Positions 1-64,000 of a DNA stretch of 64,000 nucleotides are shown here, piece by piece. Source of the DNA: Streptomyces actinomycinicus (lineage in GTDB: Bacteria; Actinomycetota; Actinomycetes; Streptomycetales; Streptomycetaceae); the NCBI RefSeq assembly GCF_016741775.1, contig NZ_JAERRK010000002.1, forward strand, positions 496,001 to 560,000, given 5' to 3'. Under the pieces are notes generated by a model, which worked only from the letters and a program-made list of their open reading frames with translations, made no database searches and was not told the DNA's origin. The first letter of the stretch is position 1; each line of letters starts with the position of its first letter. Made by a program: the position numbers and the translations under genes.

Positions 1-324
1 CTCAACGGCCACGTGGTCTCCGAGCCGCCGTTCTCCACCATGTACTGGACCGCGGCCCAGCAGCTCGCCCACATGACCGTCAACGGCGCCTCGCTGCGCA
101 CCGGAGACCTCTACGGCTCGGGGACGGTCAGCGGCCCCGCCGAGCACCAGCGCGGCTCGCTGCTGGAACTCAGCTGGAACGGCCGCGACCCCCTCGAACT
201 CCCGGACGGCAAGCGGACCTTCCTGGAGGACGGGGACGTGGTCACCCTGACCGCGTGGGCGCCCGGCGCGGACGGACGCCGGGTGGGACTCGGTGAGGTC
301 AGCGGACGGGTCCTGGCGGGCTGA
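1..324 (+). CDS. fahA: Fumarylacetoacetase, C-terminal part (cut by window edge)
   Basis: The reading frame is open from base 1 to a TGA at 322-324 and gives the last 107 residues. The pattern GSLLELSWNG followed by a closing beta segment (LEDGDVVTLTAW) is typical of the end of fumarylacetoacetase, which splits fumarylacetoacetate to fumarate and acetoacetate in tyrosine and homogentisate breakdown. The catalytic half lies upstream of the window, so activity cannot be judged here. Related FAH-fold hydrolases share this tail, so the exact substrate is inferred. Confidence 0.8.
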   Translation, partial: LNGHVVSEPPFSTMYWTAAQQLAHMTVNGASLRTGDLYGSGTVSGPAEHQRGSLLELSWNGRDPLELPDGKRTFLEDGDVVTLTAWAPGADGRRVGLGEVSGRVLAG

Positions 325-814
325 GCGGCGGCGGAGCCGGAACCGGATCCGGTCGGTGCGCGGCCGGTCCGCGGGGACGTGCGCGTGGCGCTCGCGCGGA
401 CCGGCCTCCCGCCGGACTCACGACGGGCGCCGCGGCCGTCCCAGTCCTTCGGTGGGCCTGCTCCGAAGGACCGTCCTGCGAAGTGACCGACGAGGAGGCA
501 CCCAGGGGCGGTGGCGAAGCGGGTGGTGCCGGGCGGCGTCGGGACGGTGTACGCGCGCGTGCCGCGGGACGGCCGGGACGGCCGGGCGAGGCGCCGGTCA
601 GGGGCCGGGAAATCCATGGACCCCGGACTGACCGGGTTCTTGCCGTCGGACAGGGTCTCCGCGTCGCCGACACCCTGACTCGCACCGCCTGTCTTCGTCA
701 TACTGGCAGGGACACGCACCACTCGTGACAGGCAGGACGCGCAGCCGTGGGCCGCGTGCCCGGCACCACGCACCACCCCACCCGCACTCTCCGACCAGGA
801 ACCGGAGCCCCGGC
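325..814. other. 490-bp gap, no supported gene
   Basis: Several short frames cross this stretch on both strands but are Arg/Pro/Gly-rich and look like GC-driven shadows. A perfect 12-bp palindrome, ACCGGATCCGGT, lies at 342-353, just after the fumarylacetoacetase stop. A spaced inverted repeat (GCCTGTC near 685, GACAGGC near 727) lies upstream of the peptidase gene. Neither can be assigned a function, and no BlaI-type operator was recognised. Confidence 0.4.
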
Positions 815-1753
815 ATGATTATTTGCCTGCTCCTGCTGAGCGTCGTAGCCCTGACGGCAGCCGTACCGGCGCCGCGTGCGCTGACCCGGGCCACCTGGCC
901 CGAGCGGGACCCGGTGGTCGGGCTGTGGGTGTGGCAGTGCCTGGTCGCCACCGTCCTGCTGTGCTGCCTCACCGCACTGGTCCTGGGCACGGCGGCCGTC
1001 TTCCACACCGTCCGCGACCGGGTGTTCGCGCCCGCGCCGCCCGCCGTCACCGCCGCCTACGACCTGTCCGCCGCGCCGATGTGGGCCGCCGCGCTCACCG
1101 TGCTCCTGGCGTGCGGTGCCGCGTGGACGACGGCGATGCTGGCCCGGGAACTGGTCGAGGTCCGCCGCAGCCGGGGCCAGGCACGGGCGCACCTGCGCGA
1201 GCGCGCTCCGGAACTGCCGGCCGGGCTGCCGGCGGCGCGCGGGCCGATGCTGGTGCTGGAGGACGAATACCCGGACGCATGGTGGATGCCGGGGCACCCG
1301 CCCCAGCTGGTCGTCACCACGGGGGCGCTGCAGCGCCTCACCGACCACCAGCTGGACGCCGTCCTCACCCACGAGCGCGGGCACGCCCGCGCCCACCACG
1401 ACTGGCTGCTGCACCTGTCCACGGCACTCGCCACGGGCTTCCCGCACGTGCCGCTCTTCGCCCACTTCTGCGACCAGACGCACCGCCTGGTCGAGCTGGC
1501 CGCCGACGACACGGCGTCCCGACGCTGCGGACACCTCACCACGGCCCTCGCGCTGATCGAACTGAACCAGCACCGGGGCGTCCTGTCCTGCGACTCCAGC
1601 CGCCGGCTGCTCGGTGAACGCGTGGACCGCCTGCTGGAGCCGCCGCCGCGGCTGCTGCGCCGGCACCGGGCCCTGACGACCACGGTGGCCGCGCTGGTGC
1701 CGTTGCTACCGCTGTTGATCACCTTCGCCCCGGGGCTGACGGCACTGTCCTGA
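815..1753 (+). CDS. M56-family (BlaR1-type) membrane metallopeptidase
   Basis: The 312-residue protein has hydrophobic segments at the N-terminus (about 1-22), about 30-60, 90-110 and at the C-terminal end (about 285-310). The zinc motif HERGH is at residues 186-190, and an Asp-rich ELAADDTA segment follows about 45 residues later as the likely third-ligand region. This is the layout of M56 peptidases, many of which are paired with a BlaI-type repressor. No BlaI gene is adjacent here. The ATG at 815 is preferred because GGAG lies at 804-807 and a hydrophobic segment begins at once. The substrate is unknown. Confidence 0.8.
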   Translation: MIICLLLLSVVALTAAVPAPRALTRATWPERDPVVGLWVWQCLVATVLLCCLTALVLGTAAVFHTVRDRVFAPAPPAVTAAYDLSAAPMWAAALTVLLACGAAWTTAMLARELVEVRRSRGQARAHLRERAPELPAGLPAARGPMLVLEDEYPDAWWMPGHPPQLVVTTGALQRLTDHQLDAVLTHERGHARAHHDWLLHLSTALATGFPHVPLFAHFCDQTHRLVELAADDTASRRCGHLTTALALIELNQHRGVLSCDSSRRLLGERVDRLLEPPPRLLRRHRALTTTVAALVPLLPLLITFAPGLTALS

Positions 1754-1886
1754 CCGGCCCGCCTAGTGGCAGATCTTGCCCGTTCGGCGGGAAAATCCGC
1801 AGCTCAGAGGGCTGATGCGGGACCGCCCTCCTGGCGCAACACTGCGGCAACACCTTCTTCCCTACCTGTTGGGTATGGTTCCGGCC

Positions 1887-2675
1887 ATGCCAGCCACCGA
1901 CCGCCTCCGAGACCACGCCGGGCAGGGCGCCGCGACCACCGTCGCCGCCCACCGCGCGCGGCGCCGGCTGCGTGCGGACCGGGCCCGGCAGCTCGCCGAC
2001 CTGCTGCGCCGGCAGATCCTCACCGGCGCTTTCCCGAACGGCCCCCTTCCCCACGAATCGTCCCTCGCCACCGATTACCGGGCCTCCCGCAACACCGTCC
2101 GCCAAGCCCTGGACCTGCTCCGGTCCGAAGGCCTGGTGGACCGGCTGCCCGGAGTCGGCACCGTCGTCGTCGCCCGTAAGTACCCGCACGGGCTCGACCG
2201 TCTAATGGGCCTCGCGGAAACCCTTCGCGAACACGGCCGCGTCACCAACGAGGTCCGCACCATGGGCCCCGCCCCCGCACCCGTCCCCGTGGCCGAACGC
2301 CTCCGCGTCCCCGCCGGCGCCGACGTCCTCTGCATCGAACGCCTGCGCCGCCTCAACGGCCTCCCGCTCTCCCTCGACCTCACCTACATCCCGCTCGACA
2401 TCGGCACCGCCCTGCTCGACGCCGACCTGGAGAACACCGATGTCTTCCGGCTCCTGGAAGCCATCACCGGCCGGCCCCTCGGCCACGCCGAGATCACCCT
2501 GGAAGCGTTGAACGCGGACGCCCACTCCGCCGCCGTGCTCCAGGCCCCGCGCGGCTCCGCCGTGCTGATGCTGGAACGCCTCACGCACCTCGCCGACGGC
2601 CGCCCGGTCGACCTGGAGTTCATCCGCTTCCGCGGCGACCGCATCACCATGAGCGGCCTGCTCCACCGGTCGTAG
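1887..2675 (+). CDS. GntR-family transcriptional regulator with UTRA domain
   Basis: The 262-residue protein has an N-terminal winged helix (about residues 30-100, with SLATDYRASRNTVRQALDLL and the wing GLVDRLPGVGTVVV). A UTRA effector domain fills the rest (ERLRRLNGLPLSLDLTYIPLD, then PVDLEFIRFRGDRITM). It is the first gene of the ferredoxin/ABC/flavoprotein cluster, 47 bp upstream of the ferredoxin, and is probably its local repressor with a small-molecule ligand. The ATG at 1887 is used; an in-frame ATG at 1875 is possible. A TATGGT hexamer at 1874-1879 would place transcription start at or near 1887, so the mRNA may be leaderless. No operator is obvious. Confidence 0.82.
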   Translation: MPATDRLRDHAGQGAATTVAAHRARRRLRADRARQLADLLRRQILTGAFPNGPLPHESSLATDYRASRNTVRQALDLLRSEGLVDRLPGVGTVVVARKYPHGLDRLMGLAETLREHGRVTNEVRTMGPAPAPVPVAERLRVPAGADVLCIERLRRLNGLPLSLDLTYIPLDIGTALLDADLENTDVFRLLEAITGRPLGHAEITLEALNADAHSAAVLQAPRGSAVLMLERLTHLADGRPVDLEFIRFRGDRITMSGLLHRS

Positions 2676-2722
2676 TACACCCGCCGCATACATCCCTGCC
2701 TGCACGTTTCCTGGAGACAGCC

Positions 2723-2950
2723 ATGCCCTTGGCGCCCCAGCGGGCCGACGTGCCCGTGACCATCGACGAGTCGAAGTGCATCGACGGCTGCACCCTCTGT
2801 GTGGACATGTGCCCGCTGGACTCCCTCGCCATCGACGAGAGCAGCGGCAAGGCGTACATGCACGTCGACGAGTGCTGGTACTGCGGCCCGTGCGCTGCGC
2901 GCTGCCCCACCGGGGCCGTCACGGTCAACATGCCCTACCTGCTGCGGTGA
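2723..2950 (+). CDS. Small 2[4Fe-4S] ferredoxin, AprB/dicluster type
   Basis: The 75-residue protein has two four-cysteine motifs. C19, C23, C26 and C30 are spaced Cx3Cx2Cx3CP, and C51, C54, C57 and C61 are spaced Cx2Cx2Cx3CP. The first motif has one extra residue compared with classical ferredoxins, which recalls the ferredoxin-like subunit AprB of adenylylsulfate reductase. GGAG at 2713-2716 supports the ATG. The gene opens the transport/redox run and is probably the electron-transfer partner of the flavoprotein at 5999-8764. That partnership is inferred from context only. Confidence 0.85.
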   Translation: MPLAPQRADVPVTIDESKCIDGCTLCVDMCPLDSLAIDESSGKAYMHVDECWYCGPCAARCPTGAVTVNMPYLLR

Positions 2951-2960
2951 GAGGTACACC

Positions 2961-4304
2961 ATGAAACGCACGGCAGTCGCCCTGTCCGCCGCCACGCTCC
3001 TGCTCCCCCTGTCCGGCTGCGGCGGCAGCGCCGAGGCGGGCAGCGGCTCCACGGTCACCGTGACCGTCGGCTATCAGTCCAAGACCATCAACACCGTCAC
3101 CGCGGGAACCCTGCTGCGCTCCCTCGGATACTTCGAGAAGCAGCTCGATTCCCTGCACGACGGCCACACCTACAAGGTCGACTGGCAGGACTACGCCACC
3201 GGCGCCCCGATCACCGCCCAGATGACCGCCGGGAAGATCGACATCGGATCGATGGGCGACTTCCCGCTGCTCCTCAACGCGGCCCGCGGCAGACAACTCG
3301 GGCGCCCCACCCATCTGGTGTCGGTCACCGGCTACAACCTGCGCGGCGGCCTGAACACCGTCGTCACCGCACCGGACTCCCGGCTCACCTCCCTGAAGGA
3401 CCTGAAGGGCAAGAAGGTCTCCACGAGCGTCGGCTCAGCCGCCGACGGCACCCTCGTACGCGCCCTGCAACGCGCCGGCATCGACCCGGACAAGGGGATC
3501 GCCAAGCTCAACCAGCAGCCGGCGGTGGGAGCGTCCGCCCTGTCCGCCGGCAGCGTGGACGCGCTGTCGCAGTTCGTGGCGTGGCCAGGCCTGCTCGCCT
3601 ACCAGGGCAAGGCGAAGGCCCTGTACGACGGTGCCCAGCTGAACCTGCCCACATTCCACGGTGTCACCGCCCGCGAGGACTTCGCCCGGCAGCACCCGGC
3701 CGTCCTCGAAGCGTTCCTGAAGGCCCAGGCCCAGGCGACGGATTACCTCGACGCACAGCCCGTCCACGCGGCCGAGAAGGTCGCCGAGGCCACCGGCCTG
3801 CCGGCGGAGGTCGTCTACCTCTACAACGGCGCCCACGGCATCGCCACCTTCAACCCGGCCATCACCCCCCGGCTCGTCTCCGCACTGAAGCAGGACGTGT
3901 CCGTGCTCAAGGCCGCCAAGCTGACCGGTGACGTGGACGTGGACTCCTTCGTCGACGACCGGTACGTGAAGAAGGCCCTGGGCACGTCGTACACCCGGCG
4001 GCTCAACGCGCCGCCGCGACCGGCCGCGAGCGAGGTGTGGGCCAAGGGCAGTGACAAGGCCGTCCCGTACAAGACGCCGAAGGAGTTGCTGGCCCACCTG
4101 GCCGCACACCGGGACGGCATCCGCGCCGCCTACGTACCCGACACCACCACCGGCACCCTCTGGTTCGCCGACAAGGCGGTCTGGGTGGCCGACGGCGCCC
4201 GGCTGCTGCCCTTCGTCGCACCGGCGACCGCGCAGGCCTACGTCTCCGCCCACAGCGGTGCCCGTACGGTCTCGTACCGTGAGGCTCTGGAGCGCGCCTC
4301 ATGA
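2961..4304 (+). CDS. ABC substrate-binding lipoprotein (NitT/TauT type) with NosL-like C-terminal extension
   Basis: The 447-residue protein has a lipoprotein signal with lipobox LSGC (lipid-attached Cys20). Residues about 35-350 follow the SsuA/TauA/NMT1 fold (GDFPLLLNAARG, LKDLKGKKVSTSVGSAADGTLVRAL, HPAVLEAFLKAQAQAT), the family that binds sulfonates, nitrate or pyrimidine precursors. It is longer than the usual ~330 residues. Residues about 370-447 (AYVPDTTTGTLWFADKAVW, then PFVAPATAQAYV and ARTVSYREAL) resemble the C-terminal half of NosL-type copper lipoproteins; this is my reading of the pattern. GAGAGG sits just before the ATG. The stop overlaps the permease start as ATGA. The ligand is unknown. 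Confidence 0.8.
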   Translation: MKRTAVALSAATLLLPLSGCGGSAEAGSGSTVTVTVGYQSKTINTVTAGTLLRSLGYFEKQLDSLHDGHTYKVDWQDYATGAPITAQMTAGKIDIGSMGDFPLLLNAARGRQLGRPTHLVSVTGYNLRGGLNTVVTAPDSRLTSLKDLKGKKVSTSVGSAADGTLVRALQRAGIDPDKGIAKLNQQPAVGASALSAGSVDALSQFVAWPGLLAYQGKAKALYDGAQLNLPTFHGVTAREDFARQHPAVLEAFLKAQAQATDYLDAQPVHAAEKVAEATGLPAEVVYLYNGAHGIATFNPAITPRLVSALKQDVSVLKAAKLTGDVDVDSFVDDRYVKKALGTSYTRRLNAPPRPAASEVWAKGSDKAVPYKTPKELLAHLAAHRDGIRAAYVPDTTTGTLWFADKAVWVADGARLLPFVAPATAQAYVSAHSGARTVSYREALERAS

Positions 4305-5215
4305 CCCGACGGCCCCTGTCCCGGTATGCGCTGCGGATCGCTTCGCCGGCCGCCGCCCTCGGGCTGTGGCAACTGCTGACCAGCCTGGACATCGACCTGT
4401 GGCTGCGCTTCTCGCAGTTCCCGACGGTCACCGACGTCGCCCATGCCTTCGCGAACCGCGTCTCCGGCGACGACTACTGGACCGACCTCACCGACAGCCT
4501 CACCCGCATCCTGACCGGCTTCCTGCTGGCGGCCGTGCTCGGCGTGGCGACGGGCGTGCTCGTGGCCCGCTCCCGCCTGGCCGAGGACCTGCTCGGCCCA
4601 CTGCTCGAAGTCGTCCGGCCGATCCCGGCCATCGCCCTCGTCCCGGTCGCGATCCTGCTGTTCCCCTCGAACGAGCAGGGCATCGTCTTCATCACCTGCA
4701 CCGCCGCCTTCTTCCCGGTGCTGGTGTCCACCCGGCACGCGGTCCGCGCGCTGACGCCGGTGTGGGAGGAAGCGGTGCGCACCATGGGCGGCGGCCGGCT
4801 CCGGATCCTGCGCTCGGTCGTACTGCCGGGCGCGCTGCCCGGCATCTTCGGCGGACTGTCCGTCGGCATCGGCGTGTCGTGGATCTGTGTGATCTCCGCC
4901 GAGATGATCTCCGGCCAGTACGGGGTCGGCTACCGCACCTGGCAGGACTACACGGTGCTCGACTACCCGGGTGTCTTCGTCGGCATGGTCACGATCGGCG
5001 TGCTCGGCTGGATCACCTCGACGGCCGTGGAACTCCTCGGCCGCCGGCTGACCCGCTGGCTGCCCCGCACCTCGTACGTTCCCGGGGGGCGCCCCCGCGT
5101 GCCCCGGCCGGTCACCGCCCCCACTCGCCCCGACGACGACACCGAGCACCAGCCCGAGCCCGAACAGCAGGGCCAGGAGCACGCCGAGGAGGCCCGCGAT
5201 GAGCACCTCGTCTGA
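4301..5215 (+). CDS. ABC transporter permease (SsuC/TauC type)
   Basis: The 304-residue integral membrane protein has about six hydrophobic segments (for example 10-27, 70-92, 110-150, 180-210 and 220-250). A permease coupling loop reads EEAVRTMGGGRLRILRSVVLPGALPGI in pieces around residues 160-185 (EAVRTMGGG and LPGALPGIFGGL are the key parts). The C-terminal about 45 residues are polar, with many Glu/Asp/Pro, and extend past the usual family end. It overlaps the binding-protein stop by 4 bp and the ATPase start by 17 bp, indicating translational coupling. It forms the membrane channel for whatever solute the lipoprotein captures. Confidence 0.88.
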   Translation: MTRRPLSRYALRIASPAAALGLWQLLTSLDIDLWLRFSQFPTVTDVAHAFANRVSGDDYWTDLTDSLTRILTGFLLAAVLGVATGVLVARSRLAEDLLGPLLEVVRPIPAIALVPVAILLFPSNEQGIVFITCTAAFFPVLVSTRHAVRALTPVWEEAVRTMGGGRLRILRSVVLPGALPGIFGGLSVGIGVSWICVISAEMISGQYGVGYRTWQDYTVLDYPGVFVGMVTIGVLGWITSTAVELLGRRLTRWLPRTSYVPGGRPRVPRPVTAPTRPDDDTEHQPEPEQQGQEHAEEARDEHLV

Positions 5216-5987
5216 GACCGTCACCGCTTCCGCGGCGGCGGCACCGCAGACCCTGCGCGGCACTCGGCTCGCCTTCCGCGGCACCGTGCTCGGCCGCCCG
5301 GACGCCCCGGTCCTCGACGGCGTCGACCTGGAGGTGGCCCCCGGCGAGATCCTGACCGTCGTCGGACCCTCGGGCTGCGGCAAGTCCACGCTGCTGCGCA
5401 CGCTCGCGGGGCTGCTGCCGCCGCTGGGCGGCACGGTCGAGGCGGACGGCAGCCCGCTGACCGGGCCGTCGGCCGATCGTGCGCTCGTCTTCCAGGAGGA
5501 CGCGCTGCTGCCCTGGCGCACCTTGCGTGGGAACGTCGAACTCCCGCTGGCCATCAGGGGTGTACCCCGCGCCGAACGGCGGTCCCGGGCCGAATCGTGG
5601 CTCGCGCGGGTGGGGCTCAGCGAGCATGCGGGGCAGCTGCCGCACCGGGTGTCCGGCGGGCAGCGCCAGCGCGCCCAGTTGGCCCGCGCCCTGGCGGACA
5701 GTCCGCGCGCCGTCCTGATGGACGAGCCCTTCGGCGCCCTCGACGCCCAGACCCGCTCCGGCATGCAGGACCTGCTGGTGGAGGTGTTGCGGGGCACGGG
5801 CGCGACCGTCGTGTTCGTCACGCACGACGTCGACGAGGCCCTCTTCCTCGGCGACCGCGTGGCCCTGCTCGGCTCGGGCCGCGTCACCGCCGTACGCGGG
5901 GTGCCGCGTCCCCGGGACCGTGCTGCCCTCGACGATCCGGCCCGCGCGGCACTGCGCCGCGACATCCTCTCCTCGCTCGGCTCCTGA
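5199..5987 (+). CDS. ABC transporter ATP-binding protein (SsuB/TauB type)
   Basis: The 262-residue nucleotide-binding subunit has Walker A GPSGCGKST at residues 56-64, a Q-loop region FQEDALLPWRTL, the signature VSGGQRQR, Walker B AVLMDEPFGALD and a switch histidine in FVTHDVDEAL. The LLPWRTL segment after the Q-loop is characteristic of nitrate/sulfonate/taurine-type importers. The start overlaps the permease gene by 17 bp, and the flavoprotein GTG follows 11 bp after its stop. The flavoprotein therefore belongs to the same transcript. Confidence 0.92.
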   Translation: MSTSSETVTASAAAAPQTLRGTRLAFRGTVLGRPDAPVLDGVDLEVAPGEILTVVGPSGCGKSTLLRTLAGLLPPLGGTVEADGSPLTGPSADRALVFQEDALLPWRTLRGNVELPLAIRGVPRAERRSRAESWLARVGLSEHAGQLPHRVSGGQRQRAQLARALADSPRAVLMDEPFGALDAQTRSGMQDLLVEVLRGTGATVVFVTHDVDEALFLGDRVALLGSGRVTAVRGVPRPRDRAALDDPARAALRRDILSSLGS

Positions 5988-5998
5988 AAGGCACCCCG

Positions 5999-8764
5999 GT
6001 GACCACCCCCGCGCCCACCCCCCTGGAGATTCCCGCCCTCACCGACGCCGAGGAGCTGACCTGCGACGTCCTCGTCATCGGCGGCGGCACCGCCGGGACC
6101 ATGGCCGCGCTGACCGCCGCCGAGCGCGGCGCGAACGTGCTGCTGCTGGAGAAGGCCCACGTCCGGCACTCCGGTGCGCTCGCCATGGGCATGGACGGCG
6201 TCAACAACGCGGTCATCCCCGGTCGTGCCGAACCCGACGACTACGTGGCCGAGATCACCCGCGCCAACGACGGCATCGTCGACCAGTCCACCGTCCGCCA
6301 GACGGCCACCCGCGGTTTCGCCATGGTGCAGCGGCTGGAGTCGTACGGGGTCAAGTTCGAGAAGGACGAGCACGGTGAGTACGCGGTCCGCCAGGTCCAC
6401 CGCTCCGGCTCGTACGTACTGCCGATGCCAGAGGGCAAGGACGTCAAAAAGGTCCTGTACCGGCAGTTGCGGCGGCGCGAGATGCGGGAGCGGATCAGGA
6501 TCGAGAACCGGTTGATGCCGGTCCGGGTCCTCACCGTCGGCGGGCAGGCCGTGGGCGCCGTGGGGTTCCACACGCGTACCGGCGCCTTCGTCACCGTCCG
6601 CGCGGGCGCGGTGATCCTCGCGACCGGCGCCTGCGGCAGGCTCGGCCTGCCCGCCTCCGGTTACCTCTACGGCACCTACGAGAACCCCACCAACGCCGGT
6701 GACGGGTACGCCATGGCCTACCACGCGGGCGCCGAACTGACCGGGATCGAGTGCTTCCAGATCAACCCGTTGATCAAGGACTACAACGGTCCGGCCTGCG
6801 CCTACGTCGCCAACCCCTTCGGCGGCTACCAGGTGAACCGGCACGGCGAGCGGTTCGTCGACTCCGACTACTGGTCGGGGCAGATGATGGCCGAGTTCGC
6901 CGCCGAGGTCGCCGGCGACCGCGGCCCGGTCTACCTGAAGCTCAGTCATCTGCCCGAGGAGTCGGTCTCCGCCCTCGAGTCCATCCTGCACTCCACCGAA
7001 CGGCCCACCCGCGGCACCTTCCACGCCGGCCGGGGGCACGACTACCGCACCCACGACATCGAGATGCACATCTCCGAGATCGGCCTGTGCGGCGGCCACT
7101 CCGCCTCCGGTGTCCGTGTCGACGAACGGGCCCGTACCACCGTGCCCCGCCTGTACGCGGCCGGTGACCTCGCCTGCGTCCCGCACAACTACATGATCGG
7201 CGCCTTCGTCTTCGGTGACCTCGCGGGTGCGGACGCCGCCCGGTACAGGGCGTACGACGGTGAGCTTCCCGCGGACCAGGTGCGTGAGGCGCACGAGTTG
7301 ATCTACCGTCCGCTGCGCAACCCGGACGGCCCGCCGCAGCCCCAGGTCGAGTACAAGCTGCGCCGCTTCGTGAACGACTACGTGGCACCGCCGAAGTCCG
7401 GCACGCGGCTGTCCCTCGCCCTGGAGGCCTTCGAGCGGATGCGTGCCGACGTCGCCGCGATGGGTGCCCGCACCCCGCACGAGCTGATGCGCTGCGCCGA
7501 GGTCACCTTCATCCGCGACTGCGCGGAGATGGCCGCCCGTGCCTCCCTGGCCCGTACCGAGTCCCGCTGGGGTCTCTACCACGACCGTCTCGATCACCCC
7601 GGGCGTGACGACGTCTCCTGGTTCCACCATCTCGATCTGCACAAGTCCCCCTCTGGTGCGATGGAGTTCACGGCTCGTCCCGTGGCTCCCTATCTGGTGC
7701 CGATGGAGGAGTTCACGCCTGTCGGCGGCCCCTCCCGGCGGTTGGGCGAGGTTCTTCCCGAACATGTGGCCACGGCAGGGCCGCGCGAGGTGGCGCCGGT
7801 GGCCGCGGGGCCGGCGTCCGCGCGTGCCACCGCTCCCGGTGAGCGGGCCGGCGCCCCCAAAACCGCTTCTCCCCGGCTCCTGGAGCTGCTGGAGCTGGCC
7901 GAGGCGGAACCCGAACTGGCCGAGCTGGGCCCCTACTTGGCCGACCCGGATCCCGCTGTCCGCCGTACGGCCGTCTCGGTGCTCACCGAGACCGTGCCGT
8001 CCGGCACGGGGCAGGTCCTGGCCGGTGCGCTCGCCGACTCCGACGCCGAGGTCCGGGCGACGGCCGCGGCATCACTGCGTGAACTCGTCGAGACGCTGCC
8101 GCCCGACCCGGCCCTGGGCGCGGCCCTCACCGATGCGCTCGCCGTGGCGGATCCCGTGGTCCGGGCCGCCGCTCTGGACGTGCTGCGGGCGCTGCGGCTG
8201 GGCGAGGCCGCGGTGTTCGCGGCGGCGCTGGACGACGCCGACATCGCCGTCCGCACCGAGGCCGTACGGGCGCTCGTCTCGGTCGACGCGGTCCGGCCGC
8301 TGGCGGGTGCCGCGGACGATCCCTCCCGGGAGGTCCGGGTCACCGTGGCCAAGGCCCTGGCCGTCGTCGCCCCGGCGCCCCTGGCCACGGCCGACCGGGC
8401 CCTGCTCGACGCCGCCCTGGACCGGCTCGCCGGGGACGGCGACCCGCTGGTGCGCGGGGCCGCGCTCGGGGCACTGGCCGTCACCGGCTGCCCGGAGCCG
8501 CTCGCCGCCCGTGCCGTGGCCGCTCTGTCCGAACCGGCTTGGCAGGTACGGGCCGGTGCCGCCACCGCGCTGTCGGTCGCACCCGCCGGCACGGCCGTAC
8601 CCGCCCTGGCCAAGGCCCTCGCCGATCCGAACGCCGACGTGCGCAAGGCGGCCGTGCTGGCGCTGACGCGACACCGTGCGTCGGCGGAGGCCCGTGCCGC
8701 CCTCGCCACGGCCACGGCCGACTCGGACGCTGATGTCAGGGCCTACGCGGCGCGCGGCCTGTGA
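5999..8764 (+). CDS. AprA/fumarate-reductase-superfamily flavoprotein with C-terminal HEAT repeats
   Basis: The 921-residue protein has an N-terminal FAD-binding motif (GGGTAG, 28-33) and a segment RHSGALAMGMDGVNN (56-70) that matches the adenylylsulfate-reductase/fumarate-reductase superfamily; AprA has a comparable RSGA-QGL-IN stretch. It also has NAGDGYAMAYHAGAEL and a C-terminal FAD contact (VPRLYAAGDLAC). From about residue 622 to the end there are nine repeats of a D-x-x-x-VR-x-x-A-x-x-x-L pattern, a HEAT-like solenoid not expected in AprA or succinate dehydrogenase. GTG at 5999 has GAAAGG upstream. It probably oxidises or reduces the imported solute or its product, passing electrons to the ferredoxin at 2723. 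The substrate is unknown. Confidence 0.82.
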   Translation: MTTPAPTPLEIPALTDAEELTCDVLVIGGGTAGTMAALTAAERGANVLLLEKAHVRHSGALAMGMDGVNNAVIPGRAEPDDYVAEITRANDGIVDQSTVRQTATRGFAMVQRLESYGVKFEKDEHGEYAVRQVHRSGSYVLPMPEGKDVKKVLYRQLRRREMRERIRIENRLMPVRVLTVGGQAVGAVGFHTRTGAFVTVRAGAVILATGACGRLGLPASGYLYGTYENPTNAGDGYAMAYHAGAELTGIECFQINPLIKDYNGPACAYVANPFGGYQVNRHGERFVDSDYWSGQMMAEFAAEVAGDRGPVYLKLSHLPEESVSALESILHSTERPTRGTFHAGRGHDYRTHDIEMHISEIGLCGGHSASGVRVDERARTTVPRLYAAGDLACVPHNYMIGAFVFGDLAGADAARYRAYDGELPADQVREAHELIYRPLRNPDGPPQPQVEYKLRRFVNDYVAPPKSGTRLSLALEAFERMRADVAAMGARTPHELMRCAEVTFIRDCAEMAARASLARTESRWGLYHDRLDHPGRDDVSWFHHLDLHKSPSGAMEFTARPVAPYLVPMEEFTPVGGPSRRLGEVLPEHVATAGPREVAPVAAGPASARATAPGERAGAPKTASPRLLELLELAEAEPELAELGPYLADPDPAVRRTAVSVLTETVPSGTGQVLAGALADSDAEVRATAAASLRELVETLPPDPALGAALTDALAVADPVVRAAALDVLRALRLGEAAVFAAALDDADIAVRTEAVRALVSVDAVRPLAGAADDPSREVRVTVAKALAVVAPAPLATADRALLDAALDRLAGDGDPLVRGAALGALAVTGCPEPLAARAVAALSEPAWQVRAGAATALSVAPAGTAVPALAKALADPNADVRKAAVLALTRHRASAEARAALATATADSDADVRAYAARGL

Positions 8765-8807
8765 CGCTCCCCGCAGCGTTTCCGGCAGGACCGCTGTGCC
8801 CCGTCGG

Positions 8808-10823
<2,016 letters not shown>

Positions 10824-10892
10824 CGTCCTGTCCCCCGCCGGTCCCCCGTGTGTCGTCTCTCGACCGCTGCCTCCACCATAGGGGCCAGGACC

Positions 10893-11210
10893 GACAGCCT
10901 CGCAGTTATCCACAGGCTGACCCCGCCGGAAGGCGGCTGGACCGGCGACGACCTGGACCGCCTCCCGAATCTTCCTCCGCACCCGGAATTGATCGACGGG
11001 ATCCTGGTCTTCGCGAGTCCGCAGACGATGTTTCGCGTGCGTGCTGTGAGCTTCTTCGAGTGGGGCTCCAGTCGCTGGCGCCGGAGGAATACGACGACCG
11101 GCACCTTCACCGGCACCGGCATCTACCGCGACCGGATGAAGCTGGACGTCCCGTTTCCGCTGGACCTCGACCTCACGCAGATCAAGCCACGCCGCGACAG
11201 GTATCAGTGA
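10893..11210 (+). pseudogene. Degraded Uma2-family (DUF820) nuclease gene
   Basis: The first piece (10893-11030) encodes [16 protein letters not shown] and [16 protein letters not shown], a typical Uma2 N-terminus. A second piece in the next frame reads [16 protein letters not shown]. The last piece returns to the first frame with [20 protein letters not shown], a typical Uma2 C-terminus, ending in TGA at 11208. About 80-100 central residues, including the PD-(D/E)xK-like catalytic part, are missing, and no start codon is in place. The remnant lies between the recQ promoter and the nuo terminator. Uma2 paralogues are abundant in Streptomyces, so this is a decayed copy. Confidence 0.75.
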
Positions 11211-11225
11211 GCCATGGAGAACACA

Positions 11226-11267
11226 CCGCTGCCCGGCACCCTTCCGAACGCGGGTGCCGGGCAGCGG
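11226..11267 (-). terminator. Terminator hairpin at the end of the nuo operon
   Basis: A perfect 16-bp stem pairs 11226-11241 (CCGCTGCCCGGCACCC) with 11252-11267 around a 10-base loop, 18 bp beyond the nuoN stop. There is no strong U tract, as is usual in Streptomyces. It would also stop reading from the Uma2 remnant on the other strand. Confidence 0.8.
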
Positions 11268-11284
11268 CATGAGGACGGTGACCG

Positions 11285-12934
11285 TCAGCGCACGAAAACG
11301 CCCGCCTGTCCGGCCAGGTCCAGGAAGTACTGCGGTGCCACACCGAGGACCAGCGTCACCGCGACACCCATGCCGATCGCGATCATGGTCAGCGGGGACG
11401 GGACGGCGACGGTCGGGCCTTCCGGCTTCGGCTCGCTGAAGAACATCAGCACGATCACGCGGATGTAGAAGAACGCCGCGATCGCCGAGGAGATCACACC
11501 GACCACGACCAGCGGGACCGCGCCGCCGTCCGCCGCCGCCTTGAAGACGGCGAACTTTCCGGCGAAGCCGGAGGTCAGCGGGATGCCCGCGAATGCCAGC
11601 AGGAAGATCGCGAAGACCGCCGCCACCAGGGGCGAGCGGCGGCCGAGTCCGGCCCACTTGGACAGGTGGGTCGCCTCGCCGCCCGCGTCCCGTACCAGCG
11701 TGACCACGGCGAACGCGCCGATCGTCACGAAGGAGTAGCCCGCCAGGTAGAAGAGGACGGAGGACACGCCGTCCTTCGACGTGGCGATGACACCCGCGAG
11801 GATGAATCCCGCGTGCGCGATGGACGAGTAGGCCAGCAGCCGCTTGATGTCGGTCTGTGTGATGGCGACGATCGCACCGCCCAGCATGGTGATGATCGCG
11901 ACGGCCCACATGACCGGCCGCCAGTCCCAGCGCAGCCCGGGCAGGACGACGTACAGCAGGCGCAGCAGCGCGCCGAACGCGGCCACCTTGGTCGCCGCCG
12001 CCATGAAGCCGGTCACGGGGGTGGGCGCGCCTTGGTAGACGTCGGGCGTCCACATGTGGAACGGGACCGCGCCCACCTTGAACAGCAGGCCCATGACGAG
12101 CATGGCGCCGCCGATCAGGAGCAGTGCGTCGTTGCCCATGGTGTTGGCGAGGGCGGGGTCGACGTCGGTGACGGTGCCGTCGACGACCTGCGCGATGCGG
12201 GCGTAGGACACCGAGCCCGCGTAGCCGTAGAGCAGCGCGATGCCGAACAGGGTGAACGCGGAGGCGAACGCACCGAGCAGGAAGTACTTGACGGCGGCTT
12301 CCTGTGACATCAGCCGCTTGCGGCGGGCGAGCGCGCACAACAGGTACAGGGGGAGGGAGAAGACCTCCAGGGCCACGAACAGGGTCAGCAGGTCGTTGGC
12401 CGACGGGAAGATCAGCATGCCGCCGATCGCGAAGAGGAGAAGCGGGAAGACCTCCGTGGTGGTGAAGCCGGCCTTCACCGCGGCCTGTTCGGAGTCGCTG
12501 CCCGGTACGGCGGCGGCCTGCGCGGCGAAGGAGTCGACGCGGTTGCCGTGCGCGGCCGGGTCCAGGCGCCGCTCGGCGAAGGTGAACAGGCCGACCAGGC
12601 CGGCCAGCACGATCGTGCCCTGCAGGAAGAGGGACGGGCCGTCGACCGCGATGGCTCCCATGGCGGCGACGTGCGCCTTCGTGGTGCCGTAGCCGCCGGC
12701 CGCGAGTGCGACGACCGCGGCGAACGCGGCACAGAGTGCGACGACGGAGACGAACACCTGCGCGTAGTACCGGGACTTGCGCGGCACGAACGCCTCGATG
12801 AGCACCCCGACCAGCGCTGCGCCGACAACGATCAGGGTCGGCGACAATTGTCCGTATTCGATCTTCGGCGCGTCGATCTTCGAGATCGGTTCGGCCGCGG
12901 TTGTCCACAGGCTGTGGACGGCTGCTGCGCTCAC
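11285..12934 (-). CDS. nuoN: NADH-quinone oxidoreductase subunit N
   Basis: The 549-residue antiporter-like membrane subunit of complex I has about 14 hydrophobic segments. The family core includes [54 protein letters not shown] and [15 protein letters not shown] with the conserved proton-channel lysines. It contributes one proton-pumping unit of the membrane arm. The GTG start at 12934 overlaps the nuoM stop as GTGA. It is the last gene of the operon, followed by the 11226 hairpin. The first codons contain a 17-bp palindrome with two DnaA-box-like halves. Confidence 0.95.
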
Positions 12935-14502
12935 TTGGCCGCCTCCACCTCGGGCTTGGGGTCGCTCTTGTGTACGTCGGACATCGTCTGTTTGACCGCC
13001 GGGTTGACGATGTCCGTGACCGGCTTCGGGTAGACGCCCAGGAAGATCAGCAACACGATCAGCGGGGCGACGACGACCAGCTCGCGCGCGCGGAGGTCGG
13101 GCATCGCCGACACCTCGGGCTTCACCGGGCCCGTCATCGTCCGCTGGTAGAGGACGAGGACGTAGAGCGCGGCGAGGACGATGCCGAAGGTGGCGATGAC
13201 GCCGATCGCCGGGTAGCGCGTGAAGGTGCCGACCAGGACCAGGAACTCGCTGACGAACGGCGCGAGGCCGGGCAGGGAGAGGGTGGCGAGGCCGCCGATC
13301 AGGAAGGTGCCGGCGAGCACCGGGGCGACCTTCTGCACACCGCCGTAGTCGCCGATGAGCCGGGAACCGCGCCGGGAGATCAGGAAACCGGCGACCAGCA
13401 TCAGCGCGGCCGTGGAGATGCCGTGGTTGACCATGTAGAGCGTGGCGCCGGACTGGCCCTGGCTGGTCATCGCGAAGATGCCCATGATGATGAAGCCGAA
13501 GTGCGAGATCGACGCGTACGCCACCAGGCGCTTGATGTCCCGCTGGCCGACGGCGAGCAGCGCACCGTAGACGATGCTGATCAGGGCCAGGACGAGGATC
13601 ACGGGCGTCGCCCACTTGCTGGCCTCCGGGAAGAGCTGGAGGCAGAAGCGGAGCATCGCGAACGTGCCCACCTTGTCGACGACCGCGGTGATCAGAACGG
13701 CGACCGGGGCGGTGGACTCCTGCATGGCATTGGGCAGCCAGGTGTGCAGCGGCCACAGCGGCGCCTTCACCGCGAAGGCGAAGAAGAAGCCGAGGAACAG
13801 CCAGCGTTCGGTGCTGGTGGCCATGTGCAGTGAGCCGTTGGTGCGGGCCTGCGCGATCTCCTGGAGGCTGAAGTTCCCGGCCACCACGTAGAGGCCGATC
13901 ACCGCGGCCAGCATGATCAGGCCGCCGACCAGGTTGTAGAGCAGGAACTTCACCGCTGCGTACGACCGCTGCGTGGCGGCCGCCTCTTCACCGTGCTCGT
14001 GGGCACGGTCCCCGAAGCCGCCGATGAGGAAGTACATCGGGATGAGCATGGCTTCGAAGAAGATGTAGAAGAGGAAGACGTCGGTGGCCTCGAAGGAGAT
14101 GACCACCATCGCCTCGACCGCCAGGATCAGTGCGAAGAACCCCTGGGTGGGGCGCCAGCGGCGGCTGCCGGTCTCGAGCGGGTCGGCGTCGTGCCAGCCG
14201 GCGAGGATGATGAAGGGGATCAGTACGGCGGTCAGCGCGATCAGTGCCACCGCGATGCCGTCGACGCCCAGCTCGTACCTGACCCCGAAGTCCTTGATCC
14301 AGGCGTGGGATTCGGTGAGCTGGTAGCGGGTGCCGTCCGGGTCGAAGCGGACCAGGACGGTGATCGCCAGGGCGAGTGTGGCGAGCGAGACGAGCAGCGC
14401 CAGCCATTTGGCGGCGCTGCGCCGCGCGGCCGGGACGGCGGCCGTGGCGACGGCCCCGATGGCCGGGAGCGCCGCCGTCGCTGTCAGCAGAGGAAAGGAC
14501 AT
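12931..14502 (-). CDS. nuoM: NADH-quinone oxidoreductase subunit M
   Basis: The 523-residue antiporter-like subunit has the signature [16 protein letters not shown], the lysine-bearing [17 protein letters not shown] and the [15 protein letters not shown] segment. It pumps protons in the distal membrane arm of complex I. The ATG at 14502 follows an AAAGGA-like stretch and lies 5 bp past the nuoL stop. The stop overlaps nuoN. The shorter start was chosen because the upstream open frame is a shadow of nuoL. Confidence 0.95.
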
Positions 14503-14507
14503 CGGTA

Positions 14508-16454
14508 TCAGACCGCCCTCATCAGGAGGGTTGCGGCGACCAGGAGTGCCGCACCGCCGAACATCGAGACCGCATAGGAGCGGGCGAAGCCGTTCTGGAG
14601 TCGGCGCAGGCGTCCGGACAGGCCGCCGAAGCCGGCCGCCGTGCCGTTGACGACGCCGTCGACCAGGGTGTGGTCGACGTACACCAGGGAGCGTGTGAGG
14701 TGTTCGCCGCCGCGGACCAGGACCACGTGGTTGAAGTCGTCCTGGAGCAGGTCGCGGCGGGCCGCGCGGGTGAGCAGCGAGCCGCGCGGGGCGACGACCG
14801 GGACGGGTTTGCGGCCGTACTGGGCCCAGGCGATGGCGACGCCGATGACCAGGCAGACCATCGTCGCGCCGGTGACCGCCGCCGCGCTGAGCGGGGAGTC
14901 GCCCTCGCTGTGGCCCGTGACCGGCTCCAGCCAGTGCAGGAAGCGGTCGCCGATGCTGAAGAACGCCCCGCCGAAGACGGAGCCGACGGCCAGCACGATC
15001 ATGGGGATCGTCATGACCTTCGGGGACTCGTGCGGGTGCGGTTCCGCGTGCTCGCCGCGGTGCTCGGCCGCGGGTTCCGCGCTGGGGGCCTGTGGGGAGC
15101 GCGTGGGCTGGTTCCTCCAACGCTCCTCTCCGAAGAAGGTCATCAGCATCACGCGCGTCATGTAGAAGGCGGTGATGGCCGCGCCGAGCAGGGCCGCGCC
15201 GCCGAGGATCCAGCCCTCGGTGCCGCCCTTGGCGAACGCCGCCTCGATGATCTTGTCCTTCGAGAAGAAGCCGGACAGGCCCGGGAAGCCGATGATGGCG
15301 AGGTAGCCGAGGCCGAAGGTGATGAAGGTGACCGGCATGTACTTGCGCAGGCCGCCGTAGCGGCGCATGTCGACCTCGTCGTTCATGCCGTGCATGACGG
15401 AACCCGCGCCGAGGAACAGTCCGGCCTTGAAGAAGCCGTGCGTCACCAGGTGCATGATCGCGAAGACGTAGCCGATGGGGCCGAGGCCCGCGGCCAGCAC
15501 CATGTAGCCGATCTGCGACATGGTCGAGCCGGCCAGTGCCTTCTTGATGTCGTCCTTGGCGCAACCGACGATCGCACCGAAGAGGAGCGTGACCGCACCG
15601 ACGACCGTGACGGCCAGTTGGGCGTCGGGGGCGGCGTTGAAGACGGCGCCGGAGCGGACGATCAGGTAGACGCCCGCGGTCACCATCGTCGCCGCGTGGA
15701 TCAGGGCCGAGACCGGGGTCGGGCCTTCCATGGCGTCCCCGAGCCAGGACTGCAGCGGCACCTGGGCGGACTTGCCGCAGGCGGCGAGCAGCAGCATCAG
15801 GCCGATCGCGGTGAGCTTGCCCTCGGAGGTGTCACCGGTGTGGCTGAGCACGGGTCCGAAGGCGAAGCTGCCGAAGGTGGTGAACATCAGCATGATCGCG
15901 ATCGACAGGCCCATGTCGCCGACGCGGTTGACCAGGAAGGCCTTCTTGGCGGCCGTGGCGGCGCTGGGCTTGTGCTGCCAGAAGCCGATGAGCAGGTACG
16001 AGGCGAGACCGACGCCCTCCCAGCCGACGTACAGCAGCAGGTAGTTGTCGGCGAGGACGAGCAGCAGCATCGCCGCGAGGAACAGGTTCAGGTAGCCGAA
16101 GAAGCGGCGACGCCGCTCGTCGTGCTCCATGTACCCGACCGAGTACAGGTGGATGAGTGAGCCGACGCCCGTGATGAGCAGGACGAACGTCATCGACAGC
16201 TGGTCGAGGCGGAAGGTGACGTCCGCCTGGAAGCTGCCGACCGAGATCCACGTCCACAGGTGCTGGGTCAGCGTGCGGTGTTCGGCGTCCTTGCCGAGCA
16301 GGTCGGCGAAGAGGATCAGGCCGAACACGAAGGAAGTGGCCGACAGGAGCGTGCCGACCCAGTGGCCGACGCGGTCGAGCCGCCGGCCGCCGAGCAGGAG
16401 GACGGCCGCTCCGAGCAGGGGCGCCGCGATGAGCGGCGCGATCAGGTTCTCCAC
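14508..16454 (-). CDS. nuoL: NADH-quinone oxidoreductase subunit L
   Basis: The 648-residue protein is the largest antiporter-like subunit. Key segments are [63 protein letters not shown] and a long C-terminal region carrying the lateral amphipathic helix. A His/Glu-rich loop ([16 protein letters not shown], about residues 465-480) interrupts the C-terminal part. The gene starts 15 bp after nuoK. It forms the outermost proton channel and the arm that braces the membrane domain. Confidence 0.95.
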
Positions 16455-16469
16455 GATTCTTCCGACCCC

Positions 16470-16769
16470 TTACAGCTTCATCAGGCTGGCGTCGTCGACC
16501 GAGGCCGAGTGGCGGGTACGGAACAGCGACACGATGATCGCGAGGCCCACCACGACCTCTGCGGCGGCGACGACCATCGTGAAGAAGGCGATGATCTGGC
16601 CGTCGAGATTGCCGTGCATCCGGGAGAAGGCGACGAACGCGAGGTTGCAGGCGTTCAGCATCAGCTCGATACACATGAAGACCACGATGGCGTTGCGCCG
16701 GATGAGTACGCCGGTCGCGCCGATGGTGAACAGCAAGGCGGCGAGGTAGAGGTAGTTGACCGGGTTCAC
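16470..16769 (-). CDS. nuoK: NADH-quinone oxidoreductase subunit K
   Basis: The 99-residue protein has three transmembrane segments, with two conserved membrane glutamates in [15 protein letters not shown] and [13 protein letters not shown]. It links the quinone-site helices to the antiporter-like subunits. The GTG start at 16769 overlaps the nuoJ stop as GTGA, and the length fits the family exactly. Confidence 0.95.
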
Positions 16770-17608
16770 TTCGACGCCTCCTCGGGCCGCTTGAACGTCT
16801 CCGGTTCGATGGCCGTGCGCTCCAGGCGTTCCTCCGCGCGCTGTTCCAGCGCCCGCAGGTCGTTGAGCGCCTCGGTGGACACGTCGCGGATCTGGCCGCG
16901 CTCGCGCAGCGTCTTGCTGACGGTCAGCTCCGACGGGGTGCCGTCGGGCAGCAGGCCCGCGATGTCCACGGCGTTGTGCCGGGCGTAGACACCGGGGGCG
17001 GGCAGCGGCGGGATGTGCGCGCCCTCGCGGATGCGCTGCTCGGACAGCTCGCGCTGCGTTTTGGCGCGCTCGGTGCGCTCGCGGTGGGTGAGCACCATCG
17101 CGCCGACGGCGGCCGTGATGAGCAGGGCGCCGGTGATTTCGAAGGCGAAGACGTACTTGGTGAAGATGAGGGCCGCGAGGCCCTCCACGTTGCCGTTGGC
17201 GTTGGCCTGGCCGGTGCCGTTGAACTCCTTGAGGGAGGCGTTGCCGATGCCGGCGAGGAGCAGGGCGCCGAAGCCGAGCCCACACAGAAGGGCCAGCCAG
17301 CGCTGGCCCTTGATGGTCTCCTTCAGGGAGTCCGCGGCCGTGACACCGACGAGCATCACCACGAAGAGGAACAGCATCATGATCGCGCCGGTGTAGACGA
17401 CGATCTGCACGATCCCGAGGAAGTAGGCGCCGTTGGCGAGGTAGAACACCGCCAGGACGATCATGGTGCCGGCGAGGCAGAGCGCGCTGTGCACGGCCTT
17501 CTTCATGAAGACGGTGCACAGGGCGCCGATCACCGCGACCGTGCCCAGGACCCAGAACTGGAAGGCCTCACCGGTGGAGGTGGTGTAGGCGGCGAGGTGC
17601 GTCATCAT
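16766..17608 (-). CDS. nuoJ: NADH-quinone oxidoreductase subunit J
   Basis: The 280-residue protein carries five transmembrane segments in its first about 170 residues, including [19 protein letters not shown] with the pi-bulge helix sequence typical of NuoJ. The C-terminal about 100 residues are hydrophilic and charged ([18 protein letters not shown], then a [20 protein letters not shown] stretch). This makes it longer than the E. coli form (~184). The ATG at 17608 overlaps the nuoI stop as ATGA. Confidence 0.93.
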
Positions 17609-18255
17609 CGGCCGATCACCTTCTCCGAGGCCGGTTCCTCCTCGCCGAAGGTGGACGCGGCCTCCTGCGGCACCTCGCCCCGGGAGACGGCGACCTGCGG
17701 GACCGTGCCGGGCGCGGCCTGGGTCACCAGGCCCCGGTAGTAGTCCTGTTCGTCGGTGCCGGGGAAGATCGCGTGCGGTGTGTCGACCATGCCCTCCTCG
17801 AGACCGGCGAGCAGCTGCTCCTTGGTGTAGATGAGGTTGGCGCGGCTGGAGTCGGCCAGTTCGAACTCGTTGGTCATCGTCAGCGCGCGCGTGGGGCACG
17901 CCTCGATGCACAGCCCGCACAGGATGCAGCGGGCGTAGTTGATCTGGTAGACGCGGCCGTACCGCTCGCCCGGCGAGTAGCGTTCCTCGTCGGTGTTGTC
18001 GGCGCCCTCCACGTAGATGGCGTCGGCGGGGCAGGCCCAGGCGCACAGCTCGCAGCCGACGCACTTCTCCAGGCCGTCCGGATGGCGGTTGAGCTGGTGC
18101 CGTCCGTGGAACCGCGGAGCCGTGGTCTTCTTCTGCTCCGGGTACTGCTCGGTCAGCCGCTTCTTGAACATGGCCTTGAAGGTCACGCCGAAGCCGGCCA
18201 CGGGGTTCTGGAAGCCGGGCGTGCTCTGCCCGGACTCCTGAGGCTCCTCAGCCAT
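17605..18255 (-). CDS. nuoI: NADH-quinone oxidoreductase subunit I (2[4Fe-4S])
   Basis: The 216-residue peripheral-arm subunit has two ferredoxin motifs, [12 protein letters not shown] and [12 protein letters not shown], which bind clusters N6a and N6b and pass electrons toward NuoB. A C-terminal extension of about 45 residues ([12 protein letters not shown] through [11 protein letters not shown]) follows the core. The ATG at 18255 overlaps the nuoH end by 8 bp; upstream in-frame codons lie inside nuoH and are less likely. Confidence 0.95.
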
Positions 18256-19612
18256 CGGACGCCTCCTTTCCATCCGAAGATCCGTCACTGACAGTGTCCG
18301 GTCCACCACTGACAATCAGCTCCCGGTCGCGGCGCGAGCGGCGCCTCGGCACCGCCGGAAGCTCCTGTCCGGGCAGCGGCGGTACGGGGAATCCGCCTGC
18401 CGTCGCGTCGAAGGCCGCCTGCCCGCCGGCGGGCTCCTCGGCCGTCTTCGCCTTCTCGCGGAACATGTCGGCGATGAAGGAGATCAGCAGCAGGGCGAGG
18501 ACGCCGCCGCCGACGTAGAGGGCGATGTCGGCGAAGTCGTAGTTCTCGTTGCGCAGGGCTCGTACGGTCGCGACGAGCATCAGCCAGGTCACGGAGACCG
18601 GGATGAGGACCTTCCAGCCGAGCTTCATCAGCTGGTCGTAGCGGACGCGGGGCAGCGTGCCGCGCAGCCAGATGAAGAAGAACAACAGCAGCTGGACCTT
18701 GATGACGAACCAGAGCAGCGGCCACCAGCCGTGGTTCGCGCCCTCCCAGAAGGTGCTGATCGGCCAGGGGGCGCGCCAGCCGCCGAGGAACAGGGTGGTC
18801 GAGACGGCCGAGACGGTCACCATGTTGACGTACTCGGCGAGCATGAACATCGCGAACTTGATCGACGAGTACTCGGTGTTGAAGCCGCCTACCAGGTCGC
18901 CCTCGGACTCCGGCATGTCGAAGGGGGCGCGGTTCGTCTCGCCGACCATGGTGACGATGTAGATGATGAAGGAGACCGGCAGGAGCAGGATGTACCAGCG
19001 GTCGTGCTGCTGCTCGACGATCGTAGACGTCGACATCGACCCCGAGTACAGGAACACGGAGGCGAACGCGGCGCCCATGGCGATCTCGTACGAGATCATC
19101 TGCGCGCAGGAGCGCAGGCCGCCCAGCAGCGGGTAGGTGGATCCGGAACTCCAGCCCGCCAGGACGATGCCGTAGATGCCGACGGAGGCGACCGCGAGGA
19201 TGTAGAGCATCGCGATCGGCAGGTCGGTCAGCTGCATCGTGGTGCGGTGGCCGAAGATCGAGATCTCGTTGCCGGCCGGGCCGAAGGGGATCACCGCGAT
19301 CGCCATGAACGCGGGGATGGCCGCGACGATCGGCGCGAGGATGTAGACCACCTTGTCCGCGCGCTTGACGACGAGGTCTTCCTTGAGCATGAGCTTCACG
19401 CCGTCGGCGAGCGACTGGAGCATTCCCCAGGGGCCGTGCCGGTTGGGGCCGATGCGCAGCTGCATCCAGGCGACGACCTTGCGCTCCCAGACGATGGAGA
19501 ACAGCACGGTCACCATCAGGAAGGCGAAGCAGAAGACGGCCTTGACGACCACCAGCCACCACGGGTCGCGGCCGAACAGCGAGAGGTCTTCAGCGGCGAG
19601 GTACGTGGTCAT
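18248..19612 (-). CDS. nuoH: NADH-quinone oxidoreductase subunit H
   Basis: The 454-residue, eight-helix membrane subunit forms the quinone chamber with NuoB and NuoD. It has [20 protein letters not shown], the glutamate-rich loop [21 protein letters not shown] and [17 protein letters not shown]. The last about 70 residues are an extra polar tail not needed for the core. It overlaps nuoG at its start (ATGA) and nuoI at its end. Confidence 0.95.
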
Positions 19613-22113
19613 GCCTCCACCTCCTTGGGGGTCTCTTCGGCGAGTGCCGCCGGGCCGATGCGGACGAGGGAGCCGGGCCGTGCCCCGGTGTCGGAGGCGA
19701 CGCCGGTACCGACGGAGTTCAGCGGGAGCCAGACCACCCGGTCGGGCATCTCGGTGATCTGGACGGGGAGTCCGACGGAGCCTGCGGGTCCGGTGACGGC
19801 GAGGATTCCGCCGTCCCGGACGCCCACTTCGGCGGCGGTCGCCGCGGACACGCGCGCGCGTGCGGCGTGCCGGGTGCCGGCGAGCGCTTCGTCGCCCTCC
19901 TGGAGGACGCCCTGGTCGAGCAGCAGCCGGTGCCCGGCGAGCACGGCCTCGCCGGCGGCCGGGCGGGGCAGTACGCCCGCCAACTCCGCGGGTGCGCCGG
20001 CCCGCGGGCCGTCCCAGGGGCCGAGCCGGTCGATCTCCGCGCGCGCGGTGCGCAGATCCGGCAGGCCCAGGTGTACGTCCATGGCGTCGGCGAGCATCTG
20101 CAGCACGCGCGTGTCGGTCGGTGCCAGCCGGCGGGTCATCTGGTCGGGCTTGAGCGCGGCCTCGAAGAAGCGGACGCGTCCTTCCCAGTTGAGGAAGGTG
20201 CCCGCCTTCTCGGCGACCGCGGCGACCGGCAGGACGACGTCGGCGTGCTCGGTGACCTCGCTGGGCCGCAGTTCCAGCGAGACCAGGAAGCCGACGTTCT
20301 CCAGTGCCTCGCGCGCGCGTGCCGGTTCGGGGAGGTCGCCGACCTCCACGCCGGCGACCACGAGTGCCGACAGTTCGCCGTTGCCGGCGGCCTCGACGAT
20401 CTGGTTCGTGTCACGGCCGTAGCGGAGCGGGAGTTCGGCGAGGCCCCAGACGGCGGCGACCTCTTCCCGCGCGCGCGGGTCGGTCGCCGGGCGCCCGCCC
20501 GGCAGCAGCGAGGGCAGCGCGCCCGCCTCGACGGCGCCGCGTTCCCCGGCCCGGCGCGGGATCCACACCAGCGCGGCACCGGTCGAGGTGGCGGCGCGCA
20601 GGGCTGCGGTGAGACCGCCCGGGACGCCGGCCAGCCGCTCGCCGACGACGATGACCGCGCCCTCGGCGCGCAGCGCCTCCGCGGCCCGCGTACCGGGGTC
20701 CTCCAGGCCGACGCCGCTCGCGAGGGCGTCCAGCCACTCCGTCTCGGTGCCCGGCGCGGCCGGCAGCAGGATGCCGCCCGCCTTCTCCAGACCCCGGGTG
20801 GCGTGCGTGGCCAGCGCGAACACCTGCTGCTTGTGCTTGCGCCAGGCCTTGCGCAGCCGCAGGAAGACGCCGGGGGCCTCCTCCTCCGACTCGAAGCCGA
20901 CGAGCAGCACGGCGGGTGCCTTCTCCAGGGAGGTGTACGTGACGCCCGTACCGTCGAGGTCACGTCCGCGGCCGGCCACCTGGGCGGCCAGGAAGTCGGC
21001 CTCCTCGCCGCTGTGCACGCGCGCGCGGAAGTCGATGTCGTTGGTGTCGAGGGCCACGCGCGCGAACTTGCTGTACGCGTAGGCGTCCTCGACGGTGAGC
21101 CGGCCGCCGACCAGGACGCCGGCCCGGGAGCGGGCGGCGGTCAGGCCGCGTGCGGCCGCCTCGAGGGCCTCGGGCCAGGAGGCGGGCTCCAGGACTCCGT
21201 CGGCGTTGCGCACCAGGGGTGTGCCGAGTCGGTCCTTCGTCTGTGCGTACCGGAACGCGAAGCGTCCCTTGTCGCAGATCCACTCCTCGTTGACCTCGGG
21301 GTCCTCGGCGGCGAGCCGCCGCATGACCTTGCCGCGCCGGTGGTCGGTGCGGGTGGCGCAGCCGCCCGAGCAGTGCTCGCACACCGACGGCGAGGAGACG
21401 AGGTCGAAGGGACGGGAGCGGAAGCGGTAGGCGGCCGAGGTGAGGGCGCCGACCGGGCAGATCTGGATGGTGTTACCGGAGAAGTACGACTCGAACGGGT
21501 CGCCCTCCCCGGTGCCGACCTGCTGCAGTGCGCCCCGCTCGAGCAGCTCGATCATCGGGTCGCCCGCGACCTGGTTGGAGAAGCGGGTGCAGCGGGCGCA
21601 CAGGACGCACCGCTCGCGGTCGAGGAGCACCTGGGTGGAGATCGGTACGGGCTTCTCGTAGGTGCGCTTCTTGCCGTCGAAGCGGGACTCGGCGTTGCCG
21701 TGCGACATCGCCTGGTTCTGCAGCGGGCACTCGCCGCCCTTGTCGCAGACCGGGCAGTCCAGCGGGTGGTTGATGAGCAGCAGCTCCATCACGCCGTGCT
21801 GGGCTTTCTCTGCGACGGGCGAGGTGAGCTGGGTCTTGACGACCATGCCGTCCGTGCAGGTGATCGTGCAGGACGCCATCGGCTTGCGCTGGCCCTCGAC
21901 CTCGACGATGCACTGGCGGCAGGCACCGGCCGGGTCCAGGAGGGGATGGTCGCAGAACCGCGGGATCTCGATGCCGAGCTGTTCGGCGGCCCGGATGACC
22001 AGGGTGCCCTTGGGCACGCTGATCTCGATGCCGTCGATCGTCAGCGTGACGAGGTCCTCCGGCGGGACCGCCGCCTGCCCCCCTCCGGTGGGGGCGCTGG
22101 TGGTCACGGTCAT
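19609..22113 (-). CDS. nuoG: NADH-quinone oxidoreductase subunit G
   Basis: The 834-residue subunit starts with a 2Fe-2S ferredoxin domain ([15 protein letters not shown]). The His/Cys N5-type region and [22 protein letters not shown] and the molybdopterin-oxidoreductase-like [4Fe-4S] motif [13 protein letters not shown] follow, then a degenerate molybdopterin fold (about 300-834). It extends the electron wire from NuoF to NuoI. The stretch encoded by 20295-20235 (- strand) is duplicated almost perfectly at 32469-32529. Confidence 0.95.
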
Positions 22114-23459
22114 GCGTTCACCTCCGGGCGGTCCGCCCAGGCCGTCGACTTGGCCGGGTCGAAGGGGCAGCCCCGGCCCGTGATGTGCTGCTCGTACTCC
22201 TCACGGAAGTACTTCAGCGAGGAGAAGATCGGGGATGCGGCGCCGTCACCGAGGGCGCAGAAGGACTTGCCGTTGATGTTGTCGGCGATGTCGTTCAGCT
22301 TGTCGAGGTCGGACATGACGCCCTTGCCGGCCTCGATGTCCCGCAGCAACTGCACCAGCCAGTACGTTCCTTCACGACAGGGCGTGCACTTGCCGCAGGA
22401 CTCGTGGGCGTAGAACTCGGTCCAGCGGGTCACGGCGCGCACCACGCAGGTCGTCTCGTCGAAGCACTGCAGCGCCTTGGTGCCGAGCATGGAACCGGCG
22501 GCACCGACGCCTTCGTAGTCGAGGGGGACGTCGAGGTGTTCGTCGGTGAACATCGGTGTGGAGGAGCCGCCCGGGGTCCAGAACTTGAGGCGGTGCCCGG
22601 GCCGCATGCCGCCGCTCATGTCGAGGAGCTGGCGCAGGGTGATGCCGAGCGGGGCCTCGTACTGGCCGGGGCTGGCGACATGGCCGCTGAGCGAGTACAG
22701 CGTGAAGCCCGGGGACTTCTCGCTGCCCATCGACCTGAACCAGTCTTTGCCGTTTTTCAGGATGGCGGGAACTGACGCGATCGACTCGACGTTATTCACC
22801 ACAGTCGGGCAGGCGTAGAGGCCTTCCACCGCAGGGAAAGGGGGACGGAGCCGCGGTTGACCACGGCGGCCTTCGAGCGAGTCCAGGAGTGCGGTCTCCT
22901 CACCGCAGATGTACGCGCCGGCGCCCGCGTGCACGGTGAGCTGGAGGTCGAGTCCGCTGCCCAGGATGTTCTCGCCGAGGTAGCCCGCCGCGTAGGCCTC
23001 GCGCACGGCCTCGTGCAACCGCCGCAGAACGGGGACGACTTCACCACGCAGATAGATGAAGGCATGAGACGACCGGATGGCATAGCACGCGATCACAATG
23101 CCCTCGATGAGGCTGTGCGGGTTCGCGAAGAGGAGCGGGATGTCCTTGCAGGTGCCCGGCTCCGACTCGTCGGCGTTGACAACTAGATAGTGCGGTTTTC
23201 CATCACCCTGAGGAATGAACTGCCATTTCATTCCCGTCGGGAATCCCGCGCCGCCGCGGCCGCGCAGCCCGGAGTCCTTGACGTACGCGATCAGGTCGTC
23301 CGGTGACATGGCGAGCGCCTTGCGGAGCCCCTCGTACCCTTCGTGCCTCCGGTAGACGTCCAGGGTCCAGGACCGGTCCTCGTCCCAGAAGGCCGACAGC
23401 ACGGGTGCGAGCAGCTTCTCGGGGCTCGTGTCCTTGAGTTCGGCTGCCACGGTCATCAC
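22110..23459 (-). CDS. nuoF: NADH-quinone oxidoreductase subunit F
   Basis: The 449-residue NADH-binding flavoprotein has the FMN/NADH site [14 protein letters not shown] and the FMN-contacting [12 protein letters not shown]. The N3 cluster motif [13 protein letters not shown] and a fourth Cys in [12 protein letters not shown] follow. It takes hydride from NADH onto FMN. GTG at 23459 overlaps the nuoE stop (GTGA); the next codon, ATG at 23456, is equally workable. Confidence 0.95.
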
Positions 23460-24325
23460 TCCCCCTCCTCGGCGGTAGGCCCTGCTGGGTGGGACGGGTC
23501 GGAGGCCGATGTCTCCTGCGGCGCGTCATGAGAGCTGAGGTGCTCGGCCGGGGACGGCTCGTGCACCCGGTCCTGCGGTTCGTCTTGCGGACCGCCGTCG
23601 CGCGGATGGACCACGCGCGCGGGTGCGGCCTCTCCCCTTGCCAGGCGAAGGCCCACCAGCGACGCGGGTCCCGCACTGCCGCTCTCCTCGACGGCCCCGG
23701 GCCGCTCGTCGGGGAAGCCGGCCAGAATCCGCGCGGTCTCCTTGAACGTGCACAGGCGCGCGCCGCGCGTGGGCTCCACGGGGCGTCCCGCACGCAGGTC
23801 GTCGACCAGGCGCTTGGCGCTGCCCGGCGTCTGGTTGTCGAAGAACTCCCAGTTGACCATCACGACCGGCGCGAAGTCGCAGGCCGCGTTGCACTCGATG
23901 TGCTCCAGGGTGATCGTGCCGTCGTCGGTGGTCTCGCCGTTGCCGACGCCGAGGTGTTCCTGGAGGGTCTCGAAGATCGCGTCGCCGCCCATCACCGCGC
24001 ACAGCGTGTTGGTGCAGACGCCGACCTGGTAGTCACCGGAGGGCTTGCGCCGGTACATGGTGTAGAAGGTGGCGACGGCGGTGACCTCGGCCGTGGTCAG
24101 GTCCAGCATGTCCGCGCAGAACTGCATGCCGGTGCGCGTGACGTGGCCCTCCTCCGACTGCACGAGGTGGAGCAGCGGCAGCAGGGCGGAGCGGGAGTCC
24201 GGGTAGCGCGCGATCACCTCGCGCGCGTCCGCCTCCAGCCGGGCCCGGACCTCGTCCGGGTACGCGGGGGCGGGCAGTGCGGGCATGCCCAGGCTGACGC
24301 CCCGCTCCGAAGAAGAGGTGGTCAC
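23456..24325 (-). CDS. nuoE: NADH-quinone oxidoreductase subunit E with long C-terminal extension
   Basis: The 289-residue protein has a thioredoxin-like [2Fe-2S] core in residues about 20-190. The ligands are in [14 protein letters not shown] and [14 protein letters not shown] (Cx4C and Cx3C), binding cluster N1a beside the NuoF flavin. After the core come about 100 residues rich in Pro, Glu, Asp and Ser with no recognisable fold, so it is far longer than the E. coli protein (~166). The GTG start overlaps nuoD as GTGA; an internal ATG ([14 protein letters not shown]) is an alternative. Confidence 0.92.
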
Positions 24326-25662
24326 CGGTCGACGCCTCCCATCACGGGGTCGATGGACGCGACGGCGACGATGACGTCGGCGACCTGGCCGCCTTCGCAC
24401 ATCGCCGCCATGGCCTGCAGGTTGGTGAAGGACGGGTCGCGGAAGTGGACCCGGTAGGGGCGGGTGCCGCCGTCGGAGACGGCGTGCACGCCTAGTTCGC
24501 CCTTGGGGGACTCGACGGCCGCGTAGGCCTGTCCCGGCGGGACGCGGAAGCCCTCGGTGACCAGCTTGAAGTGGTGGATCAGGGCCTCCATGGAGGTACC
24601 CATGATCTTCTTGATGTGGTCGAGGGAGTTGCCGAGCCCGTCCGGTCCCAGGGCGAGCTGGGCGGGCCAGGCGATCTTCTTGTCGGCGACCATCACCGGG
24701 CCGGGCTGGAGCCGGTCCAGGCACTGCTCGACGATCCTGAGCGACTGGCGCATCTCCTCCAGGCGGACCAGGAAGCGGCCGTAGGCGTCGCAGGTGTCGG
24801 CGGTCGGGACGTCGAAGTCGTACGTCTCGTAGTCGCAGTACGGCTGGGTCTTGCGCAGGTCGTGCGGCAGACCGGTGGAGCGCAGGATCGGGCCGGTGGC
24901 GCCGAGGGCCATGCAGCCGGCCAGGTCGAGGTAGCCGATGTTCTGCATGCGGGCTTTGAAGATGGGGTTCCCGGTGGCGAGCTTGTCGTACTCCGGGAGG
25001 TTCTTCTTCATCTTCTTCACGAACTCGCGGATCTGGTCCACCGCACCGGGGGGCAGGTCCTGGGCGAGTCCGCCGGGCCGGATGTACGCGTGGTTCATGC
25101 GCAGGCCGGTGATCAGCTCGTAGAGGTCGAGAATCATTTCACGATCACGGAATCCGTAGATCATGATCGTGGTGGCGCCCAGCTCCATACCGCCGGTGGC
25201 GATGCACACCAGGTGGGAGGACATCCGGTTCAGCTCCATCAGGAGCACCCGGATGATCTTGGCCCGCTCGGTGATCTGTTCCTCCAGGCCGAGGAGCTTC
25301 TCGACGGCCAGGCAGTAGGCGGTCTCGTTGAAGAAGGACGTCAGGTAGTCCATGCGCGTGACGAAGGTGGTGCCCTGCGTCCACGTGCGGTACTCGAGGT
25401 TCTTCTCGATGCCGGTGTGCAGGTAGCCGATGCCGCAGCGGGCCTCGGTGACCGTCTCGCCCTCGATCTCCAGGATCAGGCGGAGCACTCCATGGGTGGA
25501 CGGGTGCTGAGGACCCATGTTGACGACGATGCGTTCGTCGTCGGCGCGGGCCGCGGTCTGGACGACCTCGTCCCAGTCGCCACCGGTGACCGTGTACACG
25601 GTGCCCTCGGTGGTCTCGCGCGCGGATGCGGCCGACGCGGCGGATGCTGACTGCGTGCTCAC
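24322..25662 (-). CDS. nuoD: NADH-quinone oxidoreductase subunit D
   Basis: The 446-residue 49-kDa-type subunit has [15 protein letters not shown] with the conserved quinone-site histidine, [17 protein letters not shown]-like sequence ([19 protein letters not shown]), [11 protein letters not shown] and the C-terminal DPVMGGVDR. It lines the menaquinone-binding pocket with NuoB. GTG at 25662 overlaps the nuoC stop; the first about 40 residues are a Ser/Ala-rich extension. Confidence 0.95.
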
Positions 25663-26432
25663 GAGTACGACCTCCGCTGGTCCGGAGCCGGGATCTGGGC
25701 GCCCTTGTACTCGACGGGGATGCCGCCGAGGGGGTAGTCCTTGCGCTGCGGGTGGCCCTGCCAGTCGTCCGGCATCATGATCCGCGTCAGGGCCGGGTGA
25801 CCGTCGAAGACGATCCCGAAGAAGTCGTAGGTCTCGCGCTCGTGCCAGTCGTTGGTCGGGTAGACGGAGACCAGGGACGGGATGCGCGGGTCGCCGTCGG
25901 GGGCGCTCACCTCGAGGCGGATCAGCCGGTTGTGGGTGATCGAGCGCAGGTGGTAGACGGCGTGCAGCTCGCGGCCCTTGTCGTGCGGGTAGTGGACACC
26001 GCTGACGCCGGTGCACAGCTCGAAGCGCAGGGCCGGGTCGTCGCGCAGGGTGCGGGCGACGCGGAGCAGGTGCTCGCGTTCGATGTGGAAGGTCAGCTCG
26101 TCGCGGTCGACGACCGTCTTCTCGATGGCGTTCTCGGGGAGGAGTCCCTGTTCCTCCAGGGCGCCTTCCAGTTCGTCTGCGACCTCGTCGAACCAGCCGC
26201 CGTAGGGGCGGGTGGCGGGTCCGGGGAGCCGGACCGAGCGGACCAGGCCGCCGTAGCCGGAGGTGTCGCCGCCGTTGGCGGCGCCGAACATGCCGCGCTG
26301 GACGCGGATCTCCTCGCCGCCCTGGCCGCGCTGGCCGGGGAGGTTGGAGGCGGAGAGGTCCTTCTCGGGGTTCACCCCGTTCGAGGATCCGTTCGCCCCG
26401 TTGACGCCGTGGGTGCCGTTCGCGTCGCTCAC
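25659..26432 (-). CDS. nuoC: NADH-quinone oxidoreductase subunit C
   Basis: The 257-residue 30-kDa-type subunit has a core (about 90-250) holding [35 protein letters not shown] and the signature [16 protein letters not shown]. The first about 60 residues are an Asn/Gly-rich low-complexity leader ([17 protein letters not shown]). The GTG start at 26432 overlaps the nuoB stop as GTGA. Confidence 0.95.
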
Positions 26433-26983
26433 CGCAGCAGCCCCTTCATCTCGATCGTGGGCAGGGCCTTGAGCGCCGCCTCCTCCGCCTCGCGGGCCGC
26501 TTCCTCGGCGTTCACGCCGAGCTTGGAGGACTGGATCTTCTGGTGGAGCTTGAGGATCGCGTCCATCAGCATCTCGGGGCGCGGCGGGCAGCCGGGCAGG
26601 TAGATGTCGACCGGGACGATGTGGTCGACGCCCTGGACGATCGCGTAGTTGTTGAACATGCCGCCCGAGGAGGCGCAGACGCCCATGGAGATCACCCATT
26701 TCGGGTTGGGCATCTGGTCGTAGACCTGCCTCAGGACCGGCGCCATCTTCTGGCTGACCCGGCCGGCGACGATCATGAGGTCGGCCTGGCGCGGTGAGCC
26801 GCGGAAGACCTCCATGCCGAAGCGGGCCAGGTCGTAGCGGCCCGCGCCGGTGGTCATCATCTCGATGGCGCAGCAGGCCAGGCCGAAGGTGGCCGGGAAG
26901 ACGGACGCCTTGCGCACCCAGCCCGCGGCCTGCTCGACGGTGGTGAGCAGGAAACCGCTCGGCAGCTTTTCTTCGAGTCCCAT
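26429..26983 (-). CDS. nuoB: NADH-quinone oxidoreductase subunit B
   Basis: The 184-residue subunit carries the terminal cluster N2. Ligands are visible in [16 protein letters not shown] (tandem Cys), [15 protein letters not shown] and [10 protein letters not shown]. It hands electrons to menaquinone. The gene lies 15 bp after nuoA. A charged Ala/Glu tail closes the protein. Confidence 0.96.
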
Positions 26984-26998
26984 GTCTTTAAAGGCCCC

Positions 26999-27358
26999 TC
27001 AGTCCCATTCCAGGCCGCCGCGCCGCCATACGTACGCGTACGCGACGAAGACGGTGAGCACGAAGAGCAGCATCTCCACGAGCCCGAAGATCCCCAGGGC
27101 GTCGAAGGTGACGGCCCAGGGGTAGAGGAAGACGATCTCGATGTCGAAGACGATGAAGAGCATCGCCGTCAGGTAGTACTTGATGGGGAAGCGCCCGCCG
27201 CCGGCCGGCGTGGGGGTCGGCTCGATACCGCACTCGTAGGCCTCGAGCTTGGCGCGGTTGTACCGCTTCGGACCGATCAGCGTGGCCATGACCACGGAGA
27301 AGATCGCAAAGCCTGCCCCGAGGGCTCCCAGTACGAGGATGGGCGCATACGCGTTCAC
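26999..27358 (-). CDS. nuoA: NADH-quinone oxidoreductase subunit A (first gene of operon)
   Basis: The 119-residue protein has three transmembrane segments, with YECGIEPTPTPAGGGRFPIKYY and FDIEIVFLYPWAV, the membrane carboxylates and Cys-loop typical of NuoA. GTG at 27358 has a GGAGCGAGGAGCG stretch upstream. It is promoter-proximal in the order A to N, all 14 genes being present, and is preceded by a Rex-type operator about 110 bp upstream. Confidence 0.95.
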   Translation of the reverse strand: MNAYAPILVLGALGAGFAIFSVVMATLIGPKRYNRAKLEAYECGIEPTPTPAGGGRFPIKYYLTAMLFIVFDIEIVFLYPWAVTFDALGIFGLVEMLLFVLTVFVAYAYVWRRGGLEWD

Positions 27359-27466
27359 CGCTCCTCGCTCCTCTCAGTCGGCACTGACTGCTGGCGGTTG
27401 CACTGGGCTCACACCCGCCTCACCGGTTCCGCGAGCCCCGCTCGTCCCGGGCGAAGATCGAGAACA

Positions 27467-27482
27467 TGTGAAGCAGGTCACA
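27467..27482 (-). promoter_or_regulatory. Rex operator (ROP) of the nuo operon
   Basis: TGTGAAGCAGGTCACA matches the Rex consensus TGTGAA-N4-TTCACA at all but one position. It lies about 110 bp upstream of nuoA and just downstream of a possible -10 (TAAGAT on -). Rex is the actinomycete NADH/NAD+-sensing repressor, and nuo is an established Rex target in S. coelicolor. High NADH would release Rex and raise complex I synthesis. Confidence 0.8.
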
Positions 27483-27947
27483 AGCCCAACTGCCTCGCAT
27501 CTTATGCCCGCCGCTCTGTGATCTGCGACACGGGGTATTGCACAAGCTTTGTGATCTCCACCACCTGACGAAGGATCATGAAGTCGGATGATGAGTGATC
27601 TTCATACGCGAAGCGTTCAGTTGATCACCAGAAGTGACAATCTTGTTCGTCTTCGCAGGCCGGAGGGGGCGTCTCAATATCAAGAGAGTTCCGTTGCATG
27701 CAAATTGGTGCTGGGCACCGGGGCCTGATAGTGGCTCGCGTTCACACATGAGGGGGAGCCCCGGGCGGGATGTGGACGCGCCCCGGGGTGCGTGCGCGCG
27801 TTCACGAACTCCGCGCCCGGGGGACGCGACGGTTCCGGCAATCGTTCCGTGACCTCCGCCACATCCATGAGAGGTCCATGAGAACCGGGCTTGGCCAACG
27901 AACCCAACCAGTGGTAGGTGGGGGGCAATTCGGACGTAATGATCAAA

Positions 27948-27975
27948 GACCGTGATCAAGGGCTTGATCACGGTC
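27948..27975. promoter_or_regulatory. Perfect 13-bp inverted repeat, candidate operator
   Basis: GACCGTGATCAAG (27948-27960) is followed by GG and then its exact complement (27963-27975). An additional GATCAAAG lies directly upstream at 27941-27948. With a 2-base centre it suits a dimeric DNA-binding protein better than an RNA hairpin. It lies about 130 bp upstream of the NlpC/P60 start. The binding protein is unknown. Confidence 0.6.
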
Positions 27976-28102
27976 GTCCACTATGTCCGTTACGGCGTCA
28001 ATAAAGAGCAACACGCCCGGGATTCTGGGGCTCGATTGAGCAACTGTGGCGCAGCACACGTTTCTTGAAGATATGAAGGAGCCCCTGGTACCGGTTATTC
28101 CC

Positions 28103-28927
28103 ATGTCCCACACCGCTCACATACGCAGCCACCGGAAGCCCCGCCGCAACGCGTCGACCCTCGCGATGCGGGCCGGAGTTGCCGGTGGCGTCCTCAGCAC
28201 CCTGGCAGTCGCCGGGGCGTCGGGTTCGGCGAACGCTGCCGAGCCGGTGACGCAGACCCTCGAACTGCCCACCCTGACGGCCGACCTGGCCGCTCAGGCG
28301 GCCCAGTCCGCGGACGCCACCCAGCAGGCCGCCGCGAACTACCAGCTGCAGGCCGAGCGTGACGCGGCTGCCGCAAAGGCCGCGAAGCTGGCCAAGGCGG
28401 ACCTCGCCGAGGCCAAGCACAAGGCGGCGGAGGCCAAGAAGAAGGCCGAAGAGGCCGCGCGCAAGGAAGCCGCCGCACGCGCCTCCCGCAACGCGGAGCG
28501 GACCACCCTGTCCACCAAGGCGGAGAGCGGCGGCACCAGCACGTCCACCTCCACCAGCACCTCGACGGCCACCGGTTCGGCCGCCGCCGTCATCAGCTTC
28601 GTCAAGGCGCAGGTCGGCAAGGCCTACGTCTCCGGCGCCACCGGCCCCTCCGCCTACGACTGCTCCGGCCTGGTGCAGACGGCCTTCAAGCAGGTCGGCA
28701 TCAGCCTGCCGCGCGTCTCCCAGGACCAGTCGACCGCCGGCACCCAGGTCTCGCTGAGCAACCTGCAGCCGGGCGACATCCTGTACTGGGGCAGCGCGGG
28801 CAGCGCGTACCACGTGGCGGTGTACGTCGGGGACGGCATGTTCGTCGGTGCGCAGAACCCCTCCAGCGGCGTCGTGGAGCGCTCGCTGTCGTACGACCCG
28901 CCCACCGGCGCCGTGCGCGTGCTCTGA
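28103..28927 (+). CDS. Secreted NlpC/P60 cell-wall hydrolase
   Basis: The 274-residue protein has a signal peptide (basic HIRSHRKPRR, then a hydrophobic stretch ending SANA-AEP). An Ala/Lys/Glu-rich coiled-coil segment (about 60-130), a Ser/Thr linker and an NlpC/P60 peptidase domain (about 160-274) follow. The catalytic Cys187 is in YDCSGLVQ and His237 in YHVAVYVG. Such proteins cut gamma-D-Glu-diaminopimelate bonds in peptidoglycan during growth or germination. The ATG at 28103 starts a normal Sec signal. An upstream ATG at 28073 and a GTG at 28046 are in frame, and AAGGAG at about 28076-28081 sits oddly far from 28103, so the start is uncertain. Confidence 0.85.
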   Translation: MSHTAHIRSHRKPRRNASTLAMRAGVAGGVLSTLAVAGASGSANAAEPVTQTLELPTLTADLAAQAAQSADATQQAAANYQLQAERDAAAAKAAKLAKADLAEAKHKAAEAKKKAEEAARKEAAARASRNAERTTLSTKAESGGTSTSTSTSTSTATGSAAAVISFVKAQVGKAYVSGATGPSAYDCSGLVQTAFKQVGISLPRVSQDQSTAGTQVSLSNLQPGDILYWGSAGSAYHVAVYVGDGMFVGAQNPSSGVVERSLSYDPPTGAVRVL

Positions 28928-28953
28928 GCGCACTGAGCACTTCTCACAGGCAA

Positions 28954-28986
28954 AAGGGCCGCAGCCGCTCGGGGGCAGCGGCCCTT
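28954..28986 (+). terminator. Terminator after the NlpC/P60 gene
   Basis: AAGGGCCGC (28954-28962) pairs with GCGGCCCTT (28978-28986) about 25 bp after the stop, followed within 6 bases by CTTTT. This is a conventional intrinsic terminator shape. Confidence 0.8.
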
Positions 28987-29188
28987 GCGCCTTTTCCCGG
29001 GCTCCGGTCCCGTTGATCGCGCGCGTGCCCCCGAGTACCCGTCAGGCTTGCCCAGGTTCAGCCTTGATGCACGCGAGAAGTCCGTTCTGCTCTAGATTCC
29101 GGCGTGTGGGCATGAGTTCAGGCGATTGAGGCGATATCCGCACGGGCTCTCCCGAGCCCTGGCGCGGCTGTGCACCGGGGTGACGACG

Positions 29189-29220
29189 GTCGGCCCGCAG
29201 CGGCTGGGCGGCGGGCCGAC
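29189..29220 (-). terminator. Terminator after the geranylgeranyl-reductase gene
   Basis: GTCGGCCCGC (29189-29198) pairs perfectly with GCGGGCCGAC (29211-29220) around a 12-base loop, about 30 bp beyond the stop of the - strand gene. The rest of 28987-29249 shows no gene; a small GGGCTC/GAGCCC hairpin lies near 29143-29158. Confidence 0.7.
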
Positions 29221-29249
29221 GGGTGGGTGGGGGCGCTCGGCCCGCGGGG

Positions 29250-30533
29250 TCAGGCCTTCGGGGCCACCTTGGTCAGGCCGTTGATGATGCGGTCCATCGC
29301 GTCGCCGCCCGTGGGGTCGGTGAGGTTCGCGAGGAGCTTGAGGGTGAACTTCATCAGCATCGGGTGGGTCAGGCCGCGCTGGGCGGCGATCTGCATGACC
29401 TTCGGGTTGCCGATGAGCTTCACGAACGCGCGGCCGAGGGAGTAGTAGCCGCCGTAGGTGTCCTTGAGGATGCGCGGATAGCGTTGCAGGGCGATCTCGC
29501 GCTGGGCGGGCGTCGCGCGCGCGTGGGCCTGCACGATGACGTCGGCGGCGATCTGGCCGGACTCCATGGCGTAGGCGATGCCCTCGCCGTTGAAGGGGTT
29601 CACCAGGCCGCCCGCGTCGCCCACCAGAAGGAGTCCGCGCGTGTAGTGCGGCTGGCGGTTGAAGGCCATGGGGAGGGCGGCGCCGCGGATCGGGCCGGTC
29701 ATGTTGTCGGGGGTGTAGCCCCAGTCCTCGGGCATGGAGGCGCACCACGCCTTGAGGACCTCGCGCCAGTCCAGCTCCTTGAAGGAGGCGGAGGTGTTGA
29801 GGACGCCGAGTCCGACGTTCGAGGTGCCGTCGCCCATGCCGAAGATCCAGCCGTAGCCGGGCAGGAGACGGTCCTGGGGGCCGCGGCGGTCCCAGAGTTC
29901 CAGCCAGGACTCCAGGTAGTCGTCGTCGTGGCGCGGGGAGGTGAAGTAGGTGCGCACCGCGACGCCCATCGGGCGGTCCTCGCGGCGGTGCAGGCCCATA
30001 GCGAGGGACAGGCGGGTGGAGTTGCCGTCGGCGGCGACGACGAGCGGCGCGCGGAAGGTGACCTCGCGCTTCTCCTCACCGAGTTTGGCGGTGACGCCGG
30101 TGATGCGGCCGGTGCGTTCGTCCACGACCGGACCGGTGACGTTGCAGTGCTCGAAGAGGCGGGCGCCGGCTTTCTGGGCGTTGCGGGCGAGCTGCTCGTC
30201 GAAGTCGTCGCGCTTGCGGACCAGGCCGTAGTTCGGGAAGGAGGCGAGATCCGGCCAGTCGAGCTGGAGACGGCTGCCGCCGCCGATGATGCGCAGACCC
30301 TTGTTGCGCAGCCAGCCGGCCTCCTCGGAGATGTCGATGCCCATGGCGACGAGTTGCTTGACCGCGCGCGGGGTGAGGCCGTCACCGCAGACCTTCTCGC
30401 GCGGGAACTCGGTCTTCTCCAGGAGCAGGACGTCGAGACCGGCCTTGGCGAGGTGGTACGCGGTCGTGGAGCCGGCTGGCCCCGCGCCGACGACGATCAC
30501 ATCGGCGGTGTTGTCGGAGAGGGGCTCGGTCAC
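29250..30533 (-). CDS. Geranylgeranyl-reductase-family FAD enzyme, probably menaquinone side-chain reductase
   Basis: The 427-residue flavoprotein has an N-terminal FAD motif VVGAGPAGSTTAYHL, the family signature EKVCGDGLTPRAV and a second FAD contact GLLLVGDAGGLVNPFNGEGI. The nearest characterised relatives are MenJ of mycobacteria, which saturates a menaquinone isoprene unit, and archaeal geranylgeranyl reductases. Streptomyces menaquinones are partly saturated, and the gene sits between nuo and menaquinone genes, so this role is likely. GTG at 30533 has GGGGAG upstream. An in-frame ATG at 30584, with TAGACT just before it, would be nearly leaderless and cannot be excluded. Confidence 0.82.
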   Translation of the reverse strand: MTEPLSDNTADVIVVGAGPAGSTTAYHLAKAGLDVLLLEKTEFPREKVCGDGLTPRAVKQLVAMGIDISEEAGWLRNKGLRIIGGGSRLQLDWPDLASFPNYGLVRKRDDFDEQLARNAQKAGARLFEHCNVTGPVVDERTGRITGVTAKLGEEKREVTFRAPLVVAADGNSTRLSLAMGLHRREDRPMGVAVRTYFTSPRHDDDYLESWLELWDRRGPQDRLLPGYGWIFGMGDGTSNVGLGVLNTSASFKELDWREVLKAWCASMPEDWGYTPDNMTGPIRGAALPMAFNRQPHYTRGLLLVGDAGGLVNPFNGEGIAYAMESGQIAADVIVQAHARATPAQREIALQRYPRILKDTYGGYYSLGRAFVKLIGNPKVMQIAAQRGLTHPMLMKFTLKLLANLTDPTGGDAMDRIINGLTKVAPKA

Positions 30534-30631
30534 GGCGGGATCTCCCCAAGGTTCAGAATCTGCGTGCCGACCGGCACTGGACATGGGCAGTCTATTCAGC
30601 AGAATTGATCACCCGGCTGAAGGGCTGCCCT

Positions 30632-31150
30632 GTGAACCGACCTCTCCCCGCGGTACGGCTGCGCGTTCCCACCCACGAGGACGCGGTCGCCTGGCACCGG
30701 GTCTTCGACGATCCGGAGGTCATGGAGTTCTACGGCGGCCGGCCGGCGGGACTGTCGGTGTACGAGGAGCTGACCGCGCGACAGCGGCGGCACGATGCCG
30801 AACTGGGCTTCTGTCTGTGGACCCTGCTCGACGAGTCGGGAGAGGTCATCGGGTTCACCGGGGCGCAGCCCTGGCGGCCGGACTGGGGGCCGGTCGGCGA
30901 GACGGAGATCGGCTGGCGGCTCGGCCGGGAGCACTGGGGCAAGGGCTACGCCACCGCGGCGGCGCGGGAGACCCTCAGGCGGGTGCGCGCGGCCGGGGTG
31001 CCGGAGGTGGTGGCGATGGTCCGGACGGGAAACGAGCGGTCGATCGCGGTGACCCGTCGGCTCGGCATGGAGCCGGCGGAGACCTACGCGCACCCCACAC
31101 TGGACGAGCCGGCGCTCTGCTTCCGACTCCCGCTCAATTACGCACAGTAG
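30632..31150 (+). CDS. GNAT-family N-acetyltransferase (RimJ/RimL-like)
   Basis: The 172-residue protein has an N-terminal LRLR-like strand (VRLRVPTHEDAVAWHRVF), a central IGFTGAQPW, the acetyl-CoA loop EIGWRLGREHWGKGYATAAA and a C-terminal NERSIAVTRRLGME. These match the RimJ/RimL class, which acetylates protein N-termini or small amines; the substrate is not evident. GTG at 30632 has AAGGG upstream, while a TTG at 30605 is also open. It is divergent from the reductase gene. Confidence 0.8.
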   Translation: MNRPLPAVRLRVPTHEDAVAWHRVFDDPEVMEFYGGRPAGLSVYEELTARQRRHDAELGFCLWTLLDESGEVIGFTGAQPWRPDWGPVGETEIGWRLGREHWGKGYATAAARETLRRVRAAGVPEVVAMVRTGNERSIAVTRRLGMEPAETYAHPTLDEPALCFRLPLNYAQ

Positions 31151-31232
31151 CCGTCTGTTACAGATAGACACCGGCGCCTTCCGGGTGGACGGTGCGAGAG
31201 TTACCCTGCCAGTACCGCTGGGGGTGACATCT

Positions 31233-31577
31233 GTGCGTATAACACCCAAAACACCCGACGTGCGCGTCCCGCGGCTGGTCGGTCTGATGGCCGTGGACGC
31301 GCGCGAAACGGCCCGGGCGCAGGGTCTGTTCCTCAATGCGCCCGACCGCCCGGACTTCCACCTCGCGGTGGTCGACTACGTCGTACGCCAGTATCCGCAG
31401 CCCGGTGCCGAGGTGCCGCGCGAGTCGATGGTGTACGTGTGGTTCGACTTCGGTGAGGGCGAGGGCGGCGGTGGCGTGCGTGAGCCGCGCATTCCGGGGC
31501 CGCCCGGAGGTGGACTGCAGCGGGAACTGGACCAGCCCGGCGATCCCTACGCGGTGGCCGGCCTCGGCCCTCCCTGA
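31233..31577 (+). CDS. PASTA-domain protein
   Basis: The 114-residue protein is essentially one PASTA domain (RVPRLVGLMAVDARETARAQGL to QYPQPGAEVPRESMVYVWF, residues about 8-70) plus a Gly/Pro-rich tail. PASTA domains bind peptidoglycan fragments in kinases and penicillin-binding proteins. This one has no signal peptide, membrane span or catalytic domain, so its site of action is unclear. GTG at 31233 follows GGGGGTGA; an upstream ATG at 31185 is open. Confidence 0.75.
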   Translation: MRITPKTPDVRVPRLVGLMAVDARETARAQGLFLNAPDRPDFHLAVVDYVVRQYPQPGAEVPRESMVYVWFDFGEGEGGGGVREPRIPGPPGGGLQRELDQPGDPYAVAGLGPP

Positions 31578-31617
31578 AGCCCGCCGTACTCGGCTCCCCT
31601 GCCCGGCACCCCTGTGC

Positions 31618-32313
31618 TCAGTCCTCCTTGAAGCCCCGGTGCAGGGCGACCACGCCGCCGGTGAGGTTGCGCCACGCCACCTTGGACCAGCCCGCCTTGC
31701 GCAGCCGTTCCGCGAGGGCCGGCTGGTCGGGCCAGGCACGGATGGACTCGGCGAGGTAGACGTACGCGTCGGGGTTCGAGGACACCGCGCGGGCGACCGG
31801 CGGCAGGGCCCGCATCAGGTACTCGGTGTAGACCGTGCGGAACGGCGTCCAGGTCGGGTGCGAGAACTCGCAGATGACCACGCGCCCGCCGGGCCGGGTC
31901 ACCCGGTACATCTCCCGCAGGGCCGCGTCCGTGTCCTGGACGTTGCGCAGCCCGAAGGAGATCGTCACCGCGTCGAAGGTGTCGTCCTTGAAGGGGAGCT
32001 TCGTCGCGTCGCCGGCGGTGAACGGCAGCCAGGTGTGCTTGCGCTTGCCGACCTGGAGCATCCCGAGCGAGAAGTCGCACGGGACGACGTACGCGCCGCA
32101 CTGCGCGAAGGGCAGCGAGGAGGTGGCGGTGCCGGCGGCGAGGTCCAGGATCTTCTGCGCGGGCCGAGCGTCGACCGCCTTGGCCACCTCCTTGCGCCAG
32201 CGCCGGTCCTGCCCGAGCGACAGCACGTCGTTCGTCAGGTCGTACCGTTCCGCCACGTCGTCGAACATCGAGGCGACTTCGTGCGGCTGCTTGTTCAGGG
32301 AAGCGCGGGTCAC
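31618..32313 (-). CDS. menG: Demethylmenaquinone methyltransferase
   Basis: The 231-residue UbiE/MenG-family enzyme has the opening [26 protein letters not shown] motif [26 protein letters not shown] and the family segment VCEFSHPT-like [11 protein letters not shown]. It adds the final C-methyl group in menaquinone synthesis. GTG at 32313 fits family length; an ATG at 32340 is open. It lies convergent with the PASTA gene and near mqnC/mqnA. Confidence 0.9.
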
Positions 32314-32468
32314 CCGCCCATTCTTGCAGCCCGCTCGCACGGCAGGAGGGTGGGCTTCCCGCGGCCCCTTTCCGGAACTCCCGTGAGCCGCCGGACGCAG
32401 TGGTGAGCCGCCCTCGAAGGCGCGGGCGCGTCCAGCCTGTTGCCTCCCCGGGCGAGCCGCGGAACCCG

Positions 32469-32529
32469 GTCGGCTTCCTGGTCTCGCTGGAACTGCGCCC
32501 CAGCGAGGTCACCGAGCACGCCGACGTCG
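32469..32529 (+). repeat. 61-bp copy of an internal nuoG segment
   Basis: Bases 32469-32529 match the - strand of nuoG at 20295-20235 with a single mismatch by eye. The reading frame is kept, so the two encode the same residues. The match stops abruptly at both ends. Confidence 0.85.
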
Positions 32530-32759
32530 GCGTCACGTTCACGCTCCCGGTGATGCCCTCGGGTCTGGACTCCGAGGGGGTCGCGCTGCTGGAGTCCGCG
32601 AACGAGTACGACGTGCAGGTCTCCACGGTCAACCTGATGACCATGAACCACGGCGAGTCGTACGACGGGGACAACTGCAGTGGGGTCGCCCAGGATGCGG
32701 GGGCGTTCGGGGAGGCCTTCTCGCGGACCGCGGAGACCGCCCACTACCTCCGCCGGTGA
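32469..32759 (+). pseudogene. Mosaic relic: nuoG fragment joined to chitinase-like (GH18) fragment
   Basis: An open frame from about 32400 to a TGA at 32757 has no plausible single-family identity. Residues from 32469 read [20 protein letters not shown], which is NuoG. After 32530 it reads VTFTLPVMPSGLDSEGVALL and VSTVNLMTMNHGESYDGD, which resembles the C-terminal half of secreted GH18 chitinases. The start, signal and catalytic part are absent. It overlaps the end of the opposite-strand gene at 32744. I read it as debris of recombination. Confidence 0.65.
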
Positions 32760-33193
32760 ACCAGCCGCCCGGCGCACACCGTCGCGATGCACGCCCCCGC
32801 CTCGTCGAAGACGGCCAGGTCGGCCCGGCCGGTCTGCACGAGTGCCGGCGTGCGGGCCGTGCTCGGGAACACCACGACGTCGTTGCGCTCGGCGGCGGCC
32901 CTGAGTTCGGGGGTGTCGGCGTACTGCTCCAGGACCGCGACCGCTCCCAGCTTGAGCACGGCGTGCACGCGCTCGCGCGGGCTGGGGGCGTCCGGAAGAG
33001 GCCCGTCGTGGATGCGGGCGGGGCCGAGGGAGCCCGGCCAGGTACGCACCCGCGCCTGCGGGAACCGCTCGCGCAGCTCCTCGTACGTGCCGACCGCGCC
33101 GATCCGGTCCCGGCCGACCACCACGGCACCGTTCGCGATCGGCTCGGCGTCCCAGGTGACGAAGACCCTGTCCGCTGCGTGAATCGTCTCCAC
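32744..33193 (-). CDS. Short amidohydrolase-like (imidazolonepropionase-like) protein next to mqnC
   Basis: The 149-residue protein begins like the N-terminal beta-sandwich of amidohydrolases (ADRVFVTWDAEPIANGAVVVGRDRIGAVGTYEEL) and ends with the matching C-terminal sandwich strands (GRADLAVFDEAGACIATVCAGRLVH). The whole metal-binding TIM barrel, with its HxH and catalytic His/Asp, is missing. The middle (AVLKLGAVAVLEQYADTPEL) is short. The gene follows mqnC by 7 bp on the same strand, so it is probably cotranscribed with a menaquinone gene. Function is unknown; it may be a non-catalytic partner or a shrunken deaminase. Confidence 0.7.
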   Translation of the reverse strand: METIHAADRVFVTWDAEPIANGAVVVGRDRIGAVGTYEELRERFPQARVRTWPGSLGPARIHDGPLPDAPSPRERVHAVLKLGAVAVLEQYADTPELRAAAERNDVVVFPSTARTPALVQTGRADLAVFDEAGACIATVCAGRLVHRRR

Positions 33194-33200
33194 GACCGCG

Positions 33201-34400
33201 TCAGTTGGAAGCGAGCAGCTTCAGCTCGGGGTGGGCGGTGCCGCCCTCGATGGCCGTCGAGGAGATGTGGGAGACCACGCGGTCGTCGACGGGGTCGTTC
33301 GCCGGGTCGTCGTGGACGACGAGGTGCTCGTACGTCGTGGAGCGCTGCGCCGGGACGCGGCCCGCCTTGCGGATCAGGTCGATGATCTCCAGGCGGTTGG
33401 AGCGGTGCTTGGCGCCGGCCGAGGAGACCACGTTCTCCTCCAGCATGATCGAGCCGAGGTCGTCCGCGCCGTAGTGCAGGGACAGCTGGCCGACCTCCTT
33501 GCCGGTGGTGAGCCAGGAACCCTGGATGTGCTGGATGTTGTCCATGAACAGGCGGGCGATCGCGATCATCCGCAGGTACTCGAAGAGCGTGGCCTGCGTG
33601 CGGCCCTTCAGGTGGTTGTTCTCGGGCTGGTAGGTGTACGGGATGAACGCGCGGAAGCCGCCCGTACGGTCCTGGACGTCCCGGATCATCCGCAGGTGCT
33701 CGATCCGCTCGGCGTTGGTCTCGCCGGTGCCCATCAGCATGGTGGAGGTGGACTCCACGCCCAGCCGGTGCGCGGCCTCCATGATCTCCAGCCAGCGCTC
33801 GCCGCTCTCCTTGAGCGGCGCGATGGCCTTGCGGGGGCGCTCGGGAAGGAGTTCGGCGCCGGCGCCGGCGAAGGAGTCCAGGCCCGCCTCGTGGATGCGG
33901 GTGATGGCTTCCTCGACCGGCACACCGGAGATCCGGGCCATGTGCTCGACCTCGGAGGCGCCCAGCGAGTGGATCACGAGCTGCGGGAAGGCGTCCTTGA
34001 TGGCCTTGAAGTGCTTCTCGTAGTACTCGACGCCGTAGTCGGGGTGGTGGCCGCCCTGGAACATGATCTGGGTGCCGCCCAGCTCGACGGTCTCCGCGCA
34101 GCGGCGCAGGATGTCGTCGAGGTCGCGGGTCCAGCCCTTGTCCTTGTCCTTGGGGGCCGCGTAGAAGGCGCAGAACTTGCACGCCGTGACACACACGTTC
34201 GTGTAGTTGATGTTGCGCTCGATGATGTACGTGGCAATGTGCTCGACGCCCGCGTACTTGCGGCGGCGGACGGCGTCGGCGGCGGCGCCCAGGGCGTGCA
34301 GGGGCGCGTCGCGGTAGAGGTCGAGCGCCTCCTCGGGCGTGATGCGTCCGCCCGCTGCGGCTCGGTCGAGCACGGACTGGAGGTCGGCCTTCTCGGTCAC
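33201..34400 (-). CDS. mqnC: Cyclic dehypoxanthinylfutalosine synthase
   Basis: The 399-residue radical-SAM enzyme has Cys70, Cys74 and Cys77 in CVTACKFC, followed by the SAM-binding GGTQIMFQGGHHPD. The MqnC signatures HSLGASEVEHMARIS and GAGAELLPERPRKAI are present, as is the partial barrel end LDSFAGAG. It cyclises dehypoxanthinyl futalosine in the futalosine route to menaquinone. It sits in a - strand run with mqnA, the prepilin peptidase and the short amidohydrolase-like gene. Confidence 0.95.
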   Translation of the reverse strand: MTEKADLQSVLDRAAAGGRITPEEALDLYRDAPLHALGAAADAVRRRKYAGVEHIATYIIERNINYTNVCVTACKFCAFYAAPKDKDKGWTRDLDDILRRCAETVELGGTQIMFQGGHHPDYGVEYYEKHFKAIKDAFPQLVIHSLGASEVEHMARISGVPVEEAITRIHEAGLDSFAGAGAELLPERPRKAIAPLKESGERWLEIMEAAHRLGVESTSTMLMGTGETNAERIEHLRMIRDVQDRTGGFRAFIPYTYQPENNHLKGRTQATLFEYLRMIAIARLFMDNIQHIQGSWLTTGKEVGQLSLHYGADDLGSIMLEENVVSSAGAKHRSNRLEIIDLIRKAGRVPAQRSTTYEHLVVHDDPANDPVDDRVVSHISSTAIEGGTAHPELKLLASN

Positions 34401-34471
34401 CGGGCGTCCCTTTCGTCAAGCAGAGGGGGCAGACCGAACCAGCCTACGCCAGCTGTTTCGGGCTGAAGACG

Positions 34472-35230
34472 TCAGGCCGCGTACGCACCGATCAGCAGTC
34501 CGGTGAGGGTGCCCGCGAGGAGGAACGGGCCGAACGGTACGGCCGTCTTCCGGTCCGCACGCCGGGTCAGGACGAGGGCTCCGCCGTACAACGCGCCCAG
34601 CAGGAACCCGGCGAAGGTACCGAGCAGCACGGTGGACCAGCCGTACCAGCCGAGTACGGCGCCCGCCCCCACGGCCAGCTTCACGTCGCCGAAGCCCATG
34701 CCGCCCGGGTTGATGAGGTACAGCAGGTAGTAGCCGGCGCCGAGGGCGAGGGCGGCGTAGAGGGCGGTCGTCCAGTGGCCGGCGTGCTCGGGGAGCAGGG
34801 CGGCGAGGCCGAGCAGGGTGAGGGCACCGGCGGCGAGCGGGAGGGTCAGCGGGTCGGGCAGCCGCTGCACCCGGAAGTCGACGGCGGCGAGCAGGACGCC
34901 GACGGGCGCGAGCAGCAGCCAGGCCGCCAGCTCGGGCCGGGTGCCGGTGGCGGCGGCCAGGGCGGCGCAGACGGGGGCGGTGGCGGCGGCGAGGAGCACG
35001 GCGGACGGCCTGGGCGGGGCCGTGGCTGGGAGGCACTTCGCGCAGCCCGCGCCGCCCAGCCATCCCCGGATCGGGTGACGGCCGGCTGGGCACCGGTCGC
35101 GCCAGGGCTCGCCGGTGGGAACGGCGAAGCGGTAGGCGGCGCGGGGCAGCAGCGTGCCCGCGAACGCGCCCCACACCGCGGCGACCAGTGCCAGTACTCC
35201 CGTGGCCGGACTGCCCACGCTTCCCCCCAT
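34472..35230 (-). CDS. Type 4 prepilin peptidase-like (A24) membrane protease
   Basis: The protein is about 252 residues with seven or eight hydrophobic segments. The two A24 aspartates are visible in AAVDFRVQRLPD and GMGFGDVKL. A Cys pair (CAKC, about residue 66-69) sits in the N-terminal cytoplasmic loop; the methylase-type loop is short. Such enzymes cleave type IV pilin or Tad pseudopilin leaders, but no pilin gene is in the window. ATG at 35230 is used; GTG codons at 35233 and 35236 are alternatives. It separates mqnA and mqnC in one - strand run. Confidence 0.85.
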   Translation of the reverse strand: MGGSVGSPATGVLALVAAVWGAFAGTLLPRAAYRFAVPTGEPWRDRCPAGRHPIRGWLGGAGCAKCLPATAPPRPSAVLLAAATAPVCAALAAATGTRPELAAWLLLAPVGVLLAAVDFRVQRLPDPLTLPLAAGALTLLGLAALLPEHAGHWTTALYAALALGAGYYLLYLINPGGMGFGDVKLAVGAGAVLGWYGWSTVLLGTFAGFLLGALYGGALVLTRRADRKTAVPFGPFLLAGTLTGLLIGAYAA

Positions 35231-35320
35231 CACCACGCCCGCCCCCGTGCTCCCCGGTCTCTACCCGCTCGGGACGGCCGGCATCGCGTGGCCGTGGACG
35301 GTCTCGTCAGCAGACGGTCG

Positions 35321-36178
<858 letters not shown>

Positions 36179-36271
36179 CTAGACCCCGTGCTGTACCGTG
36201 CCGGGACCACCCCCGCCCTCGAACGGCCCTCCGGACGTTCAAACATCCGGGTGACGTGATCTTGACCTCTA

Positions 36272-36299
36272 TTGCTTTCGGGTGCCCGCGTGCTAGGCT
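36272..36299 (+). promoter_or_regulatory. Vegetative-type promoter of the cold-shock gene
   Basis: TTGCTT (36272-36277) and TAGGCT (36294-36299) are 16 bp apart, close to the HrdB consensus TTGACA-N17-TAGGAT/T. Transcription would start near 36306, leaving a 5' leader of about 150 bases. Confidence 0.6.
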
Positions 36300-36335
36300 C
36301 GCCGCAAGTTGCAGTTTGGTTTCCCTTGCAGTACA

Positions 36336-36364
36336 GAGCCTGCGGAGCATGTGACCGCGGGCTC
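36336..36364 (+). promoter_or_regulatory. Hairpin in the cold-shock mRNA leader
   Basis: Bases 36336-36345 pair with 36355-36364 (10 bp including one G-U) around a 9-base loop, inside the predicted untranslated leader. Long structured leaders are common in cold-shock mRNAs and can act as temperature-dependent switches. That role is inferred. Confidence 0.5.
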
Positions 36365-36456
36365 TCGTCGTTTTCAGAGTTATGCAGTTGTGCAGCACCG
36401 TTTCACACTTGCAGGTTCTGGAGCAGGGCAACCCTTTGTGAGCCCAAGGAGGGCTT

Positions 36457-36660
36457 ATGGCTACCGGAACCGTGAAGTGGTTCAACGCCGAAAAGGGCTT
36501 TGGCTTCATCGCCCAGGAGGGCGGCGGCCCCGACGTCTTCGTCCACTACTCCGCGATCAACGCGCAGGGTTTCCGTTCTCTGGAGGAGAACCAGCAGGTC
36601 TCCTTCGACGTGACCCAGGGCCCGAAGGGTCCGCAGGCGGAGAACGTCACCCCCGTCTGA
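36457..36660 (+). CDS. Cold-shock protein (CspA family)
   Basis: The 67-residue single cold-shock domain has RNP1 KGFGFIAQ and RNP2 DVFVHYSAI, opening with the near-invariant [12 protein letters not shown]. It binds single-stranded RNA and DNA as a chaperone or antiterminator. A nearly perfect ribosome-binding site, AAGGAGG at 36446-36452, and a separate promoter indicate strong expression. Streptomyces carry several paralogues, so no gene name is given. Confidence 0.96.
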
Positions 36661-36696
36661 TCGCTGCCTGACCGCAGAACCTGATAGCAGTACCCA

Positions 36697-36729
36697 AGGA
36701 GCCCCGCGCCATCCGGCGACGGGGCTCCT
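36697..36729 (+). terminator. Terminator after the cold-shock gene
   Basis: AGGAGCCCCG (36697-36706) pairs exactly with CGGGGCTCCT (36720-36729), followed by GCCTTTTG. The remaining 36730-37003 shows no gene and no convincing promoter. Confidence 0.88.
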
Positions 36730-37003
36730 GCCTTTTGCCGTTCACTTTCCGTTCACGACGCTCGGACGTGCCGCGCGACCAGGACGGACCCGGTCCCGTC
36801 GGCGAGCGCCCCACGCGAGTGAGGCACGTCAGCGTGGTACGCCGGCCGGTCTGCGAAGACGATGAACGCACCGACAGGCGGATCATGCTTCTTATCTACA
36901 GCTGCACATAGGCCCTACCGATACAGAAACAAGGTGTTTGTCCGGCTAATCCTTCACTCGTTCGCCGCGCATCCATCATCGAATGGCGGAGGTTATCCGC
37001 AGC

Positions 37004-37285
37004 ATGACGAAGCAAACGCGGGGGCGGGGAGTTGAACCTTTGTCAGAGCAGCTCTATTCGACCGCACGGCGATCCACGCGGCTGGGCTCTCACACCTACC
37101 TGCCCGCACCCCACAACGCCGGCACCAGCAAGGGCACCCTGGCGAAGGGCGGCCTCCTCGTCACGCTCGAGGTGACCGAGGAGATTCTCCAGGAATTCAT
37201 GGACACGATGAACTCCCTGGAGAGACAGATCTCGGAACGCTGGGCGAGTTCGGAAATGTGGTTCCATGGCTCACCGGCGGAATGA
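37004..37285 (+). CDS. Small hypothetical protein, first gene of DUF2637 operon
   Basis: The 93-residue protein is not recognised as a named family. The N-terminal half is basic and polar (TKQTRGRGVEPLSEQLYSTARRSTR). The C-terminal half (GLLVTLEVTEEILQEFMDTM) looks helical and acidic, with no membrane span. ATG at 37004 is used with GGAGG at 36988-36992; an ATG at 36983 is open. Its stop overlaps the next start (ATGA), so the two proteins are probably made together. Confidence 0.6.
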   Translation: MTKQTRGRGVEPLSEQLYSTARRSTRLGSHTYLPAPHNAGTSKGTLAKGGLLVTLEVTEEILQEFMDTMNSLERQISERWASSEMWFHGSPAE

Positions 37286-38148
37286 GCGAAGCGGTCATGC
37301 ATCCCGAGTACCTGGAATATTATCCGGATCCACCCGTCGAGTACCCGGGCGGCTACCCGGGCGGCGAGGGGCGTCACCGGGCGCCCGCCGAGGCCTTCTA
37401 CCCGCCCCTCACGCCTCCCGACTCGGCCTGGGACCCCGCGGAAGAGCTGGCCTTCATGCTGCGGGACACCATCGAGCAGCAGGCGAAGATCCCGTCCGCC
37501 CGCACCGAGGACGACCTCGCGAGTCCGAACGTGAAGAGCCACCGGGACGCCCTGGTGGAAATCACCTCGGAGTTACCCCCGGTGCAGGCGCCCCCGCGGG
37601 GCCACCGCAAGGTCCGGAAACGACAGCAGGCGGATGTTATTCATATCGCCAGCTATTCGGTCGCGGCGATGGTGACCGTCATCGCTTCCGCCGTCAGTAT
37701 TTTCGGCGGCCTGATCGCTTATGACCCGCTGCGGTTCGTGGCGGCGACACGCACCCACAGCACCACGGTGTCCTGGTGGCCTCTTCTTGTATTCGGCCCG
37801 TGGCTGGTGGCGTCACTCTCCATTCTCCGGGCGTCGCTGCACCAGCGCCGGGCCTTCCATTCCTGGAGCGTGCTGCTCGTCTTCTCCGCGATCGCCATGA
37901 CACTGTGTGTCGCGCAAGCACCGAGAAATATCGTCGACACCGCCGCCGCGGCCCTGCCGAGTTTCGCCTCGCTGGCCTGCTTCCAGCAGGTGGTACGGCA
38001 GATCACCCTCACCAGACCGCCCCGGCGGACGCTGCCCCGGCACCGGGGCCGGCCCGCCGAGGCGCCCGCCGACGGCGCGAACAGCGGCCGGCCGTGGAAC
38101 GGCACACCGTCGGCCAGTGGCCCGCAGGATCGGGCGAGGGTGGTATGA
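37282..38148 (+). CDS. DUF2637-like four-helix membrane protein
   Basis: The 288-residue protein has an N-terminal cytoplasmic region rich in Pro, Gly and Glu (about 1-120). Four hydrophobic segments follow (about 125-150, 165-185, 195-215 and 222-240), then a Pro/Arg tail. The membrane part resembles DUF2637, a family common in Streptomyces and related to SpdB-like spread proteins of conjugative elements. No other transfer gene is nearby. It overlaps both neighbours by 4 bp. Family assignment is by pattern only. Confidence 0.6.
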   Translation: MSEAVMHPEYLEYYPDPPVEYPGGYPGGEGRHRAPAEAFYPPLTPPDSAWDPAEELAFMLRDTIEQQAKIPSARTEDDLASPNVKSHRDALVEITSELPPVQAPPRGHRKVRKRQQADVIHIASYSVAAMVTVIASAVSIFGGLIAYDPLRFVAATRTHSTTVSWWPLLVFGPWLVASLSILRASLHQRRAFHSWSVLLVFSAIAMTLCVAQAPRNIVDTAAAALPSFASLACFQQVVRQITLTRPPRRTLPRHRGRPAEAPADGANSGRPWNGTPSASGPQDRARVV

Positions 38149-38465
38149 CGCCGACCGAGAGCCTCCTCACGGTGCCGCTGCCCGACGTCGGCCGGCTCCT
38201 GCCCCGCCAGCAGATGGCCATCGACTGCGCCCTGTGCGCCCGGCCGCTCGGAGGGAGCGGCCGGGTACTGGGGGAGGTGCGGCACCGGGGACTGCTGTTC
38301 CGGCTCTGGGTGTGCGCCGCCGGCTGCCGGCCGACGGCGTCGGCCGTCGCGGCCACCTGGGACGGGAAGGGCCGCACCTATGAGGGGCGGCTCGTGACGT
38401 CGTCGCCCCTGCCCGTCCCGGACGCTACCGGGCCGCGTCGCGCCAGACCGTCAGGTCGCCCCTGA
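38145..38465 (+). CDS. Hypothetical protein with CxxC pair, third gene of the overlapping operon
   Basis: The 106-residue protein has a Cys pair CALC (about residues 30-33) and a later Cys pair region VCAAGC, together suggesting a small metal-binding knuckle. The middle (GEVRHRGLLFRLWVCAAGCRP) is conserved-looking, while the end is Pro/Arg-rich. The start overlaps the DUF2637 gene as ATGA. The 3' end runs 41 bp into the displaced end of the opposite-strand kinase gene. Function unknown. Confidence 0.55.
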   Translation: MTPTESLLTVPLPDVGRLLPRQQMAIDCALCARPLGGSGRVLGEVRHRGLLFRLWVCAAGCRPTASAVAATWDGKGRTYEGRLVTSSPLPVPDATGPRRARPSGRP

Positions 38466-38646
38466 GGAATGCGATGTCCGGGAGCGCAGTGGACTTCGTC
38501 TCGATCACGAACAGCCCGATGTCGCCGTCGGTGTCCTTCACACAGAACTCGGTGCCGGCCGCCGCCCCGGCCAGCGTCCAGCTGTGCTTCGTGGCACTCC
38601 TGAGAATGAGACGGCACTCGTCGAGGGTGGTGCCGTGCGCGCCCAC
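38425..38646 (-). pseudogene. Out-of-frame 3' end of the kinase gene
   Basis: In the frame next to that of the kinase, 38646-38425 encodes GAHGTTLDECRLILRSATKH, a TEFCVKDTDGDIGLFVIETKS segment and an end at TAG 38425-38427. This completes the extracellular domain begun by ELKSDGAVFVQM in the kinase frame. The join near 38645 needs a one-base shift. Confidence 0.65.
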
Positions 38647-40112
38647 ATCTGCACGAACACAGCACCGTCGCTCTTCAGTTCGCAGCTCGGCTCCTGGCAG
38701 TCGAAGCGGATGTCGCCCTTGCGGCTCTTCAGCTGGGCGCCCCCGTCCTCAAGGCTCAGCGAGTTCTTCGCGTCGAGCCACAGGCCGGCGTGCCCCTCGG
38801 GCCGGGGGTCCCGCGGCGAGGCGGAGCCCGCGCCGTCACCGGCCCCCGGTCCCGGGGCATCCGCCGCGCCTGAGGAGCCCGACGCAGAATTCCGTGAGGG
38901 ATCCGACGCCGAGCCGGCCGCCGACGCCGACGCCGACGAGGAGGAGCGTGCGGCGGGTCCTGTCGCCGGCGTCCCGGAGCCGGCCGTGTCCCGGCCGCCG
39001 AGCCGGCCCCCGGTGTCCATGAGCGACCAGGCCGTGGCCGCCACCAGCAGCGCGCCGCCGACCACACCGGCGACCGTGATCAGCGCCGTTCGCCGTCTGC
39101 GGGCCTTCCGCTCCTCCACCGTCGGCTGCGGCCACCCGTACGGCGGCTGCGGGTACGTCCGGGCGGTCCCGGGCACCGGCGCCTGCGGGTAGGCCGGGGT
39201 CGGCTCGGGCACCGGCGGCGGGACCACGACCTCCGGCCCGGTGATCTCCCGCCACACGGCAGGTCCCCCGCCCGCGTCGGCCTGCGCACCCAGCCGCTGC
39301 CGGCACCACTCCACGATCTCCGCCGGGGTGGCCCGCTCCGCCGGGTCAGCGGCCAGGCAGCGGGCGAACAGCGGACGCAGCGGCTCGGGCAGCAGGGACA
39401 ACTCCGGCTCGGAGTGCACGATCCGGTACAGCACGTTTACGCCCGGGCCCTCGCCGTACAGGGGCCGGCCCAGTGCCGCGAACGCGGCCGTCTGGCCGAG
39501 CGCGAAGACGTCGGTCGCCGCCGTGACCTCGACCCCGGCCGCCTGTTCCGGCGCCATGAACGAGGGCGTGCCGATCGTGCCGCCGGTCGCCGTGTACGAC
39601 GTCCCGTCGGCGGCCAGCGCGATACCGAAGTCGATCACCCGCGGCCCGTCGGCGGCCAGCAGCACGTTCGACGGCTTCAGGTCGCGGTGGACGATGTCCT
39701 CGGCGTGGATGGCCTGCAGGGCCTCGGCCACTCCCGCCATCAGCCACAGCAGCGCAGGCACCGGCAGCGGCCCGCGCCGGGACACGGCCTCCGCCAGCGA
39801 CGGACCGGGCACGTACAGGGTGGCCAGCCAGGGCGGTACGCCGTCCGCGTCCGCGTCGATCAGCTCGGCGGTGTACGCGCCCCGCACCCGCCGGGCCGCC
39901 GCGATCTCCCGCCCGAACCGCCGCCGGAAGTCCGGGTCGTCGGCCAGCTCCGGCCGTACGACCTTGATCGCGACCGGCCGGCCGCCCTGCGTGTGCGACA
40001 GGTACACCCGCCCCATGCCACCCGCGCCCAGCCGCGCGGCGAGCCGGTACCCGGCCACCGCCTCGGGGTCCTCCGCCTGAAGTGGCTGGAAGACCTCTGT
40101 CGCACGGTTCAT
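38538..40112 (-). CDS. Membrane Ser/Thr protein kinase, C-terminus frameshifted
   Basis: The 524-residue Hanks-type kinase has glycine loop GAGGMG (29-34), Lys50 in AIKVV, HRDLKPSN, DFG in VIDFGIAL and the APEQ segment, so the catalytic domain (about 20-275) is intact. A Pro-rich linker, one transmembrane helix (about 343-365) and a Ser/Ala/Gly-rich external region follow. After ELKSDGAVFVQM the frame goes into an unrelated PSTSAVSFSGV-type tail. The expected continuation is in the neighbouring frame (38646-38425). Signalling may persist, but the sensor domain is broken unless the shift is a sequencing error. Confidence 0.85.
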   Translation of the reverse strand: MNRATEVFQPLQAEDPEAVAGYRLAARLGAGGMGRVYLSHTQGGRPVAIKVVRPELADDPDFRRRFGREIAAARRVRGAYTAELIDADADGVPPWLATLYVPGPSLAEAVSRRGPLPVPALLWLMAGVAEALQAIHAEDIVHRDLKPSNVLLAADGPRVIDFGIALAADGTSYTATGGTIGTPSFMAPEQAAGVEVTAATDVFALGQTAAFAALGRPLYGEGPGVNVLYRIVHSEPELSLLPEPLRPLFARCLAADPAERATPAEIVEWCRQRLGAQADAGGGPAVWREITGPEVVVPPPVPEPTPAYPQAPVPGTARTYPQPPYGWPQPTVEERKARRRRTALITVAGVVGGALLVAATAWSLMDTGGRLGGRDTAGSGTPATGPAARSSSSASASAAGSASDPSRNSASGSSGAADAPGPGAGDGAGSASPRDPRPEGHAGLWLDAKNSLSLEDGGAQLKSRKGDIRFDCQEPSCELKSDGAVFVQMWARTAPPSTSAVSFSGVPRSTAGRWPGRRPAPSSV

Positions 40113-40198
40113 CGGCCCTGTACCCCCCTGAGTGATGCTTTGGCCAAGGGAAGCAGCCTAAAGGGCACTGTCAGAGGGGTCCGCTACGGTCCCTCCCC

Positions 40199-40849
40199 AT
40201 GACCGGGACCGAGGACTTCCTGACCGCCACCCGCACCTTCTACGACACCGTCGCCGAGGACTACGCCGACCACTTCCGCGACCCCCTCGCCGAGAGGCCG
40301 CTGGAGCGGGCGCTGCTCGCCGCGTACGCCGAGCAGGTCGGCCCCGAGGGCACGGTCGCCGACCTCGGCTGCGGCCCCGGCGCGATCACGGCGCACCTGG
40401 CCTCGCTGGGCCTCACCGTCTTCGGCCTGGACCTCTCCGAGTCCATGATCGCTGTCGCCCGCCGCGAGAACCCCGGCCTGCGCTTCGAACAGGGCTCCAT
40501 GCTGGAACTTCCCGTGGCCGACGGCTCCCTGGCCGGTGCCGTCTCCTGGTACTCCAGCATCCACACGCCCGCGGACCGGCTCCCCGCGCTCCTCGCCGAG
40601 TTCCACCGCGCGCTGGCCCCCGGGGGTCTGCTCCTGCTCGCCTTCCAGACGGGTGACGTGCCGCTCCGCCTCGACCGCCCCTGGGGACGCCCGGTGGTAC
40701 TGGACTTCCACCGGCGCCGCCCCGAACAGATGGCGGAACTGCTGTCCGGGGCCGGGTTCACGCTTCGTTCCAGCACCGTGCGCGAGCGCGAGGAGGCGCA
40801 CGGCGAGTCAGCCCCGCAGGCGTTCCTTCTCGCCCGCAAGAAAGGCTGA
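40199..40849 (+). CDS. SAM-dependent class I methyltransferase
   Basis: The 216-residue protein has motif I VADLGCGPGAITAHLA, the acidic strand end VFGLDLSESMIAVAR, and a post-motif GSMLELPVADGSLAGAVSWYS. It is of the ubiquinone/biotin methyltransferase-like class (Methyltransf_11/25). The acceptor is unknown. TACGGT at 40185-40190, eight bases before the ATG, suggests a leaderless or nearly leaderless mRNA. It is divergent from the kinase gene, with 86 bp between starts. Confidence 0.82.
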   Translation: MTGTEDFLTATRTFYDTVAEDYADHFRDPLAERPLERALLAAYAEQVGPEGTVADLGCGPGAITAHLASLGLTVFGLDLSESMIAVARRENPGLRFEQGSMLELPVADGSLAGAVSWYSSIHTPADRLPALLAEFHRALAPGGLLLLAFQTGDVPLRLDRPWGRPVVLDFHRRRPEQMAELLSGAGFTLRSSTVREREEAHGESAPQAFLLARKKG

Positions 40850-40880
40850 CCAGGCGACGGGCCGACGGTGACCTGGGCGG

Positions 40881-40979
40881 CGGCCGGTCGCTTCGAGTCG
40901 CGGATGCGAACGGCGGCGCCTGGGCAAGAGGGTGTCCCCGCGCGGCCGGTCGCTCGGAGTCGCGGATGTGAACGGCGGC
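40881..40979. repeat. Imperfect 37-bp direct repeat
   Basis: Copies at 40881-40917 and 40943-40979 differ at three positions and are 62 bp apart start to start. They lie between the methyltransferase stop and the LysR stop, in non-coding DNA. Each contains CGGCCGGTCG and GTCGCGGATG. Confidence 0.8.
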
Positions 40980-41034
40980 CCGGGTGGGCGGCGACCTCCA
41001 GACACTGACAAGACGGTCTGGGGCGAGCCGCCGC

Positions 41035-41937
41035 TCACCGCGGAGCGGGCGGGGCGACGCGGTGCTCCACGACCGTGTCCGCGAAGGCCCTCGCCGGAGG
41101 GCTGAGCGCGTCCCAGCGACGGACGGCCCAGCCGACCGGGAGGGGACGCAGGCCGGGGAGGGGGACCAGGCGCACGCGGCTCTCGCCGGGGACGGGGAGG
41201 CCCGGTACGGCGGGTACGACGGCCCGGCCCAGTCCCAGCTCGGCCAGCAGCAGGGCCGTGTCCCAGTCGGCCACGCTCGGCTCGTACGCGAACCGTACGC
41301 CCCGCTCGGCGCACGCCGCTTCGAGGTGGGCGGCGGACGTGGAGTTCGGTGGGAGCCGGATGAGCCGGGTGCCGGCCAGCTCCGCGGGGTCCAGGTGCGG
41401 GCGGTCGGCCAGTGGGTCGTCCGCGCGGACGGCGAGGAGCCAGGGCAGATCCACGACCGTGCGCTGCTCGATGCCGCGGACCGGTGGGCCGACGGTGATC
41501 CAGGCCAGGTCCAGCGTGCCGTCGGCGAGGGCGTCGAAGCTGCCGCGGCCCGAACTGACCGTGCGGAACTCCAGGTTGACCTTGGGGTGCCGGCGGCGGA
41601 ACGTGACGACCGCGTCGGACATGAAGTGCCGGACGGTGGTGGCGCCGGTGGCCACGCGGACGTAGCCGCTGTGGCCGTCGACCAGGTCGCGCAGCTGTCG
41701 TACGACCAGGTCCAGGCCGTTGATGCCCTCGGCCGCCGCGGTCTCCAGGAGGCGGCCGGCCTGGGTCGGGACGACTCCGCGCGGCTGGCGTTCGAGCAGC
41801 GCCACCCCGGTCTCCCGCTCCAGCCGTCTGACGTGCTGGCTGACGGCGGACTGGGTGCAGCCGAGGTCGCGCGCGACCGAACTCAGGCTGCCCGCACGGC
41901 ACACGGCCACGAACACACGGAGGTCGTCCAAGGTCAC
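41035..41937 (-). CDS. LysR-family transcriptional regulator
   Basis: The protein is about 300 residues, with an N-terminal LysR helix-turn-helix (LDDLRVFVAVCRAGSLSSVARDLGCTQSAVSQHVRRLE, quoted in parts: GSLSSVARDLGCTQSAVSQH) and a periplasmic-binding-like effector domain (about 90-295). GTG at 41937 is chosen because the upstream TTG at 41946 falls inside a palindrome that looks like its own operator. LysR genes usually have a divergent target. Here the other side holds only the 3' end of the acyl-CoA synthetase gene, so the target is missing or distant. Confidence 0.85.
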   Translation of the reverse strand: MTLDDLRVFVAVCRAGSLSSVARDLGCTQSAVSQHVRRLERETGVALLERQPRGVVPTQAGRLLETAAAEGINGLDLVVRQLRDLVDGHSGYVRVATGATTVRHFMSDAVVTFRRRHPKVNLEFRTVSSGRGSFDALADGTLDLAWITVGPPVRGIEQRTVVDLPWLLAVRADDPLADRPHLDPAELAGTRLIRLPPNSTSAAHLEAACAERGVRFAYEPSVADWDTALLLAELGLGRAVVPAVPGLPVPGESRVRLVPLPGLRPLPVGWAVRRWDALSPPARAFADTVVEHRVAPPAPR

Positions 41938-41940
41938 AAC

Positions 41941-41960
41941 ACCCAAGCTAACACTTGGGT
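41941..41960. promoter_or_regulatory. Palindrome at the LysR start, probable autoregulatory site
   Basis: ACCCAAG (41941-41947) and CTTGGGT (41954-41960) are exact inverted copies around CTAACA. A third AACCCAAGG follows at about 41971-41979. The position immediately upstream of the LysR start fits an autoregulatory operator. Confidence 0.65.
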
Positions 41961-42117
41961 TTGGCGAGCGAACCCAAGGATTGACTGGCTGCTGGGGGCG
42001 TACGAGGATCGTTCCCGGGCCGCGACCGACCCAGGCGGCAACCCGCTCCCCGCCCCCACCGAGTCCGGACGACGTGGGATCAGTGCGGAGCGGGTGCCGA
42101 CCCCCTCGGGCCGGCGC

Positions 42118-44058
42118 TCATCGCACGTACAGGCTCTCCACCTCGTGGGAGAAGTCCCGCATGATCTGTTCCCGCCGCAGCTTCATGGAGGGGGTGAGGT
42201 GTCCGGCCTCCTCGGTGAAGTCCACCGGCAGTACGGTGAAGCGGCGGATGGACTCGGGGCGGGACACCAGCTTGTTCGCCTCGTCCATCGCCCGCTGCAG
42301 GACCTCGGTCAACTCCTCGTCGGAGGCCAGGAGTTCCGGCGGCACCGGGTGCTTGCCGATCATCTGGCGCCAGTGCGTGATGCCGTCGGGGTCGAGGGTG
42401 ACGAGGGCCGCGACGTACGGGCGGCCGTCCCCGACCAGCATCACCTGGGAGATCAGCGGGTGCTGACGCAGCCAGTTCTCCAGCGGCGCCGGGGCCACCG
42501 ACTTGCCGCCCGCGGTGATCAGCAGTTCCTTCTTGCGGCCGGTGATGGTCAGGTAGCCCTCGTCGTCCAGCTCGCCGATGTCGCCCGTCGGCAGCCAGCC
42601 GTCGAGGGTCGCGGGGACCACACCGCCTGCCTGCGGGTCCCAGTAGCCGCGCAGCACATGGTCGCCGGCGACGAGGATCTCGCCGTCCGCCGCGATCCGT
42701 ACCCGCGTGCCGGGCATCGGCCAGCCGACCGTGCCGAGGCGGGGCTTCAGCGGCGGGGTGACCGTCGACGCTCCGGTCGTCTCCGTGAGGCCGTAGCCCT
42801 CGAAGATCTCGATGCCCGCGCCCGCGTAGAACGCGGCGAGGCGCCGGCCGAGGGGGGAGCCGCCGCAGATGACGTACCGCACCCGGCCGCCCATGGCGGT
42901 GCGGATGCGGCGGTAGACCAGGGGGTCGTAGAAGGTGCGCTGCGTCTTCAGGGCGCGGCCCGGACCGCTGCCGGTGCCGGTCTGACGGGCCTCCAGCGCC
43001 TCGCCGTAGCGCTGGGCCACGGTCGCCGCCCGGTCGAAGGCCGCCACCCGGCCGCCCGCCTCCGCCTTGGCGCGGGCGGAGTTGTAGATCTTCTCCAGCA
43101 TGTACGGGATGGTCAGCAGGCAGGTCGGTCTGAACGCGGCCAGGTCCGGGAGGAGGTCGTCCGGGGCCAGGCTGGGCGCGTGGCCGAGGCGGACGCGGGC
43201 GCGGACGCAGGCGATGGCCACCATCCGGCCGAACACGTGGGACATGGGCAGGAAGAGGAGGACCGACGGCTCCTCGCCCTGCGCCTTGAACACCGGGTGG
43301 AGGAGTTCGATCGCGTTGTCGACCTCGGCGAAGAAGTTGCCGTGCGAGAGGGCGCAGCCCTTCGGCCGGCCGGTGGTGCCCGAGGTGTAGATCAGCGTGG
43401 CGAGCGTGTCGGGGCCCAGCATGCCCCGGCGTACGGCCACCTCCCCGTCCGGTACCTGCGCGCCCGCGTCGGCGAGCCGGGCCACGTGCTCCTTCTCCAT
43501 CACCCACAGGTGGCGTACGTCGGGCAGGCGCGCGAGTTCGGGGCCGATGGCGGCGGCCTGCGCGGCGGTCTCCGTGATCAGGGCGACCGCGCCGGAGTCG
43601 TGCAGGATCCAGCGGGTCTGGAAGACGGAGGAGGTCGGGTAGACGGGGACGGTGACCAGGCCGGCCGCCCAGGCGGCGAAGTCGAGCAGGGTCCACTCGT
43701 AGGTCGTACGGGCCATGACGGCGATCCGGTCGCCCGGCAGCAGGCCCTCGGCGATCAGTCCCCTGGCCACGGCCTGTACCTCGGCGGCGAACCGGGTCGC
43801 CGTCACGTCCGTCCAGCGGCCGTCGGGGCGCTTGCGGCTCAGCACGGCCGCGTCGGGGGCCGCCTGGGCGTTGTCGTACGGCAGGTCGGCGAGGGAGCCG
43901 TGGGTGACCGGGGGCGCGAACGGCGGTACGTGCGCCTCCCGTACGGCGCCGTCCAGCCGCCGTGTCTCCGGCTCGACGAGGACCGGGCGGCCGTCGTAGT
44001 CGGTGGCGGAGACGGGGGCGCCGGAGGAGGCGGGCGCGTTCGGGAAGGGGGTGGACAC
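42118..44058 (-). CDS. Long-chain acyl-CoA synthetase (FadD15-like AMP-binding enzyme)
   Basis: The 646-residue adenylate-forming enzyme has A3 motif LIYTSGTTGRPKGC, the SHVFGRM helix region, A5 GYGLTETTG, the A7-A8 region GWLPTGDIGELDDEGYLTITGRKKELLITAGGK (key parts TGDIGELDDEG and GRKKELLITAGGK) and a catalytic-lysine-type end (SMKLRREQI). It activates fatty acids as acyl-CoA. The start is GTG at 44058, divergent from the MaoC gene across a region holding two palindromes. Confidence 0.9.
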   Translation of the reverse strand: MSTPFPNAPASSGAPVSATDYDGRPVLVEPETRRLDGAVREAHVPPFAPPVTHGSLADLPYDNAQAAPDAAVLSRKRPDGRWTDVTATRFAAEVQAVARGLIAEGLLPGDRIAVMARTTYEWTLLDFAAWAAGLVTVPVYPTSSVFQTRWILHDSGAVALITETAAQAAAIGPELARLPDVRHLWVMEKEHVARLADAGAQVPDGEVAVRRGMLGPDTLATLIYTSGTTGRPKGCALSHGNFFAEVDNAIELLHPVFKAQGEEPSVLLFLPMSHVFGRMVAIACVRARVRLGHAPSLAPDDLLPDLAAFRPTCLLTIPYMLEKIYNSARAKAEAGGRVAAFDRAATVAQRYGEALEARQTGTGSGPGRALKTQRTFYDPLVYRRIRTAMGGRVRYVICGGSPLGRRLAAFYAGAGIEIFEGYGLTETTGASTVTPPLKPRLGTVGWPMPGTRVRIAADGEILVAGDHVLRGYWDPQAGGVVPATLDGWLPTGDIGELDDEGYLTITGRKKELLITAGGKSVAPAPLENWLRQHPLISQVMLVGDGRPYVAALVTLDPDGITHWRQMIGKHPVPPELLASDEELTEVLQRAMDEANKLVSRPESIRRFTVLPVDFTEEAGHLTPSMKLRREQIMRDFSHEVESLYVR

Positions 44059-44284
44059 GGGCGGCTCCTCGGGCGTGCGTGCACCGGTGGCGCCCCGGAA
44101 AGGGGTTACCGCCGGTCAGGCAGGTGATCGTACGGGTCCGCTGTGAGGGGGTTGTGCGGGTGCGGGGGTGGTCCGGGGCCGGGGATGTGCAGCCTCGGAG
44201 GTTGTGTGAGGGGTGTTCAGCTTTGCCTGCGCGCGAGGTGGACGGTGGCTTCGGGATCGCCGTCACGCCGTGTCCGCCTTGGCA

Positions 44285-44314
44285 TTACCTCCGGTAACCT
44301 TACTTCAGAGTAAG
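44285..44314. promoter_or_regulatory. Twin palindromes in the fadD-maoC divergent promoter region
   Basis: TTACC-TCC-GGTAA (44285-44297) is followed one base later by CTTACT-TCAG-AGTAAG (44299-44314). Both are perfect inverted repeats with the same TTAC/GTAA ends. They lie 32 bp before the MaoC start and about 230 bp from the fadD start. A TetR-type repressor gene lies just beyond maoC and is the natural candidate to bind here. Confidence 0.65.
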
Positions 44315-44345
44315 CAATGTGGACCTAGCCGCGCGGGAGTTGCAC

Positions 44346-45332
44346 ATGGCCGACCGCCACCTCGGCTTCACCGGCACGACCCAGGGGCGTTCCCGGGCGC
44401 CGCTGAACGCCGTTCCCCTGACCGGCACCCCCGCGCTCGGCCCGCTGCTGCTTCGCGGGGCCCTGAGTTCGCCCTTCAAGCGCCGCCCCGACCCGGACGC
44501 GGACGTGCCGCGCACACGGCTGGTACTGCCCGGGGTGCGCGTCGCCCCGGAGGGACTGGCCGCGTACGAGCGGGTGTGCGGCTTCGGTGCCGGCGACGCG
44601 GACCTTCCGGTGACGTACCCGCACGTCCTCGGATTTCCGCTGGCCATGCGGCTGATGAGCGGGCGGGACTTTCCGCTGCCGTTGCCGGGGCTGGTCCATA
44701 CGTCGGTCGAGATCGTGCGGGTGGGGGCGCTGCCCGTCGATGCGGCGTACGAGGTGGGTGTGTGGGTGGAGGGGCTGACCGCGCACCGGCGTGGGGTCGA
44801 GGTGGCGGTGGTGACGGAGTTGGGGATGGGGGGTGAGGTGGTGTGGGGGTCGCGCAGTACGTATCTGGCGCGGGGCCGTGGGGGTGGTGGCGGGGCTGCG
44901 CCGCGGACCCCGTCCCCCGTCCACCCGCCCGGCCGACTCGCTCGGCCGGGAAGCGAGACGTGCGAGAAGCCGCCTCGCGATGCGGAGGAGGCGCTGCCCG
45001 TTGTCGGGGAGTGGCGGCTCGGGGCGGATGTGGGGCGGCGGTACGGGGGTGCCTCGGGGGACCGGAACCCGATCCACCTGTATCCCCTCACCGCTCGCCT
45101 CTTCGGCTTTCCCCGGGCCGTCGCGCACGGCATGTGGACCGTGGCCCGCTGCCTGGCCGCGCACGGCACGCCCGACGCCGTCGAGGTCCGGGCCCGGTTC
45201 CGGGCGCCCGTACTGCTGCCGGGGACGGTGGCGTACGGGGCGGACGGCACCGGGCGGTTCGAGCTTCGGGCGGGGCGGGACGGGCGGGTGCATGTGACCG
45301 GAGAGGTGAGCAGGAAGGCCGAGTGGAGCTGA
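44346..45332 (+). CDS. MaoC-like acyl dehydratase/hydratase
   Basis: The 328-residue protein has a double hot-dog layout. An N-terminal half lacks clear catalytic residues. A disordered Gly/Pro-rich linker (about 185-215) leads to a C-terminal MaoC domain with SGDRNPIHLYPLTARLFGF and AVAHGMWTV, where Asp/His of the hydratase motif reside. It probably hydrates enoyl-CoA or enoyl-ACP. ATG at 44346 has GGGAG upstream (the GTG at 44319 is also open). Its partners are the divergent acyl-CoA synthetase and the TetR gene. Confidence 0.85.
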   Translation: MADRHLGFTGTTQGRSRAPLNAVPLTGTPALGPLLLRGALSSPFKRRPDPDADVPRTRLVLPGVRVAPEGLAAYERVCGFGAGDADLPVTYPHVLGFPLAMRLMSGRDFPLPLPGLVHTSVEIVRVGALPVDAAYEVGVWVEGLTAHRRGVEVAVVTELGMGGEVVWGSRSTYLARGRGGGGGAAPRTPSPVHPPGRLARPGSETCEKPPRDAEEALPVVGEWRLGADVGRRYGGASGDRNPIHLYPLTARLFGFPRAVAHGMWTVARCLAAHGTPDAVEVRARFRAPVLLPGTVAYGADGTGRFELRAGRDGRVHVTGEVSRKAEWS

Positions 45333-45358
45333 TCACCGGCGGGCCGGGGCCCGGTCGG

Positions 45359-46000
45359 CTACGCCGGCGGGGTCCAGACGTGGCCCGACAGCAGATTGCC
45401 CAGGCCTGACCAGGCGAAGTTCATCAGGGTGGCCGCTGCCTGGCGGGCGGTGACGCCGGGGGTGACGTTGGCCCAGGCGGCGAGGGACTCCGCGGCTCCC
45501 ACCAGGGCCTCGGCCAGGCCGGCCACCTCTCCTTCGGGGAGGTCCGGGTCCCGGTGGGCCGCCCGCGCCGCCACCGCGACCAGCCGGGTCACGAAGGCGA
45601 CGATCTCCGCGCGCATCGCGGCGACCTCGGCCGCGAAGGGCTCCCCGTGCGTACGCGCCTGGAGGTGCAGCACCGACCAGCCGTCGGGGTGCTCGGCGGT
45701 GTGCGCGAAGAACGCCTGCAGCCCGTCCCAGAGCTGGCGGTCGGCGGGCAGCCCCGGCCGGACGCCCGCGCGGACGGCCTCCGTGAGCGCGGTCGCCTCA
45801 CGGCGGATGCAGGCGATGAAGAGGTCTTCCTTCGAGTTCAGGTACAGGTACACCAACGGCTTCGAGACGCCCGCGAGTTCGGCTATCTCGTCCATGGAGG
45901 CGGCCATGTACCCGCGTTGCCCGAAAATCCGCACGGCAGCGTCGAGCATCTGCTGCTCCCGCACCGCCCTCGGCATCCGTTTGGTCTTCACGGCACCCAT
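45359..46000 (-). CDS. TetR-family regulator
   Basis: The 213-residue protein has an N-terminal helix-turn-helix (MLDAAVRIFGQRGYMAASMD, EIAELAGVSKPLVYLYLNSKEDL) and a C-terminal ligand-binding helical domain (about 75-205). It is convergent with maoC, 26 bp away. It probably controls the acyl-CoA synthetase/MaoC pair through the palindromes at 44285-44314, with an acyl-CoA as inducer; this is inference from position. Confidence 0.87.
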   Translation of the reverse strand: MGAVKTKRMPRAVREQQMLDAAVRIFGQRGYMAASMDEIAELAGVSKPLVYLYLNSKEDLFIACIRREATALTEAVRAGVRPGLPADRQLWDGLQAFFAHTAEHPDGWSVLHLQARTHGEPFAAEVAAMRAEIVAFVTRLVAVAARAAHRDPDLPEGEVAGLAEALVGAAESLAAWANVTPGVTARQAAATLMNFAWSGLGNLLSGHVWTPPA

Positions 46001-46068
46001 GGGGCAAGCCTAGTTGGGGCCGGGGTGGCGAGCCGCGGCTCGGCGGACACCGGCCGGTACCGCTCGGT

Positions 46069-46368
46069 TCAGGAAGGCTGGCCCTGGGCCCGGGCGCTGT
46101 CGTCGGCGACGTCCTCCTGGCTGCGGTTCGCGTCCAGGTTGGCCTTCATCCGGTCGACCTTGCCCACGATCTGCACCGAGGCCCGGTCCCGTTCCTTGCG
46201 CAGCGCCACCCAGCTGATCGGCGCCGAGAGGATCAGGGCGAGCAGCAGGACCCACAGGCCGTTGGAGTTGCCGAAGCCGCGCGGGAAGATGCCGGAGTAG
46301 ACGGCTCCCCAGACGACCGCGAGGCAGCCCGCGAAGATACCGAGGCGCATCAGCGTGTAGCGGAGCAT
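46069..46368 (-). CDS. DUF4229-like small membrane protein
   Basis: The 99-residue protein has two transmembrane helices (about 8-28 and 40-58) and a charged C-terminal tail (LRKERDRASVQIVGKVDRM, ending AQGQPS). Its size and pattern match DUF4229, found near menaquinone genes in many actinomycetes. Its role is not known. ATG at 46368 is chosen because it starts just before the first helix; an ATG at 46392 is open. Confidence 0.7.
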   Translation of the reverse strand: MLRYTLMRLGIFAGCLAVVWGAVYSGIFPRGFGNSNGLWVLLLALILSAPISWVALRKERDRASVQIVGKVDRMKANLDANRSQEDVADDSARAQGQPS

Positions 46369-46461
46369 CTCAATCCACTCGTCCGATTCCAAAAGGGGTC
46401 ATCGTCCAGTGAAGCACGCCGCACAGGCGATCATGCAGCGGGGTCCGTGCGGCGGGGTAGT

Positions 46462-46596
46462 ACGGCGGGACCCGTTCGGCGGGGAGGCGCGGCGGGACCC
46501 GTTCGGCGGGGAGGCGCGGCAGGACCCGTTCGGCGGGGAGGCGCGGCGGGATCCGTTCCGCGGGGCGGCGCGGCGGGATCCGTTGCTGCGCGGCGG
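46462..46596. repeat. 27-bp tandem repeat, five units
   Basis: Units begin at 46462, 46489, 46516, 46543 and 46570. The consensus is GCGGCGGGACCCG-TTCGGCGGGGAGGC. Units 1-3 are nearly identical, unit 4 has several changes and unit 5 diverges after GTT. The array lies between the stop of the acetyltransferase gene and the DUF4229 gene and is not part of a recognised protein. Confidence 0.9.
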
Positions 46597-46605
46597 CGCG
46601 GCGGG

Positions 46606-47130
46606 TCAGTGCAGGGGCAGGAGCATGAGGACGTCGTCGCGGTCGTCGTCGGGGGCCACTCGGATGGCGCCGGGGACCCGGCCGACCTCCTTGTAGCCGC
46701 AGGAGGCGTAGAAGCGCTCCAGACCGAGACCGCCGCGGCAGGTGAGCCGGATCGCCTCGATGCCCTCCATCCCGCGGACCGCGTCGGCCGCGGCGGCCAG
46801 CAGGTCGCGGCCGTAACCCTTGCCCTGGTGCCGGGGGTGGACCATCACCGTGTAGAGCCACACCCAGTGGGTCATCAGCCGGTGCGTGTTGTGGGTGACG
46901 AAGGCGGTCGCGGCGACCTCACCGTCCTCGTCGTGCCCGACGAGCAGCCGGGTGCGTCCCTCGGCCATCTGCACGAAGTGCCGCACCAGCTCGGGGCGTA
47001 CCTCCTCGCGGTTCACCGGGGCCACGAAGCCGACGGCGCCGCCCGCGTTCGAGACGTCCGTCCACAGGCCGAGGATGCCGTCGCGCAGGGCCGGGGTGAC
47101 AGCGGGATCCAGGGTGAAAGTAAGGGGCAT
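46606..47130 (-). CDS. GNAT-family N-acetyltransferase
   Basis: The 174-residue protein has the acetyl-CoA loop VMVHPRHQGKGYGRDLLAAA and the C-terminal GLGLERFYASCGYKEVGRVP. An N-terminal half with WTDVSNAGGAVGFV resembles a subset of small actinomycete acetyltransferases. The substrate is unknown. The start is 16 bp beyond the stop of the UdgX gene, so both may share a transcript. Confidence 0.82.
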   Translation of the reverse strand: MPLTFTLDPAVTPALRDGILGLWTDVSNAGGAVGFVAPVNREEVRPELVRHFVQMAEGRTRLLVGHDEDGEVAATAFVTHNTHRLMTHWVWLYTVMVHPRHQGKGYGRDLLAAAADAVRGMEGIEAIRLTCRGGLGLERFYASCGYKEVGRVPGAIRVAPDDDRDDVLMLLPLH

Positions 47131-47146
47131 GCGCGCATGCTATCTA

Positions 47147-47797
47147 TTACCCGAGCGCGCGTGCAGCCACCTTCAGGTCGGCGACCAGTCCCTGGTACGC
47201 CTGCTCCCGGTCGTCCGCCCGCAGCACGGACGACGGATGCACGGTCGGCACCAGCCGCTCCGGGCGCCCGTGGATCTCCTCCTCCAGCACCGTGCCACGG
47301 ACCTGGCCGACCCGGAACGACGAACCCAGCAGCGCCTTTCCGGCCGTCGCCCCCAGTACCACGATCAGCTCCGGCTCCACCAGCGCCAGCTCCGCCGCGA
47401 GCCAGGGGCCGCACGCCGTCATCTCCCGCAGGCTCGGGGACTTGTGGATCCGGCGCTTGCGGGGTTCGGCCTGGGTGAACTTGAAGTGCTTGACCGCGTT
47501 GGTGACGTAGGTGTCCGCCGGATCCACACCGGCTTCCGCCAGGGCCCGGTCGAGGAGCTTGCCGGCGGGACCCACGAAGGGCTTGCCCTGGCGGTCCTCC
47601 TGGTCGCCGGGCTGCTCCCCCACGAGCATGACGCGGGCGTGGGTGTTCCCGGTGCCGAAGACCGTCTGGGTGGCGGGGCGGTGGAGGGGGCAGCCGCGGC
47701 AGCCGGCCGCCGCGCGGCGCAGGTCGTCGAGGGTGCCGTGGTCCGGCACGAAGGGTTTCGCCGTGTAGGCGTCCTCGGGGGCCTTCGTTGCTGGCAT
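47147..47797 (-). CDS. UdgX-type uracil-DNA glycosylase
   Basis: The 216-residue family 4-like glycosylase has an Fe-S cluster suggested by GCRGCPL. The motif GEQPGDQEDRQGKPFVGPAG includes the insertion typical of UdgX, and VPTVHPSSVLR is motif 3. The loop KRRIHKS carries His118. In Mycobacterium smegmatis UdgX the equivalent histidine becomes covalently joined to the uracil-site DNA. This points to a suicide-type lesion-trapping enzyme rather than an ordinary glycosylase. Confidence 0.87.
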   Translation of the reverse strand: MPATKAPEDAYTAKPFVPDHGTLDDLRRAAAGCRGCPLHRPATQTVFGTGNTHARVMLVGEQPGDQEDRQGKPFVGPAGKLLDRALAEAGVDPADTYVTNAVKHFKFTQAEPRKRRIHKSPSLREMTACGPWLAAELALVEPELIVVLGATAGKALLGSSFRVGQVRGTVLEEEIHGRPERLVPTVHPSSVLRADDREQAYQGLVADLKVAARALG

Positions 47798-47861
47798 GCC
47801 GGGCGGGTACCCCCCGTCCGGCCGGGGAACCGGGCGAGGGGGCGGGGTGGCGGTGGCGGGG

Positions 47862-49025
47862 TCAGACCCGCATCGGCTGGGGGGACTCCCGGCGGGCCGG
47901 GTCGGGGCCCTCGTACTCGCGGATGATCTCGTAGCGCGTGTTGCGCTCCACGGGACGGAAGCCCGCGTCGCGGATCAGTTCCAGCAGGTCGTCACGGGTC
48001 AGCTTGTTCGGCGTGCCGTAGTTGTCCGCGTCGTGAGTGATCTTGTACTCGACGACCGAGCCGTCCATGTCGTCGGCGCCGTGCTGGAGGGCCAGCTGGG
48101 CGGTCTGCACGCCGTGCATCACCCAGAAGACCTTGACGTGCGGGACGTTGTCGAACAGGAGGCGGGAGACGGCGAACGTCTTCAGGGCCTCCGCGCCGGT
48201 CGCCATCTGCGTGCGGGCCTGAAGGCGGTTGCGGATCTTGCCGTCCTTCATGTCCACGAAGTCGTGCTGGTAGCGCAGCGGGATGAAGACCTGGAAGCCG
48301 TTCGTCTCGTCCTGCAGCTCGCGCAGGCGCAGCACGTGGTCGACCCGGTGCCTGGGCTCCTCGATGTGGCCGTACAGCATGGTGCACGGGGTCTTCAGAC
48401 CCTTCTCGTGCGCCAGGCGGTGGATGCGGGACCAGTCCTCCCAGTGGGTGCGGTGGTCCACGATGTGCTGCCGGACCTCCCAGTCGAAGATCTCCGCGCC
48501 GCCACCGGTGAGCGACTCCAGGCCCGCGTCGATCAGCTCGTCCAGGATCTCGGACGCCGACAGACCGGAGATCGTCTCGAAGTGGTGGATCTCCGTCGCC
48601 GTGAAGGCCTTGAGGGAGACGTCCGGGAGGGCGGCCTTCAGTTCCCGCAGGGAGCGCGGGTAGTAGCGCCACGGCAGGTTCGGGTGCAGGCCGTTGACGA
48701 TGTGCAGCTCGGTGAGGTTCTCCGACTCCATCGCCTTGGCGAGCTTGACGGCCTCCTCGATGCGCATCGTGTACGCGTCCTTCTCCCCCGGCTTGCGCTG
48801 GAAGGAGCAGTACGCGCAGGAGGCCGTGCACACGTTCGTCATGTTCAGGTGCCGGTTGACGTTGAAGTGGACGACGTCACCGTTCTTGCGGGTGCGCACC
48901 TCGTGGGCGAGCCCGCCCAGCCAGGCCAGGTCGTCCGACTCGTACAGCGCGATGCCGTCCTCGCGGGTCAGCCGCTCACCGGAGCGGACCTTTTCCTCCA
49001 GCTCGCGCTTGAGCCCGACGTCCAT
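47862..49025 (-). CDS. mqnE: Aminodeoxyfutalosine synthase
   Basis: The 387-residue radical-SAM enzyme has Cys66, Cys70 and Cys73 in CTASCAYC. HFNVNRHLNMTNVC precedes the cluster, followed by ELHIVNGLHPNLPW and the MqnE/MqnC-type ESLTGGGAEIF. It joins 3-enolpyruvylbenzoate to S-adenosylmethionine to give aminofutalosine, the step after MqnA. The presence of MqnE rather than a futalosine-forming step means the deaminase acts later. It precedes the UdgX gene on the same strand. Confidence 0.95.
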   Translation of the reverse strand: MDVGLKRELEEKVRSGERLTREDGIALYESDDLAWLGGLAHEVRTRKNGDVVHFNVNRHLNMTNVCTASCAYCSFQRKPGEKDAYTMRIEEAVKLAKAMESENLTELHIVNGLHPNLPWRYYPRSLRELKAALPDVSLKAFTATEIHHFETISGLSASEILDELIDAGLESLTGGGAEIFDWEVRQHIVDHRTHWEDWSRIHRLAHEKGLKTPCTMLYGHIEEPRHRVDHVLRLRELQDETNGFQVFIPLRYQHDFVDMKDGKIRNRLQARTQMATGAEALKTFAVSRLLFDNVPHVKVFWVMHGVQTAQLALQHGADDMDGSVVEYKITHDADNYGTPNKLTRDDLLELIRDAGFRPVERNTRYEIIREYEGPDPARRESPQPMRV

Positions 49026-49063
49026 GCCAACACCTTTCTACGACAGCCCGACCAACGGTATCC

Positions 49064-49519
49064 CTACACCTCTTCGGGCAGCTCCCCGACCCGGTTCTCC
49101 CACTTCGTGGAGAGCACGATGGTCGTACGGGTGCGGGAGACGCCCTTGGTGCCGCTCAGCCGCCGGATGGTCCGCTCCAGGCCGTCGACGTCGGTCGAGC
49201 GCACCTTGAGCATGTAGGAGTCGTCGCCGGCGATGAACCAGCAGTCCTCGATCTCCGGCAGGTCCCGCAGGCGCTGCGCCACGTCCTCGTGGTCGGCGGC
49301 GTCGGAGAGCGAGATGCCGATCAGCGCGGTGACGCCGAGGCCGAGCGAGGCCGCGTTCACCGTGGCGCGGTAGCCGGTGATGACACCGGCCGCCTCCAGC
49401 CGGTTGATGCGGTCGGTGACGCTCGGGCCCGACAGGCCGACAAGGCGTCCCAGCTCCGCGTACGAGGCCCGGCCGTTCTCCCTCAGGGCCTGGATGAGCT
49501 GCCTGTCCACCGCGTCCAT
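49064..49519 (-). CDS. Lrp/AsnC-family regulator
   Basis: The 151-residue protein has an N-terminal winged HTH (DAVDRQLIQALRENGRASYA, ELGRLVGLSGPSVTDRINRL) and a C-terminal RAM domain (about 65-145). It lies in the - strand run between the UbiX-type gene and mqnE, 38 bp before the latter, so it may respond to a metabolite of the pathway or simply be co-located. Effector unknown. Confidence 0.9.
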   Translation of the reverse strand: MDAVDRQLIQALRENGRASYAELGRLVGLSGPSVTDRINRLEAAGVITGYRATVNAASLGLGVTALIGISLSDAADHEDVAQRLRDLPEIEDCWFIAGDDSYMLKVRSTDVDGLERTIRRLSGTKGVSRTRTTIVLSTKWENRVGELPEEV

Positions 49520-49583
49520 GCGATCGAAGCCTTCCGGTGAAAGTTCCTGAAGTGATGAGAGGTACTGCTGGTTGCGCGCGGTG

Positions 49584-50258
49584 CTAGCCGCCCGCCGTGC
49601 CGCCGCCCAGTTCGCCCCGCCACCGCCGGTACAGGCCGTGCCCGACGCCCGCCGCGTCCAGCACCCGGCCGGCGACGAAGTCCACCAGGTCCTGGATGTG
49701 GGTGGCGCCCGCGTAGAAGGCGGGCGAGGCCGGTACGACGGTGGCGCCGGCGTCGTCCAGGGCCACGAGGTGCCGCAGCGTCTGCCCGTTCAGGGGGGTC
49801 TCCCGTACGGCCACGACGAGGGTCCGGCGCTCCTTCAGTGTGACGCTCGCGGCCCGCTGCAGCAGATCCTTGGACAGGCCCAGCGCGACACCGGCCACAC
49901 AGGCGGTGGAGGCGGGCACGATGAGCATGCCCTTGACCGCGTACGAGCCCGAGGACGGGCCGGCGGCGAGATCGCCCGCGCTCCAGTACCGCACCCCGCT
50001 CACGTCCACGTCGAACGTGCCGGGCTTGCCGTCGGCGCCCCGGGACAGCCATGCGCGCAGGTCGTCCTGCCAGTGGGCGTCGCGGAACGAGATCCCCGTC
50101 TCGTCCAGCAGCGTCAGCCGCGAGGCCCGGCTGACCACCAGGTCGACCGTCTCCCCCGCCGTCAGCAGCGCCCGCAGCACGGCAGCCGCGTACGGCGTCC
50201 CGGAAGCTCCGGACACCCCCACGATCCAAGGCACGCGCTGCGTTTCTCCTGCGTTCAC
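49584..50258 (-). CDS. ubiX: UbiX-family flavin prenyltransferase
   Basis: The protein is 224 residues with the FMN-binding opening WIVGVSGASGTPYAAAVL, SGSYAVKGMLIVPASTACVAGVALG and the closing ASPAFYAGATHIQDLVDFVAGRVLD. It makes prenylated FMN, the cofactor of UbiD-type decarboxylases. The UbiD-type gene is two genes upstream in the same run, so they are a functional pair. GTG at 50258 is the start. Confidence 0.93.
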   Translation of the reverse strand: MNAGETQRVPWIVGVSGASGTPYAAAVLRALLTAGETVDLVVSRASRLTLLDETGISFRDAHWQDDLRAWLSRGADGKPGTFDVDVSGVRYWSAGDLAAGPSSGSYAVKGMLIVPASTACVAGVALGLSKDLLQRAASVTLKERRTLVVAVRETPLNGQTLRHLVALDDAGATVVPASPAFYAGATHIQDLVDFVAGRVLDAAGVGHGLYRRWRGELGGGTAGG

Positions 50259-50314
50259 ACCTTGAGCGTACCGGCGGACGGAAAGGTGCTCAGGCCGGGT
50301 CGCCCTGGACCTGG

Positions 50315-51217
50315 TCAGACGGTCAGACCGCGGACGAGGAGATCAAGCAGCGCACACACGAACAGGGCAATGCCGATGAACCCGTTGACGCTGAAGAACG
50401 CCCGGTTCACACGGGACAGGTCGTGCGGCCGGACGATGCGGTGTTCGTAGAGGAAGGCACCGGCGACGATCAGCAGGCCCAGCCAGAAGAAGGCGCCCGC
50501 GTGGGTGGCCAGCGCGTACCAGACGAACAGGGCCGTCGTGACCGTGTGGCAGGCCCGGGCGCCCCAGATCGCGGCCGGGACGCCGAAGCGCGCCGGGACC
50601 GACATGACACCGATCTCGCGGTCGGTCTCGACGTCCTGGCAGGCGTAGATGAGGTCGAATCCGCCGATCCAGACGCCGACCGCGAGGCCGAGGATCACCG
50701 CGTCCCAGGACCAGCTCCCGGAGATCGCGAGCCAGCCGCCGACCGGTCCCATCGCCTGTGCGAGGCCGAGGATGGCCTGCGGGAAGTTGGTGAAGCGTTT
50801 CCCGTACGGGTAGACCACCATCGGGATCACCGCGACCGGGGCCAGCGCCAGGCAGAGCGGGTTCAGCAGGGCCGCGGCGCCGAGGAAGACCACCAGGGCG
50901 ACCAGCGCACCCGTCCAGGCGTGCTTCACCGACATCGCGCCGGTCACCAGCTCGCGGTGGGCCGTGCGCGGGTTCCGGGCGTCGATCTCGCGGTCGATGA
51001 TCCGGTTGACCGCCATCGCGAACGTGCGCAGGCCGACCATGCAGACCGTGACCAGCAGCAGCCGGGCCCAGTGGATGTTCCTGTCCCACTGGAACATCGC
51101 CGTGAGGGAGGCGATGTAGGCGAAGGGCAACGCGAAGACCGAGTGCTCGATCATCACCAGGCGCAGGAAGGCCTTGGTGCGTCCCGGCTGGGGGATCGCG
51201 GCAGAGGCGCTGCTCAC
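50315..51217 (-). CDS. mqnP: UbiA-family prenyltransferase of the futalosine pathway
   Basis: The 300-residue membrane protein has eight or nine helices. The two aspartate-rich motifs are NRIIDREIDARNP (NxxxDxxxD) and DVETDREIG (DxxxD), which bind Mg-diphosphate of the prenyl donor. It attaches the polyprenyl chain to the dihydroxynaphthoate intermediate. GTG at 51217 overlaps the UbiD stop by 4 bp. The name mqnP is given by context. Confidence 0.88.
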   Translation of the reverse strand: MSSASAAIPQPGRTKAFLRLVMIEHSVFALPFAYIASLTAMFQWDRNIHWARLLLVTVCMVGLRTFAMAVNRIIDREIDARNPRTAHRELVTGAMSVKHAWTGALVALVVFLGAAALLNPLCLALAPVAVIPMVVYPYGKRFTNFPQAILGLAQAMGPVGGWLAISGSWSWDAVILGLAVGVWIGGFDLIYACQDVETDREIGVMSVPARFGVPAAIWGARACHTVTTALFVWYALATHAGAFFWLGLLIVAGAFLYEHRIVRPHDLSRVNRAFFSVNGFIGIALFVCALLDLLVRGLTV

Positions 51218-52665
51218 AGCCCGTACTCCTTCCAGCGGCGGTCCACCAGGGCCGCCGTGTCCGGGTCCGACAGGACCATGTCCGGCCACCCGCCGTCCCT
51301 CGTGTACCCCTCCTCGGGCCACTTCTTCGTCGCGTCGATGCCCGCCTTGCCGCCCCAGAACTGCTGGTAGGAGGCGTGGTCGAGGTGGTCGACGGGGCCT
51401 TCCACGACCGTGAGGTCACGGGCGTAGTCGGTGTTGCCGAGGGCCCTCCAGGCGACCTCGTGCAGGTCGTGGACGTCGCAGTCGGAGTCGACGACCACGA
51501 TCAGCTTGGTGAGGGACATCATGTGGGCCCCCCAGATCGCGTGCATCACCTTCTGCGCGTGCTTCGGGTACTTCTTGTCGATCGAGACGATCGCGCAGTT
51601 GTGGAAGCCGCCGGCCTCGGGCAGGTGGTAGTCCACGATGTCCGGGACGATGATCTTGAGGAGGGGCAGGAAGAAGCGTTCCGTGGCTCGGCCGAGCGGG
51701 CCGTCCTCCGTCGGGGGCCTGCCGACCACGATCGACTGCAGCAGCGGGCGCTTCCGCATGGTCACGCAGTCGATCTTCAGCGCCGGGAAGGGCTCCTGAG
51801 GCGTGTAGAAGCCGGTGTGGTCGCCGAAGGGGCCCTCGGGCAGCATCTCGCCGGGCTCCAGCCAGCCCTCCAGGACCACCTCGGCGTTCGCCGGGACCTG
51901 GAGCGGGACCGTCTTGCAGTCGACCATCTCGGTCCGCTTGCCCGCGATGAAGCCGGCGAAGAGGTACTCGTCGATGTCACCGGGGAGGGGGGCCGTGGAG
52001 GCGTACGTCACCGCCGGCGGACAGCCGAAGGCGATGGCGACCGGGAGCCGCTCGCCCCGCCGCGCCGCCACCTGGTAGTGGTTCCGGCTGTCCTTGTGGA
52101 TCTGCCAGTGCATGCCGATGGTGCGCTTGTCGTGGCGCTGCAGCCGGTACAGGCCGAGGTTGCGGATGCCGGTCTCGGGGTCCTTGGTGTGGGTCAGGCC
52201 CAGGTTGAAGAAGGAGCCGCCGTCCTGGGGCCAGGTGAACAGGGCGGGGAGCCGGTCGAGGTCGACGTCGTCGCCGTGCAGGACGACCTCCTGCACCGGG
52301 GCGTCCTTGACCTTCTTCGGCGGGACGTGCGTCATCGCGCCCAGCTTGCCGAAGGCCTCGCGCACACCGACGAAGCCGTGCGGCAGTTCGGGCCGCAGCA
52401 GGCCGCCGATCTTCTCGGAGATGTCGCCGTACGACTTCAGGCCCAGCGCCTTCAGCAGCCGCCGGTCGGTCCCGAAGACGTTCATCGCGAGGGGCATCGC
52501 CGAGCCCTTCACGTTCTCGAAGAGAAGCGCCGGGCCGCCGGATTTCTGCACCCGGTCGACGATCTCCCCGACCTCCAGGTACGGGTCGACCTCGGCCTTG
52601 ATGCGCTTGAGGTCCCCCTCGCGCTCCAGCGCCCGCAGCAGGGAGCGAAGATCGTCGTAAGCCAT
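51214..52665 (-). CDS. mqnL: UbiD-family decarboxylase (menaquinone branch)
   Basis: The 483-residue enzyme has YDDLRSLLRALEREGDLKRI at the start, the prFMN-binding region TIGMHWQIHKDSRNHYQ, GCPPAVTYAS and GPFGDHTGFYTP with the catalytic Glu-type pocket, and TKLIVVVDSDCDVHDLHEVAW. It removes the carboxylate of the naphthoate intermediate. It is the first gene of the run UbiD-UbiA-UbiX-Lrp-mqnE. The mqnL name is assigned from pathway position, not from a direct match. Confidence 0.88.
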   Translation of the reverse strand: MAYDDLRSLLRALEREGDLKRIKAEVDPYLEVGEIVDRVQKSGGPALLFENVKGSAMPLAMNVFGTDRRLLKALGLKSYGDISEKIGGLLRPELPHGFVGVREAFGKLGAMTHVPPKKVKDAPVQEVVLHGDDVDLDRLPALFTWPQDGGSFFNLGLTHTKDPETGIRNLGLYRLQRHDKRTIGMHWQIHKDSRNHYQVAARRGERLPVAIAFGCPPAVTYASTAPLPGDIDEYLFAGFIAGKRTEMVDCKTVPLQVPANAEVVLEGWLEPGEMLPEGPFGDHTGFYTPQEPFPALKIDCVTMRKRPLLQSIVVGRPPTEDGPLGRATERFFLPLLKIIVPDIVDYHLPEAGGFHNCAIVSIDKKYPKHAQKVMHAIWGAHMMSLTKLIVVVDSDCDVHDLHEVAWRALGNTDYARDLTVVEGPVDHLDHASYQQFWGGKAGIDATKKWPEEGYTRDGGWPDMVLSDPDTAALVDRRWKEYGL

Positions 52666-52741
52666 GCCCCCCAGTATCCGCCACCGGCTAGGCTGGCCCG
52701 GTCACCAGGGTCGTCTCACGGCGTGGGGAGTACGCGCGGCC

Positions 52742-53050
52742 ATGCTGAGGTATCTGCCGTTCCTGCTGGTCCTGGCGTTGTGGATCTACGCCTTCGTGGA
52801 CTGTCTGAACACCCCCGAGGAAGAGGTTCGGCACCTGCCCAAGGTGGTGTGGGTGATCATCGTGCTGCTGTTCGGCGAGGTGCTGGTCGGACCGGTCGCC
52901 TGGCTGATCACCGGCAAGGTGCGGCGGGGGCCGGCGGGCGGCTCGTCGCCGTCGGAGCGGCACCGCGGCGCCGCCGCGAACTGGGTCGCCCCGGACGACA
53001 ACCCGGAGTTCCTGAAGTCCCTGAACAAGGACGACCCCCGCAACGACTAG
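52742..53050 (+). CDS. PLDc_N-domain small membrane protein
   Basis: The 102-residue protein has two transmembrane helices (about 4-22 and 37-58) surrounding VDCLNTPEEEVRHLPKVVWV, the PLD-nuclease N-terminal (PLDc_N) pattern. A polar C-terminal tail ends DDNPEFLKSLNKDD. No catalytic phospholipase motif is present. It is divergent from the UbiD gene. Function unknown. Confidence 0.85.
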   Translation: MLRYLPFLLVLALWIYAFVDCLNTPEEEVRHLPKVVWVIIVLLFGEVLVGPVAWLITGKVRRGPAGGSSPSERHRGAAANWVAPDDNPEFLKSLNKDDPRND

Positions 53051-53190
53051 CGGCGGACACGGCCGACGGGCCCCGCGCCGACGGAATGTGAAGGTTCGTC
53101 AGGCATCTCGGCGGTCCCGTCCATATCCGCTTGCCCGCGTCGGCCCCCGCTGTGGTTGATGGTCGTCACCGAGACCGGCACCGCGCGCTG

Positions 53191-53325
53191 ATGGCGATCG
53201 CCGGCATCGCGGCCACCGTCGGCGCGGTCGGCCGGCCCGTGGCCCAGGCGGTGCAGGCGGTCATCGGCATGCTGGCCGGCCAACCCGGGAACCCGGCTCT
53301 CTGGAACGAGGACATCGATGAGTGA
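53191..53325 (+). CDS. Possible small protein coupled to the dioxygenase
   Basis: A 44-residue frame (MAIAGIAATVGAVGRPVAQA, ending NPALWNEDIDE) stops 8 bp inside the dioxygenase gene, consistent with translational coupling. Its sequence is a helical, slightly hydrophobic segment then an acidic tail. A TTG at 53131 would give 64 residues. It may be a real small gene or only an open frame. Confidence 0.35.
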   Translation: MAIAGIAATVGAVGRPVAQAVQAVIGMLAGQPGNPALWNEDIDE

Positions 53326-54283
53326 TTCACGCATTCCGGTCATCGATCTGCGGCTCTGGACCGAGGGGGACGCGCCGGCCCGCGCCGCCCTCGCCCGTAC
53401 CGTCGACGAAGCCCTGCAGACCGCCGGGTTCCTGCTGGTCACCGGGCACGGGGTGGAGCCCGGGCTGCGCGCCGGGATCCGGTCGGCCGCACGGGAGTTC
53501 TTCCTGCTGCCCGCCGAGGTCAAGCGGCGGTACGAGGTGAAGGTCGGCGGACGCGGCTGGCTCGGGCGGGGTGCGGAGGCCAACGGGTACGCGGAGGGCA
53601 CCGAGACCCCGCCGGACCTGAAGGAGTCGCTCACCTTCGCGACCGACGAGCCGTTCGAGGACCCGGTGGTCAACGCCGAGTGGTACGCGCCCAACGTGTG
53701 GCCCGCCGAGGTGCCGGCGCTGCGCGGGCTGTGCGAGGAGTACCTGGGCCGGATGGCCGCGCTGGAGAAGGAGCTGCTGTCCCTGCTGGGATACGCCCTC
53801 GGGCAGGCCCCCGACTTCTTCGCGCGGCACATGGACCATCCCACGTACGGCTTCAACATCAACTGGTATCCGGGCACGGAGGTCGTCGGGGAACCGGAGC
53901 CCGGGCAGTTCCGGATCGGGCCGCACACCGACTTCGGGACCGTCACCGTCCTCGACCGGCAGGCCGGCAAGGGGGGACTGCAGGTCTACACGGACGAGGG
54001 CGGGTGGGAGGACGCGCCGTACGACCCGGCCGCCTTCACGATCAACGTGGGCGATCTGCTGTCCCGGTGGACCGGGGCGCGGTGGCGGTCGGGGCGGCAC
54101 CGGGTGCTGCCGCCGCCGTCGGACGCGCCGGCCGAGGAGCTGATGTCCCTCGTCTACTTCGGCGAGTGCACGCCGGGCACGCTGGTGGAGTCCCTGCCGG
54201 CGCCGGTGGGCCGGGTGGCGTATCCGCCCGTCGACTCGCACGTGTACCTCCGCGAGAAGCTCGACTCGATCACCGTGGGCTGA
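53318..54283 (+). CDS. Isopenicillin-N-synthase-like Fe(II)/2-oxoglutarate dioxygenase
   Basis: The 321-residue protein has an N-terminal DIOX_N domain (RIPVIDLRLW, TVDEALQTAGFLLVTGHG) and a C-terminal double-stranded helix. The iron ligands are His203 and Asp205 in IGPHTDFGTVTVL and His261 in SGRHRVLPP. Proteins of this class hydroxylate, desaturate or cyclise small molecules. GAGGAC before the ATG supports the start. The substrate is unknown; the neighbouring condensation-type gene suggests secondary metabolism. Confidence 0.87.
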   Translation: MSDSRIPVIDLRLWTEGDAPARAALARTVDEALQTAGFLLVTGHGVEPGLRAGIRSAAREFFLLPAEVKRRYEVKVGGRGWLGRGAEANGYAEGTETPPDLKESLTFATDEPFEDPVVNAEWYAPNVWPAEVPALRGLCEEYLGRMAALEKELLSLLGYALGQAPDFFARHMDHPTYGFNINWYPGTEVVGEPEPGQFRIGPHTDFGTVTVLDRQAGKGGLQVYTDEGGWEDAPYDPAAFTINVGDLLSRWTGARWRSGRHRVLPPPSDAPAEELMSLVYFGECTPGTLVESLPAPVGRVAYPPVDSHVYLREKLDSITVG

Positions 54284-54363
54284 CCGCCCCCGCCCCGGGG
54301 CGGCACCAGGGCCGGCCACAGGGGGTGCGAGTCGTCGCCGTGGGCTGACCGCGCGCGCCCCGG
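54273..54363. repeat. 26-bp direct repeat at the dioxygenase stop
   Basis: CCGTGGGCTGACCGC plus 11 following bases (54273-54298, containing the stop codon) recurs at 54338-54363 with two differences. A hairpin AAGGGG/CCCCTT (about 54507-54536) lies further on and could terminate upstream transcription before the 54550 gene. Confidence 0.6.
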
Positions 54364-54549
54364 CTCGTCACCGTCGGCGCAGTCCGGGACAAGCCCGGGA
54401 GCCGTGAGTCAACGCCGGTTGTCCACTTCCGCGTTCGGCCTGCCACCCGTTCCGTTGAAATGGCCCGGGCGGGCATGTCCCGGCCGCCTCCCGCGTCATT
54501 GCCTTGAAGGGGGCCCGCATCCAGGGGCCCCTTCTGCGATCGGAGACGC

Positions 54550-55965
54550 GTGCGAATCACTGACATCCAGCGCTGCGAGGTCCGGCCGGGACGGCTCGTC
54601 GAGTGGACGCTGAGTCCGGCGACCGTGGCGGCGGCGACGGCGCTCCCGGAGGACTCCCGGCCCCCCGCCTACATCCAGGAGTCGCACATCAGGACCGCCA
54701 AGTGCGTACGGGACGACGGATTGTTCGTGCCGACCTGGCTCGGCGGCGCCTTCGACCTGCCCGGGCCGGTCGACCTCGATGTGCTGCAGGAGGCGCTGCG
54801 CGCCTGGACGGTGCGGCACGAGACGCTGCGCAGCGGCTTCCGCTGGGCGGGCAGCGAGGGCGACGAGCTGCGCCGGTTCACGCTCGACGCGGCCGACGTG
54901 TCCCTGCGCAGGGAGGTGGTCGGCGACTTCCCGGACGCCGGCCGGCTGGTCGAGCACCTGCAGAACCGCTTCGACACCGTCGCGGACGCGCTGCGCTGGC
55001 CGAACCTCATCTACACGGCGGTCGTCCGGGACGACGGCGTCAGCGTCTACATGGCCTTCGACCACAGCAACGTGGACGCCTACTCCGTGCACCGGATCCC
55101 GGCCGAGATCACCGAGCTGTACGCGGCCGGGACCGCGGGCGGCGCACCCGAGGCGGCGGCGCCGGCCGCCAGCTACGTCGACTTCTGCGAGATCGAGCGG
55201 GCGGACGCGGACCGGCTCGACGGCGGGCACCAGATCGTCGCGCGCTGGCGGGAGTTCATCCGCCGCTGCGACGGGACGCTGCCCGGCTTCCCCGTGGACC
55301 TCGGCCTGGATCCGGACGGCCCGCTGCCGCGGCAGCAGATGCTGTGCGAACCGCTGGCCGACGCGGACGCGGCGGCGGCGTTCGAGGCGTACTGCCGGCC
55401 CTACGGGGGCAGCATGGTCGGACTGCTGGCCGCGACCGGGCTCACCGTGCACGAACTCGGCGGGCAGCCGGTGTACCGGACGGTGGTGCCGTTCCACACC
55501 CGGGTGAAGTCACGGTGGAGCGAGTCGGTGGGCTGGTACGTGGGCGGTGCCCCGATCGAGGTGCCGGTGGGCCGCACCCGCGGTTTCCCGGAGACCCTGC
55601 GGACGGTCCGTGCCGAGCTGCAGGCGAACCGGTCGCTGGCCCGGATGCCGCTGGCCCGGGTGCTGGCCCTGCTCGGCGCGGACTTCCGCCCGACCTCCCC
55701 GGACCTGTACTCGATCGTGTCCTACCTGGACACCCGCGGCATCCCGGGTGCCGAGCGGTGGGCCGAACAGCGTGCCCACGGGCTGATCCGGGTCTCGTAC
55801 GGGGACCAGGTGTGCGTCTGGGTGAACCGGCTGCACGAAGGACTGTGGCTGGCGAGCCGCTACCCGGACACGGACGTGGCGGCGAAGAACATGCGGCTGT
55901 ACGTCGAGCGGCTGCGCGACCGGATCGCCTGGGTGGCCCACGCGGGCCTCGCGGCGGTCTCGTGA
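54550..55965 (+). CDS. Free-standing condensation-domain (PapA/NRPS C-like) protein
   Basis: The 471-residue protein has the acyltransferase motif HSNVD inside AFDHSNVDAYSVH (HxxxD), the early core RHETLRSGF, and DLYSIVSYLDTRGIPGAE toward the end. The DFGWG loop of NRPS C domains is not present, recalling free-standing PapA-type acyltransferases. It would form an ester or amide bond between two acyl or amino partners. No adenylation or carrier domain is in the window. GTG start, GGAG at 54542-54545. Confidence 0.78.
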   Translation: MRITDIQRCEVRPGRLVEWTLSPATVAAATALPEDSRPPAYIQESHIRTAKCVRDDGLFVPTWLGGAFDLPGPVDLDVLQEALRAWTVRHETLRSGFRWAGSEGDELRRFTLDAADVSLRREVVGDFPDAGRLVEHLQNRFDTVADALRWPNLIYTAVVRDDGVSVYMAFDHSNVDAYSVHRIPAEITELYAAGTAGGAPEAAAPAASYVDFCEIERADADRLDGGHQIVARWREFIRRCDGTLPGFPVDLGLDPDGPLPRQQMLCEPLADADAAAAFEAYCRPYGGSMVGLLAATGLTVHELGGQPVYRTVVPFHTRVKSRWSESVGWYVGGAPIEVPVGRTRGFPETLRTVRAELQANRSLARMPLARVLALLGADFRPTSPDLYSIVSYLDTRGIPGAERWAEQRAHGLIRVSYGDQVCVWVNRLHEGLWLASRYPDTDVAAKNMRLYVERLRDRIAWVAHAGLAAVS

Positions 55966-55997
55966 CCGCTCGGACGACCCGGGGCCGGGCCCGCCGG

Positions 55998-56405
55998 CTA
56001 GGCCTGGGGCCGACCCAGCACCTCGATCAGGCGCTCGAACCGCGACCGCCAGCGCTGCTCCGTCTCCTCCTCGCCCTGGAACTCGTGGGTGAAACGGAGC
56101 GCGCTGCCGTCCTCCCCCTCCCGTTCGAGGTGGAAACGGATCCGGCCGCCGCCCTCGACCGTGTACTCCGCGACCCGGTCCACGTCCCAGGCAGTGACCT
56201 CCCCGCTGCCCATACCGCGCAGCGCGACCGCGCCGCCGAGCCTGGGTTCGAGCACGTCGGCGGGGGTGAACCAGTCCCCCAGACCCTCGGACGTGGCCAC
56301 CGCGGGCCAGACGTCCTCCATGCGCTGCGGGAGCCGCACCACGAAATGCAGGATGTGCATGTTCCCGTGGGTCTGGCTGGTGCCCTGTGCGATGGAACCG
56401 CTCAT
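55998..56405 (-). CDS. SRPBCC-family (START-like) protein
   Basis: The 135-residue helix-grip protein has MHILHFVVRLPQRMEDVWPA, SEGLGDWFTPADVLEPRLGG and a C-terminal helix EEETEQRWRSRFERLIEVLG. This is an AHSA1-like ligand-binding fold with no catalytic motif. An internal ATG at the HILHF segment is an alternative start. It faces the condensation gene. Function unknown. Confidence 0.75.
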   Translation of the reverse strand: MSGSIAQGTSQTHGNMHILHFVVRLPQRMEDVWPAVATSEGLGDWFTPADVLEPRLGGAVALRGMGSGEVTAWDVDRVAEYTVEGGGRIRFHLEREGEDGSALRFTHEFQGEEETEQRWRSRFERLIEVLGRPQA

Positions 56406-56466
56406 GACACCAGCCTGACCCCTGGGCCGGGGTTGCGCACGCGGCACGAACCCCGGCCGGCCGGCG

Positions 56467-57567
56467 TCAGACGCCCGCGTAGGAGTGCTTGCCGCTCACG
56501 AAGATGTTGACGCCGTAGTAGTTGAACAGCCAGCAGCCGAAGGCGATCAGTGCCAGGTAGGCGGCCTTGCGGCCCTTCCAGCCGGCCGTCGCCCGGGCGT
56601 GCAGGTAGCAGGCGTAGGCGATCCAGGTGATGAAGGACCAGGTCTCCTTCGGGTCCCAGTTCCAGTACCGGCCCCAGGCGTCGCCCGCCCAGATCGCGCC
56701 CGCGATGATCGTGAACGTCCACAGCGGGAAGACGGCCGCGTTGACCCGGTAGGCGAACTTGTCCAGGGACGCGGAGGCGGGCAGCCGCTCCAGCACCGAC
56801 GCGGCGAACTTGCCGGGCCTGCCGCCGGTCTGCAGCTTGTTCTCGTACGAGTCCTTGAACAGGTACAGGATCGTGGCGACCGCGCCGACGTAGAACACGG
56901 CGCCGCAGAAGATCGCGGTGGAGACGTGGATGTACAGCCAGTACGAGTGCAGGGCCGGCACCAGCTGGTCGCTGGCCGTGTACAGGACGGTGACCGCGAG
57001 GCCCAGGTCGAGCAGGACCGTGGTGATGAGGAACAGGCCCATCCAGCGGACGTTCTTCTTCAGGGCCAGCAGGGCGAGGTACACGCCGACGGCGACCGTG
57101 GAGAAGGTGATGTTGAACTCGTACATGTTGCCCCACGGCGCCCGCTCCACGGAGGCCGCGCGGGTGACGACGCCGCCCAGCTCCACCAGGAACGCGAGCA
57201 CGGTGAGGGAGACGGCGATCCGCCCGTAGAGGTCGCCCTGCACGTCGCCGCCGTGCGCGCCGGGCCCGTCCGGCACGTCCCGGGCGCCGGAGGCCGAGCG
57301 GACGACGACCTTGGGCCGCTCCAGCACGGCGGTACCCCCGGCCCGCTGCACCGTGACGGCGGGGGCGCCCGCCTGCTGCTCGGCGCCGGCGGTGAGCGCG
57401 GCGGCCGTACGGGCGACCTTGCTGCGGCTGCCGAAGAGCCACTCGGCGATGTAGGCGAAGAAGGCCAGGGTGTAGACGGCCATCGACGAGTAGATCAGCG
57501 TGTTGCTGATGCTCGCGAGGTGTTCGTTGGTCGCGGCGGCGAGATCGGTTGCGGCGGCGAGAGTCAC
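56467..57567 (-). CDS. ccsB: Cytochrome c biogenesis protein CcsB (ResC)
   Basis: The 366-residue membrane protein has about eight helices and the tryptophan-rich haem-handling motif WGRYWNWDPKETWSFITW. Conserved histidines flank it (LHSYWLYIHVSTAI and others). With ResB it exports haem and attaches it to apocytochrome c in System II maturation. A polar insert (about 55-115) is unusually long. It overlaps the resB stop by 4 bp. Confidence 0.93.
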   Translation of the reverse strand: MTLAAATDLAAATNEHLASISNTLIYSSMAVYTLAFFAYIAEWLFGSRSKVARTAAALTAGAEQQAGAPAVTVQRAGGTAVLERPKVVVRSASGARDVPDGPGAHGGDVQGDLYGRIAVSLTVLAFLVELGGVVTRAASVERAPWGNMYEFNITFSTVAVGVYLALLALKKNVRWMGLFLITTVLLDLGLAVTVLYTASDQLVPALHSYWLYIHVSTAIFCGAVFYVGAVATILYLFKDSYENKLQTGGRPGKFAASVLERLPASASLDKFAYRVNAAVFPLWTFTIIAGAIWAGDAWGRYWNWDPKETWSFITWIAYACYLHARATAGWKGRKAAYLALIAFGCWLFNYYGVNIFVSGKHSYAGV

Positions 57568-59273
57568 TTCTCAGCCCCTTCGGCAGGTACGGCTGGGGGT
57601 TCGGGGGTGGGTGAGGGGTCGTCGTCGGGGCTGGATGCCCCCGGCGCCTGGTCGTAGAGGGTTGCGGCGAGGTCGCCCAGCTCGTCGGGCACCTTCGCGG
57701 ACTCGCTGCGGCCGAGCCCGGCCATCTCCACGACCGTGACGCCGTCGGCACCGCGCACCGCCCGCACCCACACGCGGCGGCGCTGGATGAACAGGGACCC
57801 GGCCAGACCGAAGATCGCGGCGAGGGCGCCGGCGAGCGCCCAGCCGCCACCCGGCTCCTGGACGATCTCGAAGCCGGCCCACTCCTTGACGTCCTTCTCG
57901 AAGGTGATGGTCCCGGCGCCGTCGGGCAGCTTCAGGGAGTCGCCCGGCCGGAGCAGCTTCTTCAGCAGCTGGCCCTTGCCGTCCTTGAACGCCTTCATGT
58001 GCTTCTTGTCGAGCTGGTACACGCTCTGCGCGAGGCCCGAGTTCACACCCAGCGAGCCGTGGTAGGCGTTCACCGCGAGCAGCGGGTTCACCAGCGCCGG
58101 GTACTGCGAGAGCATCGTGCCGCTCTTCGGGTCGAAGGTCGGCACGAAGAAGGCCTGGAAGCCGAGCTGGTCCTTCTTGCCCCGGCCGTCGCGGTAGTCG
58201 TCCATCACCTTGATCACGCCGTTGGAGGTGATGTTGCCGTCGAGCGGCAGCAGCGGAACGGCGTCCTGGAAGACGACCTTGCCCCGGCCGTCGCGGACGG
58301 TGACGACGGGCGCGTAGCCGTGGCTGACCAGGTAGACCTTGGCGTCGCCGATCTTCAGCGGCTCGTTGACCTTGACGGTGGTCGCCTTCTCCTTGCCGTA
58401 CGCGCCCTCGCTGTAGCGGATCTTCGCCTCGAAGGTGCGCGGGGTGCCCTTGTTCGGGCCGCTGACCTCGTAGGTGGCCCGGAAGTCCTTGAGGTCGAAG
58501 CTGAAGGGGACCAGGTCGTCGGTCCGGAAGAGGCTGCCGGACTTGATGTCGTCGTACATCGGCAGCGCGTTCGAGAAGCCGTCGCCCTCCACCATCAGCT
58601 TGGTGCCGTCCGACTTGTACAGCTGGCCGGAGGCGAAGGCGACCAGCAGCACGATCAGCGCGATGTGGAAGACCAGATTGCCGACCTCGCGCAGATAGCC
58701 CTTCTCGGCGGCGACGGCGTCACCGGCGACGTGGGCGCGGAAGCGGCGCTTCTTCAGCAGCGCGAGCGCGGCCTCACGGACCTGCTCCGGGTCGGCGTCC
58801 GTACGCCACGTCGTGTACGCGGGCAGCCGGGTGAGCCGCTTGGGCGCGCCCGGCGGACGGCCGCGCAGCTGGCCGACGAACTGCCAGGTGCGCGGGACGA
58901 TGCAGCCGATGAGGGAGACGAACAGCAGGATGTAGATCGCGGAGAACCACACCGAGCTGTAGACGTGGAACAGACCGAGCTTGTCGTAGACCGGCGCGAG
59001 TGTGCCGTGGGCCTTGCGGAACTCCTCCACCTTGGCGGCGTCGACCCCGTTCTGCGGGATCAGCGAGCCGGGGATGGCGCCGAGCGAGAGCAGCAGGAGC
59101 AGCAGCAGCGCGACCCGCATGGAGGTCAGCTGCCGCCAGAACCAGCGGGCCCAGCCCGTGACGCCGAGTCCGGGCAGGCCCGTCTGCTCCTCCTGCGGCG
59201 CGGTGGACAGCTGGGAGCCGGCCGCCCCCAGGTCCTCCTGGTCCCGGCTCTTGTCGGTTTCGGTTGCGCTCAT
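57564..59273 (-). CDS. resB: Cytochrome c biogenesis protein ResB
   Basis: The 569-residue protein has an N-terminal Gln/Glu-rich leader and three helices (about 40-65, 95-120 and 200-220). A large external domain (about 230-500) and a fourth helix (AGALAAIFGLAGSLFIQRRR) follow. Family segments include LLSLGAIPGSLIPQNGVD and FHIALIVLLVAFASGQLY. It is the partner of CcsB in haem delivery. Confidence 0.93.
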   Translation of the reverse strand: MSATETDKSRDQEDLGAAGSQLSTAPQEEQTGLPGLGVTGWARWFWRQLTSMRVALLLLLLLSLGAIPGSLIPQNGVDAAKVEEFRKAHGTLAPVYDKLGLFHVYSSVWFSAIYILLFVSLIGCIVPRTWQFVGQLRGRPPGAPKRLTRLPAYTTWRTDADPEQVREAALALLKKRRFRAHVAGDAVAAEKGYLREVGNLVFHIALIVLLVAFASGQLYKSDGTKLMVEGDGFSNALPMYDDIKSGSLFRTDDLVPFSFDLKDFRATYEVSGPNKGTPRTFEAKIRYSEGAYGKEKATTVKVNEPLKIGDAKVYLVSHGYAPVVTVRDGRGKVVFQDAVPLLPLDGNITSNGVIKVMDDYRDGRGKKDQLGFQAFFVPTFDPKSGTMLSQYPALVNPLLAVNAYHGSLGVNSGLAQSVYQLDKKHMKAFKDGKGQLLKKLLRPGDSLKLPDGAGTITFEKDVKEWAGFEIVQEPGGGWALAGALAAIFGLAGSLFIQRRRVWVRAVRGADGVTVVEMAGLGRSESAKVPDELGDLAATLYDQAPGASSPDDDPSPTPEPPAVPAEGAEK

Positions 59274-59276
59274 CGA

Positions 59277-60041
59277 TCAGATCCCCACAGTGAAGCCGTC
59301 GGACCAGCCCTGCATCTCCCGCACGAGACTGTCCCACGCCCCGGTCAGCAGCAGCACACCGGTGACGATCATCATCGTGCCGCCGACGCGCATCACCCAG
59401 ACGTAGTGGCGCTTGACCCAGCCGAAGGCACCGAGCGCCTTGCGGAAGGCCACGGCCGCCAGCACGAAGGGCACGCCGAGGCCCAGACAGTAGGCGACCA
59501 TCAGCAGGGTGCCGCGTCCGGCGCTCGACTCGTGCATGGCGAGGAAGTTGACCGCGCCGAGGGTCGGACCGATGCAGGGCGTCCAGCCGATGCCGAACAG
59601 GGCGCCCAGTACGGGAGCGCCCACCAGGCCGGTCGTCGGCCGCTTGTGGAAGCGGAACTCGCGCTGGGTGAACCAGGGCATCAGGCCCATGAAGAACACA
59701 CCCATGGCGATCATCAGCACTCCGAGCACGTGGGACAGGGTGTCCTTGTGCTCCTGGAGGGTCGAGCCGAAGTACCCGAAGAGCGCGCCGCCCGAGATGA
59801 ACACGACGCTGAAGCCGAGTACGAACAGGGAGGCCCCGGTGACCATCCGACCCCGTCTGGCCTCGGCCAGGTCGGTGCCGGCGACCCCGGTGACGTAGGA
59901 GAGGTAGCCGGGGACCAGGGGGAGCACGCAGGGCGAGAAGAAGGAGACGAGGCCGCCGAGCAGCGCGACGGGCAGGGCGATCAGCAGGGCGCCGCTCTTC
60001 ACCGTCTGGTTCTCCGCGGCCAGCGTCAGCAGTGCGCTCAC
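59277..60041 (-). CDS. ccdA: Thiol-disulfide transporter CcdA
   Basis: The 254-residue six-helix protein has the paired cysteine sites SFFSPCVLPLVPGY and GIGWTPCIGPTLG. It carries reducing equivalents from cytoplasmic thioredoxin across the membrane to ResA. It follows resA by 1 bp and precedes resB by 3 bp. Confidence 0.94.
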   Translation of the reverse strand: MSALLTLAAENQTVKSGALLIALPVALLGGLVSFFSPCVLPLVPGYLSYVTGVAGTDLAEARRGRMVTGASLFVLGFSVVFISGGALFGYFGSTLQEHKDTLSHVLGVLMIAMGVFFMGLMPWFTQREFRFHKRPTTGLVGAPVLGALFGIGWTPCIGPTLGAVNFLAMHESSAGRGTLLMVAYCLGLGVPFVLAAVAFRKALGAFGWVKRHYVWVMRVGGTMMIVTGVLLLTGAWDSLVREMQGWSDGFTVGI

Positions 60042-60042
60042 G

Positions 60043-60633
60043 TCACTTCTCCGCGAGGACGGGCTTGAGCATCTTCAGCAGGGTCGTGTCGTCGAGCGCC
60101 TCCAGGGCACGCGCGGCGACCTTGCCGTTGCGGTCGACGATGAGCGTCGAGGGGATGAGCTGCGGGTTGAGCGTGCCCTTCTTGAAGCGGAGCATCAGCT
60201 TGCCCGTGGGGTCGTACAGGCTCGGGTACTGGACCCCGTGCTCCTTCTCGAAGGCGAGGGCGGGGGTGGTGCTGGTGTCCCGGGTGTTGATGCCGACGAA
60301 CTGGACGCCCTTGTCCGCGTACTGCTTGGAGACCTTGGCGAAGTACTGCGCTTCCTCCCGGCACGGACCGCACCAGGAGCCCCAGACGTTGAGGACGACG
60401 ACCTTGCCCTTGTAGTCGGCGACGTCGAGGCTCTTGCCGTCGACGGTCTTGCCGGACAGGTCCGGGGCCGCGGCGCGCTTGCCGGCCGGCACGGTGTCGA
60501 TGCCGTTCTTGCCGGTGACGAAGTTGGTGTCGCCACCGCCACCGGAGATGCCGCCCTTTCCGCACGCGGACAGGGTGAGGGCCGCGGCGGCGGCCACAGC
60601 GGTGAGCAGGACGGCGCGGCTACGGGTACTCAT
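60043..60633 (-). CDS. resA: ResA/TlpA-type thiol-disulfide lipoprotein
   Basis: The 196-residue lipoprotein has lipobox LSAC (Cys24) and a thioredoxin fold with CGPC in VWGSWCGPCREE. It keeps the haem-binding cysteines of apocytochrome c reduced. It is the first gene of the resA-ccdA-resB-ccsB operon. The start codon overlaps a Rex-like operator. Confidence 0.92.
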   Translation of the reverse strand: MSTRSRAVLLTAVAAAAALTLSACGKGGISGGGGDTNFVTGKNGIDTVPAGKRAAAPDLSGKTVDGKSLDVADYKGKVVVLNVWGSWCGPCREEAQYFAKVSKQYADKGVQFVGINTRDTSTTPALAFEKEHGVQYPSLYDPTGKLMLRFKKGTLNPQLIPSTLIVDRNGKVAARALEALDDTTLLKMLKPVLAEK

Positions 60634-60648
60634 GTGAAAAGTTTCGCA
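60633..60648 (-). promoter_or_regulatory. Rex-like operator at the resA start
   Basis: TGTGAAAAGTTTCGCA differs from TGTGAA-N4-TTCACA at one position. It covers the resA start codon and the bases just upstream, so bound Rex would block transcription or elongation. This links cytochrome c assembly to the NADH/NAD+ ratio, as for nuo. Confidence 0.6.
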
Positions 60649-60742
60649 TGCCCGTTCCGGGGCTCTCGCGCACCCCCCTGCCGGGTGGAAAACCCCATTT
60701 CAGGGCGTATTTACACAGGACATAAGGTGCATTACACCCAGC

Positions 60743-62035
60743 TCAGGCGGCGTCGGACGAGGCCGACCTGGAGTCCCGCAGGAACTCCTTCCAGCCGCCC
60801 GCGGGCCGCTGTCCGACCTCCAGCGTGCGCAGCTTGGCGAGCACCTCGGGCTTCTGCGCGTCCATCCAGTCCACGAACTGCCGGAAGGAGACCAGTCGCA
60901 CGTCGGCACCCTTCTCCTTCTCGCGCGCGATGTGCTTGAAGGCCTCCTCGACGGAGTCCATGTAGATGCCGCCGTTCCACTGCTCGAAGTGGTTCCCGAC
61001 GAAGAACGGTGCCCGGTTTGTCTTGTATGCCCGCTCGAATCCCTGGATGTACGCCTGCGCGGACTGCTTGCGCCAGCCCGGGTAGTTGCAGGAGGGCGCC
61101 TTGGTGGAGTTCACGGACTGGTTGGCGAGCATGTTGTAGTCCATCGACAGGACCTCGAAGGACCGCCCGGGGAAAGGTATCTGCTGCAACGGCAGGTCCC
61201 AGATGCCCAGCTTCTTCACCGGCCACGTCTGACGGCCGCCCGGCGAGGAGGCGTCGTAGCGCCAGCCCAGCTTCTTGGCGGTGGGCAGCAGGTTGCCCTG
61301 GCCGAGCAGACAGGGCGTACGGCCGCCGACCAGCTCCTTGTCGTAGTCGAACGGCAGCGACGGCAGGTCCGACCAGCCGGTGTTGGTCCGCCACTCCTTC
61401 ACGAACGCCTTGGCCTGCCGGATCTCGCTCTCCCACTGCTGCGGGGTCCAGTTGCCGACCGTGCCGGTGCCGGCGCAGAAGTGCCCGTTGAAGTGGGTGC
61501 CGATCTCGTGCCCCTCCAGCCAGGCCCGGTGCACGTTCTTCAGCGTGGCCTTGATGTGGTCGTCGGTGAGGTAGCCGATGTCGGAGGCGCCGCGCGGGTT
61601 GTTCGGGGGCTCGTACAGCCGCTTCTTCGACTCGGGCAGCAGGTACAGCCCCGAGAGGAAGAAGGTCATGCTCGCACCGTGCTCCTTGGCCAGGTCCAGG
61701 AAGCGCGGGAAGAGGCCGTTGCCGACCTCGCCGGCGCCGTCCCAGGAGAAGACCACGAACTGCGGCGGGGTCTGGCCCGGCTCCAGCGGCTCCGGCTTGG
61801 CCGGCTGGTGCGGCTGCCTGCCGGTGAAGGAGGTCGAGCCGTCACCGATGCGCCGCGCCGGACGCGCACCGCTCCCGTCCCCGGCCCCCGGCCGGCCCTG
61901 GCCGGAACCGTTCGGGTGCCGCTTGCCGTCCGAGGACGTGAGGCTCCCGCAGCCGGCGAGCGAGGCGGCGGCCGCCGCGCCCGCGCCGAGGCCGAGTACT
62001 CCCCTCCGGGAGAGGGTCCGGGAGAAGGTGCGCAT
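60743..62035 (-). CDS. Exported polysaccharide deacetylase-like lipoprotein
   Basis: The 430-residue protein has a twin-arginine-like signal (SRRGVLGLGAG) that ends in lipobox LAGC (Cys29). A Pro/Gly linker and a NodB-like fold (about 95-420) follow. The first motif is altered (FSWDGAGEVG instead of TFDDGP), but the metal histidines remain (GHEIGTHFNGH). It probably deacetylates a wall or capsule sugar outside the cell; the altered motif leaves activity uncertain. ATG at 62035 has GGGGA upstream. Confidence 0.8.
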   Translation of the reverse strand: MRTFSRTLSRRGVLGLGAGAAAAASLAGCGSLTSSDGKRHPNGSGQGRPGAGDGSGARPARRIGDGSTSFTGRQPHQPAKPEPLEPGQTPPQFVVFSWDGAGEVGNGLFPRFLDLAKEHGASMTFFLSGLYLLPESKKRLYEPPNNPRGASDIGYLTDDHIKATLKNVHRAWLEGHEIGTHFNGHFCAGTGTVGNWTPQQWESEIRQAKAFVKEWRTNTGWSDLPSLPFDYDKELVGGRTPCLLGQGNLLPTAKKLGWRYDASSPGGRQTWPVKKLGIWDLPLQQIPFPGRSFEVLSMDYNMLANQSVNSTKAPSCNYPGWRKQSAQAYIQGFERAYKTNRAPFFVGNHFEQWNGGIYMDSVEEAFKHIAREKEKGADVRLVSFRQFVDWMDAQKPEVLAKLRTLEVGQRPAGGWKEFLRDSRSASSDAA

Positions 62036-62187
62036 GGAAATCCCCGATCGTCGCTGCCTGCTGGTCACCCAGTCAGAGGGCATGACGAACGGGGAGGTTC
62101 CGCTGATTTTTATGTTTTTCGCAAGGTTTCCGGCAAATGCACCCTAAGGCACGTCAAACGGGCCGCCAGGCACGGGTGTTGGGCCGG

Positions 62188-62883
62188 TCAGGCACCGAAG
62201 GCCTTCCCCTGGGCCGTGCCCTTGCCCTTCTGCGGCTTGGCACCGGCGCGCAGATGGACCGGGACGAGGTCGATGGCGGGCTCGCTGTAGCCCACGGACA
62301 CGATCCTGTCGCCCTGATATGTGAAAGTCGTCAGGGAGGCCAGCGTGCACTGCCGCTTGCGCGGGTCGTGCCACAGCCGCCGCCGCTCGACGTACGACCG
62401 CACGATCCAGATCGGCAGCTGATGGCTCACCAGCACCGCCTCGTGCCCGCGCGCCTTGTCCTTCGCCGCGTTCAGCGCGCCCATCATCCGCACGACCTGG
62501 TCGACGTACGGCTCGCCCCAGGACGGCCGGAACGGGTTGACGAGGTGCTTCCAGTTCTCCGGCTTGCGCAGCGCACCGTCACCGACGCCGAAGGTCTTGC
62601 CCTGGAAGACGTTGTCGGCCTCGATCAGCCGCTCGTCGGTGTCGAGGTCCAGGCCGTGCGCCTTGGCGATGGGAGTGGCGGTCTCCTGCGCCCGCTCCAG
62701 CGGCGACGCGCAGACATGGGTGACGTCCCGCGAGGCGAGGTGCTCGGCGACCCGGTCGGCCATCTGCCGGCCCAGCTCGGACAGGTGGTAGCCGGACAGC
62801 CGCCCGTACAGGATCCCGTCCGGGTTCTCGACCTCACCGTGCCGCATCAGGTGGACGACGGTGATGTCCTTGGTGTCGCTCAT
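62188..62883 (-). CDS. Histidine-phosphatase (phosphoglycerate-mutase-like) family protein
   Basis: The 231-residue protein has the catalytic histidine in [13 protein letters not shown], the second His region LVSHQLPIW, and arginine-containing [15 protein letters not shown]. It is a member of the histidine phosphatase superfamily and may be a sugar-phosphate or other phosphatase. Its start overlaps the hemL stop (ATGA), so it is coupled to haem synthesis genes by position. Confidence 0.87.
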
Positions 62884-64000
62884 TCTGCCGTGGCCTCCGC
62901 AGCCGCACGGGCCGCCGCCGGAAGGGCGTCGGCGATCTTCTGGATGGCCCGCTCGTCGTGGGCCGTGGACACGAACCAGGACTCGAACGACGACGGCGGC
63001 AGGTAGACGCCGTTCGCCAGCAACGAGTGGAAGAACGCGGTGAAGCGGTACGACTCCTGCCGCTTGGCGTCCTCGTAGTCGCGCACCTGCCGGTCCGTGA
63101 AGAACACCGAGAACATGTTGGAGGCCGTCTGCAGCCGGTGTGCCACGCCCTCCTTGCTCAGCGCCTCGGTGACCAGACCCTGGATCTGCCGCGAGACGGC
63201 GTCGACGGTGTCGTACGCGGCGTCGTCCAGCAGCCGCAGCTGGGCCAGGCCGGCGGCGGTGGCGACGGGGTTACCGGAGAGGGTGCCGGCCTGGTAGACC
63301 GGCCCGGCGGGAGCGAGGTGGGCCATGACGTCGGCGCGACCGCCGAAGGCCGCGGCCGGGAACCCGCCGCCCATCACCTTGCCGAAGGTCATGAGGTCGG
63401 GCTTGACGCCCTCCACGCCGTACCACCCGGCGCGGCTGGTGCGGAAGCCGGTCATCACCTCGTCGGAGATGAAGAGCGCGCCGTTCTTCCGGCAGGCGTC
63501 CTTCAGTCCCTGGTTGAACCCGGGGGCCGGCGGCACGACGCCCATGTTGCCCGGCGAGGCCTCGGTGATCACGCACGCGATCTCGCCCGGGTGCCGGTGG
63601 AAGGCCTCCTGCACGGCCTCCAGGTCGTTGTACGGCAGCACGATCGTGTCGCCCGCCTGCGCACCGGTGACCCCGGGCGTGTCCGGCAGCGCGAAGGTGG
63701 CGACGCCACTGCCGGCCGCGGCGAGCAGCGAGTCCACGTGCCCGTGGTAGCAGCCGGCGAACTTGATCACCTTCGAGCGCCGGGTGAACCCGCGGGCGAG
63801 CCGGATGGCCGACATGGTGGCCTCGGTGCCGCTGCTGACGAGCCGGACCTGCTCGACGGGCTCGACCCGGGCGACGATCTCCTCGGCCAGGGCCACCTCG
63901 CCCTCACCGGGCGTACCGAAGGACGTACCGCGGGCGACGGCCTCCTGCACGGCGGCGATGACCTCGGGGTGGGAGTGTCCGAGGATCATGGGACCCCAGG
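62880..64000 (-). CDS. hemL: Glutamate-1-semialdehyde 2,1-aminomutase, C-terminal part
   Basis: The frame stays open through the right edge ([13 protein letters not shown]), so about the first 70 residues lie outside the window. The PLP enzyme features are [32 protein letters not shown] and the lysine site [19 protein letters not shown]. It makes 5-aminolevulinate for haem, needed by the cytochrome c assembly genes nearby. Confidence 0.93.

Follow-up and report, generated by a model that had tools for sequence, protein, structure and literature searches.

The window analysed here, a stretch of 64,000 nucleotides of the Streptomyces actinomycinicus genome, carries an intact copy of the respiratory-chain gene nuoG and the interval between menG and mqnC, in which a short piece of nuoG lies among the remains of a chitinase locus. 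The features concerned are listed below by position in the window and strand.

20235–20295, minus strand: donor stretch inside intact nuoG (834-aa ORF, 19609–22113), coding for 20 residues and matching 32469–32529
32310–32358, minus strand: what is left of an acyltransferase gene, namely its last ~16 codons and stop codon, which overlap the menG start, from comparison with S. flaveolus
32363–32468, plus strand: putative remnant of the sequence immediately preceding the start codon of the lost chitinase gene (weak, ~67 % identity)
32469–32529, plus strand: nuoG-derived filler of 61 bp, identical to the genome's own nuoG at 60 of 61 positions and sharing its lineage alleles
32532–32673, plus strand: GH18 exochitinase-like relic, codons ~179–226 of a 333-aa relative, with 86–89 % DNA identity to many relatives, the best-matching ones
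32674–32725, plus strand: 3′ scrap of that chitinase gene, set off by an in-frame deletion of 270 bp, from alignment to S. flaveolus
32744–33193, minus strand: intact right-hand neighbour, a 149-aa amidohydrolase-like ORF before mqnC, outside the scar

The order of the remains is thus acyltransferase tail, chitinase upstream part, nuoG piece, chitinase codons ~179–226 and 3′ scrap. The relic of the chitinase locus extends from about 32310 to 32725, beyond the segment of 32469–32759 to which the original prediction, made from the sequence alone, had assigned it. The 149-aa ORF adjoining mqnC (a match to HUTI_composite_bact) was far more variable than its neighbours, aligning at only ~30 % in some relatives.

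The nuoG piece is the reverse complement of the donor stretch, with a single mismatch (a CGG codon that reads CGC, with C for G at its third position). It was the only further match when the whole genome (8.79 Mb, a draft assembly of 106 contigs) was searched for copies of nuoG (E 4.7e-23, 98 % identity), and the two formed the strongest dispersed repeat pair detected by blastn in the window, the only other pair of at least 28 bp being a tandem array. A 27-bp unit is repeated in tandem ~6 times at 46435–46596, in G+C-rich sequence. Both edges of the copy were sharp, identity to the nuoG flanks dropping to background there. The piece keeps the reading frame of nuoG within an open frame, 32400–32759, that becomes GH18-like from 32532 onwards. 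The original prediction had described a one-mismatch, in-frame match to nuoG, too close and too sharply bounded to be due to chance, that was followed at once by a chitinase-like frame, and the genome search, the background identity beyond the edges and the affiliation of the intact gene in relatives (below) bore it out.

The alignment with other Streptomyces at menG–mqnC that had been proposed as a check revealed an intact island in relatives, and deletions together with the nuoG patch in S. actinomycinicus. The interval of S. flaveolus and of eight other Streptomyces encodes an acyltransferase (372 aa, Acyl_transf_3), a polysaccharide deacetylase fused to a family 2 glycosyltransferase (744 aa) and an exochitinase-like GH18 protein of 333 aa, probably secreted, whose gene runs in the direction opposite to these two. 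The closest relatives found were S. flaveolus NRRL B-1589 and S. sp. Ru62. The S. flaveolus chitinase orthologue had no Pfam family at E 1e-3, and matched ‘Exochitinase 1’ (PDB 9buf, E 1.7e-82) and a second chitinase (PDB 2dsk, E 2.5e-25); this homology to solved GH18 structures indicates that the parent of the relic was a GH18 chitinase.

All three island genes were kept in nine of the 20 relatives examined. The chitinase was kept alone in three and with scraps of its neighbours in another three, a scrap of one gene was all that remained in two, and nothing of the island was left in three. About half of these relatives had therefore eroded or lost it, to differing extents, and the island seems to have been lost repeatedly. 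A second deacetylase–glycosyltransferase fusion, with 60 % identity to the missing one, is encoded elsewhere in the S. actinomycinicus genome (C28:75032-77188); it has one in-frame TAG within the match and may itself be broken.

Approximately 4 kb of the island seen in relatives is missing from the window. To the left of the nuoG piece, 32251–32358 had 95 % identity to the menG start and acyltransferase tail of S. flaveolus. The segment that follows, 32363–32468, gave its top match against S. sp. Ru62 at the collinear place, above all of 270 other tiles, and matched S. flaveolus at the same place, where five of the 270 tiles scored equally high. In shuffle tests with several relatives, only Ru62 passed (58 against a shuffle maximum of 57) and S. 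flaveolus failed, for which reason the segment is classed as a weak feature: a possible remnant of the chitinase upstream region, clear by eye against Ru62 and statistically marginal.

To the right of the piece, chitinase homology runs from 32532 to 32673. The retained segment begins 534–540 bp after the chitinase start codon in S. flaveolus and Ru62, so ~545 bp have been replaced by 61 bp. The nuoG piece thus stands where the 5′ end of the chitinase gene is gone relative to relatives, including the signal peptide and the catalytic motif; no DxDxE-type GH18 motif was found in the relic of the window, and the DFDIE of S. flaveolus precedes codon 179 and falls within the deletion. The view that the piece is embedded in a chitinase-like relic holds as regards the relic, but the piece was not inserted into an intact gene and sits at the breakpoint of a deletion. 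The downstream 270-bp in-frame deletion is flanked by imperfect direct repeats of ~12 bp, as 32662–32673 is shared by two alignments to S. flaveolus. It looks like slippage between short repeats, and at least two kinds of event would therefore have shaped the locus. The retained chitinase codons differed from those of S. flaveolus by five, two and 12 changes at codon positions 1, 2 and 3, respectively, a predominance of third positions that points to selection having acted on the gene until late. No function is evident for the relic.

The origin of the copy could be traced through allelic differences. The S. actinomycinicus nuoG differed from that of S. flaveolus at four of the 61 sites, and likewise from that of Ru62 at four. 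At every site where it differed from either, the copy had the allele of its own nuoG, its single private change being the CGC at a codon that is CGG in most of the nuoG sequences compared. As the copy carries alleles particular to the resident gene, it was most likely copied from the local nuoG after the S. flaveolus lineage had diverged. With one change in 61 unconstrained bases, and 15 % of nuoG third positions differing from S. flaveolus, the copy could be of any age between very recent and that divergence. The comparison with relatives supports the proposal of a recent duplication or recombination across ~12 kb as far as a short copy-and-paste event over that distance is concerned, ‘recent’ holding only relative to the S. 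flaveolus split.

No match to the nuoG–chitinase junction was found by exact pattern in 84,980 species genomes, a set that possibly leaves out the genome itself and near-identical records. Among members of the genus, nuoG was matched in 394, but none had a second copy of the junction, and a search recentred on another genome returned the same genomes among the matches listed and added nothing. No filler of at least 26 bp between the menG–mqn interval and the surrounding 12–20 kb was detected in the 20 relatives, and the nuoG filler is therefore special to this genome among those examined.

The 61-bp segment is most probably filler DNA captured during double-strand break repair by end joining. 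The polysaccharide/chitinase island, already dispensable, would have suffered deletions in an ancestor after its separation from the S. flaveolus lineage. One break would have spanned the stretch between a point ~20 bp ahead of the chitinase start codon and codon ~178, and its ends would have been joined around a 61-bp copy of nuoG from ~12 kb away, in inverted orientation. The nuoG piece may have been a free fragment that was ligated in or may have been copied by template switching. Ku/LigD end joining would be the likeliest machinery; two genes for Ku and three for LigD polymerase domains exceeded the cut-off in the genome, one of each lying side by side. As in scars of non-homologous end joining (NHEJ), the insert has an identifiable intragenomic source and lies at a deletion breakpoint in a genome that encodes Ku and LigD. 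It counts against this explanation that no sister genome carrying the junction was found, which leaves the stages immediately preceding and following the event unseen, that the left edge is weakly aligned, and that the 270-bp deletion looks like slippage.

Short matches at the right edge perhaps helped the joining. There, the chitinase genes of relatives, which stand in for the ancestral sequence, matched the nuoG donor in runs of 2–7 bases, the best being GAGCGCGAGGACGTCGCC and GAGCGGCCCGACGTGGAG against GAGCACGCCGACGTCGTC; the median of these matches lay at the 5th percentile of codon-register 18-mers, which hints at microhomology. The left edge sits in weakly aligned sequence, with at most ~2 bp matching. 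Short matches like those at the right edge, a short patch and an intragenomic donor are also what short-patch double illegitimate recombination (SPDIR), reportedly described in Acinetobacter baylyi, would leave: a short nuoG single strand annealing at target microhomologies during replication would have replaced the stretch between them, with neither a double-strand break nor Ku/LigD. The exchange of ~545 bp for 61 bp, in a locus with other deletions, fits break repair better, and an SPDIR-like event is considered unlikely. The scar shares with SPDIR in A. baylyi a short intragenomic patch that replaces other DNA, at microhomologies in SPDIR; here the net deletion is larger, the host is a Streptomyces and microhomology is only suggestive.

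An assembly or sequencing artefact, by which a chimeric join placed the nuoG piece in the chitinase relic, had been offered as the alternative, and both the draft state of the assembly and the absence of the junction from the other species searched would agree with it. The copy, however, has a private mismatch, the sequences on either side of it come from one chitinase locus and are collinear with it, in the correct order, the site lies well inside a 625-kb contig, far from its ends, and a repeat of 61 bp is shorter than the usual read length, all of which makes an artefact very improbable. Less credible still is the idea that the in-frame chimera (ORF 32400–32759, 119 aa), instead of being a relic, is a young gene that is expressed: the nuoG frame, the chitinase frame and the 270-bp deletion do together maintain one open frame, but the product lacks a signal peptide and a GH18 catalytic motif, no ribosome-binding site is evident, the chimera occurs in no relative, and DNA so rich in G+C commonly contains long open frames by chance. 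Since nuoG and the chitinase gene have no extended stretch of homology in common, gene conversion by homologous recombination was discarded.

End-joining capture of local filler thus remains the preferred reading, and the locus is a new example of a kind already known, a natural scar with local filler in a decaying island. Taken alone, the finding amounts to a single scar in an island that is dispensable and dying out. There is only a slim chance that menG–mqnC is a spot of unusually frequent breakage and rejoining with readable local-filler scars across species, or that the chimera is a small expressed gene. The scar nevertheless provides a natural counterpart, timed by relatives, of the fillers made in the laboratory by cutting the Streptomyces chromosome, and a systematic search for such scars could measure the share of end joining in shaping wild genomes.

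Templated insertions, or filler DNA, are said to occur at end joining in plants, where a patch is copied into the break; the copied patch is common to both cases, whereas the plant enzymes are different and eukaryotic. A closer comparison is with Streptomyces ambofaciens, in which the repair of breaks made by I-SceI in the central chromosome left deletions of 191 to 23,591 bp, and half of the NHEJ-type scars contained microhomologies of 1–6 nt (Hoff et al., 2018; PMC5869714). Three clones had insertions, two of which (42 and 83 bp) came from the region close to the break, whilst the third (30 bp) matched a transposase gene of the terminal repeats (PMC5869714). The S. actinomycinicus scar resembles these in having an endogenous insert (30–83 bp in S. 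ambofaciens) at a deletion-bearing and presumably repaired break in the central part of the chromosome, in taking its filler from nearby DNA, as did two of the three inserts there, and in a genome that likewise encodes Ku and LigD proteins. It differs in that the S. ambofaciens break was made by I-SceI and the scar read at once, whereas here the scar is natural and carries one later substitution, the donor is ~12 kb away and the machinery is deduced from the genome.
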